DNA from: Opitutia bacterium
GTDB lineage: Bacteria > Verrucomicrobiota > Verrucomicrobiia > Opitutales > Opitutaceae
Reading direction: 5' to 3'
Length of the DNA: 64,000 nucleotides
Assembly: GCA_016187945.1 (NCBI GenBank)
Contig: JACPIT010000003.1
Span: 62,001-126,000, forward strand
The position numbers were made by a program, and so were the translations under genes. Each line of letters begins with the position of its first letter. Positions within the stretch are counted from its first letter, which is position 1. The notes below the pieces were generated by a model. That model was not told the DNA's origin, did not search any database, and was given only the letters and a program-made list of their open reading frames with translations. Of this stretch, positions 1 to 64,000 are shown in pieces.

Positions 1-1508
1 CCTCGATTCGGGCGCGGTTGCTGGTGTGGATCGGACTGCTCGTCGGAGCGATGTTGCTCGGATTCGGCTTCACCGCGTTCCAACTCTTCCGCGCGAACGA
101 GCTGAAGCGCATCGACGCGGAACTCGAGCCACGCGTCGCCGCGATCGCGCAAACCTTCCGCGGCGCGCCGCCCCCCGGAGGATTCGGTCCGGGACCACAC
201 CGCACCAACAGCGGCCCGACGGCCGATCGCGGCCCCGGCTTCGATGGCGACGGCCCGCCGCCCGAACCGCCGGAGTTCAGCCGCCCGGCGAACGACACGC
301 GCGGCGGCAAAGCTCCGCCGCCGCAACCGGGCGCGCGCGAGATTCGCTTCGGCGCGGCGATCGCGGCGCTGTTCGATGAATCGGCGGCCGACGGATTTTT
401 CTATGCGATGTGGAAGCGTGAGAGCGGTCTCGTCAAACACTCCGCCAACGCGCCGGCGCGCCTCGCGCAGCCACTCGCGGGCGGCACGCAGCCGGGCATC
501 AAATACCTGACCGCGGACGGCGCGCGCCTCGCCTACTACTACACCGAGCGCGGCGACTGCGCCCTCGTGGGCGTGAGCCTCGCTGCGGTCGCACGCGCGG
601 AGCGCAGCTTCGTGTGGTGGCTCGGCGGGGCTGGCGCGCTCGTGCTCGGCGTCGGCCTCGGCGGCGGCGGGTGGCTCGTCACGCGCGCGCTGCGTCCGAT
701 CGGCGAGATCGGCGCCGCGGCGCGCCGCATCGCCGCCGGCAATCTCCACGAGCGCATCCAGCCGAGCGATCGCGACAGCGAACTCGGCCAACTCGCCGAC
801 GTGCTGAACAACACCTTCGCGCGTCTCGAAACGTCGTTTGCCGAGCAGCGACAGTTCACCGCCGACGCTTCGCACGAGGTGCGCACGCCGCTGACGGTGA
901 TCATCTCCGAAGCGCAGGCGTCGCTCGCGCGCCCGCGCACCGGGCAGGAATACCGCGAGACGCTCGAAGTCTGCCTCGAAGCCGCCCAGGACATGCGCCG
1001 GCTCGCGGAATCGCTCCTCGATCTCGCCCGCCTCGATTCCGGCCAGGAAGCGAACCGCCGCAGCGCGTGCGATCTCGCCGAGATCGCGGATGGCTGCGTC
1101 GCGCTGGTCCGGCCGCTGGCCGAAGCGCGCAGCGTCACCATCGCCGCCGAACTCGCGTCCGCTCCGCTCACCGGCGATCCGGCGCGCTTGCGCCAGGTGC
1201 TGGTCAACCTCCTCGACAATGCGATTTACTACAACTACGAGCGCGGCGCGGTCACGGTGCGCACGCGGCGGGAGGACGGCGTCGCGGTTGTCGAAGTCGC
1301 GGACACGGGCTCCGGCATCGCACCCGACGACGTGCCGCACATCTTCCAGCGCTTCTATCGCGCGAACCGCGCCCGCACGCAGACGGAACGCCGCGCCGGC
1401 CTCGGCCTCGCGATCGTGCACTCGATCGTCGAAGCGCACGGCGGCACAATCGCCGTGAAAAGTCAGCTCGGTCTGGGCACGACGTTCACGGTGCGCCTGC
1501 CGGTTTGA
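1..1508 (+). CDS. Sensor histidine kinase, 5' end outside the window
   Basis: Inner-membrane sensor kinase of a two-component system. The frame stays open to the window edge and reads SIRARLLVWIGLL, a typical kinase N-terminus, so the start lies upstream and the TTG at 18 is not a convincing start. Counting from 18: a first membrane segment (residues about 1-25), a periplasmic region with a Pro/Gly-rich stretch (about 50-105), a second membrane segment (about 200-220), HAMP, a HisKA box DASHEVRTPL with the phospho-accepting His at about residue 286, and HATPase_c with N box NLLDNAIYY and G boxes DTGSGIAP and GLGLAI. The partner regulator is probably just upstream, out of view. The ligand cannot be read from the sequence. 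It ends two bases before a palindromic repeat element. Confidence 0.9.
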   Translation, partial: SIRARLLVWIGLLVGAMLLGFGFTAFQLFRANELKRIDAELEPRVAAIAQTFRGAPPPGGFGPGPHRTNSGPTADRGPGFDGDGPPPEPPEFSRPANDTRGGKAPPPQPGAREIRFGAAIAALFDESAADGFFYAMWKRESGLVKHSANAPARLAQPLAGGTQPGIKYLTADGARLAYYYTERGDCALVGVSLAAVARAERSFVWWLGGAGALVLGVGLGGGGWLVTRALRPIGEIGAAARRIAAGNLHERIQPSDRDSELGQLADVLNNTFARLETSFAEQRQFTADASHEVRTPLTVIISEAQASLARPRTGQEYRETLEVCLEAAQDMRRLAESLLDLARLDSGQEANRRSACDLAEIADGCVALVRPLAEARSVTIAAELASAPLTGDPARLRQVLVNLLDNAIYYNYERGAVTVRTRREDGVAVVEVADTGSGIAPDDVPHIFQRFYRANRARTQTERRAGLGLAIVHSIVEAHGGTIAVKSQLGLGTTFTVRLPV

Positions 1509-1509
1509 T

Positions 1510-1681
1510 CCTAAATTCCGCAGAAAACTCTCCACGGATTACACCGATTACGCGGATGGAATTATTTCAGGAAAACTTTTTCTCCATTTTCGTTCGCCTG
1601 CGGGTGAAGCGGCTCCGCTGCCGAAGTCTTGAACTATCCGTGCCCTCCGTGAAATCCGTGGTTTCAACTGCTGATTTTAGG
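1510..1681. repeat. Palindromic interspersed repeat, CCTAAATT family, copy 1
   Basis: A 172-bp element whose ends are inverted: CCTAAATTCCGCAG at the left and CTGCTGATTTTAGG at the right. Inside lies a second inverted pair, CCACGGAT and ATCCGTGG. A related copy with the same terminal design is at 14954-15122. It has no transposase, so it looks like a MITE-like or REP-like element. Its right part is read through by the small minus-strand gene that ends at 1567. Confidence 0.65.
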
Positions 1682-1833
1682 TTGATCGGCGGCGCTCGCC
1701 GGCGTCTTTTGCCCGGCGCGACGAGCCACACCGCCAACGCGAGCACGATGACCGCCGCCAGCACGCAGGCGATGCCCGCCAGCACGAGCAGCGCGCAAGG
1801 CTCGATCCATCGGTCGAGTTCGAGCGGCGACAT
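1567..1833 (-). CDS. Small single-pass membrane protein, last gene of the SPFH/ATPase unit
   Basis: An 88-residue ORF starting at ATG 1833, five bases after the stop of the P-type ATPase gene, so probably cotranscribed. Residues about 13-40 (CALLVLAGIACVLAAVIVLA and on) form one hydrophobic helix, followed by a basic stretch GKRRRR, which predicts a cytoplasmic C-terminus. Residues from about 51 onward are encoded by the palindromic repeat at 1510-1681, so the native C-terminus may have been replaced by the repeat. Small membrane subunits do accompany some P1B ATPases (FixS/CcoS next to FixI), but I see no sequence motif that proves that relationship. Function unknown. Confidence 0.5.
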   Translation of the reverse strand: MSPLELDRWIEPCALLVLAGIACVLAAVIVLALAVWLVAPGKRRRRAPPINLKSAVETTDFTEGTDSSRLRQRSRFTRRRTKMEKKFS

Positions 1834-1838
1834 CCGAT

Positions 1839-3797
1839 TCAGGGGACGCCCGCCGCGGCGGTGTCGAAGCGCAGCAGGCGCGCGCTGTTGAAGATGACGA
1901 AAAACGCGCTGAATTCGTGCAACACCGCCGCGACAATCGGGCTCACGACGCCGAGCGCGGAGAGCAGCACGAAGAGCCCGATGAAGCCGCATCCGCAGAG
2001 GAGATTCTGGTTGATGAGACGCAACGTGCGGTCGCTCAGCTCGAGGAAACGCGGCAGATGCCGCAGATCGCTGCCCATCAGTGCGACATCGGCGGTCTTC
2101 ACCGCGACATCGCTGCCGAGCGCGCCCATCGCGACGCCGAGATCGCCGGCGGCGAGCGCGGGCGCGTCGTTCACGCCATCGCCGATCACGAGCACGCGCC
2201 GGCCGGCGGCCTTGAGTTCGCGGACAACGGCGAGTTTCCGTTCGGGCAGGCAGGACGCTTCATAGCGGGTGATGCCGGCCGCGCGCGCGATCGTCGCAGC
2301 CGTGGCGGCGTTGTCGCCGGTCAGCATCACGAACTCCGTGACGCCGAGTCGCCGCAACGCGGCGAGCGCGGCGAGCGCTTCCGGCCGCAGGCTGTCGGCG
2401 AGCAGGATGGTGCCGACGAGCCGGCCCTTGCGCGCGACAAACAGCGCCGACGTGGAAGAGTCGGGGGTGGATTCCTCCTCCGCGTCGACGCCGTGCTCGT
2501 GCAGCCAACCACGCCGGCCGACGAGCAAATCGCCCCCGCGCACGCCGCGTCCGGCGGATTCGTGCAGCGTTTCCACCGGAGCAAACTCGATGTCGCGAGC
2601 GAACGCCGCTGCGACGACTGCGCGCGCCACCGGATGGGTCGAACGCGCTTCGAGGCTCGCAGCGAGGCGGAGCAGTTCATCCTCGGAAATTCCGGCCGCC
2701 GGTCGCAGCGCGACGACCCGCAGGCAGCCGGTCGTCAGCGTGCCAGTTTTGTCGAACACGACGGTGTCGATCCCGCGCGCCGTCTCGAAATGCGCGGAGC
2801 CTTTCACGAGCACGCCGAGACGCGACGCGACCGCGAGCGCCGCCACCATCGCCGAAGGCGAGGCGAGCACGAACGCGCACGGTGTCGCGACGATGATGAC
2901 CGAGATCGCACGCGCGGCGTCGCCGGTGAAAAACAGCACGAGGCCCGCGAGGATCAGCACGAGCGGCAGGTAGTAGCGCGTATAGCGGTCGATCAGCCGC
3001 ATCACCGGAGCGCGGGAACTCTTCGCCTCCTCGACGATGTCGGTCACACGGCCGATCACCGTGTCGCGTCCGGTGCGGCGCACGAGCAGCGTGACCGCGC
3101 CGGTGAGATTCGTCGTGCCGGCATAGACCTCGGAGCCTGGTCCGGCCTCGACCGGCAGCGACTCGCCTGTGATCGACGCCTGATCGATCGTCGTGCGGCC
3201 GGCCACGATCGCGCCGTCCGCCGGCACGGTGTCGCCGGGGAAAAGCGCGACGCGATCGCCGACGCGCAGCTCGCCGGCGTCCACAAGTTCGCCCTCGGCC
3301 GGCCCGTGCGCAACGGCGGCGGACACGGAAAGCTGCTCCGCGGTCGGCGGCGGCAGGCGTCGGGCTTTCACGCGCGAGAGACGCAGCAGCGAGTTGACCG
3401 CCTCCTCCACGCCGACCGTGGTGTGCTCTTCGAGCATTTGTCCGACGATCAGGATCGCCGCGACGATGGTGCCGGTCGCGTATTCACCGGTGGCAAAACA
3501 CGCCAGCACGGCGAGCGCGACGAACTGATCCATGTAGTATTTCGTCGCCTCGAACCCGTCGGCTTTGAGCGAGGCGAGGCTGTCGAACAGAACCGGCAGC
3601 GCCGCGAGGGCGAGCCCCGCCATCGCCCAGAGGGAAAACACGTCGCGGTGATCCGGGCGCAGCCAACTGGCGGCGTGGCTGAGCGCGAGGAACACGAGGC
3701 CGACCGCGACCAGCGCGAGGCGCAAATGGCGCGCAGAGAAACGCGGCGTGGCTGAAGCGCCGGCCTGATCGGCGGGAGATGCACTCGCTGGATTCAT
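1839..3797 (-). CDS. P1B-type (heavy-metal) cation-transporting ATPase
   Basis: A 652-residue inner-membrane metal pump. Several N-terminal helices are followed by the actuator motif TGES, the phosphorylation motif DKTGTLT, the P1B histidine motif as THPVAR, and the hinge GDGVNDAPAL. There is no N-terminal HMA metal-binding domain. The intramembrane metal site reads ATPCAFVLASP, giving TPC instead of CPC/CPH/SPC. The usual YN motif of the next helix is replaced by LLCGCGFIG, and the last helix carries HEFSAFFVIFN. Metal specificity therefore cannot be assigned to a standard P1B subgroup. The ATG at 3797 overlaps the stop of the HflK-like gene by 4 bp (ATGA), which argues for translational coupling. 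The same frame is open further upstream, but that part is a shadow of the HflK-like gene. Confidence 0.88.
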   Translation of the reverse strand: MNPASASPADQAGASATPRFSARHLRLALVAVGLVFLALSHAASWLRPDHRDVFSLWAMAGLALAALPVLFDSLASLKADGFEATKYYMDQFVALAVLACFATGEYATGTIVAAILIVGQMLEEHTTVGVEEAVNSLLRLSRVKARRLPPPTAEQLSVSAAVAHGPAEGELVDAGELRVGDRVALFPGDTVPADGAIVAGRTTIDQASITGESLPVEAGPGSEVYAGTTNLTGAVTLLVRRTGRDTVIGRVTDIVEEAKSSRAPVMRLIDRYTRYYLPLVLILAGLVLFFTGDAARAISVIIVATPCAFVLASPSAMVAALAVASRLGVLVKGSAHFETARGIDTVVFDKTGTLTTGCLRVVALRPAAGISEDELLRLAASLEARSTHPVARAVVAAAFARDIEFAPVETLHESAGRGVRGGDLLVGRRGWLHEHGVDAEEESTPDSSTSALFVARKGRLVGTILLADSLRPEALAALAALRRLGVTEFVMLTGDNAATAATIARAAGITRYEASCLPERKLAVVRELKAAGRRVLVIGDGVNDAPALAAGDLGVAMGALGSDVAVKTADVALMGSDLRHLPRFLELSDRTLRLINQNLLCGCGFIGLFVLLSALGVVSPIVAAVLHEFSAFFVIFNSARLLRFDTAAAGVP

Positions 3798-4813
3798 GGG
3801 TTTTCCGGGAGGCGCAGGGTGAGCCGGTCGCCGGCGGGGAGCACGGCGCGGGTCTTCACGCGGGCGAGCACGTCGCGCAGCGCATCGGCGCGCAGGTGCT
3901 CGACGACGAGCGCGGGCGCGTCGCGATACGCGGGCAGTAGCGCGACGAACGATGCGGCCTCCGCCTGCGCGCGGGCGGCGAGGCGTTGCGCGTCGGCATC
4001 GGCTTCGTGGCGGCGGCGGTAGGCTTCGCTCTGCGCCAGCGGCAGGGTTTGCGCGCGCTCGGTGCGCGCGTTTTCGACGAGAGTGCGCGCTTCGACCTGT
4101 GCGCTCGTCACCTCGGCGAAGGCCGCGGCGGCGGCTGTCGGCGGCGTGAGTTGCGTGACGTCGAACGAGAGCAACTCGACGCCGAGGCCGAGCCGATCGG
4201 AGCGGCGCTGGATTTCTTCGCGCACGCGCTGGCGAAAAGCTTCGAGACCCGGACCGAGCGCGTGGTCGATCGCCATCGTTGCGAGGGTCTGCGTCGCGGC
4301 GTCGAGGGCCGCGGCTTCGAGGAGAAGCGCGGCGGTTTCGGTGGTCGCCGCCTTCGCCGAGGCGAGCGGATCGGCGATGCGATAACGAAGACTGAAGCGC
4401 CCGCGCACGAGATTGGCGTCGCCGGTCAGCGTGTAGCCGTCGAAGACGGGATGCAGACCTTTCAGCGTGGCGCCGGGCTTCGTCGGTGCGGCCTCTTCCT
4501 CGGGGCTCCACGCGTGCAGCGCGAGTTCCTGCTGCGTGCGCACGGGGATTTTCACGACGCGATCGAACGGCGCCGGCAGAGCGAAAACGAGTCCCGGCGC
4601 GCGCACGCCGGGCTGAAGCGCACCGAGGCGGTAGACTAGGGCGACTTCGTGCGGCGCGACGCGCGTGAGGCCCGAGCCGAGGTAGAGCGCCACGAGGCCG
4701 GCGATGAGCCAGCGCAGAAGTGCGAGCGTCTGCGTGAACGCTCCGAGCAGCGCGTGGCCGGTGTCGGCTCGCGCGCCGTCGGTCGCGGCGGAAACAGTAG
4801 CGTCGTCGTTCAT
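3794..4813 (-). CDS. SPFH/Band 7 protein, HflK-like
   Basis: A 339-residue membrane-anchored SPFH protein. One N-terminal membrane helix (residues about 32-50) is followed by the Band 7 domain, with HEVALVYRLGALQPGVRAPG near its start and a family-typical RYRIADP segment. An Ala/Glu/Arg-rich stretch at about 230-290 is predicted coiled coil. HflK and HflC homologues form large cage-like hetero-oligomers around membrane proteases such as FtsH. No FtsH gene is nearby; the neighbours are an HflC-like gene (4-bp overlap), a P1B ATPase (4-bp overlap) and a third SPFH protein. This suggests a dedicated second SPFH complex and not the housekeeping HflKC. The symbol hflK is withheld for that reason. 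Confidence 0.82.
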   Translation of the reverse strand: MNDDATVSAATDGARADTGHALLGAFTQTLALLRWLIAGLVALYLGSGLTRVAPHEVALVYRLGALQPGVRAPGLVFALPAPFDRVVKIPVRTQQELALHAWSPEEEAAPTKPGATLKGLHPVFDGYTLTGDANLVRGRFSLRYRIADPLASAKAATTETAALLLEAAALDAATQTLATMAIDHALGPGLEAFRQRVREEIQRRSDRLGLGVELLSFDVTQLTPPTAAAAAFAEVTSAQVEARTLVENARTERAQTLPLAQSEAYRRRHEADADAQRLAARAQAEAASFVALLPAYRDAPALVVEHLRADALRDVLARVKTRAVLPAGDRLTLRLPENP

Positions 4814-5712
4814 GGGTTCGGCGTCGCGGCGGGGCTCTGCAACGCGGTGAACGGCGGCGTTGCGGTGTCGAGCACGAGCGTGGTGTTTTCCGTTACGCTC
4901 GCGCGCAGCGCTTCGAGTTCGCGCGTGAGTCGATAAAGATCGGGCGCCTGCGCGTGCGCGGCGGCGTAGGTGCGTGCGGCTTCGGCTTCGGCGCGGCCGC
5001 GGGTTTCCTCGGCGTAGCGCTGGGCGTCGGCGAGCAGCACGGTTTTTTCGGTATCGGCCTGCGTGCGGATTTCGGCGGCTTCGCGCCGGCCTTCGGCGCG
5101 GTAACGCGCGGCGTGCTGGGCGCGCTCGGCGCGCATGCGCTCGAAGACGAAGACCGTGTTCGCCTCGGGGAGCGCGATGCGGCGCAGGCCGACTTCCTCG
5201 ATCGCGATGCCGAAGGCGGCGAGCGCTTGCGGGCGGACGACTTCGCCCAGCTCTTTTTCAAGCGCCGGCAGTTTCACGCGCGCGGCGTCGGCATTCACGA
5301 GTTCGGCGAAATCGACTCGGCCGAGCAGCGTGTTGCGCGCGCTCGTGGCGAGGCTGTCGAGCTTGGCGGCGACGGCGTCGGGTGTGCCGGTGGATTGGAG
5401 GAACTTCAGCGGGTCGGCGATGCGCCACGCGAGATAGAGCGGCACGATGACGTTGCGTTTGTCGCGCGTGAGCGCCTCGGAGATGCGCGTCTCCTGAAAC
5501 GCGAGGCGCGTGTCGAAACGGTTGACCGTGTCGATCGGCCACGGCCACTTGCCATGCAGGCCCGGCGCGACGATCGTCGCCACCGGCGAACCGAAGCGCG
5601 TGAGCACGACGGCCTCGTGGCTGGCGACCTGGAAGCTGCACAGCGTGAATCCGAGCGCGGCGGCGACGGCGAGTGCGATGAGGACGCGAAAGAGAAGTTG
5701 GAGACGGGACAT
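4810..5712 (-). CDS. SPFH/Band 7 protein, HflC-like
   Basis: A 300-residue protein with one N-terminal membrane helix (about residues 7-25) and then the HflC-type start EAVVLTRFGSP, GLHGKWPWPIDTV and RRIALPEANTVFVFERMRAE, the last of these typical of HflC. A long charged helix at about 195-255 (RREAAEIRTQADTEKTVLL) is predicted coiled coil. It sits six bases after the stop of the large SPFH gene and overlaps the HflK-like gene by 4 bp. Expected to build a hetero-oligomeric membrane ring with its SPFH neighbours. Substrate and partner protease are unknown. Confidence 0.83.
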   Translation of the reverse strand: MSRLQLLFRVLIALAVAAALGFTLCSFQVASHEAVVLTRFGSPVATIVAPGLHGKWPWPIDTVNRFDTRLAFQETRISEALTRDKRNVIVPLYLAWRIADPLKFLQSTGTPDAVAAKLDSLATSARNTLLGRVDFAELVNADAARVKLPALEKELGEVVRPQALAAFGIAIEEVGLRRIALPEANTVFVFERMRAERAQHAARYRAEGRREAAEIRTQADTEKTVLLADAQRYAEETRGRAEAEAARTYAAAHAQAPDLYRLTRELEALRASVTENTTLVLDTATPPFTALQSPAATPNP

Positions 5713-5718
5713 GGCGGA

Positions 5719-7425
5719 TCAGGGTTTGGGCTCGAGCGAGGCGGCGGGCGCGGCGGCGGAGTCGAATCCGAGGAGAAGAGTGCGCCTCGCGGCTCCGGCG
5801 GGCACGAGGTGCAGCGCCCGCGCGCGAGCGAATGCGGTCTCGGTAGCCTCGGCACGGAGGCGGAAGGCGAAAAGCGTGCGGTGTTCGCGCCAGGTGTCGA
5901 GCGGAGCGAGGAAGCGCACGGTCTCGCCGGCGGCTTGCGCACGGCGCGCGATGGCGGCGGCGTCGGCGGCGGCGCGAAGGCGGGTCGCTTCGGTGCGTGC
6001 GGCGCCGAGCGTGTCGATCGCATGGCGGCGCGCCTCGTCGACGAGTGCGCTCCGCTCCTCCTCGGCGCTCACGACGTCCTGATACGCCGGAGCGACCGGC
6101 ACGGGCGGGTGCACGTCCTTGAGGCCGACGAAGACGATTTCCAATCCGAACCCGAGGCGGTCGCTGGCGGCTTGGAGACGCGCGTGGAGCTGCGCGGCGA
6201 GGGCGGCGCGCTCGGTGGTCATGAGCGAGAACGCGTCGTGCTCGGCGGCGAGGTCGATCAAGGCGCGCGAGCCGAGCGCGGTGAGCGCAGCGGCGGGATC
6301 GCTCGTGCGACGCAGGCTGGCGACGGCGTCGCGCACGCGGAAATGGATCGGCACGTTGACCGTGAGGAGTTCCTGGCCGTTGCCGACGAGGAGATTTTGT
6401 TCGCCCTCGAAATGCTTCTCCGCCCACAGCACCGGCCCGGCGAGATCGCGCTCGAAGCCGAGCGAAATCTCCCGCACGCGGGTCGGCACGGCGACGATGC
6501 GGCCCCATGGCCACGGCGCGTGGAAATGCAGCCCCGGCGGCAGCGCCTGCGGCTGAAATGCGCCGTTGACGATGGCGACGCCGGCGGCGTCCACCGGCAC
6601 GCGCGTCACCGCGGTGGAGAGCCACAGCCCGACGAGAAACAGCAGCGCGAGCGGCGCGGCGGCGGCGCGGGCGAGCTGCCACAGCCACGCGTCGGCGAGC
6701 CGCAGGCCGAAGTTTCGCTCGAGCGACGCGACGAGCGAGCGGAACGGCCCCGCCTCGCCGAACAGCGCCGGCAGCAGCACGCTGTCGCCGAATGCCGCCG
6801 GCGAGGCGGCGCGGAGTTGCGGCGGCTGGTAGAAGCGGAACAGCGCGCGCAGCGCCGCCTCGACGCCGAGCACGAGCACGACGCCGACGAACGCCCGCTC
6901 GGCGACGCCGATCCACGCCAGGCGAAAATAGAGCCAGGCCAGCAGCGCGCCGACGAGCACGGCGGCCGCGGCGCCGACGAGCCGGCCGAGCGGCGCGAGG
7001 CGCGCGAGCGCGGTGTGCGAGGTCTCGCGCAGCGCGTGGCTTGAGTAGGAGGCGAGGAAATAGCCGGCAAAGGTCACGACCGCGAACAGCGCCGCCGCGA
7101 GTTGCAGGCGGGCAGTCGTGGCGCCGAGCGCGAAGCCTGTGCGCGGCCACCACAGCCACCCGAGCACGGCGACGGCGAACGCGGCGACGAGCGCGGGACG
7201 GAGTTTCCAAGGCAGACGACGGGGCAGCGCGGCGGGGAGCGCGACGACCGCGGCCCACAGCGGCACCAGCGCGAACGCGCGGAAGACGCCGAGACCGGTG
7301 TCGCGCGCGAGCCAGGCGGCGAGCACGGCGACGCTGCCGAAGAGCGCGCTCCAGACAATCACCGCGGGATGGCGGATCTCGAGCGGCACGGCGGTGGCGG
7401 CGGTGATGGGCGAACAGTCGCTCAC
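5719..7425 (-). CDS. Multi-pass membrane protein fused to an SPFH/Band 7 domain
   Basis: A 568-residue protein. The N-terminal half (about residues 15-260) holds several hydrophobic helices, for example AVIVWSALFGSVAVLAAWLA, and the C-terminal half is a Band 7 domain (GVAIVNGAFQPQALPPGLHF, then RVREISLGFERDL and VNVPIHFRVRD) with an Ala/Arg/Glu coiled-coil tail. The start is placed at GTG 7425, which overlaps the stop of the SUMF1 gene (GTGA). The open frame continues upstream to 8550, but that part is a shadow of the SUMF1 gene. A Band 7 domain on a polytopic anchor is a less common architecture than the single-helix HflK/HflC type and may be the scaffold subunit of this complex. Confidence 0.8.
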   Translation of the reverse strand: MSDCSPITAATAVPLEIRHPAVIVWSALFGSVAVLAAWLARDTGLGVFRAFALVPLWAAVVALPAALPRRLPWKLRPALVAAFAVAVLGWLWWPRTGFALGATTARLQLAAALFAVVTFAGYFLASYSSHALRETSHTALARLAPLGRLVGAAAAVLVGALLAWLYFRLAWIGVAERAFVGVVLVLGVEAALRALFRFYQPPQLRAASPAAFGDSVLLPALFGEAGPFRSLVASLERNFGLRLADAWLWQLARAAAAPLALLFLVGLWLSTAVTRVPVDAAGVAIVNGAFQPQALPPGLHFHAPWPWGRIVAVPTRVREISLGFERDLAGPVLWAEKHFEGEQNLLVGNGQELLTVNVPIHFRVRDAVASLRRTSDPAAALTALGSRALIDLAAEHDAFSLMTTERAALAAQLHARLQAASDRLGFGLEIVFVGLKDVHPPVPVAPAYQDVVSAEEERSALVDEARRHAIDTLGAARTEATRLRAAADAAAIARRAQAAGETVRFLAPLDTWREHRTLFAFRLRAEATETAFARARALHLVPAGAARRTLLLGFDSAAAPAASLEPKP

Positions 7426-8855
7426 GTTTTTTTGCGACGAAGGAAAAACACGATGAGCCCGCCACTCAGCAGCGCGCCGAGACCGAAGCCGGCGGCCAGC
7501 GCGGCATCGGCGAACCAGGCGGACGGGCTGGCGACGGAAGCTGCGCCGCGCGGACGCAGCGGGACGCTCGCCGTGCGAGCGGCGGAGGCGGATGCGGCGG
7601 GCGGGGCGATCGGGACGCGCGGGTCGAGTTCGGCGGCGGTGTCGATGCTCGCGAGCAGCGCCGGGCCCATTTGCGACTCTGTGCTCGCGGAGCTGTCGGA
7701 GGTTTTCGGCAAGCGGATCGCTACGCGAAAACCGATGGTGGCCGACGCGGAAGCCGGCGGAGCGAAATCGCGCGCGGTGCTGCAGGTGGCGGCGAGAGCG
7801 TCGGCCCACGAACCGCCGCGCACGACTTTCGTCGCGACGAGCCTTGCACCGAACGGAATCGGGTCGGCGGTCGCGGCATCGGGGCCGTGGGGATTTTCGG
7901 CGGCGTCGCTCAGTCGGTCGTAGTCGGCGGCGAACCAATCGGCGACCCACTCGGCGACGTTGCCGGCCATGTCGAGCGGACCGAGATCGCTTTGGCCCGC
8001 GGGAAAACTGCCGACGGTGTGCGCCGCGCCGCCGGCGGCGACGAGCGCGGTAAATTCGTCGCTGGCGACGAAGGTGGCGAGCGTGGGATCGCTCTGCTGC
8101 CAGTTCGCGACCATGCCGTCGGCGGAAATTGCGAGCACTTGGTTCGTGGCGAGCGAGCGCGTGGCATCGAGCGCGGCGAAGGTGTCGGGCACGCGGGCGA
8201 CCGCGGTGTTGGCGGTGAAGTGCAATCGACTCGTGCGCGCGAGGACGCCGGCGGCGCAAACGCCGCGGTAATTGCAGCGCGAGGTGAGCGTGTCGCCGAC
8301 GAAGGTTGCGTCGGGATTCGCGCCCCAAGGGAACGCGGCGCCGCGCGTGCCGCGGGCGGCGTGCTCCCATTGCGCTTCGGTGGGCAGGGTGAAATTCCAA
8401 CCGGTGGCGGCGCTGCGCCACGCGCAGAAATCCTGCGCATCCTGCCAGGTGACGAACGTCACCGGCAGGCCCATCGTGCCGATCGGCGGCATGCCATAGG
8501 GCCAGTGCGGCGGCGGCGGGCGACCGGTGGCGTCGACGAACTCCAACCACTCGGCGTTCGTGACCTCGAAGCGGCCGATGGCGAACGCGTCGAGTTTCAC
8601 GGGGTGAAGGTGCGCGCCTTCGCCCATCGTGAACGAGCCGGCGGGCACGTAGTCCATGCCTTGCGGAATCGCGAGCGTGCGCGCGCCGTCGGCGACCGCG
8701 TAGGTCGCGCGCGCGACGGGATCGGGGACGAGTTCGCCGGTGGCGGCGATGGCGACGTAGCTCGACGCGTCGATCGCCGGCGCCGCGTGCGCGAGCGGAG
8801 CCGCGCCGAAAAACAGCGCGGCCAGGGCGCAGGGCGTGGAACGAGCGCGTGGCAT
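7422..8855 (-). CDS. Exported SUMF1/FGE-domain protein with C-terminal membrane anchor
   Basis: A 477-residue protein. It has a signal peptide (residues 1-24, LAHA cleavage region), a SUMF1 (formylglycine-generating-enzyme-like) domain at about 65-390 with signatures FTMGEGAH, RFEVTNAEWLEFV, LPTEAQWEHAARG, MAGNVAEWVADW, VVRGGSW and IGFRVA, and a C-terminal helix ending in RRKKT that anchors it in the inner membrane facing the periplasm. An extra segment of roughly 70 residues lies between RCNYRG and VGSFPAG, where classic family members are short. After GGSW the canonical first active-site Cys of copper-dependent FGE is absent (GGSWADALAATC), so a sulfatase-maturing activity is doubtful. It is the first gene of the SPFH/ATPase unit. 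No sulfatase is encoded nearby. Confidence 0.85.
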   Translation of the reverse strand: MPRARSTPCALAALFFGAAPLAHAAPAIDASSYVAIAATGELVPDPVARATYAVADGARTLAIPQGMDYVPAGSFTMGEGAHLHPVKLDAFAIGRFEVTNAEWLEFVDATGRPPPPHWPYGMPPIGTMGLPVTFVTWQDAQDFCAWRSAATGWNFTLPTEAQWEHAARGTRGAAFPWGANPDATFVGDTLTSRCNYRGVCAAGVLARTSRLHFTANTAVARVPDTFAALDATRSLATNQVLAISADGMVANWQQSDPTLATFVASDEFTALVAAGGAAHTVGSFPAGQSDLGPLDMAGNVAEWVADWFAADYDRLSDAAENPHGPDAATADPIPFGARLVATKVVRGGSWADALAATCSTARDFAPPASASATIGFRVAIRLPKTSDSSASTESQMGPALLASIDTAAELDPRVPIAPPAASASAARTASVPLRPRGAASVASPSAWFADAALAAGFGLGALLSGGLIVFFLRRKKT

Positions 8856-9150
8856 CGCGCCCGTTGTAGCAGAGGCTTCGTTAAGGGCGGATTAAGAGCG
8901 GCGGCCCAGGCATCGCCGCGACAACGCCGATCGCGGGCAACGGTTCGCGCCGGAGGCGCGGCCTTATGCCTCGAGGGGCAGCGATGCACACGCGGGGTTC
9001 GCGTCGCGGCGTTCATTCCATGCCCAGGCCCCGGACGACAAGAAAGTCGCTTCTGCGACTCACGCGGGCGATGGGCGGGGAGAGCGCGGTGCTCTGGCCC
9101 GCGCTCGGGGTTTTTTGCGCGGGCTGAAGCACCGCGCTACTTTCTCTCGC
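8856..9150. other. Intergenic region with a nested inverted repeat
   Basis: A 295-bp gap between the start of the SUMF1 gene and the 3' end of guaB. It should contain the promoter of the SPFH unit, but I see no convincing -35/-10 pair. At 9083-9138 two nested inverted pairs occur: AGCGCGGTGCT with AGCACCGCGCT, and GCCCGCGC with GCGCGGGC, with a T6 run (9111-9116) in the loop. No reading frame looks protein-like. Confidence 0.6.
9117..9140 (+). repeat. Short dispersed repeat, GGGCTGAAGCAC type, copy 1
   Basis: A 24-bp unit containing GGGCTGAAGCACCGCGCTAC. The same unit with one C/T difference recurs at 25185-25208. It forms the right arm of the nested hairpin at 9083-9138, just past the 3' end of guaB. 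It is likely a member of a genome-wide REP-like family. Confidence 0.5.
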
Positions 9151-10713
<1,563 letters not shown>

Positions 10714-10802
10714 GGTGTTGCCGCTAGCGAAATACTCCGCAGGTCGGGAATCTCAACGAGAATCTTTGCCAAGTGCGTCTTCAACCGCTTGCGTGCAGCG
10801 CG

Positions 10803-11795
10803 ATGTCGTCGCGTTTCAGCTATCGGCCTTATCGGCGGGTGTTTCGGACTCCGTTGCGCACGGCGCACGGGCTCTGGACGGAGCGCGAAGGACTGCTGCT
10901 GCGCACGGAAGCGGAGGACGGCATCGTGCGCTTCGGCGAAGTGGCGCCGATTCCGTCGTTCGGGACTGAAACCCTCGCGGAGGCTCGCGAAGTCTGCGCG
11001 AAGTTCGGCGATACGCTCGGCGCGGGCACGGTGTCGGCGGTGCCGGATCGGATGGGCTGTGTGCGCTTCGCGCTCGCCGCCGTGTTGGACAACGCGACTC
11101 CGCCGAAGGCTGCGGCCGCGCGCTTGCCGGTCGCGGCGCTGCTGCCGGCGGGCCGGGCGGCGCTGGCCGCACTGGACGCGCGACTCGAGGCGGGGTTTCT
11201 GGCGTTCAAATGGAAAGTCGGCGTCGATCGACCGGAGGAAGAGATGCCGTTGCTCGACGATCTGCTCGCGCGCTTGCCGGGCTACGCGAAGCTGCGCCTC
11301 GACGCGAACGGCGCGTGGTCGAACCGCGACGCGACGCGCTGGCTGGAATTTTGCGCGGAGCGCCCGCTGGAATTCATCGAGCAACCGCTCATGAACGAGG
11401 ACGCGCTGCTCGGACTCGCGGAGGATTATCCGGTGACACTCGCGCTCGACGAGTCGGTCTCGACGCTCGCCGCGGCGCGCGAGTGGCAGGCGCGCGGCTG
11501 GCGCGGCGTGTTCGTGATCAAGCCCGCGCTCGCCGGCCCGCTCGACGAACTTGTCGCCTGGGCGCACGAGACCAAGCCCGACCTCGTGCTCTCGAGCGCG
11601 ATCGAGACGGCGCTGGCGCGCGCGCAGATCCTGCGCGTGGTGTTCGCGGAGAAGCTGACGGAGCGAGCTCTCGGCTTCGGCATCGGCGAGGTTTTCGGCG
11701 ACCGCCGGTGGGACGGACCGATCGTCGGGCCGCTGCTCGACGCGTCGTGGTGCGATCAAGTGAACCCGGAGGCGCTATGGAACGCTGCGAGCTAG
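10803..11795 (+). CDS. menC: o-Succinylbenzoate synthase (enolase superfamily)
   Basis: Dehydrates SHCHC to o-succinylbenzoate in menaquinone synthesis. The 330-residue protein shows the enolase-superfamily active-site series in order: FKWKVG (acid/base Lys), LRLDANGAW, FIEQPL and LALDES (metal ligands Asp/Glu/Asp) and FVIKPAL (second Lys). The start ATG 10803 gives MSSRFSYRPYRRVFRTPLRT, typical of MenC; an upstream in-frame start would add residues unlike the family. Its last 19 bp overlap menE, so the two are coupled and support each other's identity. Other men genes are not in the window. Confidence 0.9.
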   Translation: MSSRFSYRPYRRVFRTPLRTAHGLWTEREGLLLRTEAEDGIVRFGEVAPIPSFGTETLAEAREVCAKFGDTLGAGTVSAVPDRMGCVRFALAAVLDNATPPKAAAARLPVAALLPAGRAALAALDARLEAGFLAFKWKVGVDRPEEEMPLLDDLLARLPGYAKLRLDANGAWSNRDATRWLEFCAERPLEFIEQPLMNEDALLGLAEDYPVTLALDESVSTLAAAREWQARGWRGVFVIKPALAGPLDELVAWAHETKPDLVLSSAIETALARAQILRVVFAEKLTERALGFGIGEVFGDRRWDGPIVGPLLDASWCDQVNPEALWNAAS

Positions 11796-13039
11796 CGCGT
11801 CTGCTCGGGGCGGAGGCGGCGCCCGCGACACACGCGGTGCACGCGGGGCGCACGCTGATCGCGAGCGCGGATGCGAAGGTGTTTCGAGCGGAATTCGCGG
11901 GTGCGGTCGCGGGCGGCGGCGAAGTTTTTCTCGGCAACCCGGCGTGGAGCGCGGCCGAGCGGGCGGAATTCGAGCGGTTGCCGCTGGCGCCGACGGAGAA
12001 CACGCGTGCGGCACTCGGTCTCGGCTGGCTGATGATTCCGACGGGCGGCTCGTCGGGGCGGTTGAAATTTGCGCGACACGACAGTTTCACGATCGCCGCG
12101 GCGGTGAAAGGCTTCACGCAACACTTCGGCCTCGCGCGCGTGAACGCGCTCGGACTGCTGCCGCTGTTCCACGTGAGCGGGTTCATGGCGTGGATGCGCT
12201 GCGCCGTGACGGGCGGGGAGTTTCGCGCGGCGAACTGGAAGCGCATCGAAGCCGGCGAACGCCCGACGCTGCCCGCGTGCGACGACGGCTGGGTGCTCTC
12301 GCTCGTGCCGACGCAACTCGAGCGCCTGCTGCGCGAGCCGGCGGCGGCGGAGTGGCTGCGCGGATTTCGCATCGTGTTCCTCGGCGGCGCGCCGGCGTGG
12401 CCGGAGCTGCTTGACCGGGCGGCCGAGGCGCATGTGCCGCTCTCGCTGAGCTACGGCATGACGGAGACCGCGGCGATGATCGCGGCGTTGCGTCCGGAGG
12501 AATTTGCGCGGGGCGAGCGGAGTGCGGGCGGCGTGATGCCGCACGCGCGCATCGTGTTGAGCGAGGACGGCGTGATCTGCGCGAGCGGACGTTCGGTTTT
12601 TCGCGGCTACTATCCGGACTGGCGGCACGAGCGGAAGATGTTCGAGACGGCGGATGTGGGGCGCTTCGACGCGGCGCGGCGGCTGCACGTGCTCGGGCGG
12701 CGCGACGCGGTGATCATTTCCGGAGGCGAGAAAGTGCAGCCGTTCGACGTCGAGGCCGTGCTGAAATCGGCGACCGGTTGCGCGTGCGTGGCGGTGATCG
12801 GCGTCGCGGACCGCGAGTGGGGCGAGCGCGTCGTGGCGGTTTACGCTGCGGACGAGAGTTTCGCCGTGAATCTCGCCCGTGAGGCCGCGGCGCGGGCATT
12901 GGCGCCGGCGCAGCGACCCAAGGATTACGTGGCGATCGACACTTGGCCGGCGAGCGAGGCCGGCAAGTTGCACCGGCCGCAGTTGCGCGCGCTGGCCGAG
13001 CAACAGCTTCGCGCTGGCGCAGGACGCGGAGCCGCGTAA
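11777..13039 (+). CDS. menE: o-Succinylbenzoate-CoA ligase, ANL superfamily
   Basis: An acyl-CoA synthetase that activates o-succinylbenzoate with ATP and CoA. The 420 residues are shorter than many MenE proteins, mainly at the N-terminus. ANL core motifs are present: the P-loop-like [12 protein letters not shown], the [10 protein letters not shown] motif, the hinge [14 protein letters not shown], and the C-terminal catalytic Lys context [10 protein letters not shown]. The ATG at 11777 lies inside the end of menC, and the frame overlap makes a bicistronic operon certain enough to assign the substrate. The stop is 11 bp before the polX start. Confidence 0.88.
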
Positions 13040-13050
13040 TTTCGCCGGCG

Positions 13051-14814
13051 ATGAAAAAAGCCGAGATCGCCGCCGTCCTCACGGATATCGCCACGCTGCT
13101 CGAATTGAAGGGCGAGAATCCGTTCAAGATTCGCGCTTACGTGAGCGGTGCGCGCGTGATCGAGTCGTTGAGCGAGGCGGAGATCGCGGAGCGCGTTGCG
13201 GCGGAGACGCTCGATGAAGTGAAAGGCATCGGCGACGCGCTGGCGCAGAAAGTCGGCGAGTTGGTGCGGACGGGAAAACTGGAGTTCTACGAAAAACTGA
13301 AAGCGTCGCTGCCGCCCGGGCTGGTGGAGCTGTTGGAGATCCCGGGCGTCGGTCCGAAGAAGATCAAGGCGCTGCACGAGCAACTCGGCATCGATTCGAT
13401 CGCGAAGCTCGAAGAGGGCTGCAAGGCCGGCAAAGTCGCCGCGCTCGCGGGCTTCGGCGAGAAGACGCAGGCGAAAATTCTCGAAGGCATCGCGAACCGC
13501 GCCGCCTACGGCAAACGACACGTGTGGCTGGAAGCGTGGCGGGTGGCGGAGCCGATCCTCGCGGGGCTGCGCATGTTGCCGCAGGTCGAGCAGGCAGAGC
13601 ACGCGGGGAGTTTGCGGCGACGGCTCGAGACGGTCGGCGATCTGGATTTCCTCGTCGCGTCGCGCGATCCGCAGCCGGTTTCCGAGTGGTTCGTGAAATG
13701 GCCGGGGGTGAAGGAGGTCACGGCGCGCGGCGAGACCAAGACGAGCGTGCGGCTCGAAACGGGCATCCAGGCCGATCTGCGCATCGTGCCGCCGGAGCAA
13801 TTCGTGTTCGCGCTGCATCACTTCACCGGCTCGAAGGACCACAACGTCCAGATGCGCGGGCGCGCGCTCCAGCGCGGATTGAGCATGAGCGAGTGGGGCC
13901 TCGTGCCGGCGGAAGGCGAGGGGACGGCCAAGCAGAAGGCGGAGGACCGCGGACGGAAGACGGATATCCGGACGGAGGAGCAACTTTTCCGCGCGCTCGG
14001 ACTGAATTTCATCCCGCCGGAGCTGCGCGAAGGAAGCGGCGAAATCGAAGCGGCAGAGGCGGGACCGCTGCCGCGCTTGCTCGAGGAGGACGATCTGCGC
14101 GGCGTGTTCCACAATCACACGACCGAGTCCGATGGCCACAACACGCTCGAAGAGATGACGCGCACGGCGCAGGAACTCGGCTGGGAATACCTCGGGATCG
14201 CCGATCACTCGAAGTCGAGTTTCCAGGCGCGCGGACTCGATGAAGCCCGGCTCGCCGCGGAAGTCGCCGCGATCGAGAAGCTGAACGCCTCGAAAAAATT
14301 CACGACACACGTCTTCGCCGGCAGCGAGGTCGATATTCTGCCCGACGGGCGGCTCGATTTCGCCGACGACGTGCTCGCGACCCTCGATTACGTCGTCGTG
14401 TCGGTGCACTCGGTGTTCAACCGCAGCCGAGAGGAGCAGACGGCGCGCATCATCCGCGCGATCGAGAATCCGCACGTCACGATGCTCGGTCACCTCACCG
14501 GCCGCATCCTGCTGGAGCGACCGGGCTACGACGTCGATGCGGAGAAAATCGTCGATGCGGCCATCGCGAACGGCGTCATCGTCGAACTGAACGCGAGTCC
14601 GTGGCGCCTCGACATGGACTGGCGGCTCTGGCGTCGCGCGGCCGAACGCGGCTTGTTGACGAGCATCAACCCCGACGCGCACTCGACGGAGCAATTGCAG
14701 TGGTTCCGTGCCGGCGTCGCGGCAGCGCGCAAAGGCTGGCTGACGAAGGAGCACGTGCTGAACACGCGACCGCTGGCGGAGGTGAAGAAATATCTCGCGG
14801 CGAAAAAACGTTGA
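13051..14814 (+). CDS. polX: Family X DNA polymerase with PHP exonuclease domain
   Basis: A bacterial/archaeal PolX of 587 residues, the usual size, acting in gap filling during DNA repair. Order of domains: an N-terminal 8-kDa region (about 1-95), helix-hairpin-helix motifs ([19 protein letters not shown] and a second near [11 protein letters not shown]), the nucleotidyltransferase motif [17 protein letters not shown] at about residues 186-202 with the third Asp in QADLRIV, and a C-terminal PHP domain ([35 protein letters not shown]) that in homologues gives Mn-dependent 3'-5' exonuclease activity. It follows menE after 11 bp, so it may share the men transcript although the functions are unrelated. 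Confidence 0.94.
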
Positions 14815-14933
14815 GCTGACGCACGCTTGCGCGGCCGCGCGCGCACGTCGCGCCACGGTTGATATCGGCGCGCTCGTAGTGCCAGCGAGGAGCGTGCACG
14901 GGATGACGTCTTCGCCAGCCGCATCATCCGAAT

Positions 14934-14950
14934 ATGGCGTATTACGCCAT
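14934..14950. repeat. Palindrome ATGGCGTATTACGCCAT, copy 1
   Basis: A perfect palindrome around a central T, 17 bp. A 16-bp copy is at 15188-15203, on the other side of the repeat element. Related cores (CGTATTACG or its complement) occur at 56123-56135 and 60870-60880, always outside genes. Confidence 0.6.
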
Positions 14951-14953
14951 AAA

Positions 14954-15122
14954 CCTAAATTCCGCAGTTGAAACGCGGAGAGCGCGGAGGACGCGGAGTA
15001 GAACGCGGGAAGATCCGGCCTCCGAAGGGCTCACCGGCCGGGTGAAGGGCCGCGGAGCGGAATGAGCGGAGTTTCTCTTCTGTGCTTTCCGCGTCCTCCG
15101 CGTTTCAACTGCGTTTTTCAGG
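14954..15122. repeat. Palindromic interspersed repeat, CCTAAATT family, copy 2
   Basis: Begins CCTAAATTCCGCAGTTGAAA and ends TTTCAACTGCGTTTTTCAGG, so the termini are inverted; further inward GCGGAGGACGCGGA at the left pairs with TCCGCGTCCTCCGC at the right. Same terminal layout as the copy at 1510-1681, with a diverged centre. No coding capacity. Flanked by the palindromes at 14934 and 15188. Confidence 0.65.
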
Positions 15123-15187
15123 AAAAACTCATGTGGAGGCCGCGAGCGTGGGAGCGAAAGGGTGAACGAAAGGCTATCCGAAGAATG

Positions 15188-15203
15188 TGGCGTATTACGC
15201 CAT
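15188..15203. repeat. Palindrome TGGCGTATTACGCCAT, copy 2
   Basis: Second copy of the palindrome found at 14934-14950, about 157 bp before the treZ start codon. It could be a target-site footprint of the inserted element between them, or a protein-binding site. Confidence 0.55.
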
Positions 15204-15345
15204 ATGCGCGGCGAGATCCGGGGCGGCCGGCGGGCGGGATACCTTCGAGTGGCGCGGCAATTCGGCCTCGGCGCAACGTGTGCCGCTGCTTTCTCCGATG
15301 CGCGCGGAAGGAGCGCATCGGATTTCTCGCTTCGGTGCGGCGACC

Positions 15346-15351
15346 TATACT
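15346..15351 (+). promoter_or_regulatory. Possible -10 box TATACT upstream of treZ
   Basis: TATACT ends eight bases before the treZ ATG, unusual in this GC-rich DNA. If used, transcription would begin almost at the start codon and give a leaderless or very short-leader mRNA. No good -35 box is seen at the matching distance (TTTCTC at 15323), so confidence is low. Confidence 0.25.
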
Positions 15352-15359
15352 GCGCCCGC

Positions 15360-17255
15360 ATGCCGTCGTATGTGCGCAAGTTTCCCATCGGTGCCGAACT
15401 CATGCCGGAAGGCGGCACTCATTTCCGCGTTTTGGCGCCGGCATCGAAGACTGCCGCGGTCGAGCTTCTGCGCGAAAACAGCCAGCCCGTGCTCGCTGCG
15501 CTCGAACGCGAACCGAGCGGGCATTTCTCGGGCGCCGTGCCCGAGGCGGCCGCCGGCCTCCGTTACCGCATCCGCGTCGACACAGGCGCGTTTCCCGATC
15601 CCGCGTCGCGTTTTCAACCCGATGGTCCGCACGGTCCGTCCGAGATCGTCGCGCCGGATTTCGCGTGGACCGACGCCGCCTGGCGCGGGCGCACCAACGA
15701 GGAACTGGTTGTCTACGAACTGCACCTCGGCACGTTCACGCCGGAGGGAACCTGGCGCGCGGCGATGGAGAAACTACCCGCGCTCGCGGAACTCGGGATC
15801 ACGGCGGTGGAGGTGATGCCGATCGCGGATTTTCCGGGGCAGTTCGGCTGGGGCTACGACGGCGTGAATCACTTTGCGCCGTGCCGGCTCTACGGCACGC
15901 CGGCCGACGCGAAGGCGTTCGTCGACCGCGCGCACGCGCTCGGCCTCGCGGCGATTCTCGACGTCGTCTACAACCACTTCGGGCCGGACGGAAATTACCT
16001 CGCGCAGTTCTCGCGCGATTTTGTGAGCCGAAAATACGCGAACGAGTGGGGCGACGCCTTGAACTTCGACGGCGAGAACGCCGCGGGCGTGCGCGAGTTT
16101 TTCGTGACGAACGCCGCCTACTGGATTGGCGAGTATCACTTCGACGGACTGCGGCTCGACGCGACGCAGCAGATATTCGACGAGTCGCCCACGCACGTCC
16201 TCGCGGAGGTCGTCACCGCGGCGCGAACGGCGGCGCCGCGTCGGCACGTGCACATCGTGGCGGAGAACGAAGCGCAGCACGCGCGACTCGTGCGACCGGC
16301 GCGCAGCGGTGGCTGCGGCATGGACTCGATCTGGAACGACGATTTTCATCACAGCGCGCTGGTCGCGGCCACGGGGCGCGCGGAGGCGTATTTCCGCGAT
16401 TTTCGCGGGGCGCCGCAGGAGTTCGTTTCGGCGCTGAAATACGGCTTCCTCTATCAAGGCCAGTGGTATGAGTGGCAGCAGAAGCGCCGCGGCGAGCCGG
16501 CGTGGGATCTGCGGCCGGCGCACTTCACCGTCTTTCTCGAGAACCACGACCAGGTTTCCAATTTTTTCTCGGGCGCGCGGCTGCACCAGCAGACGAGCCC
16601 CGGCCGGATGCGCGCGCTGACGGCGCTGCTGTTGCTCGCGCCGTGCACGCCGCTGCTGTTCCAAGGGCAGGAGTTCGCTTCGAGCGCGCCGTTCGTTTTT
16701 TTCGCCGATCACCATTCCGAGCTCGCTCCGGCCGTGCGCGAAGGGCGGCGAAAATTTCTCACGCAGTTCCGCTCGATCGCCGATGCGGATCTGGCCGGCC
16801 ACTACCTCGATCCGTCGAGCCGCGCGACGTTCGAGCGGTGCAAACTCGACTGGGGCGAGCGCGAGCGCCACGTGCGCGCGGTGACGTTTCACGCGGACTT
16901 GCTGAAACTGCGCCGCGAGACGCACGCGCTGCGTCGACCGGAGCGTTTCGACGGCGCGGTGCTCGGTGCGCACGCGTTCGTGTTGCGCTTCTTTTCGACC
17001 GAAGGCGATCGGTTGCTCGTCGTGAATCTCGGCGCCGACCTGCATCTGCAGTGCGCACCCGAACCGCTCCTCGCGCCGCCTGGTGGCGGCGGCTGGCGCG
17101 TGGAGTGGTCGAGCGAGGAACTGGACTACGGCGGGCGCGGCGTCGCGCCGCTGGAAACCCGCCTCAACTGGATCATCCCCGCCGAAGCCACCGTGTTGCT
17201 CGTGCCTCATGAAGACCCTGTCCTCCCCGCCGCCCGACTTGGTGAGGCGAATTGA
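15360..17255 (+). CDS. treZ: Malto-oligosyltrehalose trehalohydrolase (GH13)
   Basis: Hydrolyses maltooligosyl-trehalose to release trehalose, in the cytoplasm. The 631 residues contain an N-terminal CBM48-like beta domain (residues about 5-95), then a GH13 barrel with LDVVYNHFGPDGNYL, DGLRLDATQ (nucleophile Asp at about 267), HIVAENE (acid/base Glu at about 302) and FLENHDQVSNF (third Asp at about 397). GWGYDGVNHFAP and the NHDQV context are typical of TreZ and separate it from glycogen branching enzymes. TreY, the usual partner, is not in the window. The last 47 bp overlap the next gene, a debranching-type enzyme, which supports a shared role in alpha-glucan and trehalose metabolism. Confidence 0.9.
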   Translation: MPSYVRKFPIGAELMPEGGTHFRVLAPASKTAAVELLRENSQPVLAALEREPSGHFSGAVPEAAAGLRYRIRVDTGAFPDPASRFQPDGPHGPSEIVAPDFAWTDAAWRGRTNEELVVYELHLGTFTPEGTWRAAMEKLPALAELGITAVEVMPIADFPGQFGWGYDGVNHFAPCRLYGTPADAKAFVDRAHALGLAAILDVVYNHFGPDGNYLAQFSRDFVSRKYANEWGDALNFDGENAAGVREFFVTNAAYWIGEYHFDGLRLDATQQIFDESPTHVLAEVVTAARTAAPRRHVHIVAENEAQHARLVRPARSGGCGMDSIWNDDFHHSALVAATGRAEAYFRDFRGAPQEFVSALKYGFLYQGQWYEWQQKRRGEPAWDLRPAHFTVFLENHDQVSNFFSGARLHQQTSPGRMRALTALLLLAPCTPLLFQGQEFASSAPFVFFADHHSELAPAVREGRRKFLTQFRSIADADLAGHYLDPSSRATFERCKLDWGERERHVRAVTFHADLLKLRRETHALRRPERFDGAVLGAHAFVLRFFSTEGDRLLVVNLGADLHLQCAPEPLLAPPGGGGWRVEWSSEELDYGGRGVAPLETRLNWIIPAEATVLLVPHEDPVLPAARLGEAN

Positions 17256-19314
17256 ATTCGCCGGCGCCGCGCGCGCCGAAACCGCGCGGTGGCTGAAGCG
17301 CCAGTGGCTCGTGACGAACGGCCTCGGCGGCTATGCGTCGGGCACGATTTCCGGCGCGGTGACGTGGCGCTACCATGGCGTGCTCGTCGCGGCGCTGCCG
17401 GCGCCATTCGGGCGGATGACGATGCTCTCGCACCTCGCGGAGACGTTGCGGCTCCCGGGGGGGCGTCGAGTGCCATTCGGCGGCGTCGAGCCGCTCTCGG
17501 CAGACGACGCGCCGGCGGGTTTTCTGACGGGATTTTCCCTCGAGAACCAGTTGCCCTGCTGGCGCTATCGGATCGACGGCATCGCGATCGAGAAGCGCGT
17601 CATGATGCCTTACCTCCAAAACACCGTCCACGTCACCTACACGTTCGACGGTGCGCCGGGCGGCAGCCGGCTGGAGCTGCGGCCTTCGGTGCATTTCCGG
17701 ATGTTCGAGGCGAGCGTGGCGACGCCGCTGAATCCGGACGACTACGAGGTCACGGCGCGCGGGCAACGTTTCGAGATTCGCGACCGCAATGGCCGGACGC
17801 TGCGGCTGTTTTTGCAACCGGACGACGACGTCCAATTCGCGCACGATGGCGGGCGCGTGCACGAGCTGGCTTACACGCACGATGCGGAGCGCGGCTACGA
17901 CGCGAAAGGGAAAGTGTGGTCGCCGGGACGTTTTTCCGTGGCGCTGACGCCAGGGCAAGCGGTGACGTTCGTGGCGTCGACCGACGAGTGGCACGTCGCC
18001 GCGGCGTTGTTGCCGGACGAAGTGTTCGCGGCGGAACGCGCGCGGCGGGTGCGCTTGCGGCATCTCGCCGTGCCGGCGGTGCGCGAAGGCGCGGCAGCGG
18101 AACTCGTGCTCGCGGCAGATCAGTTCATCATCTGCCCCGCCGGCCGCATCGGGGACGCCACTCGCGCACGCGCCGCGGGCGACGAATTGCGCAGCGTGAT
18201 CGCGGGCTACCACTGGTTCACCGACTGGGGGCGCGACACGATGATCAGCCTCGAGGGGCTGACGCTCACGACGGGGCGCCATCAGGAGGCCGCGTGGATT
18301 TTGCGGACGTTCGCGCACTACGTCCGCGACGGGCTGATCCCGAATATGTTTCCCGAGGGCCGCAACGAAGGTCTCTATCACACGGCCGACGCGACGCTGT
18401 GGTTTTTCCACGCGCTCGATCGCTACGCGACGGTCACGGGCGATCGCGCGACGGTGCGGGCGCTGCTGCCGGTGATGCGCGAGATCGTGGCGCGGCACCG
18501 TGCCGGCACGCGCTTCGGCATCGGCATCGATCCGGCGGACGGATTGCTGCGGCAGGGCGAGCCAGGCTGCCAGCTCACCTGGATGGACGCGAAGGTCGGC
18601 GATTGGGTCGTGACGCCGCGCGCGGGCAAGGCCGTGGAACTAAACGCGCTGTGGTTCAACGCGGTCAGCCTGCTCGCCGGCTGGCTCGACGAGGTGGGCG
18701 GGAGTGCGAGCGAGGGCAGCGAAGCGACGGAGTTGCGCGCGGTGGCCGCGCGGGCGCAGGAAAATTTCAACCGCCGTTTCTGGAACGACGCAACCGGATG
18801 CCTCTTCGACGTGATCGACGGCGAGGGCGGCGCGAGCGACGCGGCGGTGCGTCCGAACCAACTGCTCGCGGTCTCGCTGCGACACGCGGTGCTGCATCCG
18901 GCCCGCTGGGCAGCCGTCGTGGAAACGTGCGAGCGCGAACTCGTCACGCCGCTCGGACTGCGCACGCTCGGCCGCGCACATCCGGACTACAAGGCCACCT
19001 ACGCCGGCGATCTGCGCGCGCGCGACGCGGCGTATCACCAGGGCACGGTCTGGGCGTGGCTGATCGGGCCGTTCATCGACGCGTGGTTGAAAGTTCACCC
19101 GGCTCCGGCGGACCTCGTCGAGGCGCGGAAATTTTTGTTGGGATTTCCGGCGCATCTGAGCGACGGCTGCGTGGGCTCGATCAACGAGATTTTCGACGCG
19201 GAGCCACCGTTTACGCCGCGCGGCTGCATCGCGCAGGCGTGGAGCGTCGCCGAGGTGTTGCGGTGTTACGCGAAGACGGCGGGAGAGAGGGAGAGCCTGT
19301 CGCTGATCGGCTGA
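17209..19314 (+). CDS. Glycogen debranching-type amylo-alpha-1,6-glucosidase
   Basis: A 701-residue protein of the bacterial/archaeal GDE type. The N-terminal beta-sandwich domain begins WLVTNGLGGYASGTISG, a family hallmark, and the C-terminal (alpha/alpha)6 domain shows YHWFTDWGRDTMISLEGL, NMFPEGRNEGLYHTADATLW, MDAKVGDWVVTPR, KAVELNALW and YHQGTVWAWLIGP. It would remove alpha-1,6 branches from glycogen or limit dextrins. It overlaps treZ by 47 bp, so the two are cotranscribed. Lacks a signal peptide, so cytoplasmic. An inverted repeat (19321-19345) directly follows. Confidence 0.88.
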   Translation: MKTLSSPPPDLVRRIEFAGAARAETARWLKRQWLVTNGLGGYASGTISGAVTWRYHGVLVAALPAPFGRMTMLSHLAETLRLPGGRRVPFGGVEPLSADDAPAGFLTGFSLENQLPCWRYRIDGIAIEKRVMMPYLQNTVHVTYTFDGAPGGSRLELRPSVHFRMFEASVATPLNPDDYEVTARGQRFEIRDRNGRTLRLFLQPDDDVQFAHDGGRVHELAYTHDAERGYDAKGKVWSPGRFSVALTPGQAVTFVASTDEWHVAAALLPDEVFAAERARRVRLRHLAVPAVREGAAAELVLAADQFIICPAGRIGDATRARAAGDELRSVIAGYHWFTDWGRDTMISLEGLTLTTGRHQEAAWILRTFAHYVRDGLIPNMFPEGRNEGLYHTADATLWFFHALDRYATVTGDRATVRALLPVMREIVARHRAGTRFGIGIDPADGLLRQGEPGCQLTWMDAKVGDWVVTPRAGKAVELNALWFNAVSLLAGWLDEVGGSASEGSEATELRAVAARAQENFNRRFWNDATGCLFDVIDGEGGASDAAVRPNQLLAVSLRHAVLHPARWAAVVETCERELVTPLGLRTLGRAHPDYKATYAGDLRARDAAYHQGTVWAWLIGPFIDAWLKVHPAPADLVEARKFLLGFPAHLSDGCVGSINEIFDAEPPFTPRGCIAQAWSVAEVLRCYAKTAGERESLSLIG

Positions 19315-19320
19315 TCGGGT

Positions 19321-19400
19321 GTTCGCACGCGCGCTTCGTGCGAACGTGAGTGCATTTTCGCCGGTCGGAGACCGGCGCTACCACGAGCACTCGCGTGCTT
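19321..19400. repeat. Hairpin and REP-like palindromes after the debranching gene
   Basis: GTTCGCACG (19321-19329) pairs perfectly with CGTGCGAAC (19337-19345) but no T run follows, so it may or may not terminate transcription. Next, GCCGGTC (19360-19366) pairs with GACCGGC (19370-19376) within a unit whose near copy lies inside glpD at 63791-63813. A third small palindrome GAGCACTCGCGTGCTT follows. Confidence 0.5.
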
Positions 19401-19434
19401 GTAGTCGCGCCGGCCGCTGCCCAAACTGCGCGCG

Positions 19435-20466
19435 ATGTTTTACCTGGTTACCGGCGCGGCGGGTTTCATTGCCTCCCGAGTCTGCGAGTTGCTGCTCGCG
19501 GAGGGGCACACCGTCGTGGGCGTCGACAACCTGAACCCCTATTACGATCCGCGGTTGAAGGACTACAGGCTCGCGCGGTTGCTTGGCGAAGCGGAGGGTT
19601 TTGCTCCGGGCATGGCGACGAGTTCGCGCTACGCCGGTCGCGTCGCGCAGCGCGGCGCGTTTCATTTTCGCGCGCTCGATCTCGAGAACCTGGGGGCGCT
19701 CGAAGCGCTGTTCACGGAGTTTCGCTTCGACGCGGTGTTCAATTTGGCGGCGCGCGCCGGCGTGCGCTACAGCCTGGAAAATCCGCACGTCTATCTTTCC
19801 ACCAACGCGCACGGCACGCTGAACGTCATGGAGGCGATGCGCCGTCACGGCGTGAAGAAGCAGGTGCTCGCCTCGACCTCATCGCTCTACGCGGGCTGTC
19901 CGATGCCGTTCACCGAGGACCAGCCGGTGAACACGCCGCTCTCGCCTTACGCCGCGACCAAGAAGGCGGCGGAGCTGATGGCCTACACTTACCATAAGCT
20001 CTACGGCCTCGACACGACGGTGGTGCGCTACTTCACGGTGTTCGGTCCGGCCGGGCGGCCGGACATGGCGCCATTCCGGTTCATCGAGTGGATTTCGCGC
20101 GGCCAACCGATCGAGCTCTTCGGCGACGGCACGCAGGCGCGCGACTTCACGTTCGTGGACGACATCGCGCGCGGCACGATTCTCGCCGCGAAACCGCTCG
20201 GCTACGAGATCGTGAATCTCGGTGGCGGCAACAATCCCGTCAGCCTGCATACGATCATCGGCTACGTCGAAGCGGCGCTCGGGAAAAAGGCGGCGCTCAA
20301 CGGCAAACCGCCGCACGCGGCCGACATGAGGGAGACGTGGGCCGACATCGCGAAAGCCGGTCGCCTGCTCGGCTGGCGGCCGCAGGTGTCGGTCGAGGAA
20401 GGTTTCCGCCGAACCGTTGCCTGGCACGGCGAAAACGCCGCCTGGCTGCCGCAAATCCAGCTTTGA
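19435..20466 (+). CDS. NAD-dependent nucleotide-sugar epimerase, UDP-glucuronate 4-epimerase-like
   Basis: A 343-residue extended short-chain dehydrogenase. Rossmann motif TGAAGFIASRV, GVDNLNPYYDPRLK (a segment typical of UDP-glucuronate 4-epimerases), catalytic STSSLY and YAATKKAAE (Ser, Tyr-x3-Lys), and RYFTVFGPAGRPDMA. Likely converts UDP-glucuronate to UDP-galacturonate for surface polysaccharide; UDP-glucose/galactose epimerase is the alternative. The next gene, an aminotransferase, starts eight bases after its stop, which indicates a shared sugar-modifying role. Confidence 0.82.
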   Translation: MFYLVTGAAGFIASRVCELLLAEGHTVVGVDNLNPYYDPRLKDYRLARLLGEAEGFAPGMATSSRYAGRVAQRGAFHFRALDLENLGALEALFTEFRFDAVFNLAARAGVRYSLENPHVYLSTNAHGTLNVMEAMRRHGVKKQVLASTSSLYAGCPMPFTEDQPVNTPLSPYAATKKAAELMAYTYHKLYGLDTTVVRYFTVFGPAGRPDMAPFRFIEWISRGQPIELFGDGTQARDFTFVDDIARGTILAAKPLGYEIVNLGGGNNPVSLHTIIGYVEAALGKKAALNGKPPHAADMRETWADIAKAGRLLGWRPQVSVEEGFRRTVAWHGENAAWLPQIQL

Positions 20467-20474
20467 CTCCGCCG

Positions 20475-21587
20475 ATGCCCGACACCCTCCGCCAACTTTA
20501 TTCCGCCGATCCAAAAGCCGGCTACCTCGCCGCGAAAGCCGAAATCGATGCCGCCGTCGCGCGCGTGCTCGCGAGCGGCACCTACATCCACGGACGAGAG
20601 CTCGCCGCGTTCGAGTCGGAGTTCGCCGCGTTTCTCGGCGCGCGCGGTTGTGCGGGCGTGGCGAACGGCACCGACGCCATCGAGCTGGCGCTGCGCGCGC
20701 TCGGCATCGGTGCGGGCGATCGCGTGGCGACGGTGGCCAACACCGTGACCGCGACCGTGGCCGCGATCGTCGCGACCGGCGCGGAGCCGGTGTTCGTCGA
20801 AATCGAGTCGGACACGATGCTCATGGACGCGCGCGCGCTCGAAGTCGTGTTGCGCGCCGACACGGAGCGGCGGATCAAGGCGGTGGTGCCGGTGCATCTC
20901 TACGGACAGGCGTGTGACATGCCGGAGATCGTCGCCGTGGCGCTCGCGCATGGCGCGAAGGTGCTGGAGGATTGCGCGCAGGCGCACGGCGCGACGGTGT
21001 CGGGACGGACGGCGGGCACGTGGGGCGATTTAGCGGCGTTCAGCTTTTATCCGACGAAGAATCTCGGCGCGCTCGGCGATGGCGGCGCGGTGGTCGGTGG
21101 CGACGCCGGGGCGCTCGAACGCGTGCGGCTGCTCCGCCAATACGGCTGGCGCACGCGCTACGTGAGCGACGAGCACGGTCGCAACAGCCGGCTCGACGAG
21201 TTGCAGGCGGCGATCCTGCGCGCGCGCCTGCCGCGCCTCGCGGCGGAAAACGCCTATCGCGCGCAGTTCGCGGCGCGTTACCTGGAACTGCTCGCCGGCA
21301 CGCCGGTGCGACTACCCGTCGTGGCCGCCGGTCGCACGCACGTCTGGCATCAGTTCGTGGTGCGCACGGCGAAGCGCGAAGCGCTGCGCGCGGCGCTCGA
21401 GGCGCAGGGAATTTTCTGCGGCGTGCTCTATCCGGTGCCGATCTACCGGCAGCCGGGCTACGCGGGCGATGTGGCGCGGCCGTTGACGGAGAAGGCGTGC
21501 GCCGAGGTGATTTCGCTGCCGCTGCATCCGGGGCTGACGGTCGCCGACGTCGAGCGCGTCGCGGCGGCGGTGCGGGCGGCGTTGTGA
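20475..21587 (+). CDS. DegT/DnrJ/EryC1-family sugar aminotransferase
   Basis: A 370-residue PLP-dependent aminotransferase of the family that adds amino groups to nucleotide-linked keto-sugars. Motifs: GVANGTDAIELALRALGIG (PLP phosphate binding), VPVHLYGQACDM, LEDCAQAHGA, and SFYPTKNLGALGDGG with the PLP Lys; RNSRLDELQAAIL and HVWHQFVVR are typical further downstream. Start ATG 20475 gives MPDTLRQLYSADP; a longer open frame upstream is a shadow of the epimerase gene. Product and sugar are unknown. Confidence 0.85.
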   Translation: MPDTLRQLYSADPKAGYLAAKAEIDAAVARVLASGTYIHGRELAAFESEFAAFLGARGCAGVANGTDAIELALRALGIGAGDRVATVANTVTATVAAIVATGAEPVFVEIESDTMLMDARALEVVLRADTERRIKAVVPVHLYGQACDMPEIVAVALAHGAKVLEDCAQAHGATVSGRTAGTWGDLAAFSFYPTKNLGALGDGGAVVGGDAGALERVRLLRQYGWRTRYVSDEHGRNSRLDELQAAILRARLPRLAAENAYRAQFAARYLELLAGTPVRLPVVAAGRTHVWHQFVVRTAKREALRAALEAQGIFCGVLYPVPIYRQPGYAGDVARPLTEKACAEVISLPLHPGLTVADVERVAAAVRAAL

Positions 21588-21686
21588 GCCGTCCGACGAA
21601 CTGAGACGGCGTCGCGCGCGCCCGATTTTTTCGCGGAGACCGATTCGAGACTCGCCCTCGCAGGTCGCGTCGCTTTGTTCGGCGGC

Positions 21687-23915
21687 ATGGAATGCCAACG
21701 TTTGCAGAAACTGGTTTTCGCGGTCGGTTTCGGCGCGGCCGTGCTGGCGATGAGCGCGCGAGCGGCGCCGCCGGACTACGACCTCCATGTGATCTACGAC
21801 AACAGCCCGGCGAGCGGCGGCTATTTCAACACCGAGGCGGGCGTCGTCGCGCCGAGCGCTTTCGAGCGCGCGGGCGAGCGCGTGCCGACGACGACGGAGC
21901 GCTTCGTCAGTCCGCCGAACGCGCTGAAGCTCCATTGGACATCCGCCAGCGGCGGCGCGTGGCACGCGACGATCAAGGATCCGGGCCGCGATTGGCGAAA
22001 GCTGAAGATGCAGGGCGACGTGCTCGCGTTCTGGTGTTGGTCCGACAGCGAGATCACGGCCGGGAACTCGCCGCGCATCACCGTGAAGGACGCGAACGAC
22101 AACTGGGCGCCGCCCGAGACGCTGGTGCGGGGCGCGGATCGGTTGCCGGCGAGGCAATGGGTGCACGTGAAACTCGCGATGGACGGCGCCCAGTCCATTT
22201 TCCGCGACACCTCGGACAAGACGTTCAAGCTCGAGGACGCCGTCGCGGTGATCTTTACGCAAGGTCTCGACGACGGCGCGGAACACACGCTCTACGTCGA
22301 CGACTTCATGGTGATCGAGCGCCGCGCCGAGTCGTCAGCCGCGGCGAAGACACTCGCGGCGCCGACGCGAGTGACTGCGACGGGTTACGAGCGGCACTTG
22401 GATGTCGCGTGGCAGCCGAGCGCGTCCGACGACGTGCTCGCGTATCGGGTCTATCGCTCGGAGGACGGCGGCAAAACCTTCACGGCGGTCGGGACGCAGC
22501 GCAACGCCTGGACGCGCTTCATGGACTGGACCGGCGCGCCGGGAAAAAGCGCGAGCTACAAGGTCGCCGCGATCGATCTTGCCGGCCGCGAGTCGCCGTT
22601 GAGCGAGGCTTCCGCGGTCGCGACGACGCGCGCGATGAACGACGACGAATTGCTCGAGATGGTGCAACTCGCATGCTTCCGCTACTACTGGGAAGCCGGG
22701 CACGCGAACGCCGGACTCGCGCCGGAGATTTTGCCGGGAAATCAGAACCTGATGGCTCTCGGTGGAAACGGTTTCGGTGTGATGGCGTTGCTGGTGGCGG
22801 CGGAGCGCCAGTGGGTCACGCGCGATCAGGCGACGGAGCGCCTGCAAAAAATTCTGCGCTTCCTCGATGGCGCGCCGCGTTTCCACGGCGCGTGGGCGCA
22901 TTTCCTCGACGGGCGGAACGGCCAGGTGATCCCCTATTTCGGCGTCTACGACAACGGCGCCGATCTCGTCGAAACGGCGTTCATGATCCAGGGTTTGCTG
23001 GCGGCGCGGCAGTATTTCGATCGCGACACGCCGGTTGAGCGCGCGATTCGCGACACCGTCACGCGTTTCTGGCGCGAGGTGGAATGGGATTGGTTCCGCC
23101 AGGAGCCGAACAGCGATTTCCTCTGGTGGCACTGGTCGCCGGATCACGGTTTCCACATCAACCACCCGCTGATCGGCTGGAACGAGTCGATGATCATCTA
23201 CGTGCTCGCGATCGCCTCGCCGACGCACGCCGTGCCGGCGAGTCTGTATCAGACGGGTTGGGCCGGGCAGTCGGAGCTCGCGGTGCGCTACCGTCGCGGC
23301 TGGAGCCGCACGACGCAGGGCGACCGTTTCGTGAACGGCAACGCCTACTACGGCATCAAGCTCGAGGTTGGCGAAGGGCCCGGCGCGGAGCTGTTCTTCA
23401 CGCATTTCTCCTACATGGCGTTCGACCCGCGCGGCAAACGCGATGCCTACACGAACTACTTCAAAAACAACCGCGCCATCGCGCTCATCGATCGCGCCTA
23501 CTGCATGGCGAATCCGCGCGGCTATGCCGGCTACGGCCCGGATTGCTGGGGCCGCTCCGCCGGCGTGAACAACGGTGGCGGACGCCCCGAACCGCGCGAC
23601 GACAACGGCACGATCAACGTCATGGCTGCGCTCTCGTCGATGCCCTACACGCCCGAGGAATCGATGGCGGCGCTGAGGCATTTCTACCGCGATCTCGGCG
23701 ACCGCGTGTGGGGCACGTTCGGTTTTCACGACGGTTTCAACGAGACCTGGAACTGGTTCGACGAGGACTACATGGCGCTCAATCAGGCCCCGATCGTCGT
23801 GATGATCGAAAATCATCGCACCGGACTGATTTGGAAAAAATTCATGGCGAACCCCGAGATCGCGCCGGCGCTGGATCGGATCGGCTTCCGGCCGGACGCC
23901 GAGCCCGCGAAGTGA
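21687..23915 (+). CDS. Exported GH144-like (beta-1,2-glucanase type) protein with N-terminal binding domains
   Basis: A 742-residue secreted protein. The signal peptide covers residues 1-26 (ending SARAA). Next come a beta-sandwich binding-like domain (about 30-215), a fibronectin type III-like domain (about 220-315), and a C-terminal glucoamylase-like (alpha/alpha)6 domain (PF10091/GH144 type) with CFRYYWEAGHANAGLAPEIL, GGNGFGVMALLVAAERQWV, SDFLWWHWSPDHGFH, NGNAYYGIKLEVGEGPGAE and LNQAPIVVMIENHRTGLIW. GH144 enzymes are endo-beta-1,2-glucanases. ATG 21687 is preferred over TTG 21675 because it places a clean signal peptide. A candidate LacI operator (21694-21705) lies within the first codons. 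Confidence 0.78.
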   Translation: MECQRLQKLVFAVGFGAAVLAMSARAAPPDYDLHVIYDNSPASGGYFNTEAGVVAPSAFERAGERVPTTTERFVSPPNALKLHWTSASGGAWHATIKDPGRDWRKLKMQGDVLAFWCWSDSEITAGNSPRITVKDANDNWAPPETLVRGADRLPARQWVHVKLAMDGAQSIFRDTSDKTFKLEDAVAVIFTQGLDDGAEHTLYVDDFMVIERRAESSAAAKTLAAPTRVTATGYERHLDVAWQPSASDDVLAYRVYRSEDGGKTFTAVGTQRNAWTRFMDWTGAPGKSASYKVAAIDLAGRESPLSEASAVATTRAMNDDELLEMVQLACFRYYWEAGHANAGLAPEILPGNQNLMALGGNGFGVMALLVAAERQWVTRDQATERLQKILRFLDGAPRFHGAWAHFLDGRNGQVIPYFGVYDNGADLVETAFMIQGLLAARQYFDRDTPVERAIRDTVTRFWREVEWDWFRQEPNSDFLWWHWSPDHGFHINHPLIGWNESMIIYVLAIASPTHAVPASLYQTGWAGQSELAVRYRRGWSRTTQGDRFVNGNAYYGIKLEVGEGPGAELFFTHFSYMAFDPRGKRDAYTNYFKNNRAIALIDRAYCMANPRGYAGYGPDCWGRSAGVNNGGGRPEPRDDNGTINVMAALSSMPYTPEESMAALRHFYRDLGDRVWGTFGFHDGFNETWNWFDEDYMALNQAPIVVMIENHRTGLIWKKFMANPEIAPALDRIGFRPDAEPAK
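21694..21705. promoter_or_regulatory. Candidate LacI-family operator, site 1
   Basis: GCCAACGTTTGC matches the palindrome GCAAACGTTTGC at 11 of 12 positions, with flanking T and A extending the symmetry. It lies 8-19 bases inside the first GH144 gene. Two similar sites lie at 23964-23975 and 25250-25261, around the lacI gene. Confidence 0.45.
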
Positions 23916-23963
23916 GTTTCCGCCGTGAGGGCGCACGTGGCGCCGCGCGAAACCGGTCTCGCT

Positions 23964-23975
23964 GCACACGTTTGC
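23964..23975. promoter_or_regulatory. Candidate LacI-family operator, site 2 (upstream of lacI)
   Basis: GCACACGTTTGC matches GCAAACGTTTGC at 11 of 12 positions and ends 36 bp before the lacI start codon, the usual place for autoregulation. Confidence 0.45.
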
Positions 23976-24011
23976 TTGCTCGGGCGGGAGAGAACTGCAC
24001 GATGCGCGCCG

Positions 24012-25100
24012 ATGCCTCAACGCCGCGCTCAACGGCTCGACAAGACCGGAATCGTGCAAATCGCCGCCCGCCTCGGCGTGTCGCCCTCCACCGTCTCCCG
24101 CGCGTTGCGCCCCGAGACGGCGCACCTCGTCCGCGAGGATCGGCGCAAGGAGATCCTCGATCTGGCCGAGAAGCAGCACTTCCTGCCGAACCTCGGCGCG
24201 CGCATGCTGCGCAAGGGCATGAACACGACGCTGACCGTCGTCGTGCCGCTGGATGAAAACATTTTCTTCTCGGAGTTCTACGGGCGGTTTCTCGCCGGCA
24301 CGCTGCACGCGGCCGCCGCGCGCGGGTGGGGCGTGCACATCTGCACTCTCCGGCGCAAGGAGGGCGCGAGTTTCCGCGAGGCGATGCAGCACATCTCGCT
24401 CAACTCGTCGGGCCTGATCTACCTCGCGGAGCCGCTCTCGGTGGCGGACGCGCAGGAGCTGAAAGGCTATCGGCGCCCCTTCGTGTTGACGAAATCCGCC
24501 TTGCCGCCGGGCGTGCGGGCGGCCGACCTGGGCGTGCCGGTCGTCGGCGTCGACAATCTCTCGGGCGCGCGCTCGGTCGCGAGTCTGCTGCTGCAACTCG
24601 GTCATCGAAAAATCGGCCTGCTGCTCGGCCCGGCCGGTTCGCGCGACGCCGACGAGCGCCGCCGCGGCTACGTGGAAATGCTCGAGAAAGCGGGCGTGAA
24701 GCCGCGCGCCGAGTGGATTTACGAGGGCAACTTCAGCGCCGAAACCGGGCGCGCGGGCATCGCGAAGTTCCTGCAATCCTCCGATCGTCCGACCGCCGCG
24801 TGTTGCGCGAACGACGAGATCGCGTTCGGCGCGGTCAGCGCCGCGCACGTTGCCGGGTTGCGTTGTCCGGAGGACATTTCCGTGGTCGGCTTCGACGACG
24901 GCATTTGGGCGACCGCGTGCCAGCCGGCGCTCACGACGGTGCGGCAACCGCTCGCGGACATGGCCGAGCGCGCGGTGGGATTGATCGTGGAAGCGGCCAA
25001 TGCGCCCGGGCAGGTCACGAGGGTGACGCTCGACGAGATGCCGGCGCCGATGATGATCCGCGAGTCCACGCGGCCGCTGCGCACCGGCGAGCGGAAGTAG
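24012..25100 (+). CDS. LacI-family transcriptional regulator
   Basis: A 362-residue cytoplasmic DNA-binding repressor. The N-terminal helix-turn-helix reads IVQIAARLGVSPSTVSRALR (about residues 14-33), followed by the hinge region and a periplasmic-binding-protein-like sensor domain (about 70-350) with PVVGVDNLSGARSV, LGHRKIGLLLGP, CANDEIAFGAV and DISVVGFDDGIWAT. The ATG at 24012 is chosen because it places the HTH at the expected distance; a longer frame upstream lacks any family features. Flanked by two GH144-like genes and by three candidate operators, so it probably controls the beta-1,2-glucan locus and itself. The inducer is probably a sophoro-oligosaccharide (inference). Confidence 0.9.
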   Translation: MPQRRAQRLDKTGIVQIAARLGVSPSTVSRALRPETAHLVREDRRKEILDLAEKQHFLPNLGARMLRKGMNTTLTVVVPLDENIFFSEFYGRFLAGTLHAAAARGWGVHICTLRRKEGASFREAMQHISLNSSGLIYLAEPLSVADAQELKGYRRPFVLTKSALPPGVRAADLGVPVVGVDNLSGARSVASLLLQLGHRKIGLLLGPAGSRDADERRRGYVEMLEKAGVKPRAEWIYEGNFSAETGRAGIAKFLQSSDRPTAACCANDEIAFGAVSAAHVAGLRCPEDISVVGFDDGIWATACQPALTTVRQPLADMAERAVGLIVEAANAPGQVTRVTLDEMPAPMMIRESTRPLRTGERK

Positions 25101-25114
25101 GCCGGCGAGGGTAG

Positions 25115-25208
25115 GGCGGCGAGTCTCTTCGCCGCCGGGGCGGACGGGGCAGCGCGGCACTTCAGCGCGCGCGGAGAGCGTCCGGCGCGGGCTGAAGCAC
25201 TGCGCTAC
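25115..25208. repeat. Hairpin and dispersed repeat between lacI and the second GH144-like gene
   Basis: GGCGGCGA (25115-25122) pairs with TCGCCGCC (25129-25136), a possible terminator-like hairpin without a T run. At 25185-25208 lies the second copy of the 24-bp GGGCTGAAGCAC unit found at 9117-9140, here paired imperfectly with AGCGCGGCACTTCAGC just upstream. Confidence 0.5.
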
Positions 25209-25249
25209 GGCGAAAATGACAAGCGTTGCGGCGATTTTTGCCTTGTGTT

Positions 25250-25261
25250 GCAAACGTTGTC
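25250..25261. promoter_or_regulatory. Candidate LacI-family operator, site 3
   Basis: GCAAACGTTGTC matches GCAAACGTTTGC at 10 of 12 positions and is extended by T and A to TGCAAACGTTGTCA. It lies about 60 bp before the ATG of the second GH144-like gene. A partly matching inverted arm, ATGACAAGCGTTGC, is at 25216-25229, so the region may bind two dimers. Confidence 0.45.
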
Positions 25262-25319
25262 ATGAAAACGTCCGCCATCCCCGGCGCGCTTGTGGCGCCT
25301 TGCTGTTCACCCGACACAC

Positions 25320-28053
25320 ATGCTGTTCCGTTCCCGTCTCGCCTTCTGCCCGGCGCTTCGCCGCGCGCTTTGCTGTTTCCTGCCCGCGTGGTGCGCGTTG
25401 GCAGTTTCGGTCCGCGCCGCGGACCTTTCTGCCGACGACGACGCGCTGCTCGACGACGTCGAGCGCACGGCGTTTCGCTTTTTCCAGGAGCAGGCGCACC
25501 CGCGCACCGGTCTCGTGCGCGATCGCGCGCGCGGACGGCTCCGAGAGCACGGGCAAGGCGAGCATCGCCGCCTCGGGTTTCTCGCTCAGCGCCTGGGTGA
25601 TCGCGACGGAGCGCGGCTGGGTGAACCGCACCGCGGCGGTCGAGCGCGTGCGCGCGAAGCTGCGTTTCCTCGCGGAGGAGGCGCCGCGGCACAACGGGTT
25701 CTTTTATCACTTCATGGAAATGGACACCGGCGAGCGCGCGTGGAAATGCGAGCTCTCGTCCATCGACTCGGCGCTGGTGTTCGCCGGTGCGATCGTGGCG
25801 CGCGAGTATTTCGCCGACCCGGAAATCACGACGCTCGTCAATCGCCTCCTCGGCGACATCGACTGGAACTGGTTTCTCAACGAAGGCAGCCAGGTCTCGC
25901 TGAGCTGGCACGACGAAACGGGTTTCTCGCGTTATCGCTGGGATCGCTACTCGGAGCACGTGCTGATGAGTTTCCTCGCGCTCGGCGTTTCGCCGAAGCC
26001 GCTGCCGGCCGGTTACTGGCGCGCGTGGGAGCGCAAGCCTCTCGGGCGCTACGGCGACTACGTCTACGTGCAGGAGCCGCCGCTCTTCGTGCATCAGTTT
26101 CCGCAGGGCTACCTCGATCTGCGCGACCGCCGCGACGCGGCGATGGACTACTTCAGGAACTCGCAGCTCGCCACGCTGGCGCAGCGGCAGTTCAGCATCG
26201 ACTTGAAGAACGAATTTCCGAGCTGGGGCGCGAATCTCTGGGGCCTGACCGCCTCCGACTCCGCCACCGGCTACAAGGCTTGGGGTGGTCCGCCGCGGAC
26301 GCTGCGATTCAATTCGCTCGATGGCACGATCGTGCCGTGCGCCGCGGCGGGCTCCCTGATTTTCGCGCCGCGCGAGACGCTCGCGGTGCTCCGTCACCTG
26401 CGCCTCGCTTACGGCGATCGCATCTGGAAACGCTACGGCTTCGTCGACGCGTTCAACCCGGAGACGGGCTGGGTCAACCCCGACGTCATCGGCATCGATC
26501 AAGGCGTGTCGCTGGTGCAGGCGGAAAATTTGCGGACCGGCCTCATTCACCGTCTCTTCATGCGCGCGCCCGAAGTGCAGCTCGGCATCGCGAAGGCCGG
26601 ACTTTACTCGACGCGCCGCGAGCTCACGCGCGGCGAACAGGATCTCGTGCGCACGCAGGCGGCTCTCGCGTGGCAACAGCTTCAGCAAACGCCCGCCGAT
26701 CCCGGCCTCCAGCTCACGGCGACGCTCGCGGCGCACCGCCTCGGCTTGATCGACGGCGCCAATGCGGTCGACCTGGTGCGCCACCTCATTTCCGCCACCG
26801 CACCGTCGACCTACGCGGCGACGAGCCTCTTCGCGGCCGGACTCATCGCCGCGCGCCAGGCGCTGCCGGTCGTCGCCCCGGAGGCGACGCAGCGGTTGCA
26901 CGCGCTCGCGTGGGTCACGCCGGCCAAGGGCGAGAAACTCGGCACGCTGACGCGGCTCGGCGTGTTTCTAGGCATCGGCGAAAACCGGCAAACCGCCGCC
27001 GCGTGGAGCGCCCTCGAGCGCACGACGCAGGCGGCGGGCGCCGTGCACGTGTTGCAACCGGTCGAGATCGCGGGCGCGGTGCTGCCCGGCCTCTGGCTCG
27101 AAGAGCGCGCGGTGCTCAGCGGCGCGTCGGCCTCGCAACTCGCCTACGCGAGCCTCGACGCGGCGCCGGCGAAATTGCCGGACGCGATGACGCTCGCGCT
27201 GCTGCTCGACCATTTTCCGGGCGAGGTGCTGCACCGTTTTTCCGGCGCGCTCGGCCGCAGGAGCGAGGGCTCCGCGGACGCCCAGGCGGCATTGCTCATT
27301 TCGACGGCGAACCTGCTTTCGAACGACTGCGTGCGCGCCTGGTTCGGGCGCGACGAGGTCGCGAAGCAGGCGCGCGCATCGATCTCGGAATTCGTCGAGG
27401 CGGCGTTCGGGGCGAAGACTTCCGTCGTCGCCCAGCGCGAGTTGCTCGGACCGCGCGTGCTGCCGGAAGCGCGCCGCGCGATCGCCGTGGCGAACGACGC
27501 TCCGCGCGAGCAATGGCAATGGCACCGCGTCGCCGGCATGGAGTTCAAGGACTCGCTCGCCGACGTGCGCCCCGGCGATCCGGCGGTGGAGCTGAAGTTC
27601 GCGTTCACGTGGGACCAGGAAGCGCTGCACTTCCACGCCGTTGTCGTCGACTCGCCGCCGGGCTACAAGCTCGCCGCGGAGCGCAACCGCCTCGTCGAGG
27701 TCTTCCTCGATCCCGCGCACGACGGCCTGCTCTGGCTCGGCGCGGGCGATTACCAGTTCGGTTTCATCCGCTCGCACCACTGGGAGCTGAAGAACACGGC
27801 CGACGCCGTGGAGTTTTTCCATCACGCCACGAGCACCGGAAAGATCACGCCGACCGCCGACGGCTACACGGTCGAGGCGGCGATTCCGTGGAGCGTGCTC
27901 GGCCTCACGCCGAAACCCGGCCTCGAATTCGGCGCGTGTCCGGCGGTGGTCGCCGAAGGCACGAAAGAGTGGGAGCCCACGATCAAGCTCACCTGGTCCT
28001 ACGTGCGCGAGGACGAGAGCCACGTCCGCCTCGGCGTGCTGACGCTGCAATGA
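25320..28053 (+). CDS. Exported GH144-like protein with C-terminal CBM9-like domain; frameshift near the N-terminus
   Basis: The protein is split between two frames. ATG 25320 encodes a signal peptide (ending SVRAAD) and the family start DDVERTAFRFFQEQAHPRTG; at the GC run 25522-25530 the frame breaks, and the rest (ARADGSESTGKASIAASGFS, then to the stop at 28053) continues in another frame. Two missing bases (one GC unit) would restore an uninterrupted protein of about 910 residues. The glucoamylase-like domain (WNWFLNEGSQVSLSWHDETG, VSLVQAENLRTGLI) is followed by a helical region and a CBM9/DOMON-like domain (about the last 180 residues; VEVFLDPAHDGLLW, VEAAIPWSVLGL). Either a recent mutation, a slippage-controlled gene or a sequencing error. 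The first GH144 gene lies upstream of lacI; a TonB receptor follows after 52 bp. Confidence 0.72.
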
Positions 28054-28105
28054 CTTTTGTTCTGACACCCAGACCAAAAACCCAACCCGTGCAACCACAC
28101 CTCCA

Positions 28106-30940
28106 ATGAAAACCCCGATCCCCCGCATGATCACGTTGGCGCTCGCGCTGACGTCGGGCTTTACGCCCGCCCTGCGGGCGCAGACTGCTGCTGCGCCTGA
28201 CAACGCTCCACCCAAGACCGATGAAGAGACGTATACGCTTTCACCCTTCGTGGTGAACACCGACAAGGACGTCGGCTACGTTGCCGTGGACTCCCTCGCC
28301 GGCGGCCGCACGAACACTCCGGTCAAACTCACCCCCGCCTCGATCTCCTCGCTGACGCGCACATTCATCGACGATCTCGGCATCCAAAACATCCGCGATG
28401 CGGTCAAATGGGCACCCAACGTGGTCCCGGAGGATCCGAACGCCGGCAAAGGCTTCGGCGGTTCGGCATTTCACGCTTGGTCCTTCAACTACCGCAGCGC
28501 CGGCGCCGGCCAGCAGGGCGGCCCCGGACCGACCCGCAACTACTTCTCGTTCTATCAGGACGGCGACACCTACAACGTGGAGCGCGTCGAATTCCTTCGC
28601 GGCCCGAACTCCCTCGTGTTCGGCCTCGGCACGGTCGGCGGCACGCTGTCGACTTACACGAAGGCTCCGCGTCTCGACAAAAACTTCATCACGCCGACGC
28701 TCTCCGTCGACAGCAACGGCTCCGCTCGCATCGAAGTCGACGTAAACCGCCGCGTCGCCGACAACATCGCCGTGCGTCTCAACGCCGTGCATGACGACAA
28801 CTACGGCTGGCGCGACGGCGACAAGAACCGGACCAGCGCCGTCGACCTCGGCGTGCTCTTCAAACTCGGGCCCGCCACCGAGCTGCGCTTCGAAGCCGAA
28901 ATCGCGAAGAAAAAGAAAACGCTCATCTCGTCCTCCATCGCCGACAAGCTCTCCGGCTGGGACGGCACCACCGCCTCGCAAACCTGGGGCGCCACGCCGA
29001 CCGGCTCCGCCCGCACCGAGCACATCGCCAACGCCGGCGCCTGGGGCGACTGGCTGAATCCGTTCTGGGTCTACATTCCCAGCCTCGGTGCGAATTCGCT
29101 CATGGGCTGGAACGGCGGCTGGGCCTCCACGACCTCGCAGACCGAGACGTGGGCCGCGCTCCCGTATCAGCCTCGCGCTGGCTGGTATCCGTCGCAGATC
29201 AAGCTCCCGTGGCACTCCGCCTACACGTCCACCGCGAAGATCCCCGTCATCCCGAGTCGCGAGTGGACCTACGGCCACGGCTTCTCGGACATCGACTACA
29301 AGGACTTCACCGCGTTCTTCGACCACAAGTTCAACAGCAACCTCGACACCTCCGTCTCGCTCTATCGCTACGACGACAGCCAGGAAGCCAAGGACTACGA
29401 AGGCACCGGCGGTGCCGCGATCGACATCAACAAGCAACTCCCGAACGGCGCCGTGAATCCGAATTACGGCAAGGCCTTCGCCGACTTCTTCCTGAGCAAG
29501 CAGACGCAGGAGCGCACCGTCACCGAGGCCCGCGCGCAGGTCGACTACAAGTTCGAGGCCTCGCTCTTCAGCTCGACGCTCAAGCAACGCTTCAGCGCTT
29601 CCACCGCGAAGAAGAAAGTCGAAATTTCCGCCCGCCAATACCTCGGCCAAATCGACAAGCCGCTGGCGAGCCCCGGCGACTGGGTGCAAAACATGATCTG
29701 GGGCCGCATCTACCTCGACGTGCCGAACCAGGTGATGAACATCCCGTCCCAGATCGGCAGCAACAAGATTGCCTACCTGCCGAAGGCTGACGGCTACTGG
29801 TTCGACTTCGACGACACCTTCGAGCTCACCGACATCGCCGTCGTCTCCCACACGCTCCTCTTCGACGACAAGCTCTCCATCCTCGCCGGCGTCCGTCGCG
29901 ACAGCTACGACGAGCACATCGTCGAACTCCGTCGCGGCGCGAATCTCGCGAACAAGATCTCCGACGAGAGTCAGTCGGGCACCACCTATTCCGCCGGCGC
30001 GATCTATTACATCGGGCCCGTCGGCTTCTTCGCCAACTACTCGGAAAACATCCAGCCGCCGAATCCCGGTTCGCAGCCGCTCATCGGTGGCGCCCGCCCG
30101 AGCCCGGAAAACGGCAAAGGCCTCGACTACGGCATCCGCCTTTCGACCGGCGACAACAAATACTACGCCGTCCTCAGCCGCTACGACACCAAGTCCGAAG
30201 GCCACCTCGTCGAGAATCCGATCGGCCTCCGCGGCATCTGGCAAAAATACAACATCGTCAAAGGCCTTAGCACCGAGTCCGGCAACGGCGGCCTCGCGTA
30301 TTCCGACACCACGGCGCGCGACGTCACCGGCTACGAGTTTGAAGTCACCGCGAATCCCTTCAAAGGCCTCCGCCTTCAGGCCAGCTACGCCAAGCCCGAG
30401 GCGGTCGTCGTCGATTTCTACCCCGGCGCCCGCGCGCACTTCGCGGAAAACCTCGCCGGGTGGAACGCTGCCGCCAATGGCACCGAGAACACGCAATCCA
30501 ACCGCGACGCGCTCAAAGCCGAAATCGCCAGCGTCCAGAGCGCCCTCGACAACGCCAAGCCCGGCGTGATCCAGGCCGACTCGATCAAATACACCGCGAG
30601 CCTCTTCGCGCACTACACCTTCCAGAGCGACTCCCTCAAGGGCCTCTCGGTCGGCGCCGGTGTCGCCAAGACCGGCCGCAAATACGTCGGCCTCTTCGAT
30701 AACAAAGAGACGTGGGCCGACGCGACGAAGTCCACCTCGGCCGTGGTCGCCTACGAGACGAAGATCGGCGGTTACCCGTGGCGCTTCGCGCTGAACGTCG
30801 AGAACGTCCTCGGCGACGACGATCCGGTGGTGACCAACTACCACTGGGGTTATCGCGATCAGAACGGCGGCCTCGTGGCCGATTCGTTCTATCTCCCCGC
30901 TCCGCGCACGTTCCGCCTGTCGGCACGCGTGACGTTCTGA
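28106..30940 (+). CDS. TonB-dependent outer-membrane receptor (SusD-less type)
   Basis: A 944-residue outer-membrane receptor. Signal peptide (residues about 1-28, ending LRAQ), a short linker with the Opitutaceae-style YTLSPFVVNTDKDVGY, a plug domain (about 50-190; NVERVEFLRGPNSLVFGLGT), then a 22-strand barrel ending in the aromatic RLSARVTF. No SusD-like lipoprotein gene is adjacent, in keeping with Verrucomicrobia. Position between the second GH144-like gene and the phosphorylase gene suggests uptake of beta-1,2-glucan chains; the substrate is inferred from context only. Followed by a strong 28-bp inverted repeat. Confidence 0.9.
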   Translation: MKTPIPRMITLALALTSGFTPALRAQTAAAPDNAPPKTDEETYTLSPFVVNTDKDVGYVAVDSLAGGRTNTPVKLTPASISSLTRTFIDDLGIQNIRDAVKWAPNVVPEDPNAGKGFGGSAFHAWSFNYRSAGAGQQGGPGPTRNYFSFYQDGDTYNVERVEFLRGPNSLVFGLGTVGGTLSTYTKAPRLDKNFITPTLSVDSNGSARIEVDVNRRVADNIAVRLNAVHDDNYGWRDGDKNRTSAVDLGVLFKLGPATELRFEAEIAKKKKTLISSSIADKLSGWDGTTASQTWGATPTGSARTEHIANAGAWGDWLNPFWVYIPSLGANSLMGWNGGWASTTSQTETWAALPYQPRAGWYPSQIKLPWHSAYTSTAKIPVIPSREWTYGHGFSDIDYKDFTAFFDHKFNSNLDTSVSLYRYDDSQEAKDYEGTGGAAIDINKQLPNGAVNPNYGKAFADFFLSKQTQERTVTEARAQVDYKFEASLFSSTLKQRFSASTAKKKVEISARQYLGQIDKPLASPGDWVQNMIWGRIYLDVPNQVMNIPSQIGSNKIAYLPKADGYWFDFDDTFELTDIAVVSHTLLFDDKLSILAGVRRDSYDEHIVELRRGANLANKISDESQSGTTYSAGAIYYIGPVGFFANYSENIQPPNPGSQPLIGGARPSPENGKGLDYGIRLSTGDNKYYAVLSRYDTKSEGHLVENPIGLRGIWQKYNIVKGLSTESGNGGLAYSDTTARDVTGYEFEVTANPFKGLRLQASYAKPEAVVVDFYPGARAHFAENLAGWNAAANGTENTQSNRDALKAEIASVQSALDNAKPGVIQADSIKYTASLFAHYTFQSDSLKGLSVGAGVAKTGRKYVGLFDNKETWADATKSTSAVVAYETKIGGYPWRFALNVENVLGDDDPVVTNYHWGYRDQNGGLVADSFYLPAPRTFRLSARVTF

Positions 30941-31037
30941 TCCTTCCAATCGGTGGGAGGGGCTCGCGTCCCCGACGAGCGATCGTCGTAGCGGCCTCGG
31001 TCTCTTCCACCTTTCGCGTCCGACGACGCGACTCCGC

Positions 31038-31117
31038 CTCTTTCCTCTTTCTCTTAATCTTTCTCTTTCGTCAGGCACGGCCCTGCGGAGAGAAAGATTA
31101 AGAGAAAGAGGAAAGAG
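31038..31117. repeat. Perfect 28-bp inverted repeat (purine/pyrimidine-rich hairpin)
   Basis: Arms at 31038-31065 and 31090-31117 are exact inverted copies, 24 bases apart. The left arm is almost pure pyrimidine (CTCTTTCCTCTTTCTC and on) and the right arm pure purine apart from TT. It sits 97 bp after the receptor stop and about 40 bp before the phosphorylase start. It may act as a terminator/attenuator or mRNA-stabilising hairpin, or be an interspersed element. Confidence 0.7.
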
Positions 31118-31159
31118 AAAGATCCGGTCGGACTTCGATCGCCACGTTCACCAACCCAA

Positions 31160-34100
31160 ATGGCTTCCGTTTCCCCTCACGCGCTCTCGCTCTCCGCCGC
31201 CGCCGACTTCGGGCTCATCGAGCTGACGTCCGCCAGCGGCCTCCGCGCGCAATTGCTGCCGTCCGGCACGCTGTTCGCCCTGCGCCACCGCGAGACGCTC
31301 CTCAACCAGCTCCTGCCCGGTCCCGCCGAGGACGGTCTCTTCCGCCTGCTCGTGCGCTGGAAAGACGCTGCGGGCGCGGTCGCCGGATCGGCGCCGCTGG
31401 TCGGTCGTGAGGTCGCCTTCTCCGCCGCGGGCACGCCGACTTGGCGCGCGCAACCGCGCCCGGGTCTCGAGTGCGTGACCACGCTCACGCTGCACCCGCA
31501 GCACGCCGCCTGGGCCTGGCGCGTGCAACTCCGCAACACGTCGGGCGCGCCGCTCGCGTGCGATCTTTTTCACGCGCAAGACCTCGGCCTCGCCGACGAG
31601 GGCGCGGTGCGCAACAACGAGGCCTACGTCTCGCAATACCTCGATCTACTTCCGATTGCCGACGCCGCGCTCGGCTCCGTGATTCTCGCGCGGCAAAACC
31701 AGCCCGCCGCCGGCGGACGCCGACCTTGGGCCGCGTTCGCGTGCGCTGACGGCGCGGCTGCCTTCTGCACCGACGGCAGCCAGTTCTTCGGCGCCGATCA
31801 CCGCCTCACCGGCGCGCCCGCCGCGCTGCGCGAGCCCGCGCTGCCGTCGCGCCGCCTCCAATACGAGTGCGCGCTCGCCGGCCTGCAATCGCGCCCGATC
31901 GAGCTGCCGCCCGGTGCGAGCGCCGTCGTGACGTTCGTCGCTCGTTTCGTCGAGGATCACCCGGCGGCGTCTTCCGCCGCCGATCTCGTGCGCCTGACCG
32001 AACTCCTGCCGGCCACTTGGGCGAGCGCGCCCGGCGCCGCCGCGGCCGCGGTGCCCGCGGTCGAATCCGTTTTCGTCGCCGCGCCGTGGCTCCACGGCGA
32101 GACGGCCACCGTCGCCGATTTGACGGCGTGGTTCCCCGGCGTGCGCCGGCACGAGGAGTTCGACGCGCAGCGTCACCTGCTCTCGTTCTTCACCGACGAA
32201 AACACGCACGTCGTCCTGCGTGCGAAGGAGGCGATCGTCGCGCGTCCGCACGGCCACGTCCTGCGCAACGGAGACTCGCGCTGGATCGACGACGCGCAGT
32301 TCGGCGTCACGTGCTACGCCGCCGGCATTTTCGGCGCGCAAGTCTATCTCGGCAACCCGAGCATCGCGCGCCTGCTCTCGGTCGTGCGCAACCCGCTCAA
32401 CGTCGCGCGCGCGAGCGGCCAGCGCGTGTTCGTCCGCCGCGCCGGCCAGTGGCGGCAACTCGGCGTGCCGTCCGCGTTCGTCATGGAACCGGGCCGCGTC
32501 CGCTGGCTCTACCGCCTGCCCGACGCGACCGTCGAGGCGACGCTCTGGTGCTCGGCCGAACTTTCGGCGAGCTACCTGATGCTGGCCGTCACCGCCGGCG
32601 AGCCACAGGAATTTCTCGTCACGCATCAGCTCGCGCTCGGCGCGAACGAATTCGACGCCCGCGGCACGCTCGAGCTGAACGGTGCCGCCGGCTGGATCGC
32701 CGCCGTGCCCGCGCCGACGTCGTTTCTCGCGCAACACCTGCCGCAAACGTGCTTCGCGCTCGCGTCGGTCGATCCCGACCAGGTGGCCGCGCTCGGTGGC
32801 GACGAACTGCTCTACACCGACGCGAGGCCGCGCGGCGGACCTTACGCCGCCTTCCGCTCGGTCGCGACGCAGCGCTTCGCGCTAGCGCTCACCGGCACGC
32901 ACGACGGCACCGCCGCTCTCGATGCCGCGGTCGCCGCGGCGCGCGCCGACTACGTCGGCGGTGCGCCGGCCACGCCGCCCGCCGCGCCCGCGCGTCTGCA
33001 CGGCGCGCGAGACGCGGGCGTCGCGCGCATCGACGACGTGCTGCCGTGGTTCACGCACAACGCCTCGATCCACTTCTCCGCGCCGCACGGCCTCGAGCAA
33101 TACGGCGGCGCCGCCTGGGGCGTGCGCGACGTCACGCAAGGCTCGGTCGAGTGGCTGCTCGCCGCCGGCGAGTTCGCCGTCGCGCGTCGCGTGCTCGCGA
33201 CCGTGTTCGCCCAGCAATACGCCGGCGCCGCGGCGCAGGCCGAGCACGTCGAGGGCGCGTGGCCGCAGTGGTTCATGTTCCCGCCGTTCCATTTCATCCA
33301 GCAGACGCACAGCCACGGCGACGTATGCTTCTGGCCGGTGAAGGCGCTGTGCGACTACGTCGAGGCGAGCAACGATCTCGGCTTCCTGAACGAACTCGTC
33401 GGCTACACGGAGGCGAAATCCTTCACGCCCACGGAGCCGCGCGAGTCGCTCTGGGCGCACTGCGACCGGGTCGTCGCGCATGTCGAGGGCCGGCTCGTGC
33501 CCGGCACGGCGCTGGTCAACTACGGCGACGGCGACTGGGACGATACGCTGCAGCCCGCCGATCCGGCGATGCGCACGCGCATGATCAGCGCCTGGACGGT
33601 TGCGCTCTCGTTTCAGACGTTCCGCCAGCTCGCCGCCGTCAGCCGTCGGGCGGGGGAGGCGGCGCGCGCGGAAAAACTCGACGCGCTGCTCGCGCGCATG
33701 CGCCGTGACTTTGCGGAGCAACTGATGCCCGGTGGCACGGTCGCGGGTTTTCTGATCAACGAGGCCGACGGCTCGAAGCGTCCGCTGTTGCACCCGAGCG
33801 ACACCGTCACCGGCATTCGCTATCGCTTGCTGCCGATGACGCGCGCGGTGCTCGCGGAGCTCTTCACGCCTGATGAAGCCCAGCGCCATCTGGCGATCGT
33901 CGAGTGCGACCTGAAATTCACCGACGGCGTGCGTCTCATGAGCGAGCCGGCGGTCTACCACGGCGGACTGGAAAAGCTCTTCAAACGCGCCGACACGGCC
34001 GCCAACGTCGGCCGCGAGATCGGCCTGCAATACGTGCACGCGCACCTGCGCTACGCCGAGGCGATGGCGAAGATCGGCGACGCCGAGCGCCTCTGGCAGG

Positions 34101-34606
34101 CGCTGCAAGTCGTCAATCCGGTCGGGCTCGACCAGGTCGTCCCGCGCGCCGCGCCGCGGCAGAGCAACGTCTATTTCTCGAGCTCCGATGCCGATTTCGC
34201 CGACCGCGTCGAAGCGGCCGCGCGCTGGCCGGAACTCCGCGCGGGCCGCGTGCCCGTGCGCGGCGGCTGGCGGCTCTACTCGAGCGGGCCGGGGTTGTTC
34301 CTGCACAAGGTCCGCGCGTGCCTGCTCGGCGTGCGCGAGTCGTTCGGCGATGTGGTGTTCGATCCGGTGCTGCCGCGGAGCCTCGACGGCTTGCGGGCGC
34401 GGACGCGCTTGGCGGGGCGCGAGGTCGGCATCGTCTACTTCGTGCGCGAAGGCACGAGCGCGCCGCGCACGGTGCGCGTCAACGGCCAGCGCGTCGACGG
34501 CGCGCGCGAGACGAATCCCTATCGCGCCGGCGGCTTGCGCGTTCCGGCGACGGTGATTTCCTCGCTGCTGCGACCGTCCGACAATCTCATCGAAATCGAA
34601 CTCTAG
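31160..34606 (+). CDS. GH94 1,2-beta-oligoglucan phosphorylase-like enzyme
   Basis: A 1148-residue cytoplasmic protein (no signal peptide), close to the ~1,100 residues of characterised 1,2-beta-oligoglucan phosphorylases. N-terminal beta-sandwich regions are followed from about residue 620 by an (alpha/alpha)6 catalytic domain with FTHNASIHFSAPHGLEQYGG, AAWGVRDVTQGSVEW and YGDGDWDDTLQPAD; the GH94 general-acid Asp should be in the GDGDWDD segment (residues 789-795). Such enzymes phosphorolyse sophoro-oligosaccharides to glucose 1-phosphate and a shorter chain. The presence of GH144 and GH3 genes nearby agrees with this. Other GH94 specificities (cellobiose, chitobiose) are less likely because of the length and the HGLEQYGGAAWG motif. 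Confidence 0.82.
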   Translation: MASVSPHALSLSAAADFGLIELTSASGLRAQLLPSGTLFALRHRETLLNQLLPGPAEDGLFRLLVRWKDAAGAVAGSAPLVGREVAFSAAGTPTWRAQPRPGLECVTTLTLHPQHAAWAWRVQLRNTSGAPLACDLFHAQDLGLADEGAVRNNEAYVSQYLDLLPIADAALGSVILARQNQPAAGGRRPWAAFACADGAAAFCTDGSQFFGADHRLTGAPAALREPALPSRRLQYECALAGLQSRPIELPPGASAVVTFVARFVEDHPAASSAADLVRLTELLPATWASAPGAAAAAVPAVESVFVAAPWLHGETATVADLTAWFPGVRRHEEFDAQRHLLSFFTDENTHVVLRAKEAIVARPHGHVLRNGDSRWIDDAQFGVTCYAAGIFGAQVYLGNPSIARLLSVVRNPLNVARASGQRVFVRRAGQWRQLGVPSAFVMEPGRVRWLYRLPDATVEATLWCSAELSASYLMLAVTAGEPQEFLVTHQLALGANEFDARGTLELNGAAGWIAAVPAPTSFLAQHLPQTCFALASVDPDQVAALGGDELLYTDARPRGGPYAAFRSVATQRFALALTGTHDGTAALDAAVAAARADYVGGAPATPPAAPARLHGARDAGVARIDDVLPWFTHNASIHFSAPHGLEQYGGAAWGVRDVTQGSVEWLLAAGEFAVARRVLATVFAQQYAGAAAQAEHVEGAWPQWFMFPPFHFIQQTHSHGDVCFWPVKALCDYVEASNDLGFLNELVGYTEAKSFTPTEPRESLWAHCDRVVAHVEGRLVPGTALVNYGDGDWDDTLQPADPAMRTRMISAWTVALSFQTFRQLAAVSRRAGEAARAEKLDALLARMRRDFAEQLMPGGTVAGFLINEADGSKRPLLHPSDTVTGIRYRLLPMTRAVLAELFTPDEAQRHLAIVECDLKFTDGVRLMSEPAVYHGGLEKLFKRADTAANVGREIGLQYVHAHLRYAEAMAKIGDAERLWQALQVVNPVGLDQVVPRAAPRQSNVYFSSSDADFADRVEAAARWPELRAGRVPVRGGWRLYSSGPGLFLHKVRACLLGVRESFGDVVFDPVLPRSLDGLRARTRLAGREVGIVYFVREGTSAPRTVRVNGQRVDGARETNPYRAGGLRVPATVISSLLRPSDNLIEIEL

Positions 34607-34645
34607 TGCGCCTCCCTGAAAGAAGTGCCGCAGCCCATTGGGGTA

Positions 34646-34705
34646 GGGCCGGTTTCAACCGGCCCAAGGATGTCGCGCCGCCATCGGGCCGGCTGAAGCC
34701 GGCCC
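34646..34705. repeat. Pair of REP-like palindromes
   Basis: GGGCCGGTTTCAACCGGCCC (34646-34665) and GGGCCGGCTGAAGCCGGCCC (34686-34705), both perfect or near-perfect 20-bp palindromes 20 bp apart, between the phosphorylase and the symporter gene. Typical of dispersed REP pairs; could also act as a processing or termination signal. Confidence 0.6.
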
Positions 34706-34748
34706 TGCCTCACGCCTCGCCGCTTCCATCGAACACGCCCGAACTCTA

Positions 34749-36164
34749 ATGACCACCCACCACACGACGGCCGCGGCCGACCGCGTTCCCGTTTCGCAAA
34801 AGGTCGCCTACGGCATGGGCGCCGTGGTGACGATCGTCGCGGTCAACTCGGTCGTGCAGCTCACGAATCTCGTCTACGTCGTCGGGCTGGGCGTGAGCGC
34901 GATTTGGATCGGTTATGCTCAGGCGTTCCCGCGGCTCTGGGACGCGATCATCGATCCGCTCCTCGGCAACATGTCCGACAACTGCCGCTCGCGCTGGGGG
35001 CGGCGCATTCCGTTCCTCGTTGTCGGCGGCGTGCTGGTCGGCATCGCCTTCTGGCTGCTGTGGACGGTGCCGCGGGATTGGGACAAGGAGTGGATGTTCG
35101 GCTACTTTCTCGTGACGTCGTTGTTCTTCTACACGGTCGTGCCGATCTACGCGATCCCGCACGGCGCGCTCGGCATGGAGATGACCGAGGACTACCACGA
35201 GAAGACGAGCATCTTCGCTTACGCGAGTTTCATCGGCAACATCGGCGCGCTCACGCTGCCGTGGGTCTACTTCCTCGCCAACCGCCCGGTCTTCCATGGC
35301 GACACCGTCAACGGCATCAAATGGGTCTGCCTCGGCATGAGCGTCATCCTCACCGGCGCCGCGATGTGGTGCGCATTCGTGTGCAAGGAGGGCAAACTCC
35401 ACCAGGCGAGCCAGCAGGAGCGCGTGCCGATTTTTCAGAGCTTCAAGGCCACGTATCGCAACCCGACGTTCCTGCGTCTCGTCGGCGCGTTCGTGCTGCT
35501 CATCGTCGCGTTCCAGCTCGTGATGGGCTTCAACAACTACATCCAGATTTTCTTCCTCTTCGACGGAAACACCGACGCCGCCTCGAAGGTCATGGCGGTG
35601 AACGGCACGCTCTGGGCCGTGGTGGGCATTGCCGGCGCGTTTCCGATGGCGTGGCTCTCGAAGCACTACGGCAAACGCTTCACCGTGCTGCTGGCGTTCG
35701 CACTCATCATCGGCGGCAATCTCTCGAAGATCGTCTGCTACAACCGCGCGCATCCGTATTGGACGATGTTCCCGACGGTGTGCCTCTCGCTCGGCATGGT
35801 CTTCGCCTTCTCGCTCGTGAACGCGATGATCGCCGACATCTGCGACGAGGAGGAACTCGCCACCGGCATCCGGCGCGAAGGCATTTATTTCGCGGTCTAC
35901 AACTGGTGGTGGAAAGTCGCCGTCTCGCTCGCGACGATCATCAGCGGCTATCTCCAGCGCTTCACCGGCTTCGTCGAAGGCGCGAAAGTGCAGAGCGAGT
36001 CGACGCTTTTCCAGCTCCGCGCCTGGGAAATCGGTCTGCCGGCGGCGATCTGCCTGGTCAGCGTGTGGCTGCTGGCGAAATACCCGCTCACCGAGGCGCG
36101 CGCCTACGAAGTGAAAGCGCAGTTGAAGCTGCGCAAAGCCGCCGTCGCGCCCGCGGACGCGTGA
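34749..36164 (+). CDS. GPH-family sugar:cation symporter (MFS fold)
   Basis: A 471-residue inner-membrane transporter with about 12 hydrophobic helices. Family motifs: KVAYGMGAVVTIVA at the start, RLWDAIIDPLLGNMSD and RSRWGRRIPFL (the GPH signature after helix 2), YAIPHGALGMEMTEDYHEKT, and ADICDEEELATGIRREGIYF near helix 9. Members import glycosides with H+ or Na+. In this locus the cargo would be sophorose or longer beta-1,2-oligosaccharides delivered to the cytoplasmic phosphorylase. ATG 34749 is the first in-frame start and gives a normal hydrophilic N-terminus. Confidence 0.9.
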   Translation: MTTHHTTAAADRVPVSQKVAYGMGAVVTIVAVNSVVQLTNLVYVVGLGVSAIWIGYAQAFPRLWDAIIDPLLGNMSDNCRSRWGRRIPFLVVGGVLVGIAFWLLWTVPRDWDKEWMFGYFLVTSLFFYTVVPIYAIPHGALGMEMTEDYHEKTSIFAYASFIGNIGALTLPWVYFLANRPVFHGDTVNGIKWVCLGMSVILTGAAMWCAFVCKEGKLHQASQQERVPIFQSFKATYRNPTFLRLVGAFVLLIVAFQLVMGFNNYIQIFFLFDGNTDAASKVMAVNGTLWAVVGIAGAFPMAWLSKHYGKRFTVLLAFALIIGGNLSKIVCYNRAHPYWTMFPTVCLSLGMVFAFSLVNAMIADICDEEELATGIRREGIYFAVYNWWWKVAVSLATIISGYLQRFTGFVEGAKVQSESTLFQLRAWEIGLPAAICLVSVWLLAKYPLTEARAYEVKAQLKLRKAAVAPADA

Positions 36165-36204
36165 ACTCTGGACCGCAATTTTTGCCCATTACCGATCGGG
36201 GCGG

Positions 36205-36268
36205 GTAGGGCGGGACCGCTGGGCCCGCCGAAACGAGATTCGCGGCGGGCCCAGCGATCCCGCCCTAC
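36205..36268. repeat. Long inverted repeat (26-bp arms)
   Basis: Arms at 36205-36230 and 36243-36268 pair with a single mismatch; the outer part is GTAGGGCGGGA and the inner part CGCTGGGCCCGCCG. It lies 25 bp before the start of the next gene, so it may be a REP-type element or a leader hairpin. Confidence 0.6.
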
Positions 36269-36293
36269 CATACTCAGAATGACACTCACGCCT

Positions 36294-39200
36294 ATGAAAA
36301 CTTCCTCGGTTCTCACGCTGGTGCTCGCGTTCGGCGTCTCCTCTTTCGCTCAATCGCGCCCGCTCGACGATTTCGCGACCGTCGACGGCTGGTCCGTCGC
36401 CACGTCCGAGGGCGCGCATGCGACCGTCGATCACGCGTCCGGCAAGGCCGGCGGCGCGCTCGTCCTCGATTTCGATCTGAGCCAGGCCTACGGCCATGCG
36501 ATCGCGCGCAAGGCCTTCGACCTCGAACTGCCCGCGAACTACCAGCTCACCTTCGACCTGCGTGGCGAGTGTCCGGTGAACAATTTCGAGGTGAAGTTCA
36601 TCGACGAGCACGAGAACGTCTGGTGGTTCAAGCGGCTCGCCGTGAAGTTTCCGGAAAAATTCGAGACGCAGCACGTGCGCAAGCGCCACCTCTCCTTCGC
36701 GTGGGGCCCGCTGCGCACGCCGGAGATCAAGCACGTGCGCGCGATCGAATTCGTCGTCTCCTCCGCCACCGGCGGCAAGGGCCGGATATTCGTCTCCAAC
36801 CTCCGCTTCGAGCCGATCGACGACGCCGTCGCGGCCAGCGCTCGCGCGAAAATCGCCGTCACGCACGGCGCGCCGCAAGCCGACGCGCGCGGCACGGTCG
36901 TCGAAAACTGGTCCGTGCCCGCCAGCGCGAACGCGACCAGCGCCACCGGCGAGGCGGCGCTCACGCTCGACTTCGGTTACGAACGCGAGTTCGGCGGCCT
37001 CGTGCTCGATTGGGCGCCGGGCAAATCCGCCGCGTGCTACGCCGTGCAAAGCTCGTCCGACGGTCGCGAGTGGCAGACGCTCGCGTCGGTCCAGCACGGC
37101 AACGGCGGCCGCGACTACGTCTTTCTCCCCGAGCGCCAGGGCAACTTCCTGCGACTCGCGATTCCTGCGGCCGACGCCGCGCGCGGCATCGAACTCGTGC
37201 GCCTCGAAGTGCAGCCGCCGCAATTCGGTCTGAACGAAAACGCCTTCGCCGAGTCGATCGCGCGTCGCGAGCGTCGCGGCCTGTTTCCGAAATACTACGT
37301 CGGCGAACAGTGTTTCTGGACGACCGCCGGCAGCCCGGCCGACGGCGATAACGCGCTGATCGGCGAGACCGGCCAGATCGAGGTCGCGCGCTCGTGCTTC
37401 ACGGTCGAGCCGTTCCTCTACGTCGACGGCCAGCTCGTGACCTGGAGCGACGTTCAACTCTCGCAATCGCTCGAGAACGGCTACCTGCCGATCCCGACGG
37501 TCGAGTGGAAACGCGGCGATCTCACCCTGCGCATCACGACTTTCGCCGCCGGCCCTGCGGGTCCGAACAGCGTGCTGCTCACGCGCTATCACCTCGCGAA
37601 CGCCGGCGCGGCGGTGAAGGGAAAACTCTTTCTCGCGATCCGCCCGTTCCAGGTGAATCCACCGTGGCAAAGCCTCTTCCGCGCCGCCGGTTGGGCGCGC
37701 ATCGATCGGGTGCAGCTTGCGGGCGGCGTCGTGCAGATCGACGATCGGCATTTCATTCCGCTCGACCGGCCCGATGGGTTCGGCGCGACGCCGTTCGAGT
37801 CGGGCGAGATCGTCGAGCACCTTGCTCGCGGCGTGCTGCCGTCCGCGACCACCGCCGAAGACGCGACCGGCTTCGCCTCCGCCGCACTCGCCTACGACTT
37901 CGACCTCGCGACCGGCGCGAGCAAGGAGGTGCGCACCGCGTCGCCGTTCCATCCGGGCGGCGATCAGGTGCCGGTGAACGTCGCCGCAACCGAGGCCGCG
38001 AGCTACGTCGATGCCGCGCACGCCGCCACGCGCGCGATGTGGGAAGCGAAGCTCGATCTTTTCCAAGTCCGTCTGCCCGCCTCGGCGCAGCCGGTGATCG
38101 ACACCATCAAGTCGAACCTCGCCTACATCTTCATCAATCAGGACGGCGCGCGCTTCCAGCCGGGCTCGCGCAATTACCAGCGTTCGTGGATTCGCGACGG
38201 CTCGCTCACCTCGACCGCTTTGCTCGAACTCGGCCTGAACGACTCCGTGCGCGCCTTCGCCGACTGGTATGCGCCGTTTCAATTCCCGAGCGGCAAGGTG
38301 CCATGCGTGGTCGACCACCTCGGCGCCGATCCGACACCGGAGAACGACAGCCACGGCCAGCTCATCTACCTATTCATGCAGGTCTACCACTTCACGCACG
38401 ACCAGGCATGGTTGCGCGAAAAATGGCCGCACGTCGTTCGCACGGTGCGCTACATTCAGGAGCTGCGGGCAACGCGCAAAGCCGAGCCGTTCATCAGCGG
38501 CACGCCCGAGCAGCGCGCGCTCTACGGCCTGATGCCCGAATCGATCTCGCACGAAGGCTACAGCGCGAAGCCGATGCATTCCTACTGGGACGACGCGTTC
38601 ACGCTGCGCGGCTTGAAAGACGCGACGACGATCGCCGAAATCCTCGGCGAGACCGCGGCCGCGAAGGAATTCGCCGCCGAGCGCGACGACTTCCGGAAGG
38701 ATTTCTACAACTCGATCCGCCTCGCCATGCAGAACACCGGCGTGGACTACATCCCCGGCTGCGCGGAACTCGGCGACTTCGACGCTACCTCGACCACTGT
38801 GCTCGTGCAACCGGGCAACGAAGTCGGCCAGTTGCCCGAGCCGGCGCTGCACCGGACCTTCGAGAAATACTTCGAGCGCTTCGTCGCGCGCCGCGACGGG
38901 AAGATGGAGTGGCTCGACCTGACGCCCTACGAGAACCGCGTCATCGGCTCGTTCGTCTACCTCGGCCAAAAAGATCGCGCGCAGGCCTGCCTCGATTTCT
39001 TCATGTCGCTGCGCCGGCCCGCGGGCTGGAACCACTGGGCGGAAGTCGCCTTTCGCGACCGCACGACCCCGCGCACGATCGGCGACATGCCGCACACGTG
39101 GTGCGGTTCGGATTTCATCCGCTCGGTGCGCGGCATGTTCGTCTTCGAGCGCGAGCAGGACGAGGCGCTCGTGCTCGCCGCCGGCGTGGCCGACGCGTGG

Positions 39201-39476
39201 GTGACCGACCCGGCCGGCATCGAAGTCATCTCGATGCCGACGTATTACGGAAAACTCAGTTACACCGTGAAGAGTCTGCACGCCGCCGACGGCTCGGTGA
39301 ACCGGGTCGACGTCACAATTTCGGAGGGTCTGCAACTGCCTCCGGGCGGCGTGATCGTGCGCTCGCCGCTCTCTCGTCCGATTCGTTCGGTCTCCGGTGA
39401 CGGCCGGCCTTTGTTGCATGAAAACGGAGAAATCCGCATCGACAGACTCCCGGCGAAACTGTCGATTGCCTACTGA
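36294..39476 (+). CDS. Exported (alpha/alpha)6-type glycoside hydrolase-like protein, family unassigned
   Basis: A 1060-residue secreted protein. ATG 36294 is preferred because it begins directly with the signal peptide MKTSSVLTLVLAFGVSSFAQ. Residues about 22-180 form a carbohydrate-binding-like beta-sandwich (DDFATVDGWSVATSEG, FDLRGECPVNNFEVKFID), and about 205-310 resemble an F5/8 discoidin domain (VQSSSDGREWQTLASV). A large C-terminal region (about 600-980) has helical repeats with QRSWIRDGSLTSTALLELGL, YSAKPMHSYWDDAFTLRGLK, EWLDLTPYENRVIG and GDMPHTWCGSDFIRSVRGMF, a pattern of (alpha/alpha)6 hydrolases. I cannot name the family. Context implies a glucan substrate. Confidence 0.7.
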   Translation: MKTSSVLTLVLAFGVSSFAQSRPLDDFATVDGWSVATSEGAHATVDHASGKAGGALVLDFDLSQAYGHAIARKAFDLELPANYQLTFDLRGECPVNNFEVKFIDEHENVWWFKRLAVKFPEKFETQHVRKRHLSFAWGPLRTPEIKHVRAIEFVVSSATGGKGRIFVSNLRFEPIDDAVAASARAKIAVTHGAPQADARGTVVENWSVPASANATSATGEAALTLDFGYEREFGGLVLDWAPGKSAACYAVQSSSDGREWQTLASVQHGNGGRDYVFLPERQGNFLRLAIPAADAARGIELVRLEVQPPQFGLNENAFAESIARRERRGLFPKYYVGEQCFWTTAGSPADGDNALIGETGQIEVARSCFTVEPFLYVDGQLVTWSDVQLSQSLENGYLPIPTVEWKRGDLTLRITTFAAGPAGPNSVLLTRYHLANAGAAVKGKLFLAIRPFQVNPPWQSLFRAAGWARIDRVQLAGGVVQIDDRHFIPLDRPDGFGATPFESGEIVEHLARGVLPSATTAEDATGFASAALAYDFDLATGASKEVRTASPFHPGGDQVPVNVAATEAASYVDAAHAATRAMWEAKLDLFQVRLPASAQPVIDTIKSNLAYIFINQDGARFQPGSRNYQRSWIRDGSLTSTALLELGLNDSVRAFADWYAPFQFPSGKVPCVVDHLGADPTPENDSHGQLIYLFMQVYHFTHDQAWLREKWPHVVRTVRYIQELRATRKAEPFISGTPEQRALYGLMPESISHEGYSAKPMHSYWDDAFTLRGLKDATTIAEILGETAAAKEFAAERDDFRKDFYNSIRLAMQNTGVDYIPGCAELGDFDATSTTVLVQPGNEVGQLPEPALHRTFEKYFERFVARRDGKMEWLDLTPYENRVIGSFVYLGQKDRAQACLDFFMSLRRPAGWNHWAEVAFRDRTTPRTIGDMPHTWCGSDFIRSVRGMFVFEREQDEALVLAAGVADAWVTDPAGIEVISMPTYYGKLSYTVKSLHAADGSVNRVDVTISEGLQLPPGGVIVRSPLSRPIRSVSGDGRPLLHENGEIRIDRLPAKLSIAY

Positions 39477-39502
39477 GTTTTCCCGTCATTCCCCTTTCGG
39501 TC

Positions 39503-39582
39503 TGTCATTGCGAGGAGCGTAGCGACGAAGCAATCCAGCGAACTGGATCGCCACGTCCGACTGCGTCGGACTCGCGACGACA
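39503..39582. repeat. Palindromic element of the widespread TGTCATTGCGAGGAGCG type
   Basis: Begins TGTCATTGCGAGGAGCG and ends GACTCGCGACGACA, so the ends are roughly inverted; the middle contains CAATCCAG and CTGGATCG. Sequences of this type recur in many unrelated bacteria as short non-autonomous repeats. Located 12 bp before the start of the GH3 gene, so it forms part of its leader. A related fragment is at 63165-63183. Confidence 0.55.
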
Positions 39583-39594
39583 AGCGAAAGGACG

Positions 39595-41859
39595 ATGACC
39601 GCCTTCCCATCCCCCATGCGTCTCCTCCGTTCTGCTCTCGTTCTCCTGTTCCCTCTCTTCGTAGCCGCGTTGCGCGCCGCCCCGGCGCCGTCCGTCGACG
39701 AACGCGTCCGCGACCTGCTGTCGCGCATGACGCTCGAGGAAAAAGTCGGCCAGCTTGTCCAATACTCTTCGCGCGAAGACATGACCGGCCCTGCGTCCGA
39801 GTCGTCCGTCACGCCGCAGCTCGAGAAGGGCGAAGTCGGCAGCATGCTCAACGTCATCGGCGCCGCCGAGACGCGCCGCTGGCAGAAGATCGCCGTCGAG
39901 CATTCGCGCCTGCATATCCCGCTGCTGTTCGGCCTCGATGTCATCCACGGCTACCGGACGCTCTTCCCGATCCCGCTCGCGAGCGCGTCGTCGTGGGACA
40001 TGGCGCGGATCGAGCAAGCCGAGCACGTCGCCGCGATCGAAGCCGCCGCGGCCGGCATCCACTGGACGTTTGCGCCGATGGTGGACATCGCGCGCGATCC
40101 GCGCTGGGGCCGCATCGCCGAGAGTGCGGGCGAGGACACGTTCCTCGGCTCCGCCGTGGCGCGCGCGCGCGTCCGTGGTTTTCAAGGCGACGGCTCGTTC
40201 GGCGGCACCGATCGCGTGCTCGCGTGCGCGAAACACTTCGCCGCCTACGGGGCCGCGCAGGCGGGCCGCGACTACTTCACGACCGACGTCACCGAGCGCC
40301 AGTTGCGCGAGGTTTACCTGCCGCCGTTCCGCGCGGCGAAGGAGGCGGGCGTCGCGACTTTCATGGCGGCCTTCAACGATCTCGATGGCACGCCGTGCTC
40401 GTCGAATCCGTTTCTGCTCGATCGCGTGCTGCGCGGCGAGTGGGGCTTCAAAGGCTTTGTCGTTTCCGATTGGGGCAGCATCGAGGAGCTACGCGCGCAC
40501 GGCAACGTCGCCGACATCCGCGACGCCGCGTTGAAGGCGTTCAACGCCGGCCTCGACATGGATATGGAAAACGGCGCCTTCGGTCCGCACGTTGCCGAGT
40601 TCGTTCGAGCCGGCAAAATCTCGCAGGCGCGTCTCGACCAGGCGGTCGGCGCCATTCTAGCGGCGAAGTTCCGCCTCGGCCTCTTCGACGATCCGTATCG
40701 CTTCTGCGACGAAGCCCGCCAGGAAGCGCTCCTGCTCAATCCCCAGCACCTCGAACTCGCCCGCGACCTCGCGCGGCGCTCGTGCGTGTTGCTGAAAAAC
40801 AAGCTGGATGTGCTCCCGCTGAAGGCCAGCGGCCTGAAGGTCGCGCTCGTCGGCCCGCTGGCCGACGCGCCGCTCGATCAAGTCGGCACGTGGCACGCGA
40901 AGGTCGACAAGAAGGACACCGTCACCGTCCGCGCCGCGCTCGCGCAGCTCTACGGCGCCGATCTGCACTACGCGCGCGGTTGCGAGACGCAGGGTGACGA
41001 TCGCAGCGGTTTCGCCGCCGCACGCGCCGCGGCCGCCGCGTCCGACATCGTGATCGCCGCGCTCGGCGAGGACGTTTTCCAGTCGGGCGAATCGACCAGC
41101 CGCACTTCGCTCGATTTCTCCGGCCAGCAGATCGCGCTCCTCGAAGAGCTGCACCGCGCCGGCAAGCCCATCGTCCTGCTCGTGATGGCGGGGCGTCCGC
41201 TGCTGCTCGAGAAAATCGAGCCGCTCGTCGACGCGATCCTCGTGCCGTGGCATCCTGGCACGATGGGTGGCCCCGCGATCGCGGACGTGCTGACCGGCGC
41301 CCACAACCCCGCCGGCAAGCTCCCGGTGAGCTGGCCGCGCTCCGTCGGCCAGGTGCCGCTCTTCTACGCGCACAAGAATTCCGGCCGCCCCGAACCGCTC
41401 AAGCCGAAGGATCCCTATTTCTCGCGCTACATCGATTCGCCGAGCACCCCGCAATATCCGTTCGGCTTCGGCCTGAGCTACACGACGTTCGTCTACGATC
41501 GGATTCGCGTCAGCGCACCGACGCTGCGCGACGGCGGCACGCTCACGGTCACCGCGTGGGTGCGCAACGCCGGCAAACGCGCCGGCGAGGAAATCGTGCA
41601 GTTCTACGTGCGCGACCGCGTCGGCTCGGTCACGCGTCCGGTGCGCGAGCTGAAAGGTTTTCAGAAAATCGAACTCGCCGCCGGCGAGGCGCGCGAGGTG
41701 TCGTTTCAACTCGCGCCGGCCGATCTCGCGTTCTGGCGCGCCGACATGAGCTTCGGCTGGGAACCGGGCGACTTCGACGTCTTCATCGGCCCCGACGCCA
41801 CCTCGACGCTCACGGCGAGCTTCAAACTCGAGGAAGCCTCGGCCGTCGCGGCCAACTGA
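39595..41859 (+). CDS. Exported GH3 beta-glucosidase (BglX type)
   Basis: A 754-residue periplasmic or secreted glycosidase. Signal peptide at residues about 1-28 (ending ALRAAPA); ATG 39595 is supported by an upstream AAGGA. GH3 N-terminal barrel with RIPLLFGLDVIHGYRT-like segment (residues about 100-120, with HIPLLFGLDVIHG), CAKHFAAYGAAQAGRDY and GFVVSDWGS carrying the nucleophile Asp at about 292; then the alpha/beta sandwich domain and a C-terminal Fn3-like domain (LTVTAWVRNAGKRAGEE). Would release glucose from short beta-linked oligosaccharides, here probably sophoro-oligosaccharides. The stop is 3 bp from the next start, so it heads a four-gene operon up to 46606. Confidence 0.92.
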   Translation: MTAFPSPMRLLRSALVLLFPLFVAALRAAPAPSVDERVRDLLSRMTLEEKVGQLVQYSSREDMTGPASESSVTPQLEKGEVGSMLNVIGAAETRRWQKIAVEHSRLHIPLLFGLDVIHGYRTLFPIPLASASSWDMARIEQAEHVAAIEAAAAGIHWTFAPMVDIARDPRWGRIAESAGEDTFLGSAVARARVRGFQGDGSFGGTDRVLACAKHFAAYGAAQAGRDYFTTDVTERQLREVYLPPFRAAKEAGVATFMAAFNDLDGTPCSSNPFLLDRVLRGEWGFKGFVVSDWGSIEELRAHGNVADIRDAALKAFNAGLDMDMENGAFGPHVAEFVRAGKISQARLDQAVGAILAAKFRLGLFDDPYRFCDEARQEALLLNPQHLELARDLARRSCVLLKNKLDVLPLKASGLKVALVGPLADAPLDQVGTWHAKVDKKDTVTVRAALAQLYGADLHYARGCETQGDDRSGFAAARAAAAASDIVIAALGEDVFQSGESTSRTSLDFSGQQIALLEELHRAGKPIVLLVMAGRPLLLEKIEPLVDAILVPWHPGTMGGPAIADVLTGAHNPAGKLPVSWPRSVGQVPLFYAHKNSGRPEPLKPKDPYFSRYIDSPSTPQYPFGFGLSYTTFVYDRIRVSAPTLRDGGTLTVTAWVRNAGKRAGEEIVQFYVRDRVGSVTRPVRELKGFQKIELAAGEAREVSFQLAPADLAFWRADMSFGWEPGDFDVFIGPDATSTLTASFKLEEASAVAAN

Positions 41860-41862
41860 TCC

Positions 41863-43791
41863 ATGTTGCTCCGTCGCGCGTTCATCGCCGCCTCGCTGCT
41901 CGGTGCGTTCTTCGCACTCGCCGCTGCCGAGCCGCGGCGCTTCGCGATCGATCTCAAACCCGCCGACGTCATCCCGACGGGCAACGACCTCATCGCGCTG
42001 CCGACGATTCGCGCGGAAGACGGCGCGCTCGACAGCTTCAACGTCCTCTCGATGCGCGATCGCGGCCTGCTCGAAGTCGTCGGCGACGCCGGCGCTCCTG
42101 CGTTGCAGCCCTATTTCGAGATCGACGGGAAACCGCTGCCGTTCCGCGCGCCGAGCTGGGCGTTGATCGAGTATTGGATACCGACCGCGCGACTCGCGAG
42201 CGACGGCCTCGAGCGCACGCTGACTTACTGCGTCCCGACCGGCTCCCGCGCCGCGCTCGTCCGGCTCACACTCACCAACCGCCGCGCGCAACCGGTCGAA
42301 GCCGCGTTGGGCGTGCGCGCGTCGTGGGGCAAACTCAACCGCGTGACCTACGCGCCGGTGGCGTTGCGCGGCGAGCGGCTATCGAGTCCCGGCGAGACCT
42401 CCGTGTTCACCTTCGTCACCCACGACACGCACTTCGCCTGGGCGCTCAACGCTCCCGGCGCCCGCGTCCGCGCGCCAGTGCTGCCCGGAAGCGAGGCGCC
42501 GGGCGTCGAGGCGTCGCGCACGTTCAAAGTCGCGCCGGGCGCGTCGGTCGAGACGACGTTCTTCCTCAGCGTCGGTCTCGAGGAAAATAGCGCCATCCAC
42601 GCCGCGCGCGTGCTGCGGGAAAACACCGAGCGCCACGGCGTCGACGGCGTGATCGCGCAGGCCGCCGCCTGGTGCGCCGCGCGCACGGGCTCGACCGGCC
42701 ACGCCGACCTCGACCTGCTGATGAACCGCAATCTGCTGTTCACCGCCCTCTATGCGTGGGGCCGCACGCTCGACACCGAGCAACTCGTCGGCGTCACCTC
42801 GCGCAGCCCGCGCTACTACGTTTCCGCGGCCTACTGGGATCGCGATGCGATGCTGTGGTCGTTGCCCGGCTTGCTCGACATCGACCGGGCGCTCGCGCGC
42901 GAGGCGCTCGACTACGCGCTGACGATTCAGCTCCGCAACACCGGCACGCACAGCCGCTACATCGACGGCATGGTGCTCGAGGACGGCTTCCAACTCGATG
43001 AAGCCGTCGCGCCGCTCCTCGCGCTCGGTCGCTATTGGCGTGAGACGGACGATCGCGCGTTTCTCGTCGAGCACCGTGCCGCGATCGTGCAGCTTCGCGA
43101 TCGGTTGCTCGGCCGCTTCGACGGGGCAACTGGACTCTACTCCTCGTTGCAGGACGCGGAGGACGAGTTTCAAAAACTGCCGTTCATCACCTACGACAAC
43201 GCGCTCGCCTGGCAGGCGCTGAACGATCTCGCCGCGCTGTTCGCCGCGCTGCGCGACGAACGCGCGGCCGCGGACGCCGCCGAACGCGCCGCCGCGCTCA
43301 AGGCCGCGATTCTCCGCCACTGCGTCGCCGTGCCGCCGGACGCGACCGAGCCGATCTTCGTCGGCGCCACCGACGGCAAAGCACGCGTGTTCACCGAAGT
43401 GCCGCCGGGCTCGCTGATGAAACTGCCGCTCGTCGGCTTCGTCACGGAGGACGATCCGGTCTTCGCGCGCACCTACGACTGGCTGCATTCGCCGGCCTAC
43501 GCGTTTTCCTACTCCGACCAGCCGTTCGGATTGCCCGGCAGTCATCGCGTGCCGTTCACGACATCGTGGAGCGTCGCCGATCATCTCCGCTTGAAACGCA
43601 GCCGCGAACACGCGCTGAAGATCATGCGCGCGAGCGGGTGGGACGGCGGCATCGTCACCGAGGGCATCGACCCGCGCACCGCGAAGATGGATCGCGCCGG
43701 CCGCGCGTTTGCGACGGCGGCCGGTTACGTGGCTGACGCGCTCTGGCAGGAATTCGTCGTGCCCGCGCAGCCCAAAGCTTCGTCCCAATGA
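41863..43791 (+). CDS. Exported (alpha/alpha)6-type protein, family unassigned
   Basis: A 642-residue protein with a signal peptide (MLLRRAFIAASLLGAFFALA, cleavage near AAAEP). Residues about 30-250 look like a beta-sandwich domain; the rest is helical with SPRYYVSAAYWDRDAMLW, GTHSRYIDGMVLEDGFQLDE, QKLPFITYDNALAWQALNDL and SDQPFGLPGSHRVPFTTSWS, acidic and aromatic residues at positions where (alpha/alpha)6 hydrolases keep their catalytic groove. It does not match a GH family that I can name with confidence (GH15/GH63/GH125-like fold is the nearest idea). Packed between two GH3 genes (3-bp gap upstream, 4-bp overlap with the SGNH gene downstream). Confidence 0.65.
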   Translation: MLLRRAFIAASLLGAFFALAAAEPRRFAIDLKPADVIPTGNDLIALPTIRAEDGALDSFNVLSMRDRGLLEVVGDAGAPALQPYFEIDGKPLPFRAPSWALIEYWIPTARLASDGLERTLTYCVPTGSRAALVRLTLTNRRAQPVEAALGVRASWGKLNRVTYAPVALRGERLSSPGETSVFTFVTHDTHFAWALNAPGARVRAPVLPGSEAPGVEASRTFKVAPGASVETTFFLSVGLEENSAIHAARVLRENTERHGVDGVIAQAAAWCAARTGSTGHADLDLLMNRNLLFTALYAWGRTLDTEQLVGVTSRSPRYYVSAAYWDRDAMLWSLPGLLDIDRALAREALDYALTIQLRNTGTHSRYIDGMVLEDGFQLDEAVAPLLALGRYWRETDDRAFLVEHRAAIVQLRDRLLGRFDGATGLYSSLQDAEDEFQKLPFITYDNALAWQALNDLAALFAALRDERAAADAAERAAALKAAILRHCVAVPPDATEPIFVGATDGKARVFTEVPPGSLMKLPLVGFVTEDDPVFARTYDWLHSPAYAFSYSDQPFGLPGSHRVPFTTSWSVADHLRLKRSREHALKIMRASGWDGGIVTEGIDPRTAKMDRAGRAFATAAGYVADALWQEFVVPAQPKASSQ

Positions 43792-44474
43792 AAACGCTCC
43801 CGCTTCTCCTCCGCCGCGCGGCGCTCGCCGCGTGCCTCGTCGTTGCGACGTCGTTCGCCGCCTTCGCCGCCGAACCGGTCGCGACCGCCGACTGGTCGGC
43901 CGACATGGCGGCGTTCGCGGCGCAGGACGCTGCGACGCCGAGCGCGCCCGATTGCGTGCTGTTCGTCGGCAGTTCGTCGATCCGTCTCTGGAAAACGCTG
44001 AAGGAAGATTTTCCCGGCCTGCCGGTCGTGAATCGCGGCTTCGGCGGCTCGCAGATCGCGGACGCGCTCGTCCACTTCGACCGCTTGGTGCTGCCGCATC
44101 GCCCGCGGCTGATCGTCTTCTACTCGGGCACGAACGACATCAAGGCCGGCAAGTCCCCTGAGCAGGTCGGGCAGGACTTCGAGTTGTTTTGCGCGAAAGT
44201 CCACGCGGCGCGCCCGGAGGCGCGGATTCTTTTCGTGTCGCTGCAATACGCGCCGGCGCGTTGGAACTTGCGCGAGCAAATGGCGGCGGTGAACGGGGCG
44301 GTCGAAAAATTCTGCGCGGCCGATCCGCGTCGTGCGTTCGTCGACACGAATCCGGCGATGCTGCGCGCGGACGGCACGCCCGACGAATCGCTTTACTCGG
44401 CCGACCGCCTGCACATGGCGCCCGCGGGTTACGCCGTCTGGACGCGGCTGCTCGTGCCGCTCGTGAGCCGATGA
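43788..44474 (+). CDS. Exported SGNH/GDSL hydrolase
   Basis: A 228-residue periplasmic esterase-type protein. The signal peptide ends at about residue 28 (FAAFAAEP). All four SGNH blocks are visible: FVGSSSIRLW (nucleophile Ser), VNRGFGGSQ (Gly), FYSGTNDIKAG (Asn) and SADRLHMAPAGY (Asp-x2-His). Members deacylate carbohydrates, lipids or other esters. In this operon it may strip acyl decorations from a glucan (inference). It overlaps both neighbours by 4 bp (ATGA), giving strong translational coupling. Confidence 0.87.
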   Translation: MKTLPLLLRRAALAACLVVATSFAAFAAEPVATADWSADMAAFAAQDAATPSAPDCVLFVGSSSIRLWKTLKEDFPGLPVVNRGFGGSQIADALVHFDRLVLPHRPRLIVFYSGTNDIKAGKSPEQVGQDFELFCAKVHAARPEARILFVSLQYAPARWNLREQMAAVNGAVEKFCAADPRRAFVDTNPAMLRADGTPDESLYSADRLHMAPAGYAVWTRLLVPLVSR

Positions 44475-46606
44475 GCGCGCCCGCTCCCTTTCGCGACGCG
44501 TCGCGGCCGGTCGCCGAGCGCATCGAGGATCTGCTCGGACGCCTGACGCTCGAGGAGAAAGTCGACCAGCTCCACCAGTGCGGCATCGGCGACGCCAACC
44601 CGAACAATCTCGCGGCGCGAGCCGACGAATTCCGCGCGACCTACGGCTCGTTCATCCTCAACGGCGCGCAGGCCGATCTCGCGACGCGCAACGCCCTCCA
44701 GCGGATGTGCGTCGATCAATCGCGCCTCGGCATCCCGGCGATCTTTGGCTGCGACGTCATCCACGGTTATCGCGCCATCGCACCGATCCCGCTCGCGCAA
44801 GCATGCGCGTGGGACACGGAACTCGTGCGCCGCGCATGTGCGGCGACGGCGGAGATGGCGCACGCGCACGGTGTCGATTGGACATTCGCGCCGATGGTCG
44901 ACCATTGCGTCGACCCGCGCTGGGGGCGCGTGGCGGAGACGTTCGGCGAGTCGGCGTTCGCGGCGAGCCGTTTCGCCGAGGCGTCGGTGCGCGGCTATCA
45001 GGAAGGCGCGACGCCGATCGCGGCGTGTTTGAAACACTACGTCGGCTACGGCGCCTCCGAGGGCGGGCGCGACTACAGTCCGACGGAAGTGTCGCCGCAG
45101 TCGCTCTGGGACAACCATCTGCCGCCATTCGAGGCGGGCGTGCGCGCGGGCGCGAAGTCGGTGATGAGCGCGTTCAACGACCTGAACGGCGTGCCGACCT
45201 CCGCGAATCGGCATACGCTGACGGAAATTCTGCGCGAGCGCTGGAAGTTCGACGGGCTCGTCGTTTCGGACTGGAACGCGGTGCTGCAATTGCTGAACCA
45301 GGGCTTCGCCGCCACCGAAGCGGAGGCGACGGCGCGTGCGATCGCGGCGGGCGTCGATCTGAACATGGCCGACGGCTTTTATCGCCAGCACCTGCCTCAG
45401 CTCGTGCGCGCCGGCGTCGTGCCGCTGGCGGCGGTGGACGAGGCGCTGCGCCGCGTCCTGCGCGTGAAGTTCGAGATCGGGTTGTTCGAGCGCCCGTTCA
45501 TCGAGGCAAACGCGCTCACGAGCGCCGCGCCGACGGTGGCGCAGCTCGCGCTCTGCGAAGAATTCGCCGTGCGCTCGCTCGTGCTGCTGAAGAACGAGAG
45601 CGACACGCTGCCGTTGCCAGCGACGGCGAAGCGAGTCGCGCTGATCGGCCCGCTCGCCACCGAGCGAGCCGCGCTGCTGGGCTCGTGGGCGCAGCAGGGG
45701 CGCGGCGACGAGACGCCGAGCATCGCCGAGGAACTGCGCGTCCGTCTGCCGCACGGCTTCGAGCTGCGCGTCGAGAGCGGCTGTGCGATCGAGGGCGGCG
45801 CGCGCGACGGATTCGCAGACGCGCTCGCGGCGGCGCGTGACGCCGACTGCGTCGTGCTCGCGCTCGGCGAGCAGTGGACCATGAGCGGCGAGAACGGCTC
45901 GCGCTCGACGATCCGTCTGCCGGGATTGCAGGAGGAACTGGCGCTCGCGGTGGCGGCGCTCGGCAAACCGACGGCGCTCGTGCTCGTGACGGGGCGGCCG
46001 GTGGAATTGCACGCGATCGAGCCGCGCGTCGCGGCGATCGTGGCGGCGTGGCAACCGGGCTCGCGCGCCGGTGCGGCGATCGCGCGCGTGTTGCTCGGCG
46101 AGGCGAACCCGTCCGGGCGGCTCGCGATCACGTGGCCGCGCACGACGGGGCAGATTCCGCTGTTTCACCAGATGCGGCCGCGCGCGCGGCGCGAGCCCGA
46201 GGGCTGTTATCAGGACGTGCCGACGACGCCGCACTACGCGTTCGGTCACGGGTTGAGTTACACGCGCTTCGACTACGGCCAGATTCGACTGTCGCACGCG
46301 AGCGTGCGGGCGGGCGAGACGCTCGTGGCGGAAGTGACGGTGACGAATCGCGGCACGCGCGCCGGGCGCGAGACGGTGCTGTGGTTCATCCGCGATCCGG
46401 CGGCGAGCATCACGCGGCCGCTGCGCGAGCTGAAGCATTTCGAGTCGGCCGAACTGGCGGCGGGTGAGGCGCGGGTGTTTCGCTGGGAGATCGTCCCGGA
46501 GCGTGACCTCGCGTTTCCCGACGCCGTCGGCGCGCGCCGGCTCGAGGCGGGGGAGATTCAGGTTTTCGCGGCGGAGCGCTCCGTGACGTTCACGGTGCTG
46601 GCGTGA
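44471..46606 (+). CDS. Cytoplasmic GH3 beta-glucosidase
   Basis: A 711-residue GH3 enzyme without a signal peptide, in contrast to the GH3 protein at 39595. Motifs: EDLLGRLTLEEKVDQLHQCG, IPAIFGCDVIHGYRAIAP, VDWTFAPMVD, CLKHYVGYGASEGGRDYSP, and FDGLVVSDWNAVLQL with the nucleophile Asp at about residue 267; a C-terminal Fn3-like domain follows. It would hydrolyse imported disaccharide or residual oligosaccharides beside the GH94 phosphorylase. ATG 44471 overlaps the SGNH stop by 4 bp; the longer open frame upstream is a shadow. Confidence 0.9.
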   Translation: MSAPAPFRDASRPVAERIEDLLGRLTLEEKVDQLHQCGIGDANPNNLAARADEFRATYGSFILNGAQADLATRNALQRMCVDQSRLGIPAIFGCDVIHGYRAIAPIPLAQACAWDTELVRRACAATAEMAHAHGVDWTFAPMVDHCVDPRWGRVAETFGESAFAASRFAEASVRGYQEGATPIAACLKHYVGYGASEGGRDYSPTEVSPQSLWDNHLPPFEAGVRAGAKSVMSAFNDLNGVPTSANRHTLTEILRERWKFDGLVVSDWNAVLQLLNQGFAATEAEATARAIAAGVDLNMADGFYRQHLPQLVRAGVVPLAAVDEALRRVLRVKFEIGLFERPFIEANALTSAAPTVAQLALCEEFAVRSLVLLKNESDTLPLPATAKRVALIGPLATERAALLGSWAQQGRGDETPSIAEELRVRLPHGFELRVESGCAIEGGARDGFADALAAARDADCVVLALGEQWTMSGENGSRSTIRLPGLQEELALAVAALGKPTALVLVTGRPVELHAIEPRVAAIVAAWQPGSRAGAAIARVLLGEANPSGRLAITWPRTTGQIPLFHQMRPRARREPEGCYQDVPTTPHYAFGHGLSYTRFDYGQIRLSHASVRAGETLVAEVTVTNRGTRAGRETVLWFIRDPAASITRPLRELKHFESAELAAGEARVFRWEIVPERDLAFPDAVGARRLEAGEIQVFAAERSVTFTVLA

Positions 46607-46634
46607 GCGGGCGTTTGGGCTTTTAGTCGCGCCG

Positions 46635-48428
46635 ATGAGCGAAACGCAGGAAATCCAGGGCGCGGTGCCGAATCGCGCGAATGCGGCGTTTCGCCAGCAT
46701 GTCTGGCCCGTGCTGGTGGAGCGCAAGTGGGCGACGCTCGGCGCGGTGGCGCTGCTCGGCATCCACGGCTACGGCCTGACGCTCCAGAATGTTTACCTGA
46801 AATGGTTCCTCGACGCGCTTGAGCAACACGGACTCGCGGGCGTCGATCTCTGGCGGCGCGTGGCGTGGCTGGCGGGCGGGTATCTGGTCGCGACGGTCGT
46901 GTTGCGCATGGCGTGCTGGCATCTCGGCTACCGGCTGATCACGCGCGTGCGCGAGCGGATCGTGTTCGCGCTGCGGAGCCAGTTTTTCCGGCACGTGAAC
47001 CAGCTTTGCCTGCGCTTCCACGGCCAGCACTCGTCGGGAGAGTTGTTCAGTTACCTCTTCGGTTCGCCGCTGGCGTCGGTGATGCAGTTTTTCCAGCACA
47101 CGTCGATCGCGGTGCCGGGTTCGATCGTGAACCTGATTTCACTGCTGCTGCTGTTCTGGCAGTGGGACTGGGTGGTCGCGCTCGTGGTGCTCGCGGCGGC
47201 GGCTTTGAGCGTGTGGTTCATGCTGCACGCGCGGGTGAAGATGCAGCGGATCAGCGCGGAGTTTCAGAGCGCGGAGGGCGACGTGAGCGGGCGCGTGGCG
47301 GATTTGCTGCGCGGGAACAAGGCTGTGAAACTCTACGCGATGGAGGATCGGGTGGAGGAGGACTTCGCGGCGCAGGCGGCGATGATCAGCCGCAAATCCT
47401 ACGAGCGCGACGTGAGCAGTCACGTCGAGTGGATGAAGCAGGAGGCGTTCGGCTACGTGTGTTACGCGGTGCTGATGGGCGTGTGCACGTGGCGCTACGT
47501 CGAGGGACACATCTCGCTCGGCGTGGTGGCGGCGTGCTTCACGTCGTTCGTGTCGATCCAATGGCCGTTGCAGGCGATTTTTCAGGCGTTCACGTTTTGG
47601 GGCGGCGCGGCGGCGTCGCTCGCGCGCATCGGCGTGGTGCTCGACACGCCGAGCACGACGCCCGACCCGGCGGAGCCGACGCGCGGCCTCCCGCCGCATG
47701 CGGAGATCGTGTTCGAGAACGTCAGCTTCGACTACGAGCCGAACGCGCCGATCGTGCGCGAGCTGTCGCTGCGCATCCCGACCGGGCAGCGCGTGGCGCT
47801 CGTGGGGCCGTCGGGTGCGGGCAAGACGACCATCGCGCAATTGCTGCTGCGGCTCTACGACCCGACGGCGGGCGCGGTGAAGCTCGGCGGCGTGGACCTG
47901 CGGCGGTTCGCGGCGGCGGATTTGCGGCGGCAGTTCGGCGTGGTGCCGCAGGATCCGTTTATTTTCCGCACGACGGTGCGCGACAACGTCCGCGTGGCGC
48001 GGCCGGATGCCAGTGACGCGGCGATCCGGCGCGCATGCGAGCTGGCGAACGCGTGGGATTTCATCGCGGCGATGCCGGGCGGGCTCGACGCGAAGATCGG
48101 CGAGGGCGGCTCGACGCTCTCGGGCGGTCAGCGGCAGCGGCTGGCGATCGCGCGGGCGCTGCTGGCGGACCCGCAGTGCTTCGTGCTCGACGAGGCGACG
48201 AGTGCGCTCGACACGCTGAGCGAGGCGCTGGTGCAGGAGGTCGTCGAAAAAAACCTCGTCGGTCGCACGGTGATCTTCATCGCGCACCGGCTGGCGACGG
48301 TGAAAAACTGCGATCGCATCCTCGTCGTCGACGGCGGGCGAGTGGTGCAGGACGGCGCGTTCGACGAACTCGTGGCGCGGCCGGGATTGTTTCAGGATCT
48401 CGTGCGCGGGCAGGCGCTGCGGGCGTGA
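46635..48428 (+). CDS. ABC transporter, fused membrane and ATPase domains (exporter type)
   Basis: A 597-residue half-transporter that dimerises in the inner membrane. Six hydrophobic helices between about residues 30 and 320, then the nucleotide-binding domain with Walker A GPSGAGKTTIAQ, Q-loop VVPQDPF, signature LSGGQRQRLAIARAL, Walker B CFVLDEATSALD and H-loop IAHRLATVK. Resembles MsbA/NdvA-type exporters. It starts 28 bp after the second GH3 gene, so it could be cotranscribed with the glucan operon. Exporters of this class carry lipids, peptides or cyclic beta-1,2-glucan; sequence alone does not decide. Confidence 0.85.
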   Translation: MSETQEIQGAVPNRANAAFRQHVWPVLVERKWATLGAVALLGIHGYGLTLQNVYLKWFLDALEQHGLAGVDLWRRVAWLAGGYLVATVVLRMACWHLGYRLITRVRERIVFALRSQFFRHVNQLCLRFHGQHSSGELFSYLFGSPLASVMQFFQHTSIAVPGSIVNLISLLLLFWQWDWVVALVVLAAAALSVWFMLHARVKMQRISAEFQSAEGDVSGRVADLLRGNKAVKLYAMEDRVEEDFAAQAAMISRKSYERDVSSHVEWMKQEAFGYVCYAVLMGVCTWRYVEGHISLGVVAACFTSFVSIQWPLQAIFQAFTFWGGAAASLARIGVVLDTPSTTPDPAEPTRGLPPHAEIVFENVSFDYEPNAPIVRELSLRIPTGQRVALVGPSGAGKTTIAQLLLRLYDPTAGAVKLGGVDLRRFAAADLRRQFGVVPQDPFIFRTTVRDNVRVARPDASDAAIRRACELANAWDFIAAMPGGLDAKIGEGGSTLSGGQRQRLAIARALLADPQCFVLDEATSALDTLSEALVQEVVEKNLVGRTVIFIAHRLATVKNCDRILVVDGGRVVQDGAFDELVARPGLFQDLVRGQALRA

Positions 48429-48457
48429 CGCGCGCCGGGGCCGAACTCCGGCAGTCG

Positions 48458-48506
48458 CCCGCGAATTCGCGAATTTGCGCTATTTGCGGGAGGGCTTCTG
48501 CGCGAG
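48458..48506. repeat. Dispersed repeat with GCGAATTCGCGAATTTGCGC, copy 1
   Basis: A short AT-punctuated palindromic unit (CCCGCGAATTCGCGAATTTG and on, ending near TGCGGGAGGGCTTC). Its reverse complement aligns over most of its length with 60775-60822. Lies between the convergent ABC transporter and response-regulator genes. Confidence 0.5.
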
Positions 48507-48532
48507 GTCGGCTGAGGCGGGCTCGCGCAATG

Positions 48533-48994
48533 CTACGCCGGGGGCGCGTCGCCCATTCGCGGTCGGGTGGGCGGAGGCTCGTTCAGCACGAGCCAGTAGA
48601 GGCCGAGCTGGCGCATCGCTTCGCAGAAGCGTTCGAAGTCGACCGGTTTGCGGATGTAGCTGTTCGCGCCGATGTCGTAGCTCATCATGATGTCCTGTTC
48701 CTCCTTGGATGACGTGAGGACAACGACGGGCTGGCGGCGCTGGCGCGGGTCGGCGCGGATGTGGCGGAGCACGTCGAGGCCGTCGATTTTGGGCAGTTTC
48801 AAATCGAGGAGCACGACGGCGGGCGGCGTGGGCGCGGCGGGATCGCGGACGCAGTTGTCGAGGTATTCGATCGCCGCGAGCCCGTCGCCGACGATCACGA
48901 CGGGGTTGGCAATGTGACTTTGCTGGAACGCGCGGAGCGTGAGGCTGACGTCGTCTTCGTTGTCTTCGACGAGGAGGATGGGGCGGGTTCTCAT
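48533..48994 (-). CDS. Single-domain response regulator (Rcp1-like)
   Basis: A 153-residue receiver domain without an output domain. Acidic pair ILLVEDNEDDVSL, phospho-acceptor Asp in VVLLDLKLPKIDGLD, Thr/Ser in VVVLTSSKEEQ and Lys in YIRKPVDFERF. This subfamily serves as partner of hybrid or phytochrome-type kinases and passes phosphate on or acts by protein contact. It overlaps the propeller kinase gene upstream by 4 bp, which makes that kinase its cognate partner. The open frame upstream is a shadow of the kinase gene. Confidence 0.9.
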   Translation of the reverse strand: MRTRPILLVEDNEDDVSLTLRAFQQSHIANPVVIVGDGLAAIEYLDNCVRDPAAPTPPAVVLLDLKLPKIDGLDVLRHIRADPRQRRQPVVVLTSSKEEQDIMMSYDIGANSYIRKPVDFERFCEAMRQLGLYWLVLNEPPPTRPRMGDAPPA

Positions 48995-51900
48995 GGGCGG
49001 CGGGGCGGAGGATCGGGGAGGGTGAAGAAGAAAGTCGCGCCGGCGTCGGGCCGGCTCTCGGCGCGGACGGTGCCGCCGTGGCGTTGGACGATGCGGTGCA
49101 CGGTGGCGAGGCCGATGCCGGTGCCGGGAAACTCGTTGGCGGTGTGGAAGCGGCGAAACGCCTCGAACATCCGCGTCGCGAACGCCGGGTCGAAGCCGGC
49201 GCCGTTGTCGCGCACGTGGAAGACCCGCTGACCGTCGCGCTCGGTGGCGCCGAACTCGATGCGGATCGCCGCGCGTTTGCTGGAGAATTTGCGGGCGTTG
49301 CCGAGGAGATTTTCGAGCGCGATGCGGAGGAGACGGGCGTCGCCCTGCGCGACGAGGCCGGGGGCGATCGCGAGTTCGATCGGCGGGGCGGGGTGAGCGA
49401 GGCGGAGTTCCTCGCCGATCTGCGCGACGAGCGCGCTGAGGTCGATGGGCGCGCGGACCATGTCTTCGCGCGAGACGCGGGAGAGCTGGAGGAGATCGTC
49501 GATGAGCTGGCCCATGCGCTGCGTGGCGTTGCGGATGCGGTGGAGGCTGTCGCGCGCTTCGTCGTCGAGTTTCGGTCCGTAGTCGTCGAGCAGCACGCGG
49601 CTGAATCCGTCCATGCTGCGGAGCGGGGAGCGGAGGTCGTGCGACACCGAATAGCTGAACGCCTCGAGTTCCTTCACGGCGGCGGCGAGCTGGGCGGTGC
49701 GGTCGGCGACGCGGGCTTCGAGCTGCTGGTTGGCTTCGCACAAGGCGGCGGCGGCGCGCTCGCGTTCGGCGGCGCGCTCGCGTTCGTAGGCGAGTTCGCG
49801 GGCGTGCTGGGCCTCGCGCATGTGTTGGACGGAGACGCGCCAGCCGACCGCGGCGGCGCAGGCGACGACGCCGAGCGAGGCGAGGCCGCGGAACCACCAG
49901 GTTTGCCACCAGAGCGGCACGATGGTCAGGCCGAGCGAGACGCCGCTCGCGTTCGCGGCGCCGTCGCCGTCGACGGCGAGGATGCGCAGCCGGTAGTGGC
50001 CGGGGTCGAGATTGGTGAAGGTCGCGCGCGGCTCGCCTTCGACGAGGCGCCAGTCGCGGTCGAAGCCCTCGAGTTTCAGCCGGTATTTCAGGTGCGCGCG
50101 CGAACCGAAGCTGAGCGCGGCGAAGCGGAACTGGAGCACCGAGTGCTCGGCGGACACCGCGAGTTCGCGCGTCTCGGTGATGCTGCGCGGCAGGATGCCG
50201 TCCGGTGCGCCGGGGCGCACGGGAGTGTTCAGGATTTCGAATTCCGTGAGGACGACCGGTGGCGGCCGCGCGGGCGGCGCGAGCTGGCGCGGATCGAAGC
50301 GAACGAAGCCCTGCGTGGTGCCGAAGAGAAGTTCGCCGGTTTGCAGGCGGTAGCGGGCGTGCGGGTTGAATTGGCTGCCGGGCAGCCCGTTGCCTTCGTC
50401 GAAGACGTGGATTTTTCGCGTCGCCGGATCGAAGCGAACGAGGCCGCGGTTCGTGCCGATCCAGAAAATCCCGGCGTCGTCGGCGATGATGCCGCGCAAC
50501 ACATCGCTCGGCAGACCGTCGGCGGTGCGGAGCGATTCGCAATGCCCGGTGCGCGGGTCGAGGTGGTGCAGCCCGCCGCCTTCCGACGTGGCCCAGATCG
50601 TGCCGTCGCGATCCTCGAGCAGATCGAAGATCCAGAAACCGCTCAGCGTGGCGCATTCACCGCGATGGCCCTCGAAGCGGTCCCAGCTTTGCGTGGCGCG
50701 ATCGAAGCGCGCGAGGCCGCGCGGCGTGCCGGCCCAGAGCGTGCCGTCGCGCGTGAGCAGCAGCGAGCAGACGATGTCGTCGCTCAAGCTGCGGGGCTGC
50801 GTGGGATCGTGGCGGAAGGCCGTGAAGGTGTCGCGCTCCGGCGCGAAGCGGTTGAGTCCGCCGCCGATCGTGGCGACCCAGAGCGTGCCGTCGGGATCTT
50901 CGAGGACGCGCCAGACGTGCGAGTCGGTCAACGCGCCGGGCTCGCCGGGGGCGGGGAGGTAGGCGCGGAATTTTTCGGTCGCGGGGTCGAAGCGGTTGAG
51001 CCCGCCGCCCCACGTGCCGACCCAAAGCGTGCCGCGGCGGTCGCGGTGGAGGCACACGGCGGCTTTCGCCGCGAGGCTGGCGGGATCGTTCGGCGAATGG
51101 CGGAAACCGCGCCACTGGCCGGTGGCGGCGGACCAGCGATTGACGCCGCCGTTGTCGGTGCCGACCCAGAGGTCGCCGGAGGGATCTTCGAGGAAGGAGA
51201 GGACTTGGTCGTCGGACAGCGTGTTGCGCTCGCCCGGCGCGCTGTAGAAAACCTGAAACGCGGCGGCGGAGCGGTCGAAGTGGCTCACGCCGTTCGGAAA
51301 ATGGCCGATCCACAGATCGCCGTTGGCCGCTTCGAAGACGGTGCGGATCGCGTCGGCCGCGAGCGAGTTGGTGGCGTAGCGCGAATGTCGGTGCGTGACG
51401 AAGCGGCCGCGCGCCGGATCGAAGAGCGTGAAGCCGCCGCCATCGGTGCCGAAGCCGATGCGACCGTCGCGATCGACGAGCAGCGCGGTGACCGATTGGG
51501 TCGGGTGCGGGTCGTCGGGATCGTCGCCGAGCGGGAAGCGCTCGACGCGTCCGGTTGGCGGGTCGAGTCGGCAGAGGCCGCCCTCGGTGCCGATCCACAA
51601 CTGGCCGGCGCGATCCTCCGCGAGGGCGGCGACGTGGTTGCTGTTCAGGCTGTGAGGGTCGTCCGCGTGGTGCGTGTAGGCTTGCGCGCCGTCGGCGGTG
51701 AGGCGTTGCAGGCCGTGGCTGCCGGTGCCGACCCAGAGCGTGCCGTGGCGGTCGCGATACAGGCAGGTGATCCAGATGTCGCGCGCACCGTCCGCGAGAG
51801 CGACGCGCGAGAAGCGGCCGGTTTTCGGATCGAAGCGGTTGAGGCCGCGCCCGCGCGTGCCGACCCACAACTCGCCGTTCGGGTCGCGCCAGAGGCATTG

Positions 51901-52488
51901 CGTGGTGTCGTCGCTCAGGCTGTCGGGCCCGCCGGGCCCGCGGCGGAAGTGCGAGAAGCGCTCGGTGTCGCGGTGCCAGAGATCGAGGCCGCCTTCGGTC
52001 GCCATCCAGAGATTGCCTTCGGTGTCTTCCTGGATGCCGAGGACGGCGCCGTTCGCCAGGCTGTCGGGATCGCCGGGGTCGGGTCGAAAAATGCGGAACG
52101 AATAACCGTCGAAGCGCGCCACGCCGTCGGCGGTGCCGAACCACATGAAGCCGCGGCTGTCCTGCATCGCGCAGTAAACGACGGCGGGCGGCAGGCCGTC
52201 GCGCGGCGTGAAGCGGTGGAAGTTCAGTTGCTCCGAGGTGGGGGCGGCGGGGGCGAGGAGTGGAAGCGAGAAGGCGGCGGCGACGAGCACGGCGAATAAC
52301 CCGGATATTTCACCCGCAGAGCGAAACACGCGACGCAGCGTGGTAGCGGAATTCGTGAGAATTTCGCCGCTGCCGAGGCGCGAAAACCTCACGGTTTCCG
52401 CTACGCTGTGAAATATCCGGGATAGCCCTGTCCACGCCAGCTCCAGCGAGCGGCGAAGGACAGGGGAGGCGTGATCGGCGCGGGGCAC
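48991..52488 (-). CDS. Two-component regulator propeller histidine kinase
   Basis: Up to 1165 residues. A periplasmic sensor built of about 14 propeller repeats (pattern DxxGxLWVGTxxxGLxRFDP, for example DPNGELWVGTRGRGLNRFDP), a Y_Y_Y domain (about 715-790; LKYRLKLEGFDRDW), one membrane helix (about 800-820), a coiled coil, HisKA with [16 protein letters not shown] and HATPase_c with NLLGNARKF and GTGIGLA. Unlike Bacteroides hybrid regulators it lacks a receiver and AraC domain; those are replaced by the downstream receiver protein. Start uncertain: GTG 52488 is the longest, but the first ~60 codons are encoded by an inverted repeat; GTG 52329 or 52290 would start near the signal peptide. Confidence 0.87.
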   Translation of the reverse strand: MPRADHASPVLRRSLELAWTGLSRIFHSVAETVRFSRLGSGEILTNSATTLRRVFRSAGEISGLFAVLVAAAFSLPLLAPAAPTSEQLNFHRFTPRDGLPPAVVYCAMQDSRGFMWFGTADGVARFDGYSFRIFRPDPGDPDSLANGAVLGIQEDTEGNLWMATEGGLDLWHRDTERFSHFRRGPGGPDSLSDDTTQCLWRDPNGELWVGTRGRGLNRFDPKTGRFSRVALADGARDIWITCLYRDRHGTLWVGTGSHGLQRLTADGAQAYTHHADDPHSLNSNHVAALAEDRAGQLWIGTEGGLCRLDPPTGRVERFPLGDDPDDPHPTQSVTALLVDRDGRIGFGTDGGGFTLFDPARGRFVTHRHSRYATNSLAADAIRTVFEAANGDLWIGHFPNGVSHFDRSAAAFQVFYSAPGERNTLSDDQVLSFLEDPSGDLWVGTDNGGVNRWSAATGQWRGFRHSPNDPASLAAKAAVCLHRDRRGTLWVGTWGGGLNRFDPATEKFRAYLPAPGEPGALTDSHVWRVLEDPDGTLWVATIGGGLNRFAPERDTFTAFRHDPTQPRSLSDDIVCSLLLTRDGTLWAGTPRGLARFDRATQSWDRFEGHRGECATLSGFWIFDLLEDRDGTIWATSEGGGLHHLDPRTGHCESLRTADGLPSDVLRGIIADDAGIFWIGTNRGLVRFDPATRKIHVFDEGNGLPGSQFNPHARYRLQTGELLFGTTQGFVRFDPRQLAPPARPPPVVLTEFEILNTPVRPGAPDGILPRSITETRELAVSAEHSVLQFRFAALSFGSRAHLKYRLKLEGFDRDWRLVEGEPRATFTNLDPGHYRLRILAVDGDGAANASGVSLGLTIVPLWWQTWWFRGLASLGVVACAAAVGWRVSVQHMREAQHARELAYERERAAERERAAAALCEANQQLEARVADRTAQLAAAVKELEAFSYSVSHDLRSPLRSMDGFSRVLLDDYGPKLDDEARDSLHRIRNATQRMGQLIDDLLQLSRVSREDMVRAPIDLSALVAQIGEELRLAHPAPPIELAIAPGLVAQGDARLLRIALENLLGNARKFSSKRAAIRIEFGATERDGQRVFHVRDNGAGFDPAFATRMFEAFRRFHTANEFPGTGIGLATVHRIVQRHGGTVRAESRPDAGATFFFTLPDPPPRRP
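52305..52425. repeat. Inverted-repeat element with CCGGATATTTCAC ends
   Basis: CCCGGATATTTCAC near 52305 pairs with GTGAAATATCCGGG near 52409-52422; inside, GTAGCGGAATTC at the left and TTTCCGCTAC at the right are also partly complementary. It lies across the putative 5' end of the propeller kinase gene and is open in that frame. Confidence 0.6.
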
Positions 52489-52527
52489 GGGAGGGTTTAT
52501 CGGGTTGCGCGATCGCTGCGAATGGAG

Positions 52528-52588
52528 GGCCAGTCTCTTACTGGCCTGTGCGGTGGCGGGCGTGTTTGGGCCGGTTGAAAACCGGTCC
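52528..52588. repeat. Two small hairpins between kinase and receptor genes
   Basis: GGCCAGT/ACTGGCC (52528-52534 and 52540-52546) and GGGCCGGTT/AACCGGTCC (52568-52576 and 52580-52588). They lie 40-100 bp past the 3' end of the TonB receptor gene and may terminate its transcript or be REP units. Confidence 0.45.
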
Positions 52589-52627
52589 TACGCCGACGGG
52601 CGACGTGGCGGCTTTGTTTCATCGTCG

Positions 52628-55600
52628 TCAGAACGTGGCGCCGAATTTCACGCTCGCGCTCAGACCGGGCGCCCAGAGCAGGCCGTAGCGCTTCTGGTCG
52701 TCGAGGAGGTTGTCGATGTTGAGTTGGACGAAGGCGTCGCGATCGCGGAATCGGAAATCGTAATGCGCGAAGACGCTGACGGTGGAGCGGGGCGCGGTTT
52801 TCAGGATGAGCGGGAGGCCGGTGTTGTCCTTCAGCGCGTCGCCGCCGTGGGTGAAGCCGCTGGCGTATTCCTGCGGGCCGGTGCGGACGAGGCCGCCGCC
52901 GACGCGCAGGCCTTTCAGGCCGAGCTTGGCGAGCCGGTAGCTGGTGAACGCGCTCCACGACCATTTCGGATAATCCATGCCTTGTGCGCCGGGATAGATG
53001 AGGCCTTGGAAGGAGAACGTGGAGGTCTTCGTCTCGTCGGTGTATTGCTCGTTTTTGCTGTAGTAGCCGGAGAGGCCCCACTGGCCGTTGGGGAACATCC
53101 ACGGCGCCCAGCGATCGGCGCTTTGGCCGGGGTAGTCGGGGAATTGGCCGAGCGAGAGGATCTCGTGGTTGTTTTTCTCGAAGCTGAGGATGACCTGCCA
53201 GTCGTCGGTCGGCGTGAGGAGGAGCTGGCCGTCCCAACCGGTGTTGCGGTCCATCTCCGGCGCGGAGAGCGAGGGCGAGTTGGCGAAGCCGTTGGTGTCT
53301 TGCGCGGCGGAGTTGTAGCCGGTGCCGGCGGGGGCGCTGTTGAAGAACCAACCGGGCCAGTTGTCGCTGCCAACATGTTTCTGGCCGGCGGCGCGCGTGT
53401 AGCCGTAGACGGCGTCGAGGTAGGCGGCGCCTTCGGCCTTCGTGGCGTTGAGCGTGATGAAGCCGCCGCCGGGGCCGCTCGCGGCGACGAGTGCGGCGAA
53501 CGCGGCTTCGTTAATCGCGTTGCCGTTGCGGTCCCAGTAGCTGACGGCGCCGGCGGATTTCGCGGCGGACCAGGTGCTCTGGATCGCGTCGCGCTGGGCG
53601 TTGAGGCCGTCGTTGCGATAACTCTGGAAACCGGCGGGCGTCGCGGTGGAACCGGCGGCGCCGGCGGGCACGCCGCCGAGGCGCGTGAGGTCGCCCCAGT
53701 AAGCGTAGTTGTTGTTCCACTGGATCAGCGGGACGCTCGCGCCGGCGTTGTCGGTGTAGAAATAGCGCTGGGCGGCGTCGGGGTTGAGATCGGTGACGGC
53801 GTAGACGACGGGCTTCGCGGGATCGAAGCGGCGCGTGGCGGTCTGCGGCGCCCACCAGAAGCTGCCGTTCGGCTGGCCGGAGCGCGTGATGCGGTAATGC
53901 GAGATCGTGCCGGAGACGCGGCCGTCGAAGAGATCGAACTTGAGGCCGAACTCGCGGTTGGTGGCTTTCACGGCGTCCATCGGCTGACCGGTGAGGTCGC
54001 GCGCACCGGAGAAATTCGGATTCAGGCCTTCGGAGCGGACGGCGTAGAGCGAGACCGCTTTGATCGGGGCGAAGCTCACGCCGAGCTGCGTCGTCGTATA
54101 GGTTTTTTGCGCTGGCGAGTAGGAACTCGTCGCGCCGGCGTCGACGGCGCCGGTGGCGTAGAGATAACCGACGTCGCGGGTGGAGACGCCGTTGCGGTCG
54201 CGACGCACGCCGCCGAGGAGGATGATTTTTTCGCGGAGGAATTTGCCCTGGTAGATCGCGTAGGCGCCGGCTTCGCGCGCCGTGGCTTCGCTCCAATGGC
54301 GCGGGCGGAGCGGGAGCGAGGCGGAGCCATCGCCTTGTTTGTCGAAGCGGAACGGCGACGGGTCGGCGGCGCTCTTCCAGTTGTAGACGTTGTTGGCGCT
54401 GTCGAGGGTGTTGAGCGCGGTCGTCGTGCGGTCGCGTTCGTAGGCGGCGCCGAGGAGGAAGTTGTTTTTCGCGGCGAGCCACGGGCGGTCGGCGAAGAGG
54501 TCGAGCTTGTAGTTCAATTCGACGCGGGCCTGGTGCGCGCGCGTGCGCGTGCGGGTGTCGGCCCAACTGTAGGCGACGATCGAGTGCGGGATCGGCGCGC
54601 CGGCCCAGTTGGCGTCGGTGTCGCCGCGCTCGGCGTCGAGCGGGACGGGCGTCAGCGTGCTCCAGAGCGAGATCGGGCCGATGTTGTTGCCGACGGAGGC
54701 GTTCACGTCGCGCGTCTTGAAGGTGACGGCGGAGTAGTTGTAGCCGGCGAGGAGATCGAGGCCGGTGGCGAGGTGCTGCGTGAGCTTGAACTCGAAGTTG
54801 GCTTGGTCGGAATTCTGGAACGTGTCGGGGCCGGACCAGCGCATCGTGCGGAGGCTGACGCCGGGGAACGCGATGAAGCCGGCGTGTTCGAGCCGGCCGT
54901 CGTTGCCGATCGCGTCGGCGCGGGCGCGGATGCTTTGAAAGCCGACGCCGTCGGCCTCGTTGCGACCGAGTTCGAGATCGGCGGTGAACTCGGTGTTCGT
55001 CCACGGGCGATAGGTGAACACGGCGGCGAGGGCGATTTTGCGGACCTCGTAGAAGTCGGTGTAGTCGCCGTTCTGCTGCGCGGCGAGGTTGACGCGATAA
55101 CCGGCGCGGCCGTCGGCGAGCGGGCCGCCGGTGTCGAACGTCGCGCGGGCGAGGCCGTAGGTGCCGAGCGTGAACTCGGCGGCGGATTGCCGCGCGGGCG
55201 GGGGCGTTTTCGGCAGGTAGTTCACGACGCCGCCGAAGTTGCCGATGCCGTAGAGGAGCGCGGCGGGGCCGCGGACGACTTCGATGCGTTCGATGTTGGC
55301 GGCGTCGGTGGTGACCTTGCGGCGGAAGCCGTCGCGCAGGGCGTTGTCGGTGGTGAAGCCGCGGATGACGACGGTGGTGTCGGTCTTGTTGGCCGTCTGC
55401 ATCTCGGGGTTGTTCACGCCGCCGGGGTTTTGATACTGCGTGAGGCCGTTGCCGGTGTAGTCGTTTTGGGAGCGGAGCTGGATGCCGGCGCTGAAGCGGA
55501 GCGAATCGCGCAGCGTGGTCGAGGCGGTGTCGCGGATGAATTCCGAGGTGATGACCTCGATCGACAGCGGCACATCCTTGATCGCGGTGTCGAGGCGCGT

Positions 55601-55819
55601 GCCGGTGGTGGAGTTGGTGGCCTTGTAACCTTTGTCCTTCGCGGTGGTGACGGCGAATGGGCTGAGCACGAGCGGCGTGTCGGCGGCGGGATCGCGGGGC
55701 GGGGCGCTCGTCGAGTCGGAGCCGTGGTTGCTTGCGGATGTCTGGCCGTGGAGCGGGGCGGAGACGATCAAAGCGGCGACGGCGAGGGGGATCGCGTCGC
55801 GGCGTCGCAGGTAGTTCAT
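52628..55819 (-). CDS. TonB-dependent outer-membrane receptor 2
   Basis: A 1063-residue receptor. Signal peptide (residues about 1-26, ending LHGQT), linker with PLVLSPFAVTTAKDKGYKAT, plug domain (about 55-190; PLSIEVITSEFIRDTA, IERIEVVRGPAALLYGIGNF), and a long barrel ending LSASVKFGATF. The plug layout is closer to FhuA/siderophore-type receptors than to the receptor at 28106, but no iron genes are nearby. ATG 55819 is preceded by GGAGG at good spacing; a longer frame upstream has no family features. The gene for a PocR-AraC regulator lies 360 bp upstream on the same strand, and a propeller kinase lies downstream. Confidence 0.9.
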   Translation of the reverse strand: MNYLRRRDAIPLAVAALIVSAPLHGQTSASNHGSDSTSAPPRDPAADTPLVLSPFAVTTAKDKGYKATNSTTGTRLDTAIKDVPLSIEVITSEFIRDTASTTLRDSLRFSAGIQLRSQNDYTGNGLTQYQNPGGVNNPEMQTANKTDTTVVIRGFTTDNALRDGFRRKVTTDAANIERIEVVRGPAALLYGIGNFGGVVNYLPKTPPPARQSAAEFTLGTYGLARATFDTGGPLADGRAGYRVNLAAQQNGDYTDFYEVRKIALAAVFTYRPWTNTEFTADLELGRNEADGVGFQSIRARADAIGNDGRLEHAGFIAFPGVSLRTMRWSGPDTFQNSDQANFEFKLTQHLATGLDLLAGYNYSAVTFKTRDVNASVGNNIGPISLWSTLTPVPLDAERGDTDANWAGAPIPHSIVAYSWADTRTRTRAHQARVELNYKLDLFADRPWLAAKNNFLLGAAYERDRTTTALNTLDSANNVYNWKSAADPSPFRFDKQGDGSASLPLRPRHWSEATAREAGAYAIYQGKFLREKIILLGGVRRDRNGVSTRDVGYLYATGAVDAGATSSYSPAQKTYTTTQLGVSFAPIKAVSLYAVRSEGLNPNFSGARDLTGQPMDAVKATNREFGLKFDLFDGRVSGTISHYRITRSGQPNGSFWWAPQTATRRFDPAKPVVYAVTDLNPDAAQRYFYTDNAGASVPLIQWNNNYAYWGDLTRLGGVPAGAAGSTATPAGFQSYRNDGLNAQRDAIQSTWSAAKSAGAVSYWDRNGNAINEAAFAALVAASGPGGGFITLNATKAEGAAYLDAVYGYTRAAGQKHVGSDNWPGWFFNSAPAGTGYNSAAQDTNGFANSPSLSAPEMDRNTGWDGQLLLTPTDDWQVILSFEKNNHEILSLGQFPDYPGQSADRWAPWMFPNGQWGLSGYYSKNEQYTDETKTSTFSFQGLIYPGAQGMDYPKWSWSAFTSYRLAKLGLKGLRVGGGLVRTGPQEYASGFTHGGDALKDNTGLPLILKTAPRSTVSVFAHYDFRFRDRDAFVQLNIDNLLDDQKRYGLLWAPGLSASVKFGATF

Positions 55820-56179
55820 GGGGGTTGACCTCCGGCTGGGGCGTCCCGACGAATCCGGCTGGGGCAGGGGAACCTCGGTCGTCCGCGCGGGGCGACGCGC
55901 AGCGCTGACGTGCGGCATTTCACGACGTTGCGAGCGCAGTGTCAACGGGCGCGCGCACCCCCGTTCGGCCCTGACGGTGGCGCCCGCTCTCGTGGCGAGG
56001 CAGGTGCTGCGCATCCGTTGGCGGCGAGCGATGCCGGTATCAGCGCGTCTGGCCGGTCGCGGCCGTCGCCGCCGATCGGGCGAAGGCGCTCGCGCTCGCG
56101 CGGCGGCGGCGAAAAGCAAAAGTCCGTATTACGGAGTTTGCCGCAATACGGACTGCTGACGCTGGACGGAAAAAACGAA
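55820..56179. other. 360-bp leader of receptor 2 with a strong palindrome
   Basis: No gene is supported. AGTCCGTATT (56121-56130) pairs perfectly with AATACGGACT (56145-56154); its left half is itself part of the palindrome TCCGTATTACGGA (56123-56135). It is 25 bp past the stop of the AraC gene and about 300 bp upstream of the receptor start, so it could be a terminator for the first or an operator for the second. Confidence 0.5.
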
Positions 56180-57148
56180 TTACGCGGCGCGGTTGCCGTG
56201 CTCCTGGTGCGGTGCCGTGCCGTGGACGCGGTCGCGGTAGTCGCTCGGGCTTTCGCCGGCGACGCGGCGGAACACGCGGTTGAACTGCGAGAGCGATTGG
56301 AACCCGGCGGCGAAGGCGGCTTCGCTGACGCGGATGTGCGGATTGAGCATCTGGTGTTTCACCGACTCGACGCGCAGGCGGGCGAGATAATCGGTGAAGG
56401 TGAGGCCGGTGCCGGCTTTGAAAACTTTGCAGAAGTAGAACGTGCTCATGTTCACTGCGCGGGCGACTTCGCCGACGGAGATTTCGCCAGTGTAGTGTTC
56501 CTGAATGTAGGCTCGGGCCTTCGCGACGACGGGCGACTCCGCGGTGGATTCCTGCACCATCACCTGGTTGCTGATCGAGGAGAGGTGCGCGGAGAACACG
56601 GCGAGCAGGCGCACGATCGAGTCGAACTGCGTCTTCGTCAGCACGCGCGTGCCGAAGTAGGCTTTCTTGATGCTCTCGACTTCCTTGGCCGGCGTCTCGG
56701 AGCCGATCTGACGCTCGATGGTTTTGAAGCCGGCCTGTGTGGGCGCGTGAAGGATGATCTGACCGGTCTGAAGGTGGCCGAGGACTTGGTCGCCGACGCG
56801 GACCGGAATCGCGGCCTCGCTGAGGCCGGCGAAGCACTGGAAGGTCTTCGCTTCCGTGCGGGCCTGCTCTTCGGCCTGCTGCTGGACGAGCAGGCAGTTG
56901 GCGCAGGTCTTGTTGCGGCCGGCCATGAGCTGGCACAACGGGTTCACGCGCTTCGAGTCGTGCAAGGGCGAGTTGAACGACCCGGTGGCGCGCAACGCGA
57001 GCGGCAGGCCGGTGGTGGTTTCAAAGGCGTCCTTGTAGTCCTGAAAAATCGCAGCGCGTTCGAGATGCTGGATGACGCTGCGACCGGAGTCGCGCGGAGT
57101 CGTGGCGGGCACGAAGGGAAGAGCAGGGGCGGCGTGGATCGCTTGCAT
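56180..57148 (-). CDS. AraC-family regulator with PocR sensory domain
   Basis: A 322-residue transcription activator. The N-terminal PocR domain (about residues 25-190) carries the Cys cluster NPLCQLM, KTCANCLLV and FQCFAGL, a pattern thought to bind small hydrocarbon-type ligands or metal, and VGDQVLGHLQTGQIIL. The C-terminal AraC domain (about 215-310) has two helix-turn-helix units: EISVGEVARAVNMSTFYFCK and RVSEAAFAAGFQSLSQFNRV. ATG 57148 removes a short unrelated extension. It is divergent from the PAS kinase gene and upstream of receptor 2, which is its most likely target. Confidence 0.88.
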   Translation of the reverse strand: MQAIHAAPALPFVPATTPRDSGRSVIQHLERAAIFQDYKDAFETTTGLPLALRATGSFNSPLHDSKRVNPLCQLMAGRNKTCANCLLVQQQAEEQARTEAKTFQCFAGLSEAAIPVRVGDQVLGHLQTGQIILHAPTQAGFKTIERQIGSETPAKEVESIKKAYFGTRVLTKTQFDSIVRLLAVFSAHLSSISNQVMVQESTAESPVVAKARAYIQEHYTGEISVGEVARAVNMSTFYFCKVFKAGTGLTFTDYLARLRVESVKHQMLNPHIRVSEAAFAAGFQSLSQFNRVFRRVAGESPSDYRDRVHGTAPHQEHGNRAA

Positions 57149-57276
57149 GCGGCGAAAATAGCAGAAGGTGCGCAGACGCGTAATTGGCACCGAGGCCGAG
57201 ACTGGCTAAAGATTTTCCCTAGACCCCCGCGGCCTTCCGCTTGCCAGCACGTGGGCGCGCCCGCACGTTGGGCGCC

Positions 57277-58506
57277 GTGCCCACCCGCGATTTCACCACG
57301 CTCACCCGGGAGGAGCTGATCGCTCGTCTCGCCGCCGACCAAGCCACGACGCTCGAAGAGCTCGTGACCGCCGCGCGCGAACTGCGCGACATGAAAGCCG
57401 CGCTCGACGCGCACTCGATCGTGGCCATCACCGATCCGTCCGGACGCATCACCTACGTGAACGACAAGTTCTGCGCGATTTCCAAATACTCGCGCGACGA
57501 GCTGATCGGACAGGATCACCGCATCATCAACTCCGGCTACCACTCGAAGGAGTTTTTCAAGGAGCTCTGGGGCACGATCGGCCGCGGCCAGGTCTGGCAC
57601 GGCGAGATCCGCAATCGCGCCAAGGACGGCGCGGTCTACTGGGTCGACACGACGATTTTCCCGTTCCTCAACGCCGCCGGCAAACCCTACCAATACATCG
57701 CGATCCGCACCGACATCACGCAGCGCAAGGCCGACGAGCTCGAGCTCCAGCGCATCGCCGCCGACCTCGCGCAGAAAAACAAGGAACTCGAGGCGATCGT
57801 CTACACCGTCTCGCACGACCTGCGCTCGCCGCTCGTGAACGTGCAGGGTTTCAGCCGGCAGCTCGCGCGCGCGTGCGAGCAAATCCGCGCGGCGACCGCC
57901 GTCGCCCCCGACGGTCTCATCCCGGCCGAAGCCCTGAAGAAACCGGTGGACGTCACGATTCCGCAGGCGCTCAAGTTCATCAGCGCGGGCGTGACGAAGA
58001 TGGAGCTGCTCCTCGCCGGCCTGCTGCACTACTCGCGCCTCGGGCGCGTGGCGCTGAACGTGCGCCCGCTCGACATGAACGCGATGCTCTCGGAAATCGC
58101 CGCCGCGATGAAATTCCAGCTCGACGAAGCGAAGGCGCAGGTGCGCGTCGGCGTGCTCCCGCGCTGCTATGGCGACAGCGTGCAGACCAACCAGGTCTTC
58201 GCCAACCTGCTCGACAACGCCCTCAAGTATCGCTCGCCCGACCGTCCGCTGCGCCTCGATATCGCCGGTCGCATCGAGGGCGGCCTCGCGATCTACGACG
58301 TCGCCGACAACGGCATCGGCATCGCGCGCGAGCACCAGGCGAAGATATTCGAGATATTCCACCGGCTGAATCCCGCCGATTCGTCCGGCGAAGGCCTGGG
58401 CCTCTCGATCGCCCAACGCGTGCTCGAGCGGCAAGGCGGGCGGATTTGGGTTGAGAGCGCCGCGAACAGCGGTTCCATCTTCCACGTTTCATTGCCGGCG
58501 GCGTAA
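57277..58506 (+). CDS. PAS-domain sensor histidine kinase
   Basis: A soluble kinase of 409 residues, no membrane helix. A PAS domain (about residues 40-150) with [20 protein letters not shown] and [13 protein letters not shown], then HisKA with [18 protein letters not shown], and HATPase_c with [18 protein letters not shown] and GEGLGLSI. The start is set at GTG 57277; TTG 57241 would add twelve Arg-rich residues. The receiver gene follows after 22 bp, so the pair forms a phosphotransfer unit. HisKA and receiver types match those of the propeller kinase pair at 48533-52488. Confidence 0.87.
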
Positions 58507-58528
58507 ATGCGCTGCGCCGGACCACGCC

Positions 58529-58972
58529 ATGAACCAAACACCCACGATTCTCATCGTCGAAGACGACGAAGGTCACGCCATCCTCATTCGAGAAAATCTC
58601 GAAATGGCCGGCCTTAAAAACCCGATCGAGCACTTCCGCGATGGCCAGGCCATCCTCGATTATTTTTTCGATTGCGACGGCCAGGTCATGCGCGGACACG
58701 AGGGCACCTACCTCGTGCTGCTCGACATCCGCATGCCCAAGGTCGACGGCATCGAGGTGCTCCGGCGCATCAAGGCCGACTCCGAGCTCCGCAAGCTGCC
58801 GGTCATCATGCTCACGACGACCGACGACTCGCGCGAAGTCGAACGCTGCCACGAACTCGGCTGCTCCGTCTACATCCAGAAGCCGGTCGACTACGACAAG
58901 TTCACCGAGGCGATCCGGCGGCTGGGTCTCTTCGTGATGCTGCTGCTCGTCCCGCCCGTCACGGCCAAGTGA
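58529..58972 (+). CDS. Single-domain response regulator
   Basis: A 147-residue receiver without output domain, Rcp1-like: ILIVEDDEGHAILIREN, phospho-acceptor in LVLLDIRMPKVDGIEV, Thr in VIMLTTTDD and Lys in IQKPVDYDKF. Related to the regulator at 48533-48994. It lies between two kinases and overlaps the second by 4 bp (GTGA), so it may relay phosphate or signal between them. Confidence 0.9.
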   Translation: MNQTPTILIVEDDEGHAILIRENLEMAGLKNPIEHFRDGQAILDYFFDCDGQVMRGHEGTYLVLLDIRMPKVDGIEVLRRIKADSELRKLPVIMLTTTDDSREVERCHELGCSVYIQKPVDYDKFTEAIRRLGLFVMLLLVPPVTAK

Positions 58973-60033
58973 GCCCGGCTGCGTCCACAACGCCCCCGGC
59001 GCGCATCCTCGTGGTCGACGACGACGAGGGACTGCTGATCCTGATGGCGGAGGCGTTGCGCGCGGAAGGCCACGCGGTGAACACGGCCGCGAGTTGCCGC
59101 GAAGCGTTCGATCGCCTGAAAAGCGAGCCGCACGACCTGCTGCTCCTCGACTTGAAACTGCGCGACGCCGCCGGCATCGAGTTGCTCGAAAAATACCGCG
59201 CCTCGGACGCGCGCGTGCCCTTCGTCGTCGTCACCGGCCAGGGCGACGAAAAAGCCGCGGTCGAGGTCATGAAGCATGGCGCGCTCGACTATGTGATGAA
59301 GGACACCGCGCTGCTCGACCTGCTGCCCTCGGTCGCGAAACGCGCCCTCGAATCGATCGCGCGCGACCAGGCGCTCGCCGCCGCCCGCGCCGAGCACGCG
59401 CGCCTCGAAGGCGAGGTGCGGGCGACCAGCGAGCGCGAACGTCACGCCATCGGCGCGGATTTGCACGACGGCCTCGGGCAGTTGCTCACCGCGGTCGAGT
59501 TCATGTGCACAGCGCTGAAAGCGGACACCCTGCAAACCCAGCCGGACGTTGCCGCCCGACTCGAACAGATGAGCGCCCTGCTGCGCGAAGCGGTGGCGCA
59601 GACGCGCTTCCTCGCCCGGGGCCTCGTTCCACTCGGCAGCGGCCCCGATGCGCTTTATCACGGCCTCGCTGCGCTGGCGGAGCGCACGAACGCACTCGGG
59701 CATGTGCATTGCGCGCTGACGACCGAGCGCGTCGTCGAAGTGCCCGATGCGGCGGTCGCGAGTCACCTCTATCGCATCGCGCAGGAAGCGGTGAACAACG
59801 CCGTGAAACACGCGCGGGCCGGGAACATCCGCGTCAGCCTGATGCAGCGGGCGGGCCGCTTGACGCTCGAGATCGCCGACGATGGCGTCGGGATTCGCGA
59901 CGAGGCGGAGAAGCGCGGCACCGGCCTCGGGCTGATGCGCCACCGCGCCGGGTTGATCGGCGCCGATTTCAACCTGAAACGCCCGCGCGCTGGCGGCACC
60001 GTGATTGCCTGCACCTGGCCCGGAAAGAAATGA
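58969..60033 (+). CDS. Receiver domain fused to a NarX-type (HisKA_3) histidine kinase
   Basis: A 354-residue cytoplasmic protein. Receiver domain (residues about 10-130) with RILVVDDDEGLLI, LLLLDLKLRDAAG, VVVTGQGDEKAA and VMKDTALL; then HisKA_3 with SERERHAIGADLHDGLGQLL (His box) and HATPase_c with EAVNNAVKHA, ADDGVGI and GTGLGLM. A receiver before the kinase core means its activity can be gated by an upstream kinase. Starts at GTG 58969 inside the stop of the preceding gene and overlaps the next by 4 bp. Confidence 0.9.
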   Translation: MSPAASTTPPARILVVDDDEGLLILMAEALRAEGHAVNTAASCREAFDRLKSEPHDLLLLDLKLRDAAGIELLEKYRASDARVPFVVVTGQGDEKAAVEVMKHGALDYVMKDTALLDLLPSVAKRALESIARDQALAAARAEHARLEGEVRATSERERHAIGADLHDGLGQLLTAVEFMCTALKADTLQTQPDVAARLEQMSALLREAVAQTRFLARGLVPLGSGPDALYHGLAALAERTNALGHVHCALTTERVVEVPDAAVASHLYRIAQEAVNNAVKHARAGNIRVSLMQRAGRLTLEIADDGVGIRDEAEKRGTGLGLMRHRAGLIGADFNLKRPRAGGTVIACTWPGKK

Positions 60034-60764
60034 AAGCCGCGAAGAAATCCGCCGCACCGAAACCGGCCGTCGCCGCACCCGCGCCGGCGAACGCGGCTCC
60101 CCCTCCGGACACGCGCAAACGCATCCTCGTCGTCGACGATCATCCGTTCATGCGCGCCGGCCTCGCGCAGTTGATCGATCGCCAGCCGGACATGTTCGTC
60201 GCCGGCGAGGCCGGCAACCCGGCCGAAGCGCTCCAGGCGGTGCCGCGCGTGAAACCCGATCTCGTGCTCAGCGACATCACGATGCCGGGTCGCAGCGGCG
60301 CGGAGTTCATCAAAGACCTCCACGCGCTCCACGCCGCGATGCCGGTGCTCGTGATCTCGATGCACGACGAACTCGTTTACGCCGAGCGCATGCTGCGCGC
60401 CGGCGCGCGCGGCTACATCATGAAGGAGGCCGGCGGCGAGGCGCTGCTCGCGGCGTTGCGACAGGTGTTGCGCGGCGAAATCTACGTCAGCCCGCGGTTG
60501 TCGGCGCGGTTGTTGGAGAACCTGCACGGCGACAAGCCGCGCCAGTCGAGTTCTCCCATCGCGAAACTCACCGACCGCGAGTTCGAAGTCTTTCAGCTCA
60601 TCGGCCAGGGAAAGAGCACGCACGACATCGCTGCGCAACTGCATCTAAGCACGAAGACCGTCGATGTCCACCGCGCGAACATCAAGAGCAAGCTCGGCAT
60701 CACCGACGGCACGGCGCTCGTGCGCCACGCCGTGCGCTGGGTCGAGACGCAGGGCGGAGCGTAG
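60030..60764 (+). CDS. NarL/FixJ-family response regulator
   Basis: A 244-residue DNA-binding regulator, the output of the cassette. It begins with an Ala/Pro/Lys-rich tail of about 30 residues, unusual for the family. Receiver: ILVVDDHPFMRAGLAQLI, phospho-acceptor in LVLSDITMPGRSG, Lys in YIMKEAGGEA; LuxR-type helix-turn-helix at about 175-235: LTDREFEVFQLIGQGKSTHD and LSTKTVDVHRANIKSKLG. HisKA_3 kinases normally pair with NarL regulators, so the preceding protein is its cognate kinase. Target genes cannot be read from the sequence. Confidence 0.92.
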   Translation: MKAAKKSAAPKPAVAAPAPANAAPPPDTRKRILVVDDHPFMRAGLAQLIDRQPDMFVAGEAGNPAEALQAVPRVKPDLVLSDITMPGRSGAEFIKDLHALHAAMPVLVISMHDELVYAERMLRAGARGYIMKEAGGEALLAALRQVLRGEIYVSPRLSARLLENLHGDKPRQSSSPIAKLTDREFEVFQLIGQGKSTHDIAAQLHLSTKTVDVHRANIKSKLGITDGTALVRHAVRWVETQGGA

Positions 60765-61106
60765 GCCGCCGAACTCGCGCCGAAGCCTCCCGCGAATTGC
60801 GCGAATTTTCGCGAATTCGGAGGGGAAAGCCGCCGCCGCGACACGCCTCCCCGCCGCCCAGCCGAAATTGCGTAATACGCCAGATTGCCGGATGACCGGC
60901 TAACGTGCGTGCAGCGCAATTTTTGCGAGCGGCTCCGAGGCGGTCGTCGCCGTCCCTGGCGACGACGCGACCGTCGTTAAGGGCAGCGCATGCTGAAAGG
61001 CGCCGCTGGGGACAGCGGCGCCCCCTGCGCTACCGTGTGAAACGTCGGCACAGCCGGTCGGCGACGCACAAGAGACTGTGACGAATGCAGGTTGGTTGGA
61101 GGCGGT
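60765..61106. other. 342-bp intergenic region with three palindromic sequences
   Basis: Lies between two convergent genes; no gene is supported. It holds a dispersed repeat related to 48458-48506 (60775-60822), a short palindrome GCGTAATACGC (60870-60880), and a hairpin GGCGCCGCTG/CAGCGGCGCC (60999-61008 and 61013-61022) with a four-base loop that may end transcription from either side. Confidence 0.55.
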
Positions 61107-63011
61107 CTAGCCGAGGTGGCGCAGATCGAACGCGTAGTCGCCGCCGGGCGCTTGCAGGCGAAACGCGAGTTCGCCGAGCGGCAGGCTGCCCCACGGCGTC
61201 GCCACGCGAGCGCTGCGCGTTGCGATCGGTTGGCCGCCACGAGAAGCGCCGGTGTCGTGCCGGACCTCGAGGCGCTCAGTCTCACCCGGCGGCGTGGCGG
61301 CGAGGGTGGCGCGTGCGGCGTCCCAGACGGGTGCGGCGGCGCAGGCGCGTTCGATGAAGGTGTCGAACGCGCCGTCGATTTCGCGGTCGCCGACGAGCGC
61401 GAAGAGCGCCGTGTCGGCGGCGGGGATTTTCAACTCCACCCCGACCCAGGTGCCGCGCTCGGTCCACACGCCAGGCGCGCTGGTCCAGAGCGCGGCGTAG
61501 CCTTCGCCCTTGCGCGCGAAAATCCAGTTTCCGGTCGCGCGCACTTCGTCGAATTCCGCGCGCGGGAAAAACACGTGCGTCCACGGCAGCGGCGCGGCGG
61601 GTGGAAGCCGATAGATCACGAACGCCGCGCGACGGGCGGCGAACGAGCGCGGCGATTGCGGGTGACCTTGCCAGTAGCCCGGACGCAAATCGCCGAAGTG
61701 ACCAGGCGGCATGTTGCCCGGCACCCAGAGCGGATGCAAATTGCCGCGAATGCCGCCGGCGTAACCGGCGAGAACGCTCTCGGACGTGAAGGCTTCGCGA
61801 TACCACTGCCACTCGGGCGGGAATGCCGTCGGGGCGTTGCCGAAAATGACGGCGCGCTCGCCGAGCGTGATCTGCCAGACGTGATCGGCGCAGTAGGCGC
61901 GCGGGCCGGGCGCGCAGTTTTGCGCGGAGAGCATCGCCCCGCGGCAGCGAAACGTCGTCTGGCCGACGTGATCTTGGTCCCACGCTGGCACGATGTGCGT
62001 CGCGCTGCTCACGGTCGGCGTGCGGTCGTGCGCGAGCTCGGCGATCGCGTGCGGCACGCGATACGTGCTCGTCGCCCCGACGATGACGCCGCCGATGAAA
62101 TTCACGTTGAAGTGCCGGTCGTCGTTCGTGGCGGGCGGAGGGTGGAGCGCGTTGACCCCAACGCGCTGTTCGGTGTCCGCGTCCGGAAAGCGCGTTGGGG
62201 TCAACGCGCTCCACCTCGAATCGCTTTCCGGGCTGGGGCCGAAATGGAGATACTGCAACGCGCGCGCGGGGCTGACCGGCGTTTCCATCCGGTAGCACGC
62301 GTAGCCGCGGCGTGCGGCGGTGACGAGCGCGCCGGCGAAGTTGCCGAGCGCCTGATCGAGCATCATCAGATCGACGACGCTGCGTGCGGCTTCGCGGACG
62401 TCGGCGTCGCGCGCGAAATCGACGAGGTTGAGCAACGAGAGCAGGTTGACGTTGCAGTAGAGGTCCGCGCCCCATTCGACGCTGCCCTGTGTCACCCATG
62501 CGCTAATCCACTCGAGAATGTCGCGCCGCGCCTCGGCGACGTGGTCGGCGGCGCGCCGACCGTCGCGCAGCGCGAGATCGGGCCAGTGCTGGCCGACGAG
62601 GTAACGCAGGGCGTGGTGCAGGAGATTGTGGTTCTCGGTGAGGTCGTGGCAGTGCAGGACGAATTCGCCGAGCACGTGCTCGAAGTCCGACCACACCGCG
62701 TCCCACGCCGGGCCGATGGTGCGGGCGTGGAACTGGAGGCGCGCGCGCAGGAGCGGGTGGACGGCGAAATCGGCGAGGTGCCACTTGTCCTCGGCGCGCG
62801 CGAGTTCGACGAGGAAGTTCTGGCGCATCATCTCGAGCGTCTCGCGGACGAGTTCACGCGCGCGGTCGAGATCGCGGTCGAGCGCGAGGTGGGCCAGCGC
62901 GTAGCCGTCGAAACAGCGATACGGTCCCCACATCGTGAGGCGGCGGTTGTCGTGCTGCTCGACGACGTAGTTCAGAAACTCGCGTGCGCGCGAATCGAAG
63001 GAGGAGGACAT
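61107..63011 (-). CDS. Unassigned 634-residue protein, possibly a carbohydrate-active enzyme
   Basis: Not recognised. Starts at ATG 63011 (preceded by a good TCCTCC-type complement on the plus strand, i.e. GGAGGA nearby is on the opposite strand, so RBS support is weak); no signal peptide. The N-terminal half is helical with MWGPYRCFDGYALAHLAL, CHDLTENHNLLHHALRYLV and TQGSVEWGADLYCNVNL; the C-terminal half is beta-rich (QITLGERAVIFGNAPTAF, YAALWTSAPGVW). This helical-toroid plus beta-sandwich order resembles lyases of the heparinase II/III fold, but I cannot show catalytic residues. A perfect 27-bp inverted repeat (62141-62215) is inserted in frame and encodes about 25 residues. The longer frame upstream of 63011 is a glpD-derived fragment. 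Confidence 0.6.
   Translation of the reverse strand: MSSSFDSRAREFLNYVVEQHDNRRLTMWGPYRCFDGYALAHLALDRDLDRARELVRETLEMMRQNFLVELARAEDKWHLADFAVHPLLRARLQFHARTIGPAWDAVWSDFEHVLGEFVLHCHDLTENHNLLHHALRYLVGQHWPDLALRDGRRAADHVAEARRDILEWISAWVTQGSVEWGADLYCNVNLLSLLNLVDFARDADVREAARSVVDLMMLDQALGNFAGALVTAARRGYACYRMETPVSPARALQYLHFGPSPESDSRWSALTPTRFPDADTEQRVGVNALHPPPATNDDRHFNVNFIGGVIVGATSTYRVPHAIAELAHDRTPTVSSATHIVPAWDQDHVGQTTFRCRGAMLSAQNCAPGPRAYCADHVWQITLGERAVIFGNAPTAFPPEWQWYREAFTSESVLAGYAGGIRGNLHPLWVPGNMPPGHFGDLRPGYWQGHPQSPRSFAARRAAFVIYRLPPAAPLPWTHVFFPRAEFDEVRATGNWIFARKGEGYAALWTSAPGVWTERGTWVGVELKIPAADTALFALVGDREIDGAFDTFIERACAAAPVWDAARATLAATPPGETERLEVRHDTGASRGGQPIATRSARVATPWGSLPLGELAFRLQAPGGDYAFDLRHLG
62141..62215. 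repeat. 75-bp palindromic element inside a coding sequence
   Basis: Arms at 62141-62167 and 62189-62215 are exact 27-bp inverted copies around a 21-bp centre. The total of 75 bp is a multiple of three and is open in the frame of the 61107-63011 gene, adding about 25 residues (around SALTPTRFPDADTEQRVGVN). Confidence 0.75.
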
Positions 63012-63072
63012 GAGAAGCGGAGCGGAAAGAGGTCGAAGGGCACCACGAAACACACGAAAGACACGAAAAGAG

Positions 63073-63118
63073 GCGACGGCGGGGGCGGCTTCGAGCGCGG
63101 CGCGGGCGTCGAGTTGCA
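63073..63118. repeat. 46-bp direct repeat of a glpD segment
   Basis: Exact copy of 63540-63585, which lies inside glpD and encodes LQLDARAALEAAPAVA. The copy is outside the gene, 55 bp upstream of the 634-aa gene, and looks like a remnant of a duplication at the glpD 3' end. Confidence 0.8.
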
Positions 63119-63242
63119 AAAGCCCCTCCCACCGAGAAACGATCGGTCGCGAGCGACAGTTGTCATTCGGAGCGCAGCGAAACGGGAATCAATGCCCGCC
63201 AGCTCACGGGCGATGGGAAAACGGTTCCTTCGTCGAAAGGCG

Positions 63243-63328
63243 AAATGGAGGGCCGAGCTCCTGCGAGGCCGCACACGCACGAACGCGGCATCATGTTCGC
63301 GGCCTCGCGGGAGCTCGGCCCTCCATTT
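63243..63328. repeat. Large inverted repeat, 30-bp arms
   Basis: Arms 63243-63272 and 63299-63328 pair with one mismatch; the outer part is AAATGGAGGGCCGAGCTCC. It lies 70 bp past the glpD stop and may end glpD transcription or be an interspersed repeat. Confidence 0.7.
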
Positions 63329-63397
63329 TGTGGGCGAACGAGCACGACGAGTTCGTTCCGTGCGGTCCACGTGGTTCCGGAGCGCGGATCGTGCATG

Positions 63398-64000
63398 TCA
63401 ACGGTTCGCGACCGCTCGCGGGTGGGGAGCGGCGGGTTCCTTGGCGTGCGCGAGGTAGCCGTGGGCGATTTCGTCGAATACGGCGAGCTGATCGTCGATC
63501 CACCGGCGGTCGCGTCCGAGTTCGCGGGCGAAGAGTGCGGCGACGGCGGGGGCGGCTTCGAGCGCGGCGCGGGCGTCGAGTTGCAGCGCGCGGGATCGGC
63601 GCGAGAGCACGTCGTCGATCGTGCGCGCCATCTCGGTGCGCGCCGCCCAGACGACTTCGACGGCGCGCAACGCGAGGCGCGGGTGCACGGGTGTGTCGAG
63701 CGACGGTTCGATGGCGGCAAGGCGCTCGAGTGCGCGCGCGTCTGTGCCGTAGTGGGCGAAGTGAATGGCCTCTGTCGCAGGCGGGCGATCCGTCGGTCGA
63801 AGACCGGCGCTACTCGCGCCGTGCAGGCGGAGATTTTCTGTTGCGCACGGCCGGCGCGGGAGGCCGCCGACCTCGGCGGCGCGCGCGACGGCGTCCTCGG
63901 CCATTTTCCGGTAGCTCGTCCATTTGCCGCCGGTGATGGAGACGAGTCCGCTCGGCGAAACGGCGATGACGTGGTCGCGCGAGAGTGAGGCGGTCGCGGC
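63398..64000 (-). CDS. glpD: Glycerol-3-phosphate dehydrogenase, C-terminal part (start beyond the window)
   Basis: The minus-strand frame is open to the window edge. It reads SRDHVIAVSPSGLVSITGGK then WTSYRKMAEDAV, a GlpD hallmark of the FAD-binding region, followed by the C-terminal helical domain (WAARTEMARTIDDVLSRRSR, ALQLDARAALEAAPAVAALF, AHGYLAHAKEPA). The enzyme oxidises sn-glycerol 3-phosphate at the inner membrane and passes electrons to quinone. Between LRLHG and IHFAHYGTDA an unusual segment (SAGLRPTDRPPAT) is encoded by a REP-like palindrome at 63791-63813, so a repeat seems to have been accepted in frame. The Met at 63904 is internal, not the start. Confidence 0.88.
   Translation of the reverse strand, partial: AATASLSRDHVIAVSPSGLVSITGGKWTSYRKMAEDAVARAAEVGGLPRRPCATENLRLHGASSAGLRPTDRPPATEAIHFAHYGTDARALERLAAIEPSLDTPVHPRLALRAVEVVWAARTEMARTIDDVLSRRSRALQLDARAALEAAPAVAALFARELGRDRRWIDDQLAVFDEIAHGYLAHAKEPAAPHPRAVANR
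63791..63813. repeat. REP-like palindrome inside glpD
   Basis: A 23-bp unit (CGTCGGTCGAAGACCGGCGC and on) that matches the intergenic unit at 19359-19381 with two differences. It is read in frame by glpD. Confidence 0.6.

Follow-up and report, generated by a model that had tools for sequence, protein, structure and literature searches.

The window (the whole stretch of DNA analysed, 64,000 nucleotides from an Opitutia bacterium) carries near its start six consecutive genes on the minus strand. A sensor histidine kinase gene lies next to them on the opposite strand. The genes and features are as follows.

18..1508, plus strand, sensor histidine kinase facing the cassette (Pfam HATPase_c, 1.8e-30)
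1567..1833, minus strand, small ORF 3' of the pump gene, 88 codons, one hydrophobic stretch, without a Pfam family
1839..3797, minus strand, P1B metal-transporting ATPase, 652 aa (Pfam E1-E2_ATPase, 1.9e-43, and Hydrolase, 1.1e-32; TIGR01525)
1914..1919, minus strand, His-Glu (HEFSAFF) in the last membrane helix of the P1B ATPase near its C-terminus, from an alignment of 90 P1B sequences
2877..2885, minus strand, TPC of the P1B membrane metal motif (TPCAFVLASP), from the same alignment
3794..4813, minus strand, SPFH3, HflK-like, 339 aa (TIGR01933; Pfam Band_7, 6e-18)
4810..5712, minus strand, SPFH2, HflC-like, 300 aa (TIGR01932; Pfam Band_7, 4.1e-21)
5719..7425, minus strand, SPFH1, polytopic SPFH protein, 568 aa, GTG start (Pfam Band_7, 1.1e-15)
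7422..8855, minus strand, SUMF1-domain protein, 477 aa (Pfam FGE-sulfatase, 1.1e-37)

Overlaps of 4 nt join SUMF1 to SPFH1, SPFH2 to SPFH3 and SPFH3 to P1B, and gaps of 6 nt and 5 nt separate SPFH1 from SPFH2 and P1B from the small ORF. The positions, strand and overlaps given in the first-pass annotation are thus borne out by the ORF coordinates. The GC content of the five larger genes is 0.83-0.89 at third and 0.50-0.61 at second codon positions, a pattern by which they look real. Since the SUMF1 gene rarely adjoins the cassette elsewhere and the small ORF has no matches (see below), five genes are solid and four of them, SPFH1-SPFH2-SPFH3-P1B, are a conserved unit.

SPFH2 passes the hflC model TIGR01932 (144.3 bits; cut-off 134.4). 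The hflK model TIGR01933 (cut-off 159.4 bits) scores 109.6 bits against SPFH3 and 76.4 bits against SPFH1. In the AlphaFold2 model of SPFH1 (mean pLDDT 80.1, pTM 0.47), seven long helices that look membrane-spanning are followed by an SPFH domain and then by a long helix; for its SPFH part the best PDB matches are HflK/C, as in HflK/C-FtsH complexes. A CDF zinc-transporter fold for the membrane part was considered and rejected (Foldseek E >0.5, TM-scores 0.27-0.48). Some YiiP and ZnT chains gave Foldseek probabilities of 0.69-0.99 and other YiiP chains 0.13-0.38, a profile comparison of SPFH1 with 11 CDF sequences gave a probability of 0.3%, and Pfam and the PDB gave no CDF sequence link, so that a CDF-like fold may serve as a lead only.

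The window pump passes TIGR01525 (509.3 bits; cut-off 346.25) and TIGR01512 (445.2; 313.5) and contains DKTGT; its Pfam matches include no HMA domain. In the alignment of 90 P1B sequences, the clade of the window pump has [TMILV]PC and HE, whereas the other clade has CPC and H-not-E. The pump itself has TPC, an XPC form of the membrane CPX/XPC motif, where the CPC-type subclasses have CPC; TPC and HEFSA also set it apart from PIB-4, with SPC and HEGxT. P1B-5 is a TPC subclass of P1B ATPases. One review limits X in this motif to Cys, Ser or His (PMC8456098).

The first-pass annotation had proposed a six-gene unit and suggested that co-occurrence of SPFH1 with the SUMF1 and P1B genes be examined. 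A profile search for SPFH1 in a sample of 387 genomes, all from the window's phylum, found a near-full-length polytopic SPFH1 encoded at 80 places. SPFH2-SPFH3-P1B follows in the same order and on the same strand at 70 of these, which puts the order beyond chance. Three places run off contig ends. The seven exceptions belong to one genus, in which SPFH1 stands alone in all 7 sampled genomes. At one locus (L132) the pump is missing. The same gene order was found on six proteobacterial plasmids (6/6 loci picked as likely non-canonical). Near-full-length SPFH1 is patchy, being present in 3 of 95 relatives with the window's own genome counted; where present, the homologues are neighbours in related genomes. 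Thus the polytopic SPFH protein, the HflC/HflK-like pair and the P1B pump hold together as a unit. In loci of the CPC clade an ABC ATPase gene is next on the same strand in 42/62 cases, against 0/25 in the window's clade; this gene and those for an ABC-2 permease and a 530-aa protein occur behind the pump in the CPC clade alone and hence lie outside the window's unit. An anti-phage role was considered and set aside, with no PADLOC match for five window proteins.

The two outer genes of the proposed unit fared differently. The SUMF1 gene adjoins the cassette in one of 25 other loci (L031; tblastn, 1e-3), and in 2/102 loci overall, the window and L031; it was rejected as a core part and is a local addition, accessory to the conserved four-gene unit. 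Its product has an N-terminal hydrophobic leader and a C-terminal hydrophobic stretch. Formylglycine-generating enzymes carry a C-terminal catalytic Cys pair motif, which is absent from the window protein (RGGSWADALAATCSTARD has one Cys), and no NCBIfam model scored above its cut-off; the formylglycine-generating role once suggested for it is therefore not supported. The small ORF gave no tblastn match in 32 distinct loci, was rejected as a part of the unit and is probably not a conserved part; its second half holds the CCACGGATTTCACGGA element at 1646-1661.

In four genes a P1B pump and an SPFH domain are joined in one polypeptide of 947-993 aa (Pfam was run on one of them). These fusions, found in four loci, argue for a physical association of pump and SPFH domain; they form a separate deep clade.

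Metal-related genes recur among the neighbours of the cassette. ZnuA-type ABC genes lie beside 5/27 loci of the window's clade, and five loci with the metal site of this clade stand directly before ZnuABC-type genes. ZnuA-type ABC genes adjoin the cassette together with a CobW-type GTPase gene at one locus (L087) and also occur on a Paraburkholderia plasmid. Within 10 kb outward of the window's start no zinc-uptake gene turned up; an MntH-type manganese transporter gene and an intradiol dioxygenase gene are near the window. Dioxygenase or PhoX-like genes are found near 11/27 loci of the clade. Five 'DIOX' labels downstream of cassettes (L032, L035, L036, L037, L057) probably reflect Ig-like parts of the query, as shown for L032 only, and were left out of the counts. 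A whole-genome search placed PhoX in at least one of 8 genomes; it overlooked the copy at L057 in G263, which makes counts of this kind minimum values. A leader-like N-terminus was not enriched in the upstream genes of the window's clade (14/24 against 121/240 background genes), nor at two other thresholds (13 against 107; 9 against 83). A response regulator is encoded just outside the window (C5:61341-61994), and a kinase near another cassette (L039) is 46% identical to the window's histidine kinase. Enzyme genes next to cassettes of the window's clade keep alive the earlier suggestion that the unit supplies metal to exported proteins, but the SUMF1 and small proteins are not supported as parts of it.

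A cluster of similar composition has been described in Pseudomonas aeruginosa, where PA2439-PA2434 encodes HflK/HflC-like proteins and the P1B ATPase HmtA (PA2435) and is induced by zinc shortage (PMC4542158). The first-pass annotation knew of no named system of this composition; that view is not supported, given this published operon, whose function is only partly known. In a znuA mutant PA2434, PA2435 and PA2437-PA2439 were up 5.6- to 14.4-fold (PMC4542158), and the cluster was also raised in zinc-depleted cells. Control by Zur is uncertain: EMSA shows a shift of the PA2439 promoter with Zur, but the site prediction is a weak one (E 0.11; PMC4542158), zinc fails to repress the hmtA transcript, and a review describes Zur as binding uptake promoters with hmtA excepted (PMC10393844). 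Deletion of PaFlo5-7, probably PA2437-PA2439 by inference, gave only subtle phenotypes.

That the four genes stay together across bacteria only distantly related to one another suggests a pump working within or next to a protein cage. The window operon may be a Verrucomicrobiota version of a widespread kind of operon, encoding an SPFH-caged metal pump that supplies the envelope with zinc or a related metal; this reading is given an even chance of being right. The three SPFH proteins would assemble in the inner membrane into an HflK/C-type cage that faces the periplasm. The pump would sit within this cage or against it, kept in place by the polytopic part of SPFH1, and would move metal into a closed-off portion of the periplasm or out of it. 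The neighbours and the Pseudomonas data suggest a place for the family in the physiology of zinc limitation, and the altered xPC and HE site of the window's clade may carry zinc or a similar divalent metal for the envelope and for exported enzymes encoded nearby. The conserved order in the phylum and on the plasmids, the fusions, the SPFH1 model, the zinc-related neighbours and the Pseudomonas induction speak for a caged pump. Against it stand the importer reports for HmtA, the uncertain Zur control, the subtle PaFlo5-7 phenotypes, the genus with a lone SPFH1 and the pumpless locus, as well as the missing leader enrichment upstream, the MntH-type and dioxygenase genes near the window where 10 kb outward of its start showed no zinc-uptake gene, and the placement of the fusions in a deep clade of their own.

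Part of this evidence fits an importer of the HmtA type, taking zinc or copper into the cytoplasm from the periplasm, in which the SPFH trio only stabilises the pump or concentrates periplasmic metal. HmtA is reported to import, opposite to classical P1B export, and reviews describe its overexpression as making cells hypersensitive to zinc and copper and raising their intracellular metal (PMC10393844, PMC8456098); the zinc-uptake neighbours and the induction in the znuA mutant (PMC4542158) agree. However, further analyses are called for in review to confirm this unusual direction (PMC10393844), most other P1B pumps export (PMC8456098) and zinc does not repress hmtA mRNA, so that an importer is considered unlikely here. 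The trio might instead modulate FtsH as HflK/C does and control the turnover of the pump, as a client rather than a working partner, or of exported proteins. The hflC match of SPFH2, the SPFH fold shared with HflK/C-FtsH complexes and the presence in the trio of three of only five Band_7 matches in the window's genome would suit such quality control; yet a general modulator of FtsH would not be expected to show P1B-SPFH fusions and strict pump linkage, a pump was missing from the two canonical hflK-hflC loci inspected, and this role is judged quite unlikely. Intradiol dioxygenases and PhoX-like proteins are iron enzymes. Their genes near the clade's loci, and the MntH-type gene near the window, would favour Fe2+ or Mn2+ as the cargo of the xPC and HE site, for exported iron enzymes. 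That variant appears distinctly improbable in view of the five ZnuABC-linked loci with the same metal site and of the PIB-4 ATPase sCoaT, which has SPC and HEGxT and responds to Zn2+ and Cd2+ (PMC8880997). Co-location by chance or as a passenger, with no functional link, would suit the patchy presence of SPFH1 but is contradicted by the order kept across classes and Proteobacteria and by the gene fusions, and is scarcely credible.

The caged-pump reading can be carried further, to a widespread machine in which an HflK/C-type cage surrounds a P-type metal pump rather than a protease, and makes a walled periplasmic chamber that concentrates metal and loads it into exported clients. The window's clade would have re-tooled its metal site (xPC and HE) and would swap clients, the candidates being the intradiol dioxygenase, the PhoX-like protein, an FmdA-type amidase, Amidase_3 and the SUMF1 protein. 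Both the machine and its list of clients are speculative and rather doubtful. A similar operon responding to zinc shortage in Pseudomonas was already known; the four P1B-SPFH fusion genes, the [TMILV]PC and HE pump clade and the recurrent zinc-uptake and exported-enzyme neighbours are new. A strict partner of known chemistry, a metal pump, in two phyla and with some fusions, offers a concrete way to test the purpose of SPFH cages. It is also relevant to the puzzling case of HmtA, a P-type pump reported to take metal in, whose SPFH neighbours are noted in the relevant parts of the zinc studies without being treated as partners there.

Among known systems, the hmtA cluster is the closest in composition. 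It has HflK-like, HflC-like and HflC-family proteins and then a P1B ATPase, and the window likewise has three SPFH genes and then P1B, all in one direction; judged by published gene names and order, the two look like the same kind of operon. In PA2439-PA2434, unlike the window, PA2436 lies between, and no SUMF1 appears in the published rows that cover the cluster. HflK/HflC-FtsH of E. coli shares the SPFH fold, the hflC model (through SPFH2) and an expected periplasmic SPFH domain, but the window has three SPFH genes, one of them polytopic, and a linked P1B pump instead of hfq/hflX. In SPFH-NfeD operons such as QmcA-YbbJ, an SPFH gene is paired with a membrane partner (PMC2636767); the window unit has a membrane partner too, but this is a P-type ATPase, and NfeD had no match among the window proteins scanned with Pfam. 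The PIB-4 ATPases, as described for sCoaT, resemble the pumps of the window's clade in the missing first Cys of CPC and the HE in the last helix, and the window pump in the lack of an HMA domain; they differ in that the clade has T/M/I/L/V for Ser and HE[FLGT][SG]A for HEGxT.

The minus-strand genes described in the first-pass annotation as a six-gene unit (SUMF1, three SPFH, P1B and small membrane protein genes) were found at the claimed positions, with the claimed overlaps, when the window sequence was re-read. Family models identify one SUMF1/FGE-type protein, three SPFH (Band_7) proteins and one heavy-metal P-type ATPase (the pump). The sixth gene is:

1833-1567, minus strand: small ORF, matched by no family model

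With no family and no tblastn relative across 32 distinct loci (10 + 25 from two tblastn sets, three shared), this ORF was dropped from the unit. An inverted repeat-like element resembling CCACGGATTTCACGGA lies between kinase and pump, with arms at 1646-1661 and 1532-1547, the former within the second half (3' end) of the ORF. Two window matches to it occur at ≤3 mismatches vs 0.54 expected, a count that alone is weak because 10 of 100 shuffles also reached two. The SUMF1 protein lacks the cysteine pair of formylglycine-generating enzymes and, by this motif, is not one of them. SPFH2 passes the hflC model cut-off; neither SPFH1 nor SPFH3 passes that of hflK. The window genome shows just five Band_7 matches: three belong to the cassette and the remaining two sit on different contigs, so that an HflK/HflC pair apart from it is not seen.

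The SPFH1-SPFH2-SPFH3-P1B cassette is conserved in the phylum. An alignment of four SPFH1 sequences supplied two peptide patterns, which hit 47 stretches in a genome collection of 84,980 species; 22 of these encode a relative, all assigned to Verrucomicrobiota lineages by record title. Three loci from relatives brought the comparison to 25, and in 24 SPFH2, SPFH3 and P1B lie behind SPFH1; contigs end after SPFH1 at L034 and inside P1B at L031 and L049. A profile of the 25 SPFH1 proteins, some of its rows coming from sampled genomes, was searched against 387 genomes from the phylum. Near-full-length matches (from profile position ≤94 to ≥545, hand-counted; shorter ones, part of which were also read, left out) were found at 80 places in 78 genomes. 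All 80 neighbourhoods were read: 70 hold complete cassettes, three are cut at contig ends and seven, all from the genus g143, have SPFH1 alone. These counts support the proposed co-occurrence of polytopic SPFH with P1B. An overlapping set of 102 loci, with four duplicates (L053-L056) left out, comprises 87 complete, six cut, four fusions, three other and two without polytopic SPFH1. Of the three others, L096 and L108 belong to g143, and L132 has the SPFH trio with no pump behind. Near relatives mostly lack the unit: a near-full-length SPFH1 was seen in 3/95 genomes, including the window's own, whereas the 12 further genomes of the window's genus showed none.

In all seven g143 genomes read (L096, L108, L133-L137), SPFH1 has no adjoining SPFH2, SPFH3 or P1B; the following gene is helicase-like by eye in the two printed.

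Outside the phylum, tblastn of two SPFH1 queries against 72,556 plasmids gave weak matches (17 and 10 records), of which eight records were read. All six plasmids hand-picked as likely non-canonical (annotated 'protease modulator HflK' or unannotated), from Paraburkholderia, Burkholderia ubonensis and four Rhizobium, carry the four cassette genes with their order unchanged. Vibrio and Sinorhizobium records annotated 'FtsH protease activity modulator HflK' carry an hflK-hflC pair and no pump.

Family models place the window pump among the P1B ATPases; it has an XPC motif and matches neither the CPC nor the PIB-4 motif. In one alignment of 90 P1B sequences, 25 have [T, M, I, L or V]PC, with HE in all 24 whose C-terminal motif is readable. 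The remaining 65 begin the motif with C; in 60 of these the C-terminal motif is H plus one of T, A, N, S, Q and V, and three are unreadable. L112 and L114, in which both the second Cys of CPC and the conserved His are gone (CPV/CPI, QL/QV), are perhaps no longer metal pumps. The six proteobacterial plasmid pumps have CPC + HN. On the P1B tree the window group is a single clade (support 0.999), so the joint change of both motifs may have happened once, rather than as a set of independent events. The site of PIB-4 ATPases is thought to be SPC + HEGxT, and one of them, sCoaT, responds to Zn2+ and Cd2+, according to the accessible text of PMC8880997; the window clade shares HE but has T, M, I, L or V in place of the Ser.

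At L065, L075, L100 and L123, a single frame of 947-993 aa encodes both P1B and an SPFH domain; SPFH2 and one more SPFH gene come after it. Pfam confirmed the ATPase and Band_7 domains at L065, the one fusion tested. The fusions form their own P1B clade (support 1.0) and are thus distant relatives, not recent rearrangements.

In the predicted model of SPFH1, seven long helices come before the SPFH domain, and another long helix after it. Assuming that all seven cross the membrane and that the N-terminus lies inside, the SPFH domain would be periplasmic, like that of HflK/C. In the PDB the SPFH part is matched best by HflK/C, stomatin and prohibitin; for the membrane part there is no significant match. 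A weak Foldseek likeness of residues 1-279 to the CDF zinc-transporter fold (E >0.5) gained no support from profile comparison and is no more than a lead. The four-gene order is conserved and P1B-SPFH fusions exist; the best supported reading is that the SPFH trio scaffolds or cages the pump. The cage would enclose or adjoin the pump and might form a periplasmic chamber; the metal carried and the direction of transport are likewise what we infer.

The neighbours of the cassette differ between clades. An ABC ATPase lies behind the pump in 42/62 CPC-clade loci vs 0/25 window-clade loci, and an ABC-2 permease gene before SPFH1 in 16/62 vs 0/25. Behind the pump, CPC-clade loci (L059, L067, L072 and others) carry an exporter-like trio: an ABC ATPase, an ABC-2 permease of ~470 aa and a ~530-aa protein, the L059 copy of which matches nothing in Pfam. 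At least one of five families is found near the cassette in 18/27 window-clade loci, several closely related, so that the independent number is below 18:

L033, L034, L035, L036, L038, L039 and the window genome, beyond the window's start: intradiol dioxygenase
L023, L051, L052, L057: PhoX-like
L021, L022: FmdA-type
L040, L041, L042, L045: Amidase_3
The window locus, L031: SUMF1

Pfam searches covered the dioxygenases from L033, L034, L035, L038 and L029 (the window genome's own flank), PhoX-like L051 and L057, FmdA L021 and amidase L040; the rest were assigned by tblastn to these. Of the proposed six-gene unit, the four-gene core stands (70/80 places), and SUMF1 falls away, as it accompanies the cassette at only two of 102 loci. 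A crude leader-peptide score gave no sign of more frequent export for upstream genes than for others nearby.

The window genome's only Dioxygenase_C match (C5:60276-61127; L029:8277-9128) lies 2.7 kb past the pump stop codon, separated from the pump by a response regulator and kinase, and adjoins a second SUMF1 gene (C5:58871-60217; L029:6872-8218). A Dioxygenase_C search of eight genomes gave six genes, two at a cassette (G000, the window genome, and G315). The dioxygenase and second SUMF1 protein of the window genome both end in a Ser/Thr-rich linker, Gly run, hydrophobic stretch and Arg residues, as does the L031 SUMF1 protein (L031:8535-9944). These ends look like a C-terminal sorting signal; at E 0.01 the dioxygenase and SUMF1 proteins gave no match to the CTERM models of NCBIfam. 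An MntH-type Nramp gene (L029:4671-6035; 649.7 bits vs cut-off 430) lies 4-5 kb outside the window start, followed by a universal-stress-protein-like gene, by eye.

Zinc is the likeliest metal of the family. Zinc-uptake genes (ZnuA family, ABC ATPase and permease) precede the Paraburkholderia plasmid cassette and, with a CobW-type GTPase, that of L087. For the window clade zinc is the likeliest too, since in 5/27 loci the pump, with the same metal site, sits just before ZnuABC-type genes; iron or manganese may be carried instead, in view of the dioxygenase, PhoX-like and MntH neighbours.

No paper was found for HflK, HflC or SPFH with P-type ATPase plus Verrucomicrobia, operon or band 7 protein; a search on HmtA, HflK, SPFH, Zur and P-type ATPase gave none with both HmtA and SPFH among the matches listed. 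The cassette was not found described as a conserved machine in the literature searched, which mostly excludes subscription papers. 'ATPase' is absent from the accessible text of a 2009 survey of 12 prokaryotic SPFH subfamilies (PMC2636767), as are 'ATPase', 'P-type' and 'HmtA' from that of a 2026 survey, which describes a three-SPFH operon of P. aeruginosa as patchy and probably horizontally transferred, its deletion reducing biofilm by ~20% and attenuating virulence in Galleria (PMC13086221). As far as the accessible text goes, a znuA mutant has PA2434, PA2435 (HmtA) and PA2437-PA2439 raised 5.6- to 14.4-fold, and the Zur site of the PA2439-PA2434 cluster is weak (E 0.11; PMC4542158). In the available part of a proteomics preprint, zinc depletion raises cluster proteins, with significance stated for PA2438 and PA2439; in the accompanying table, however, the p values of PA2439 are 0.184 and 0.065 (PMC11761036). 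Zur is reported to shift the PA2439 promoter in EMSA, and hmtA mRNA not to be repressed by zinc. By contrast, Zur binds uptake promoters, hmtA excepted, and import by HmtA, inferred from overexpression phenotypes, needs confirmation, according to the accessible text of a review (PMC10393844). The claim that no named system has this composition gave way to the published gene list of the hmtA cluster, alike in composition and order. On these two features, and with the Pseudomonas genes known from published descriptions, the window operon is classed as a putative hmtA-type variant: HmtA accompanies PA2437-PA2439 of the HflC/HflK family (PMC4542158, accessible text), and the window has an SPFH trio with a P1B ATPase.
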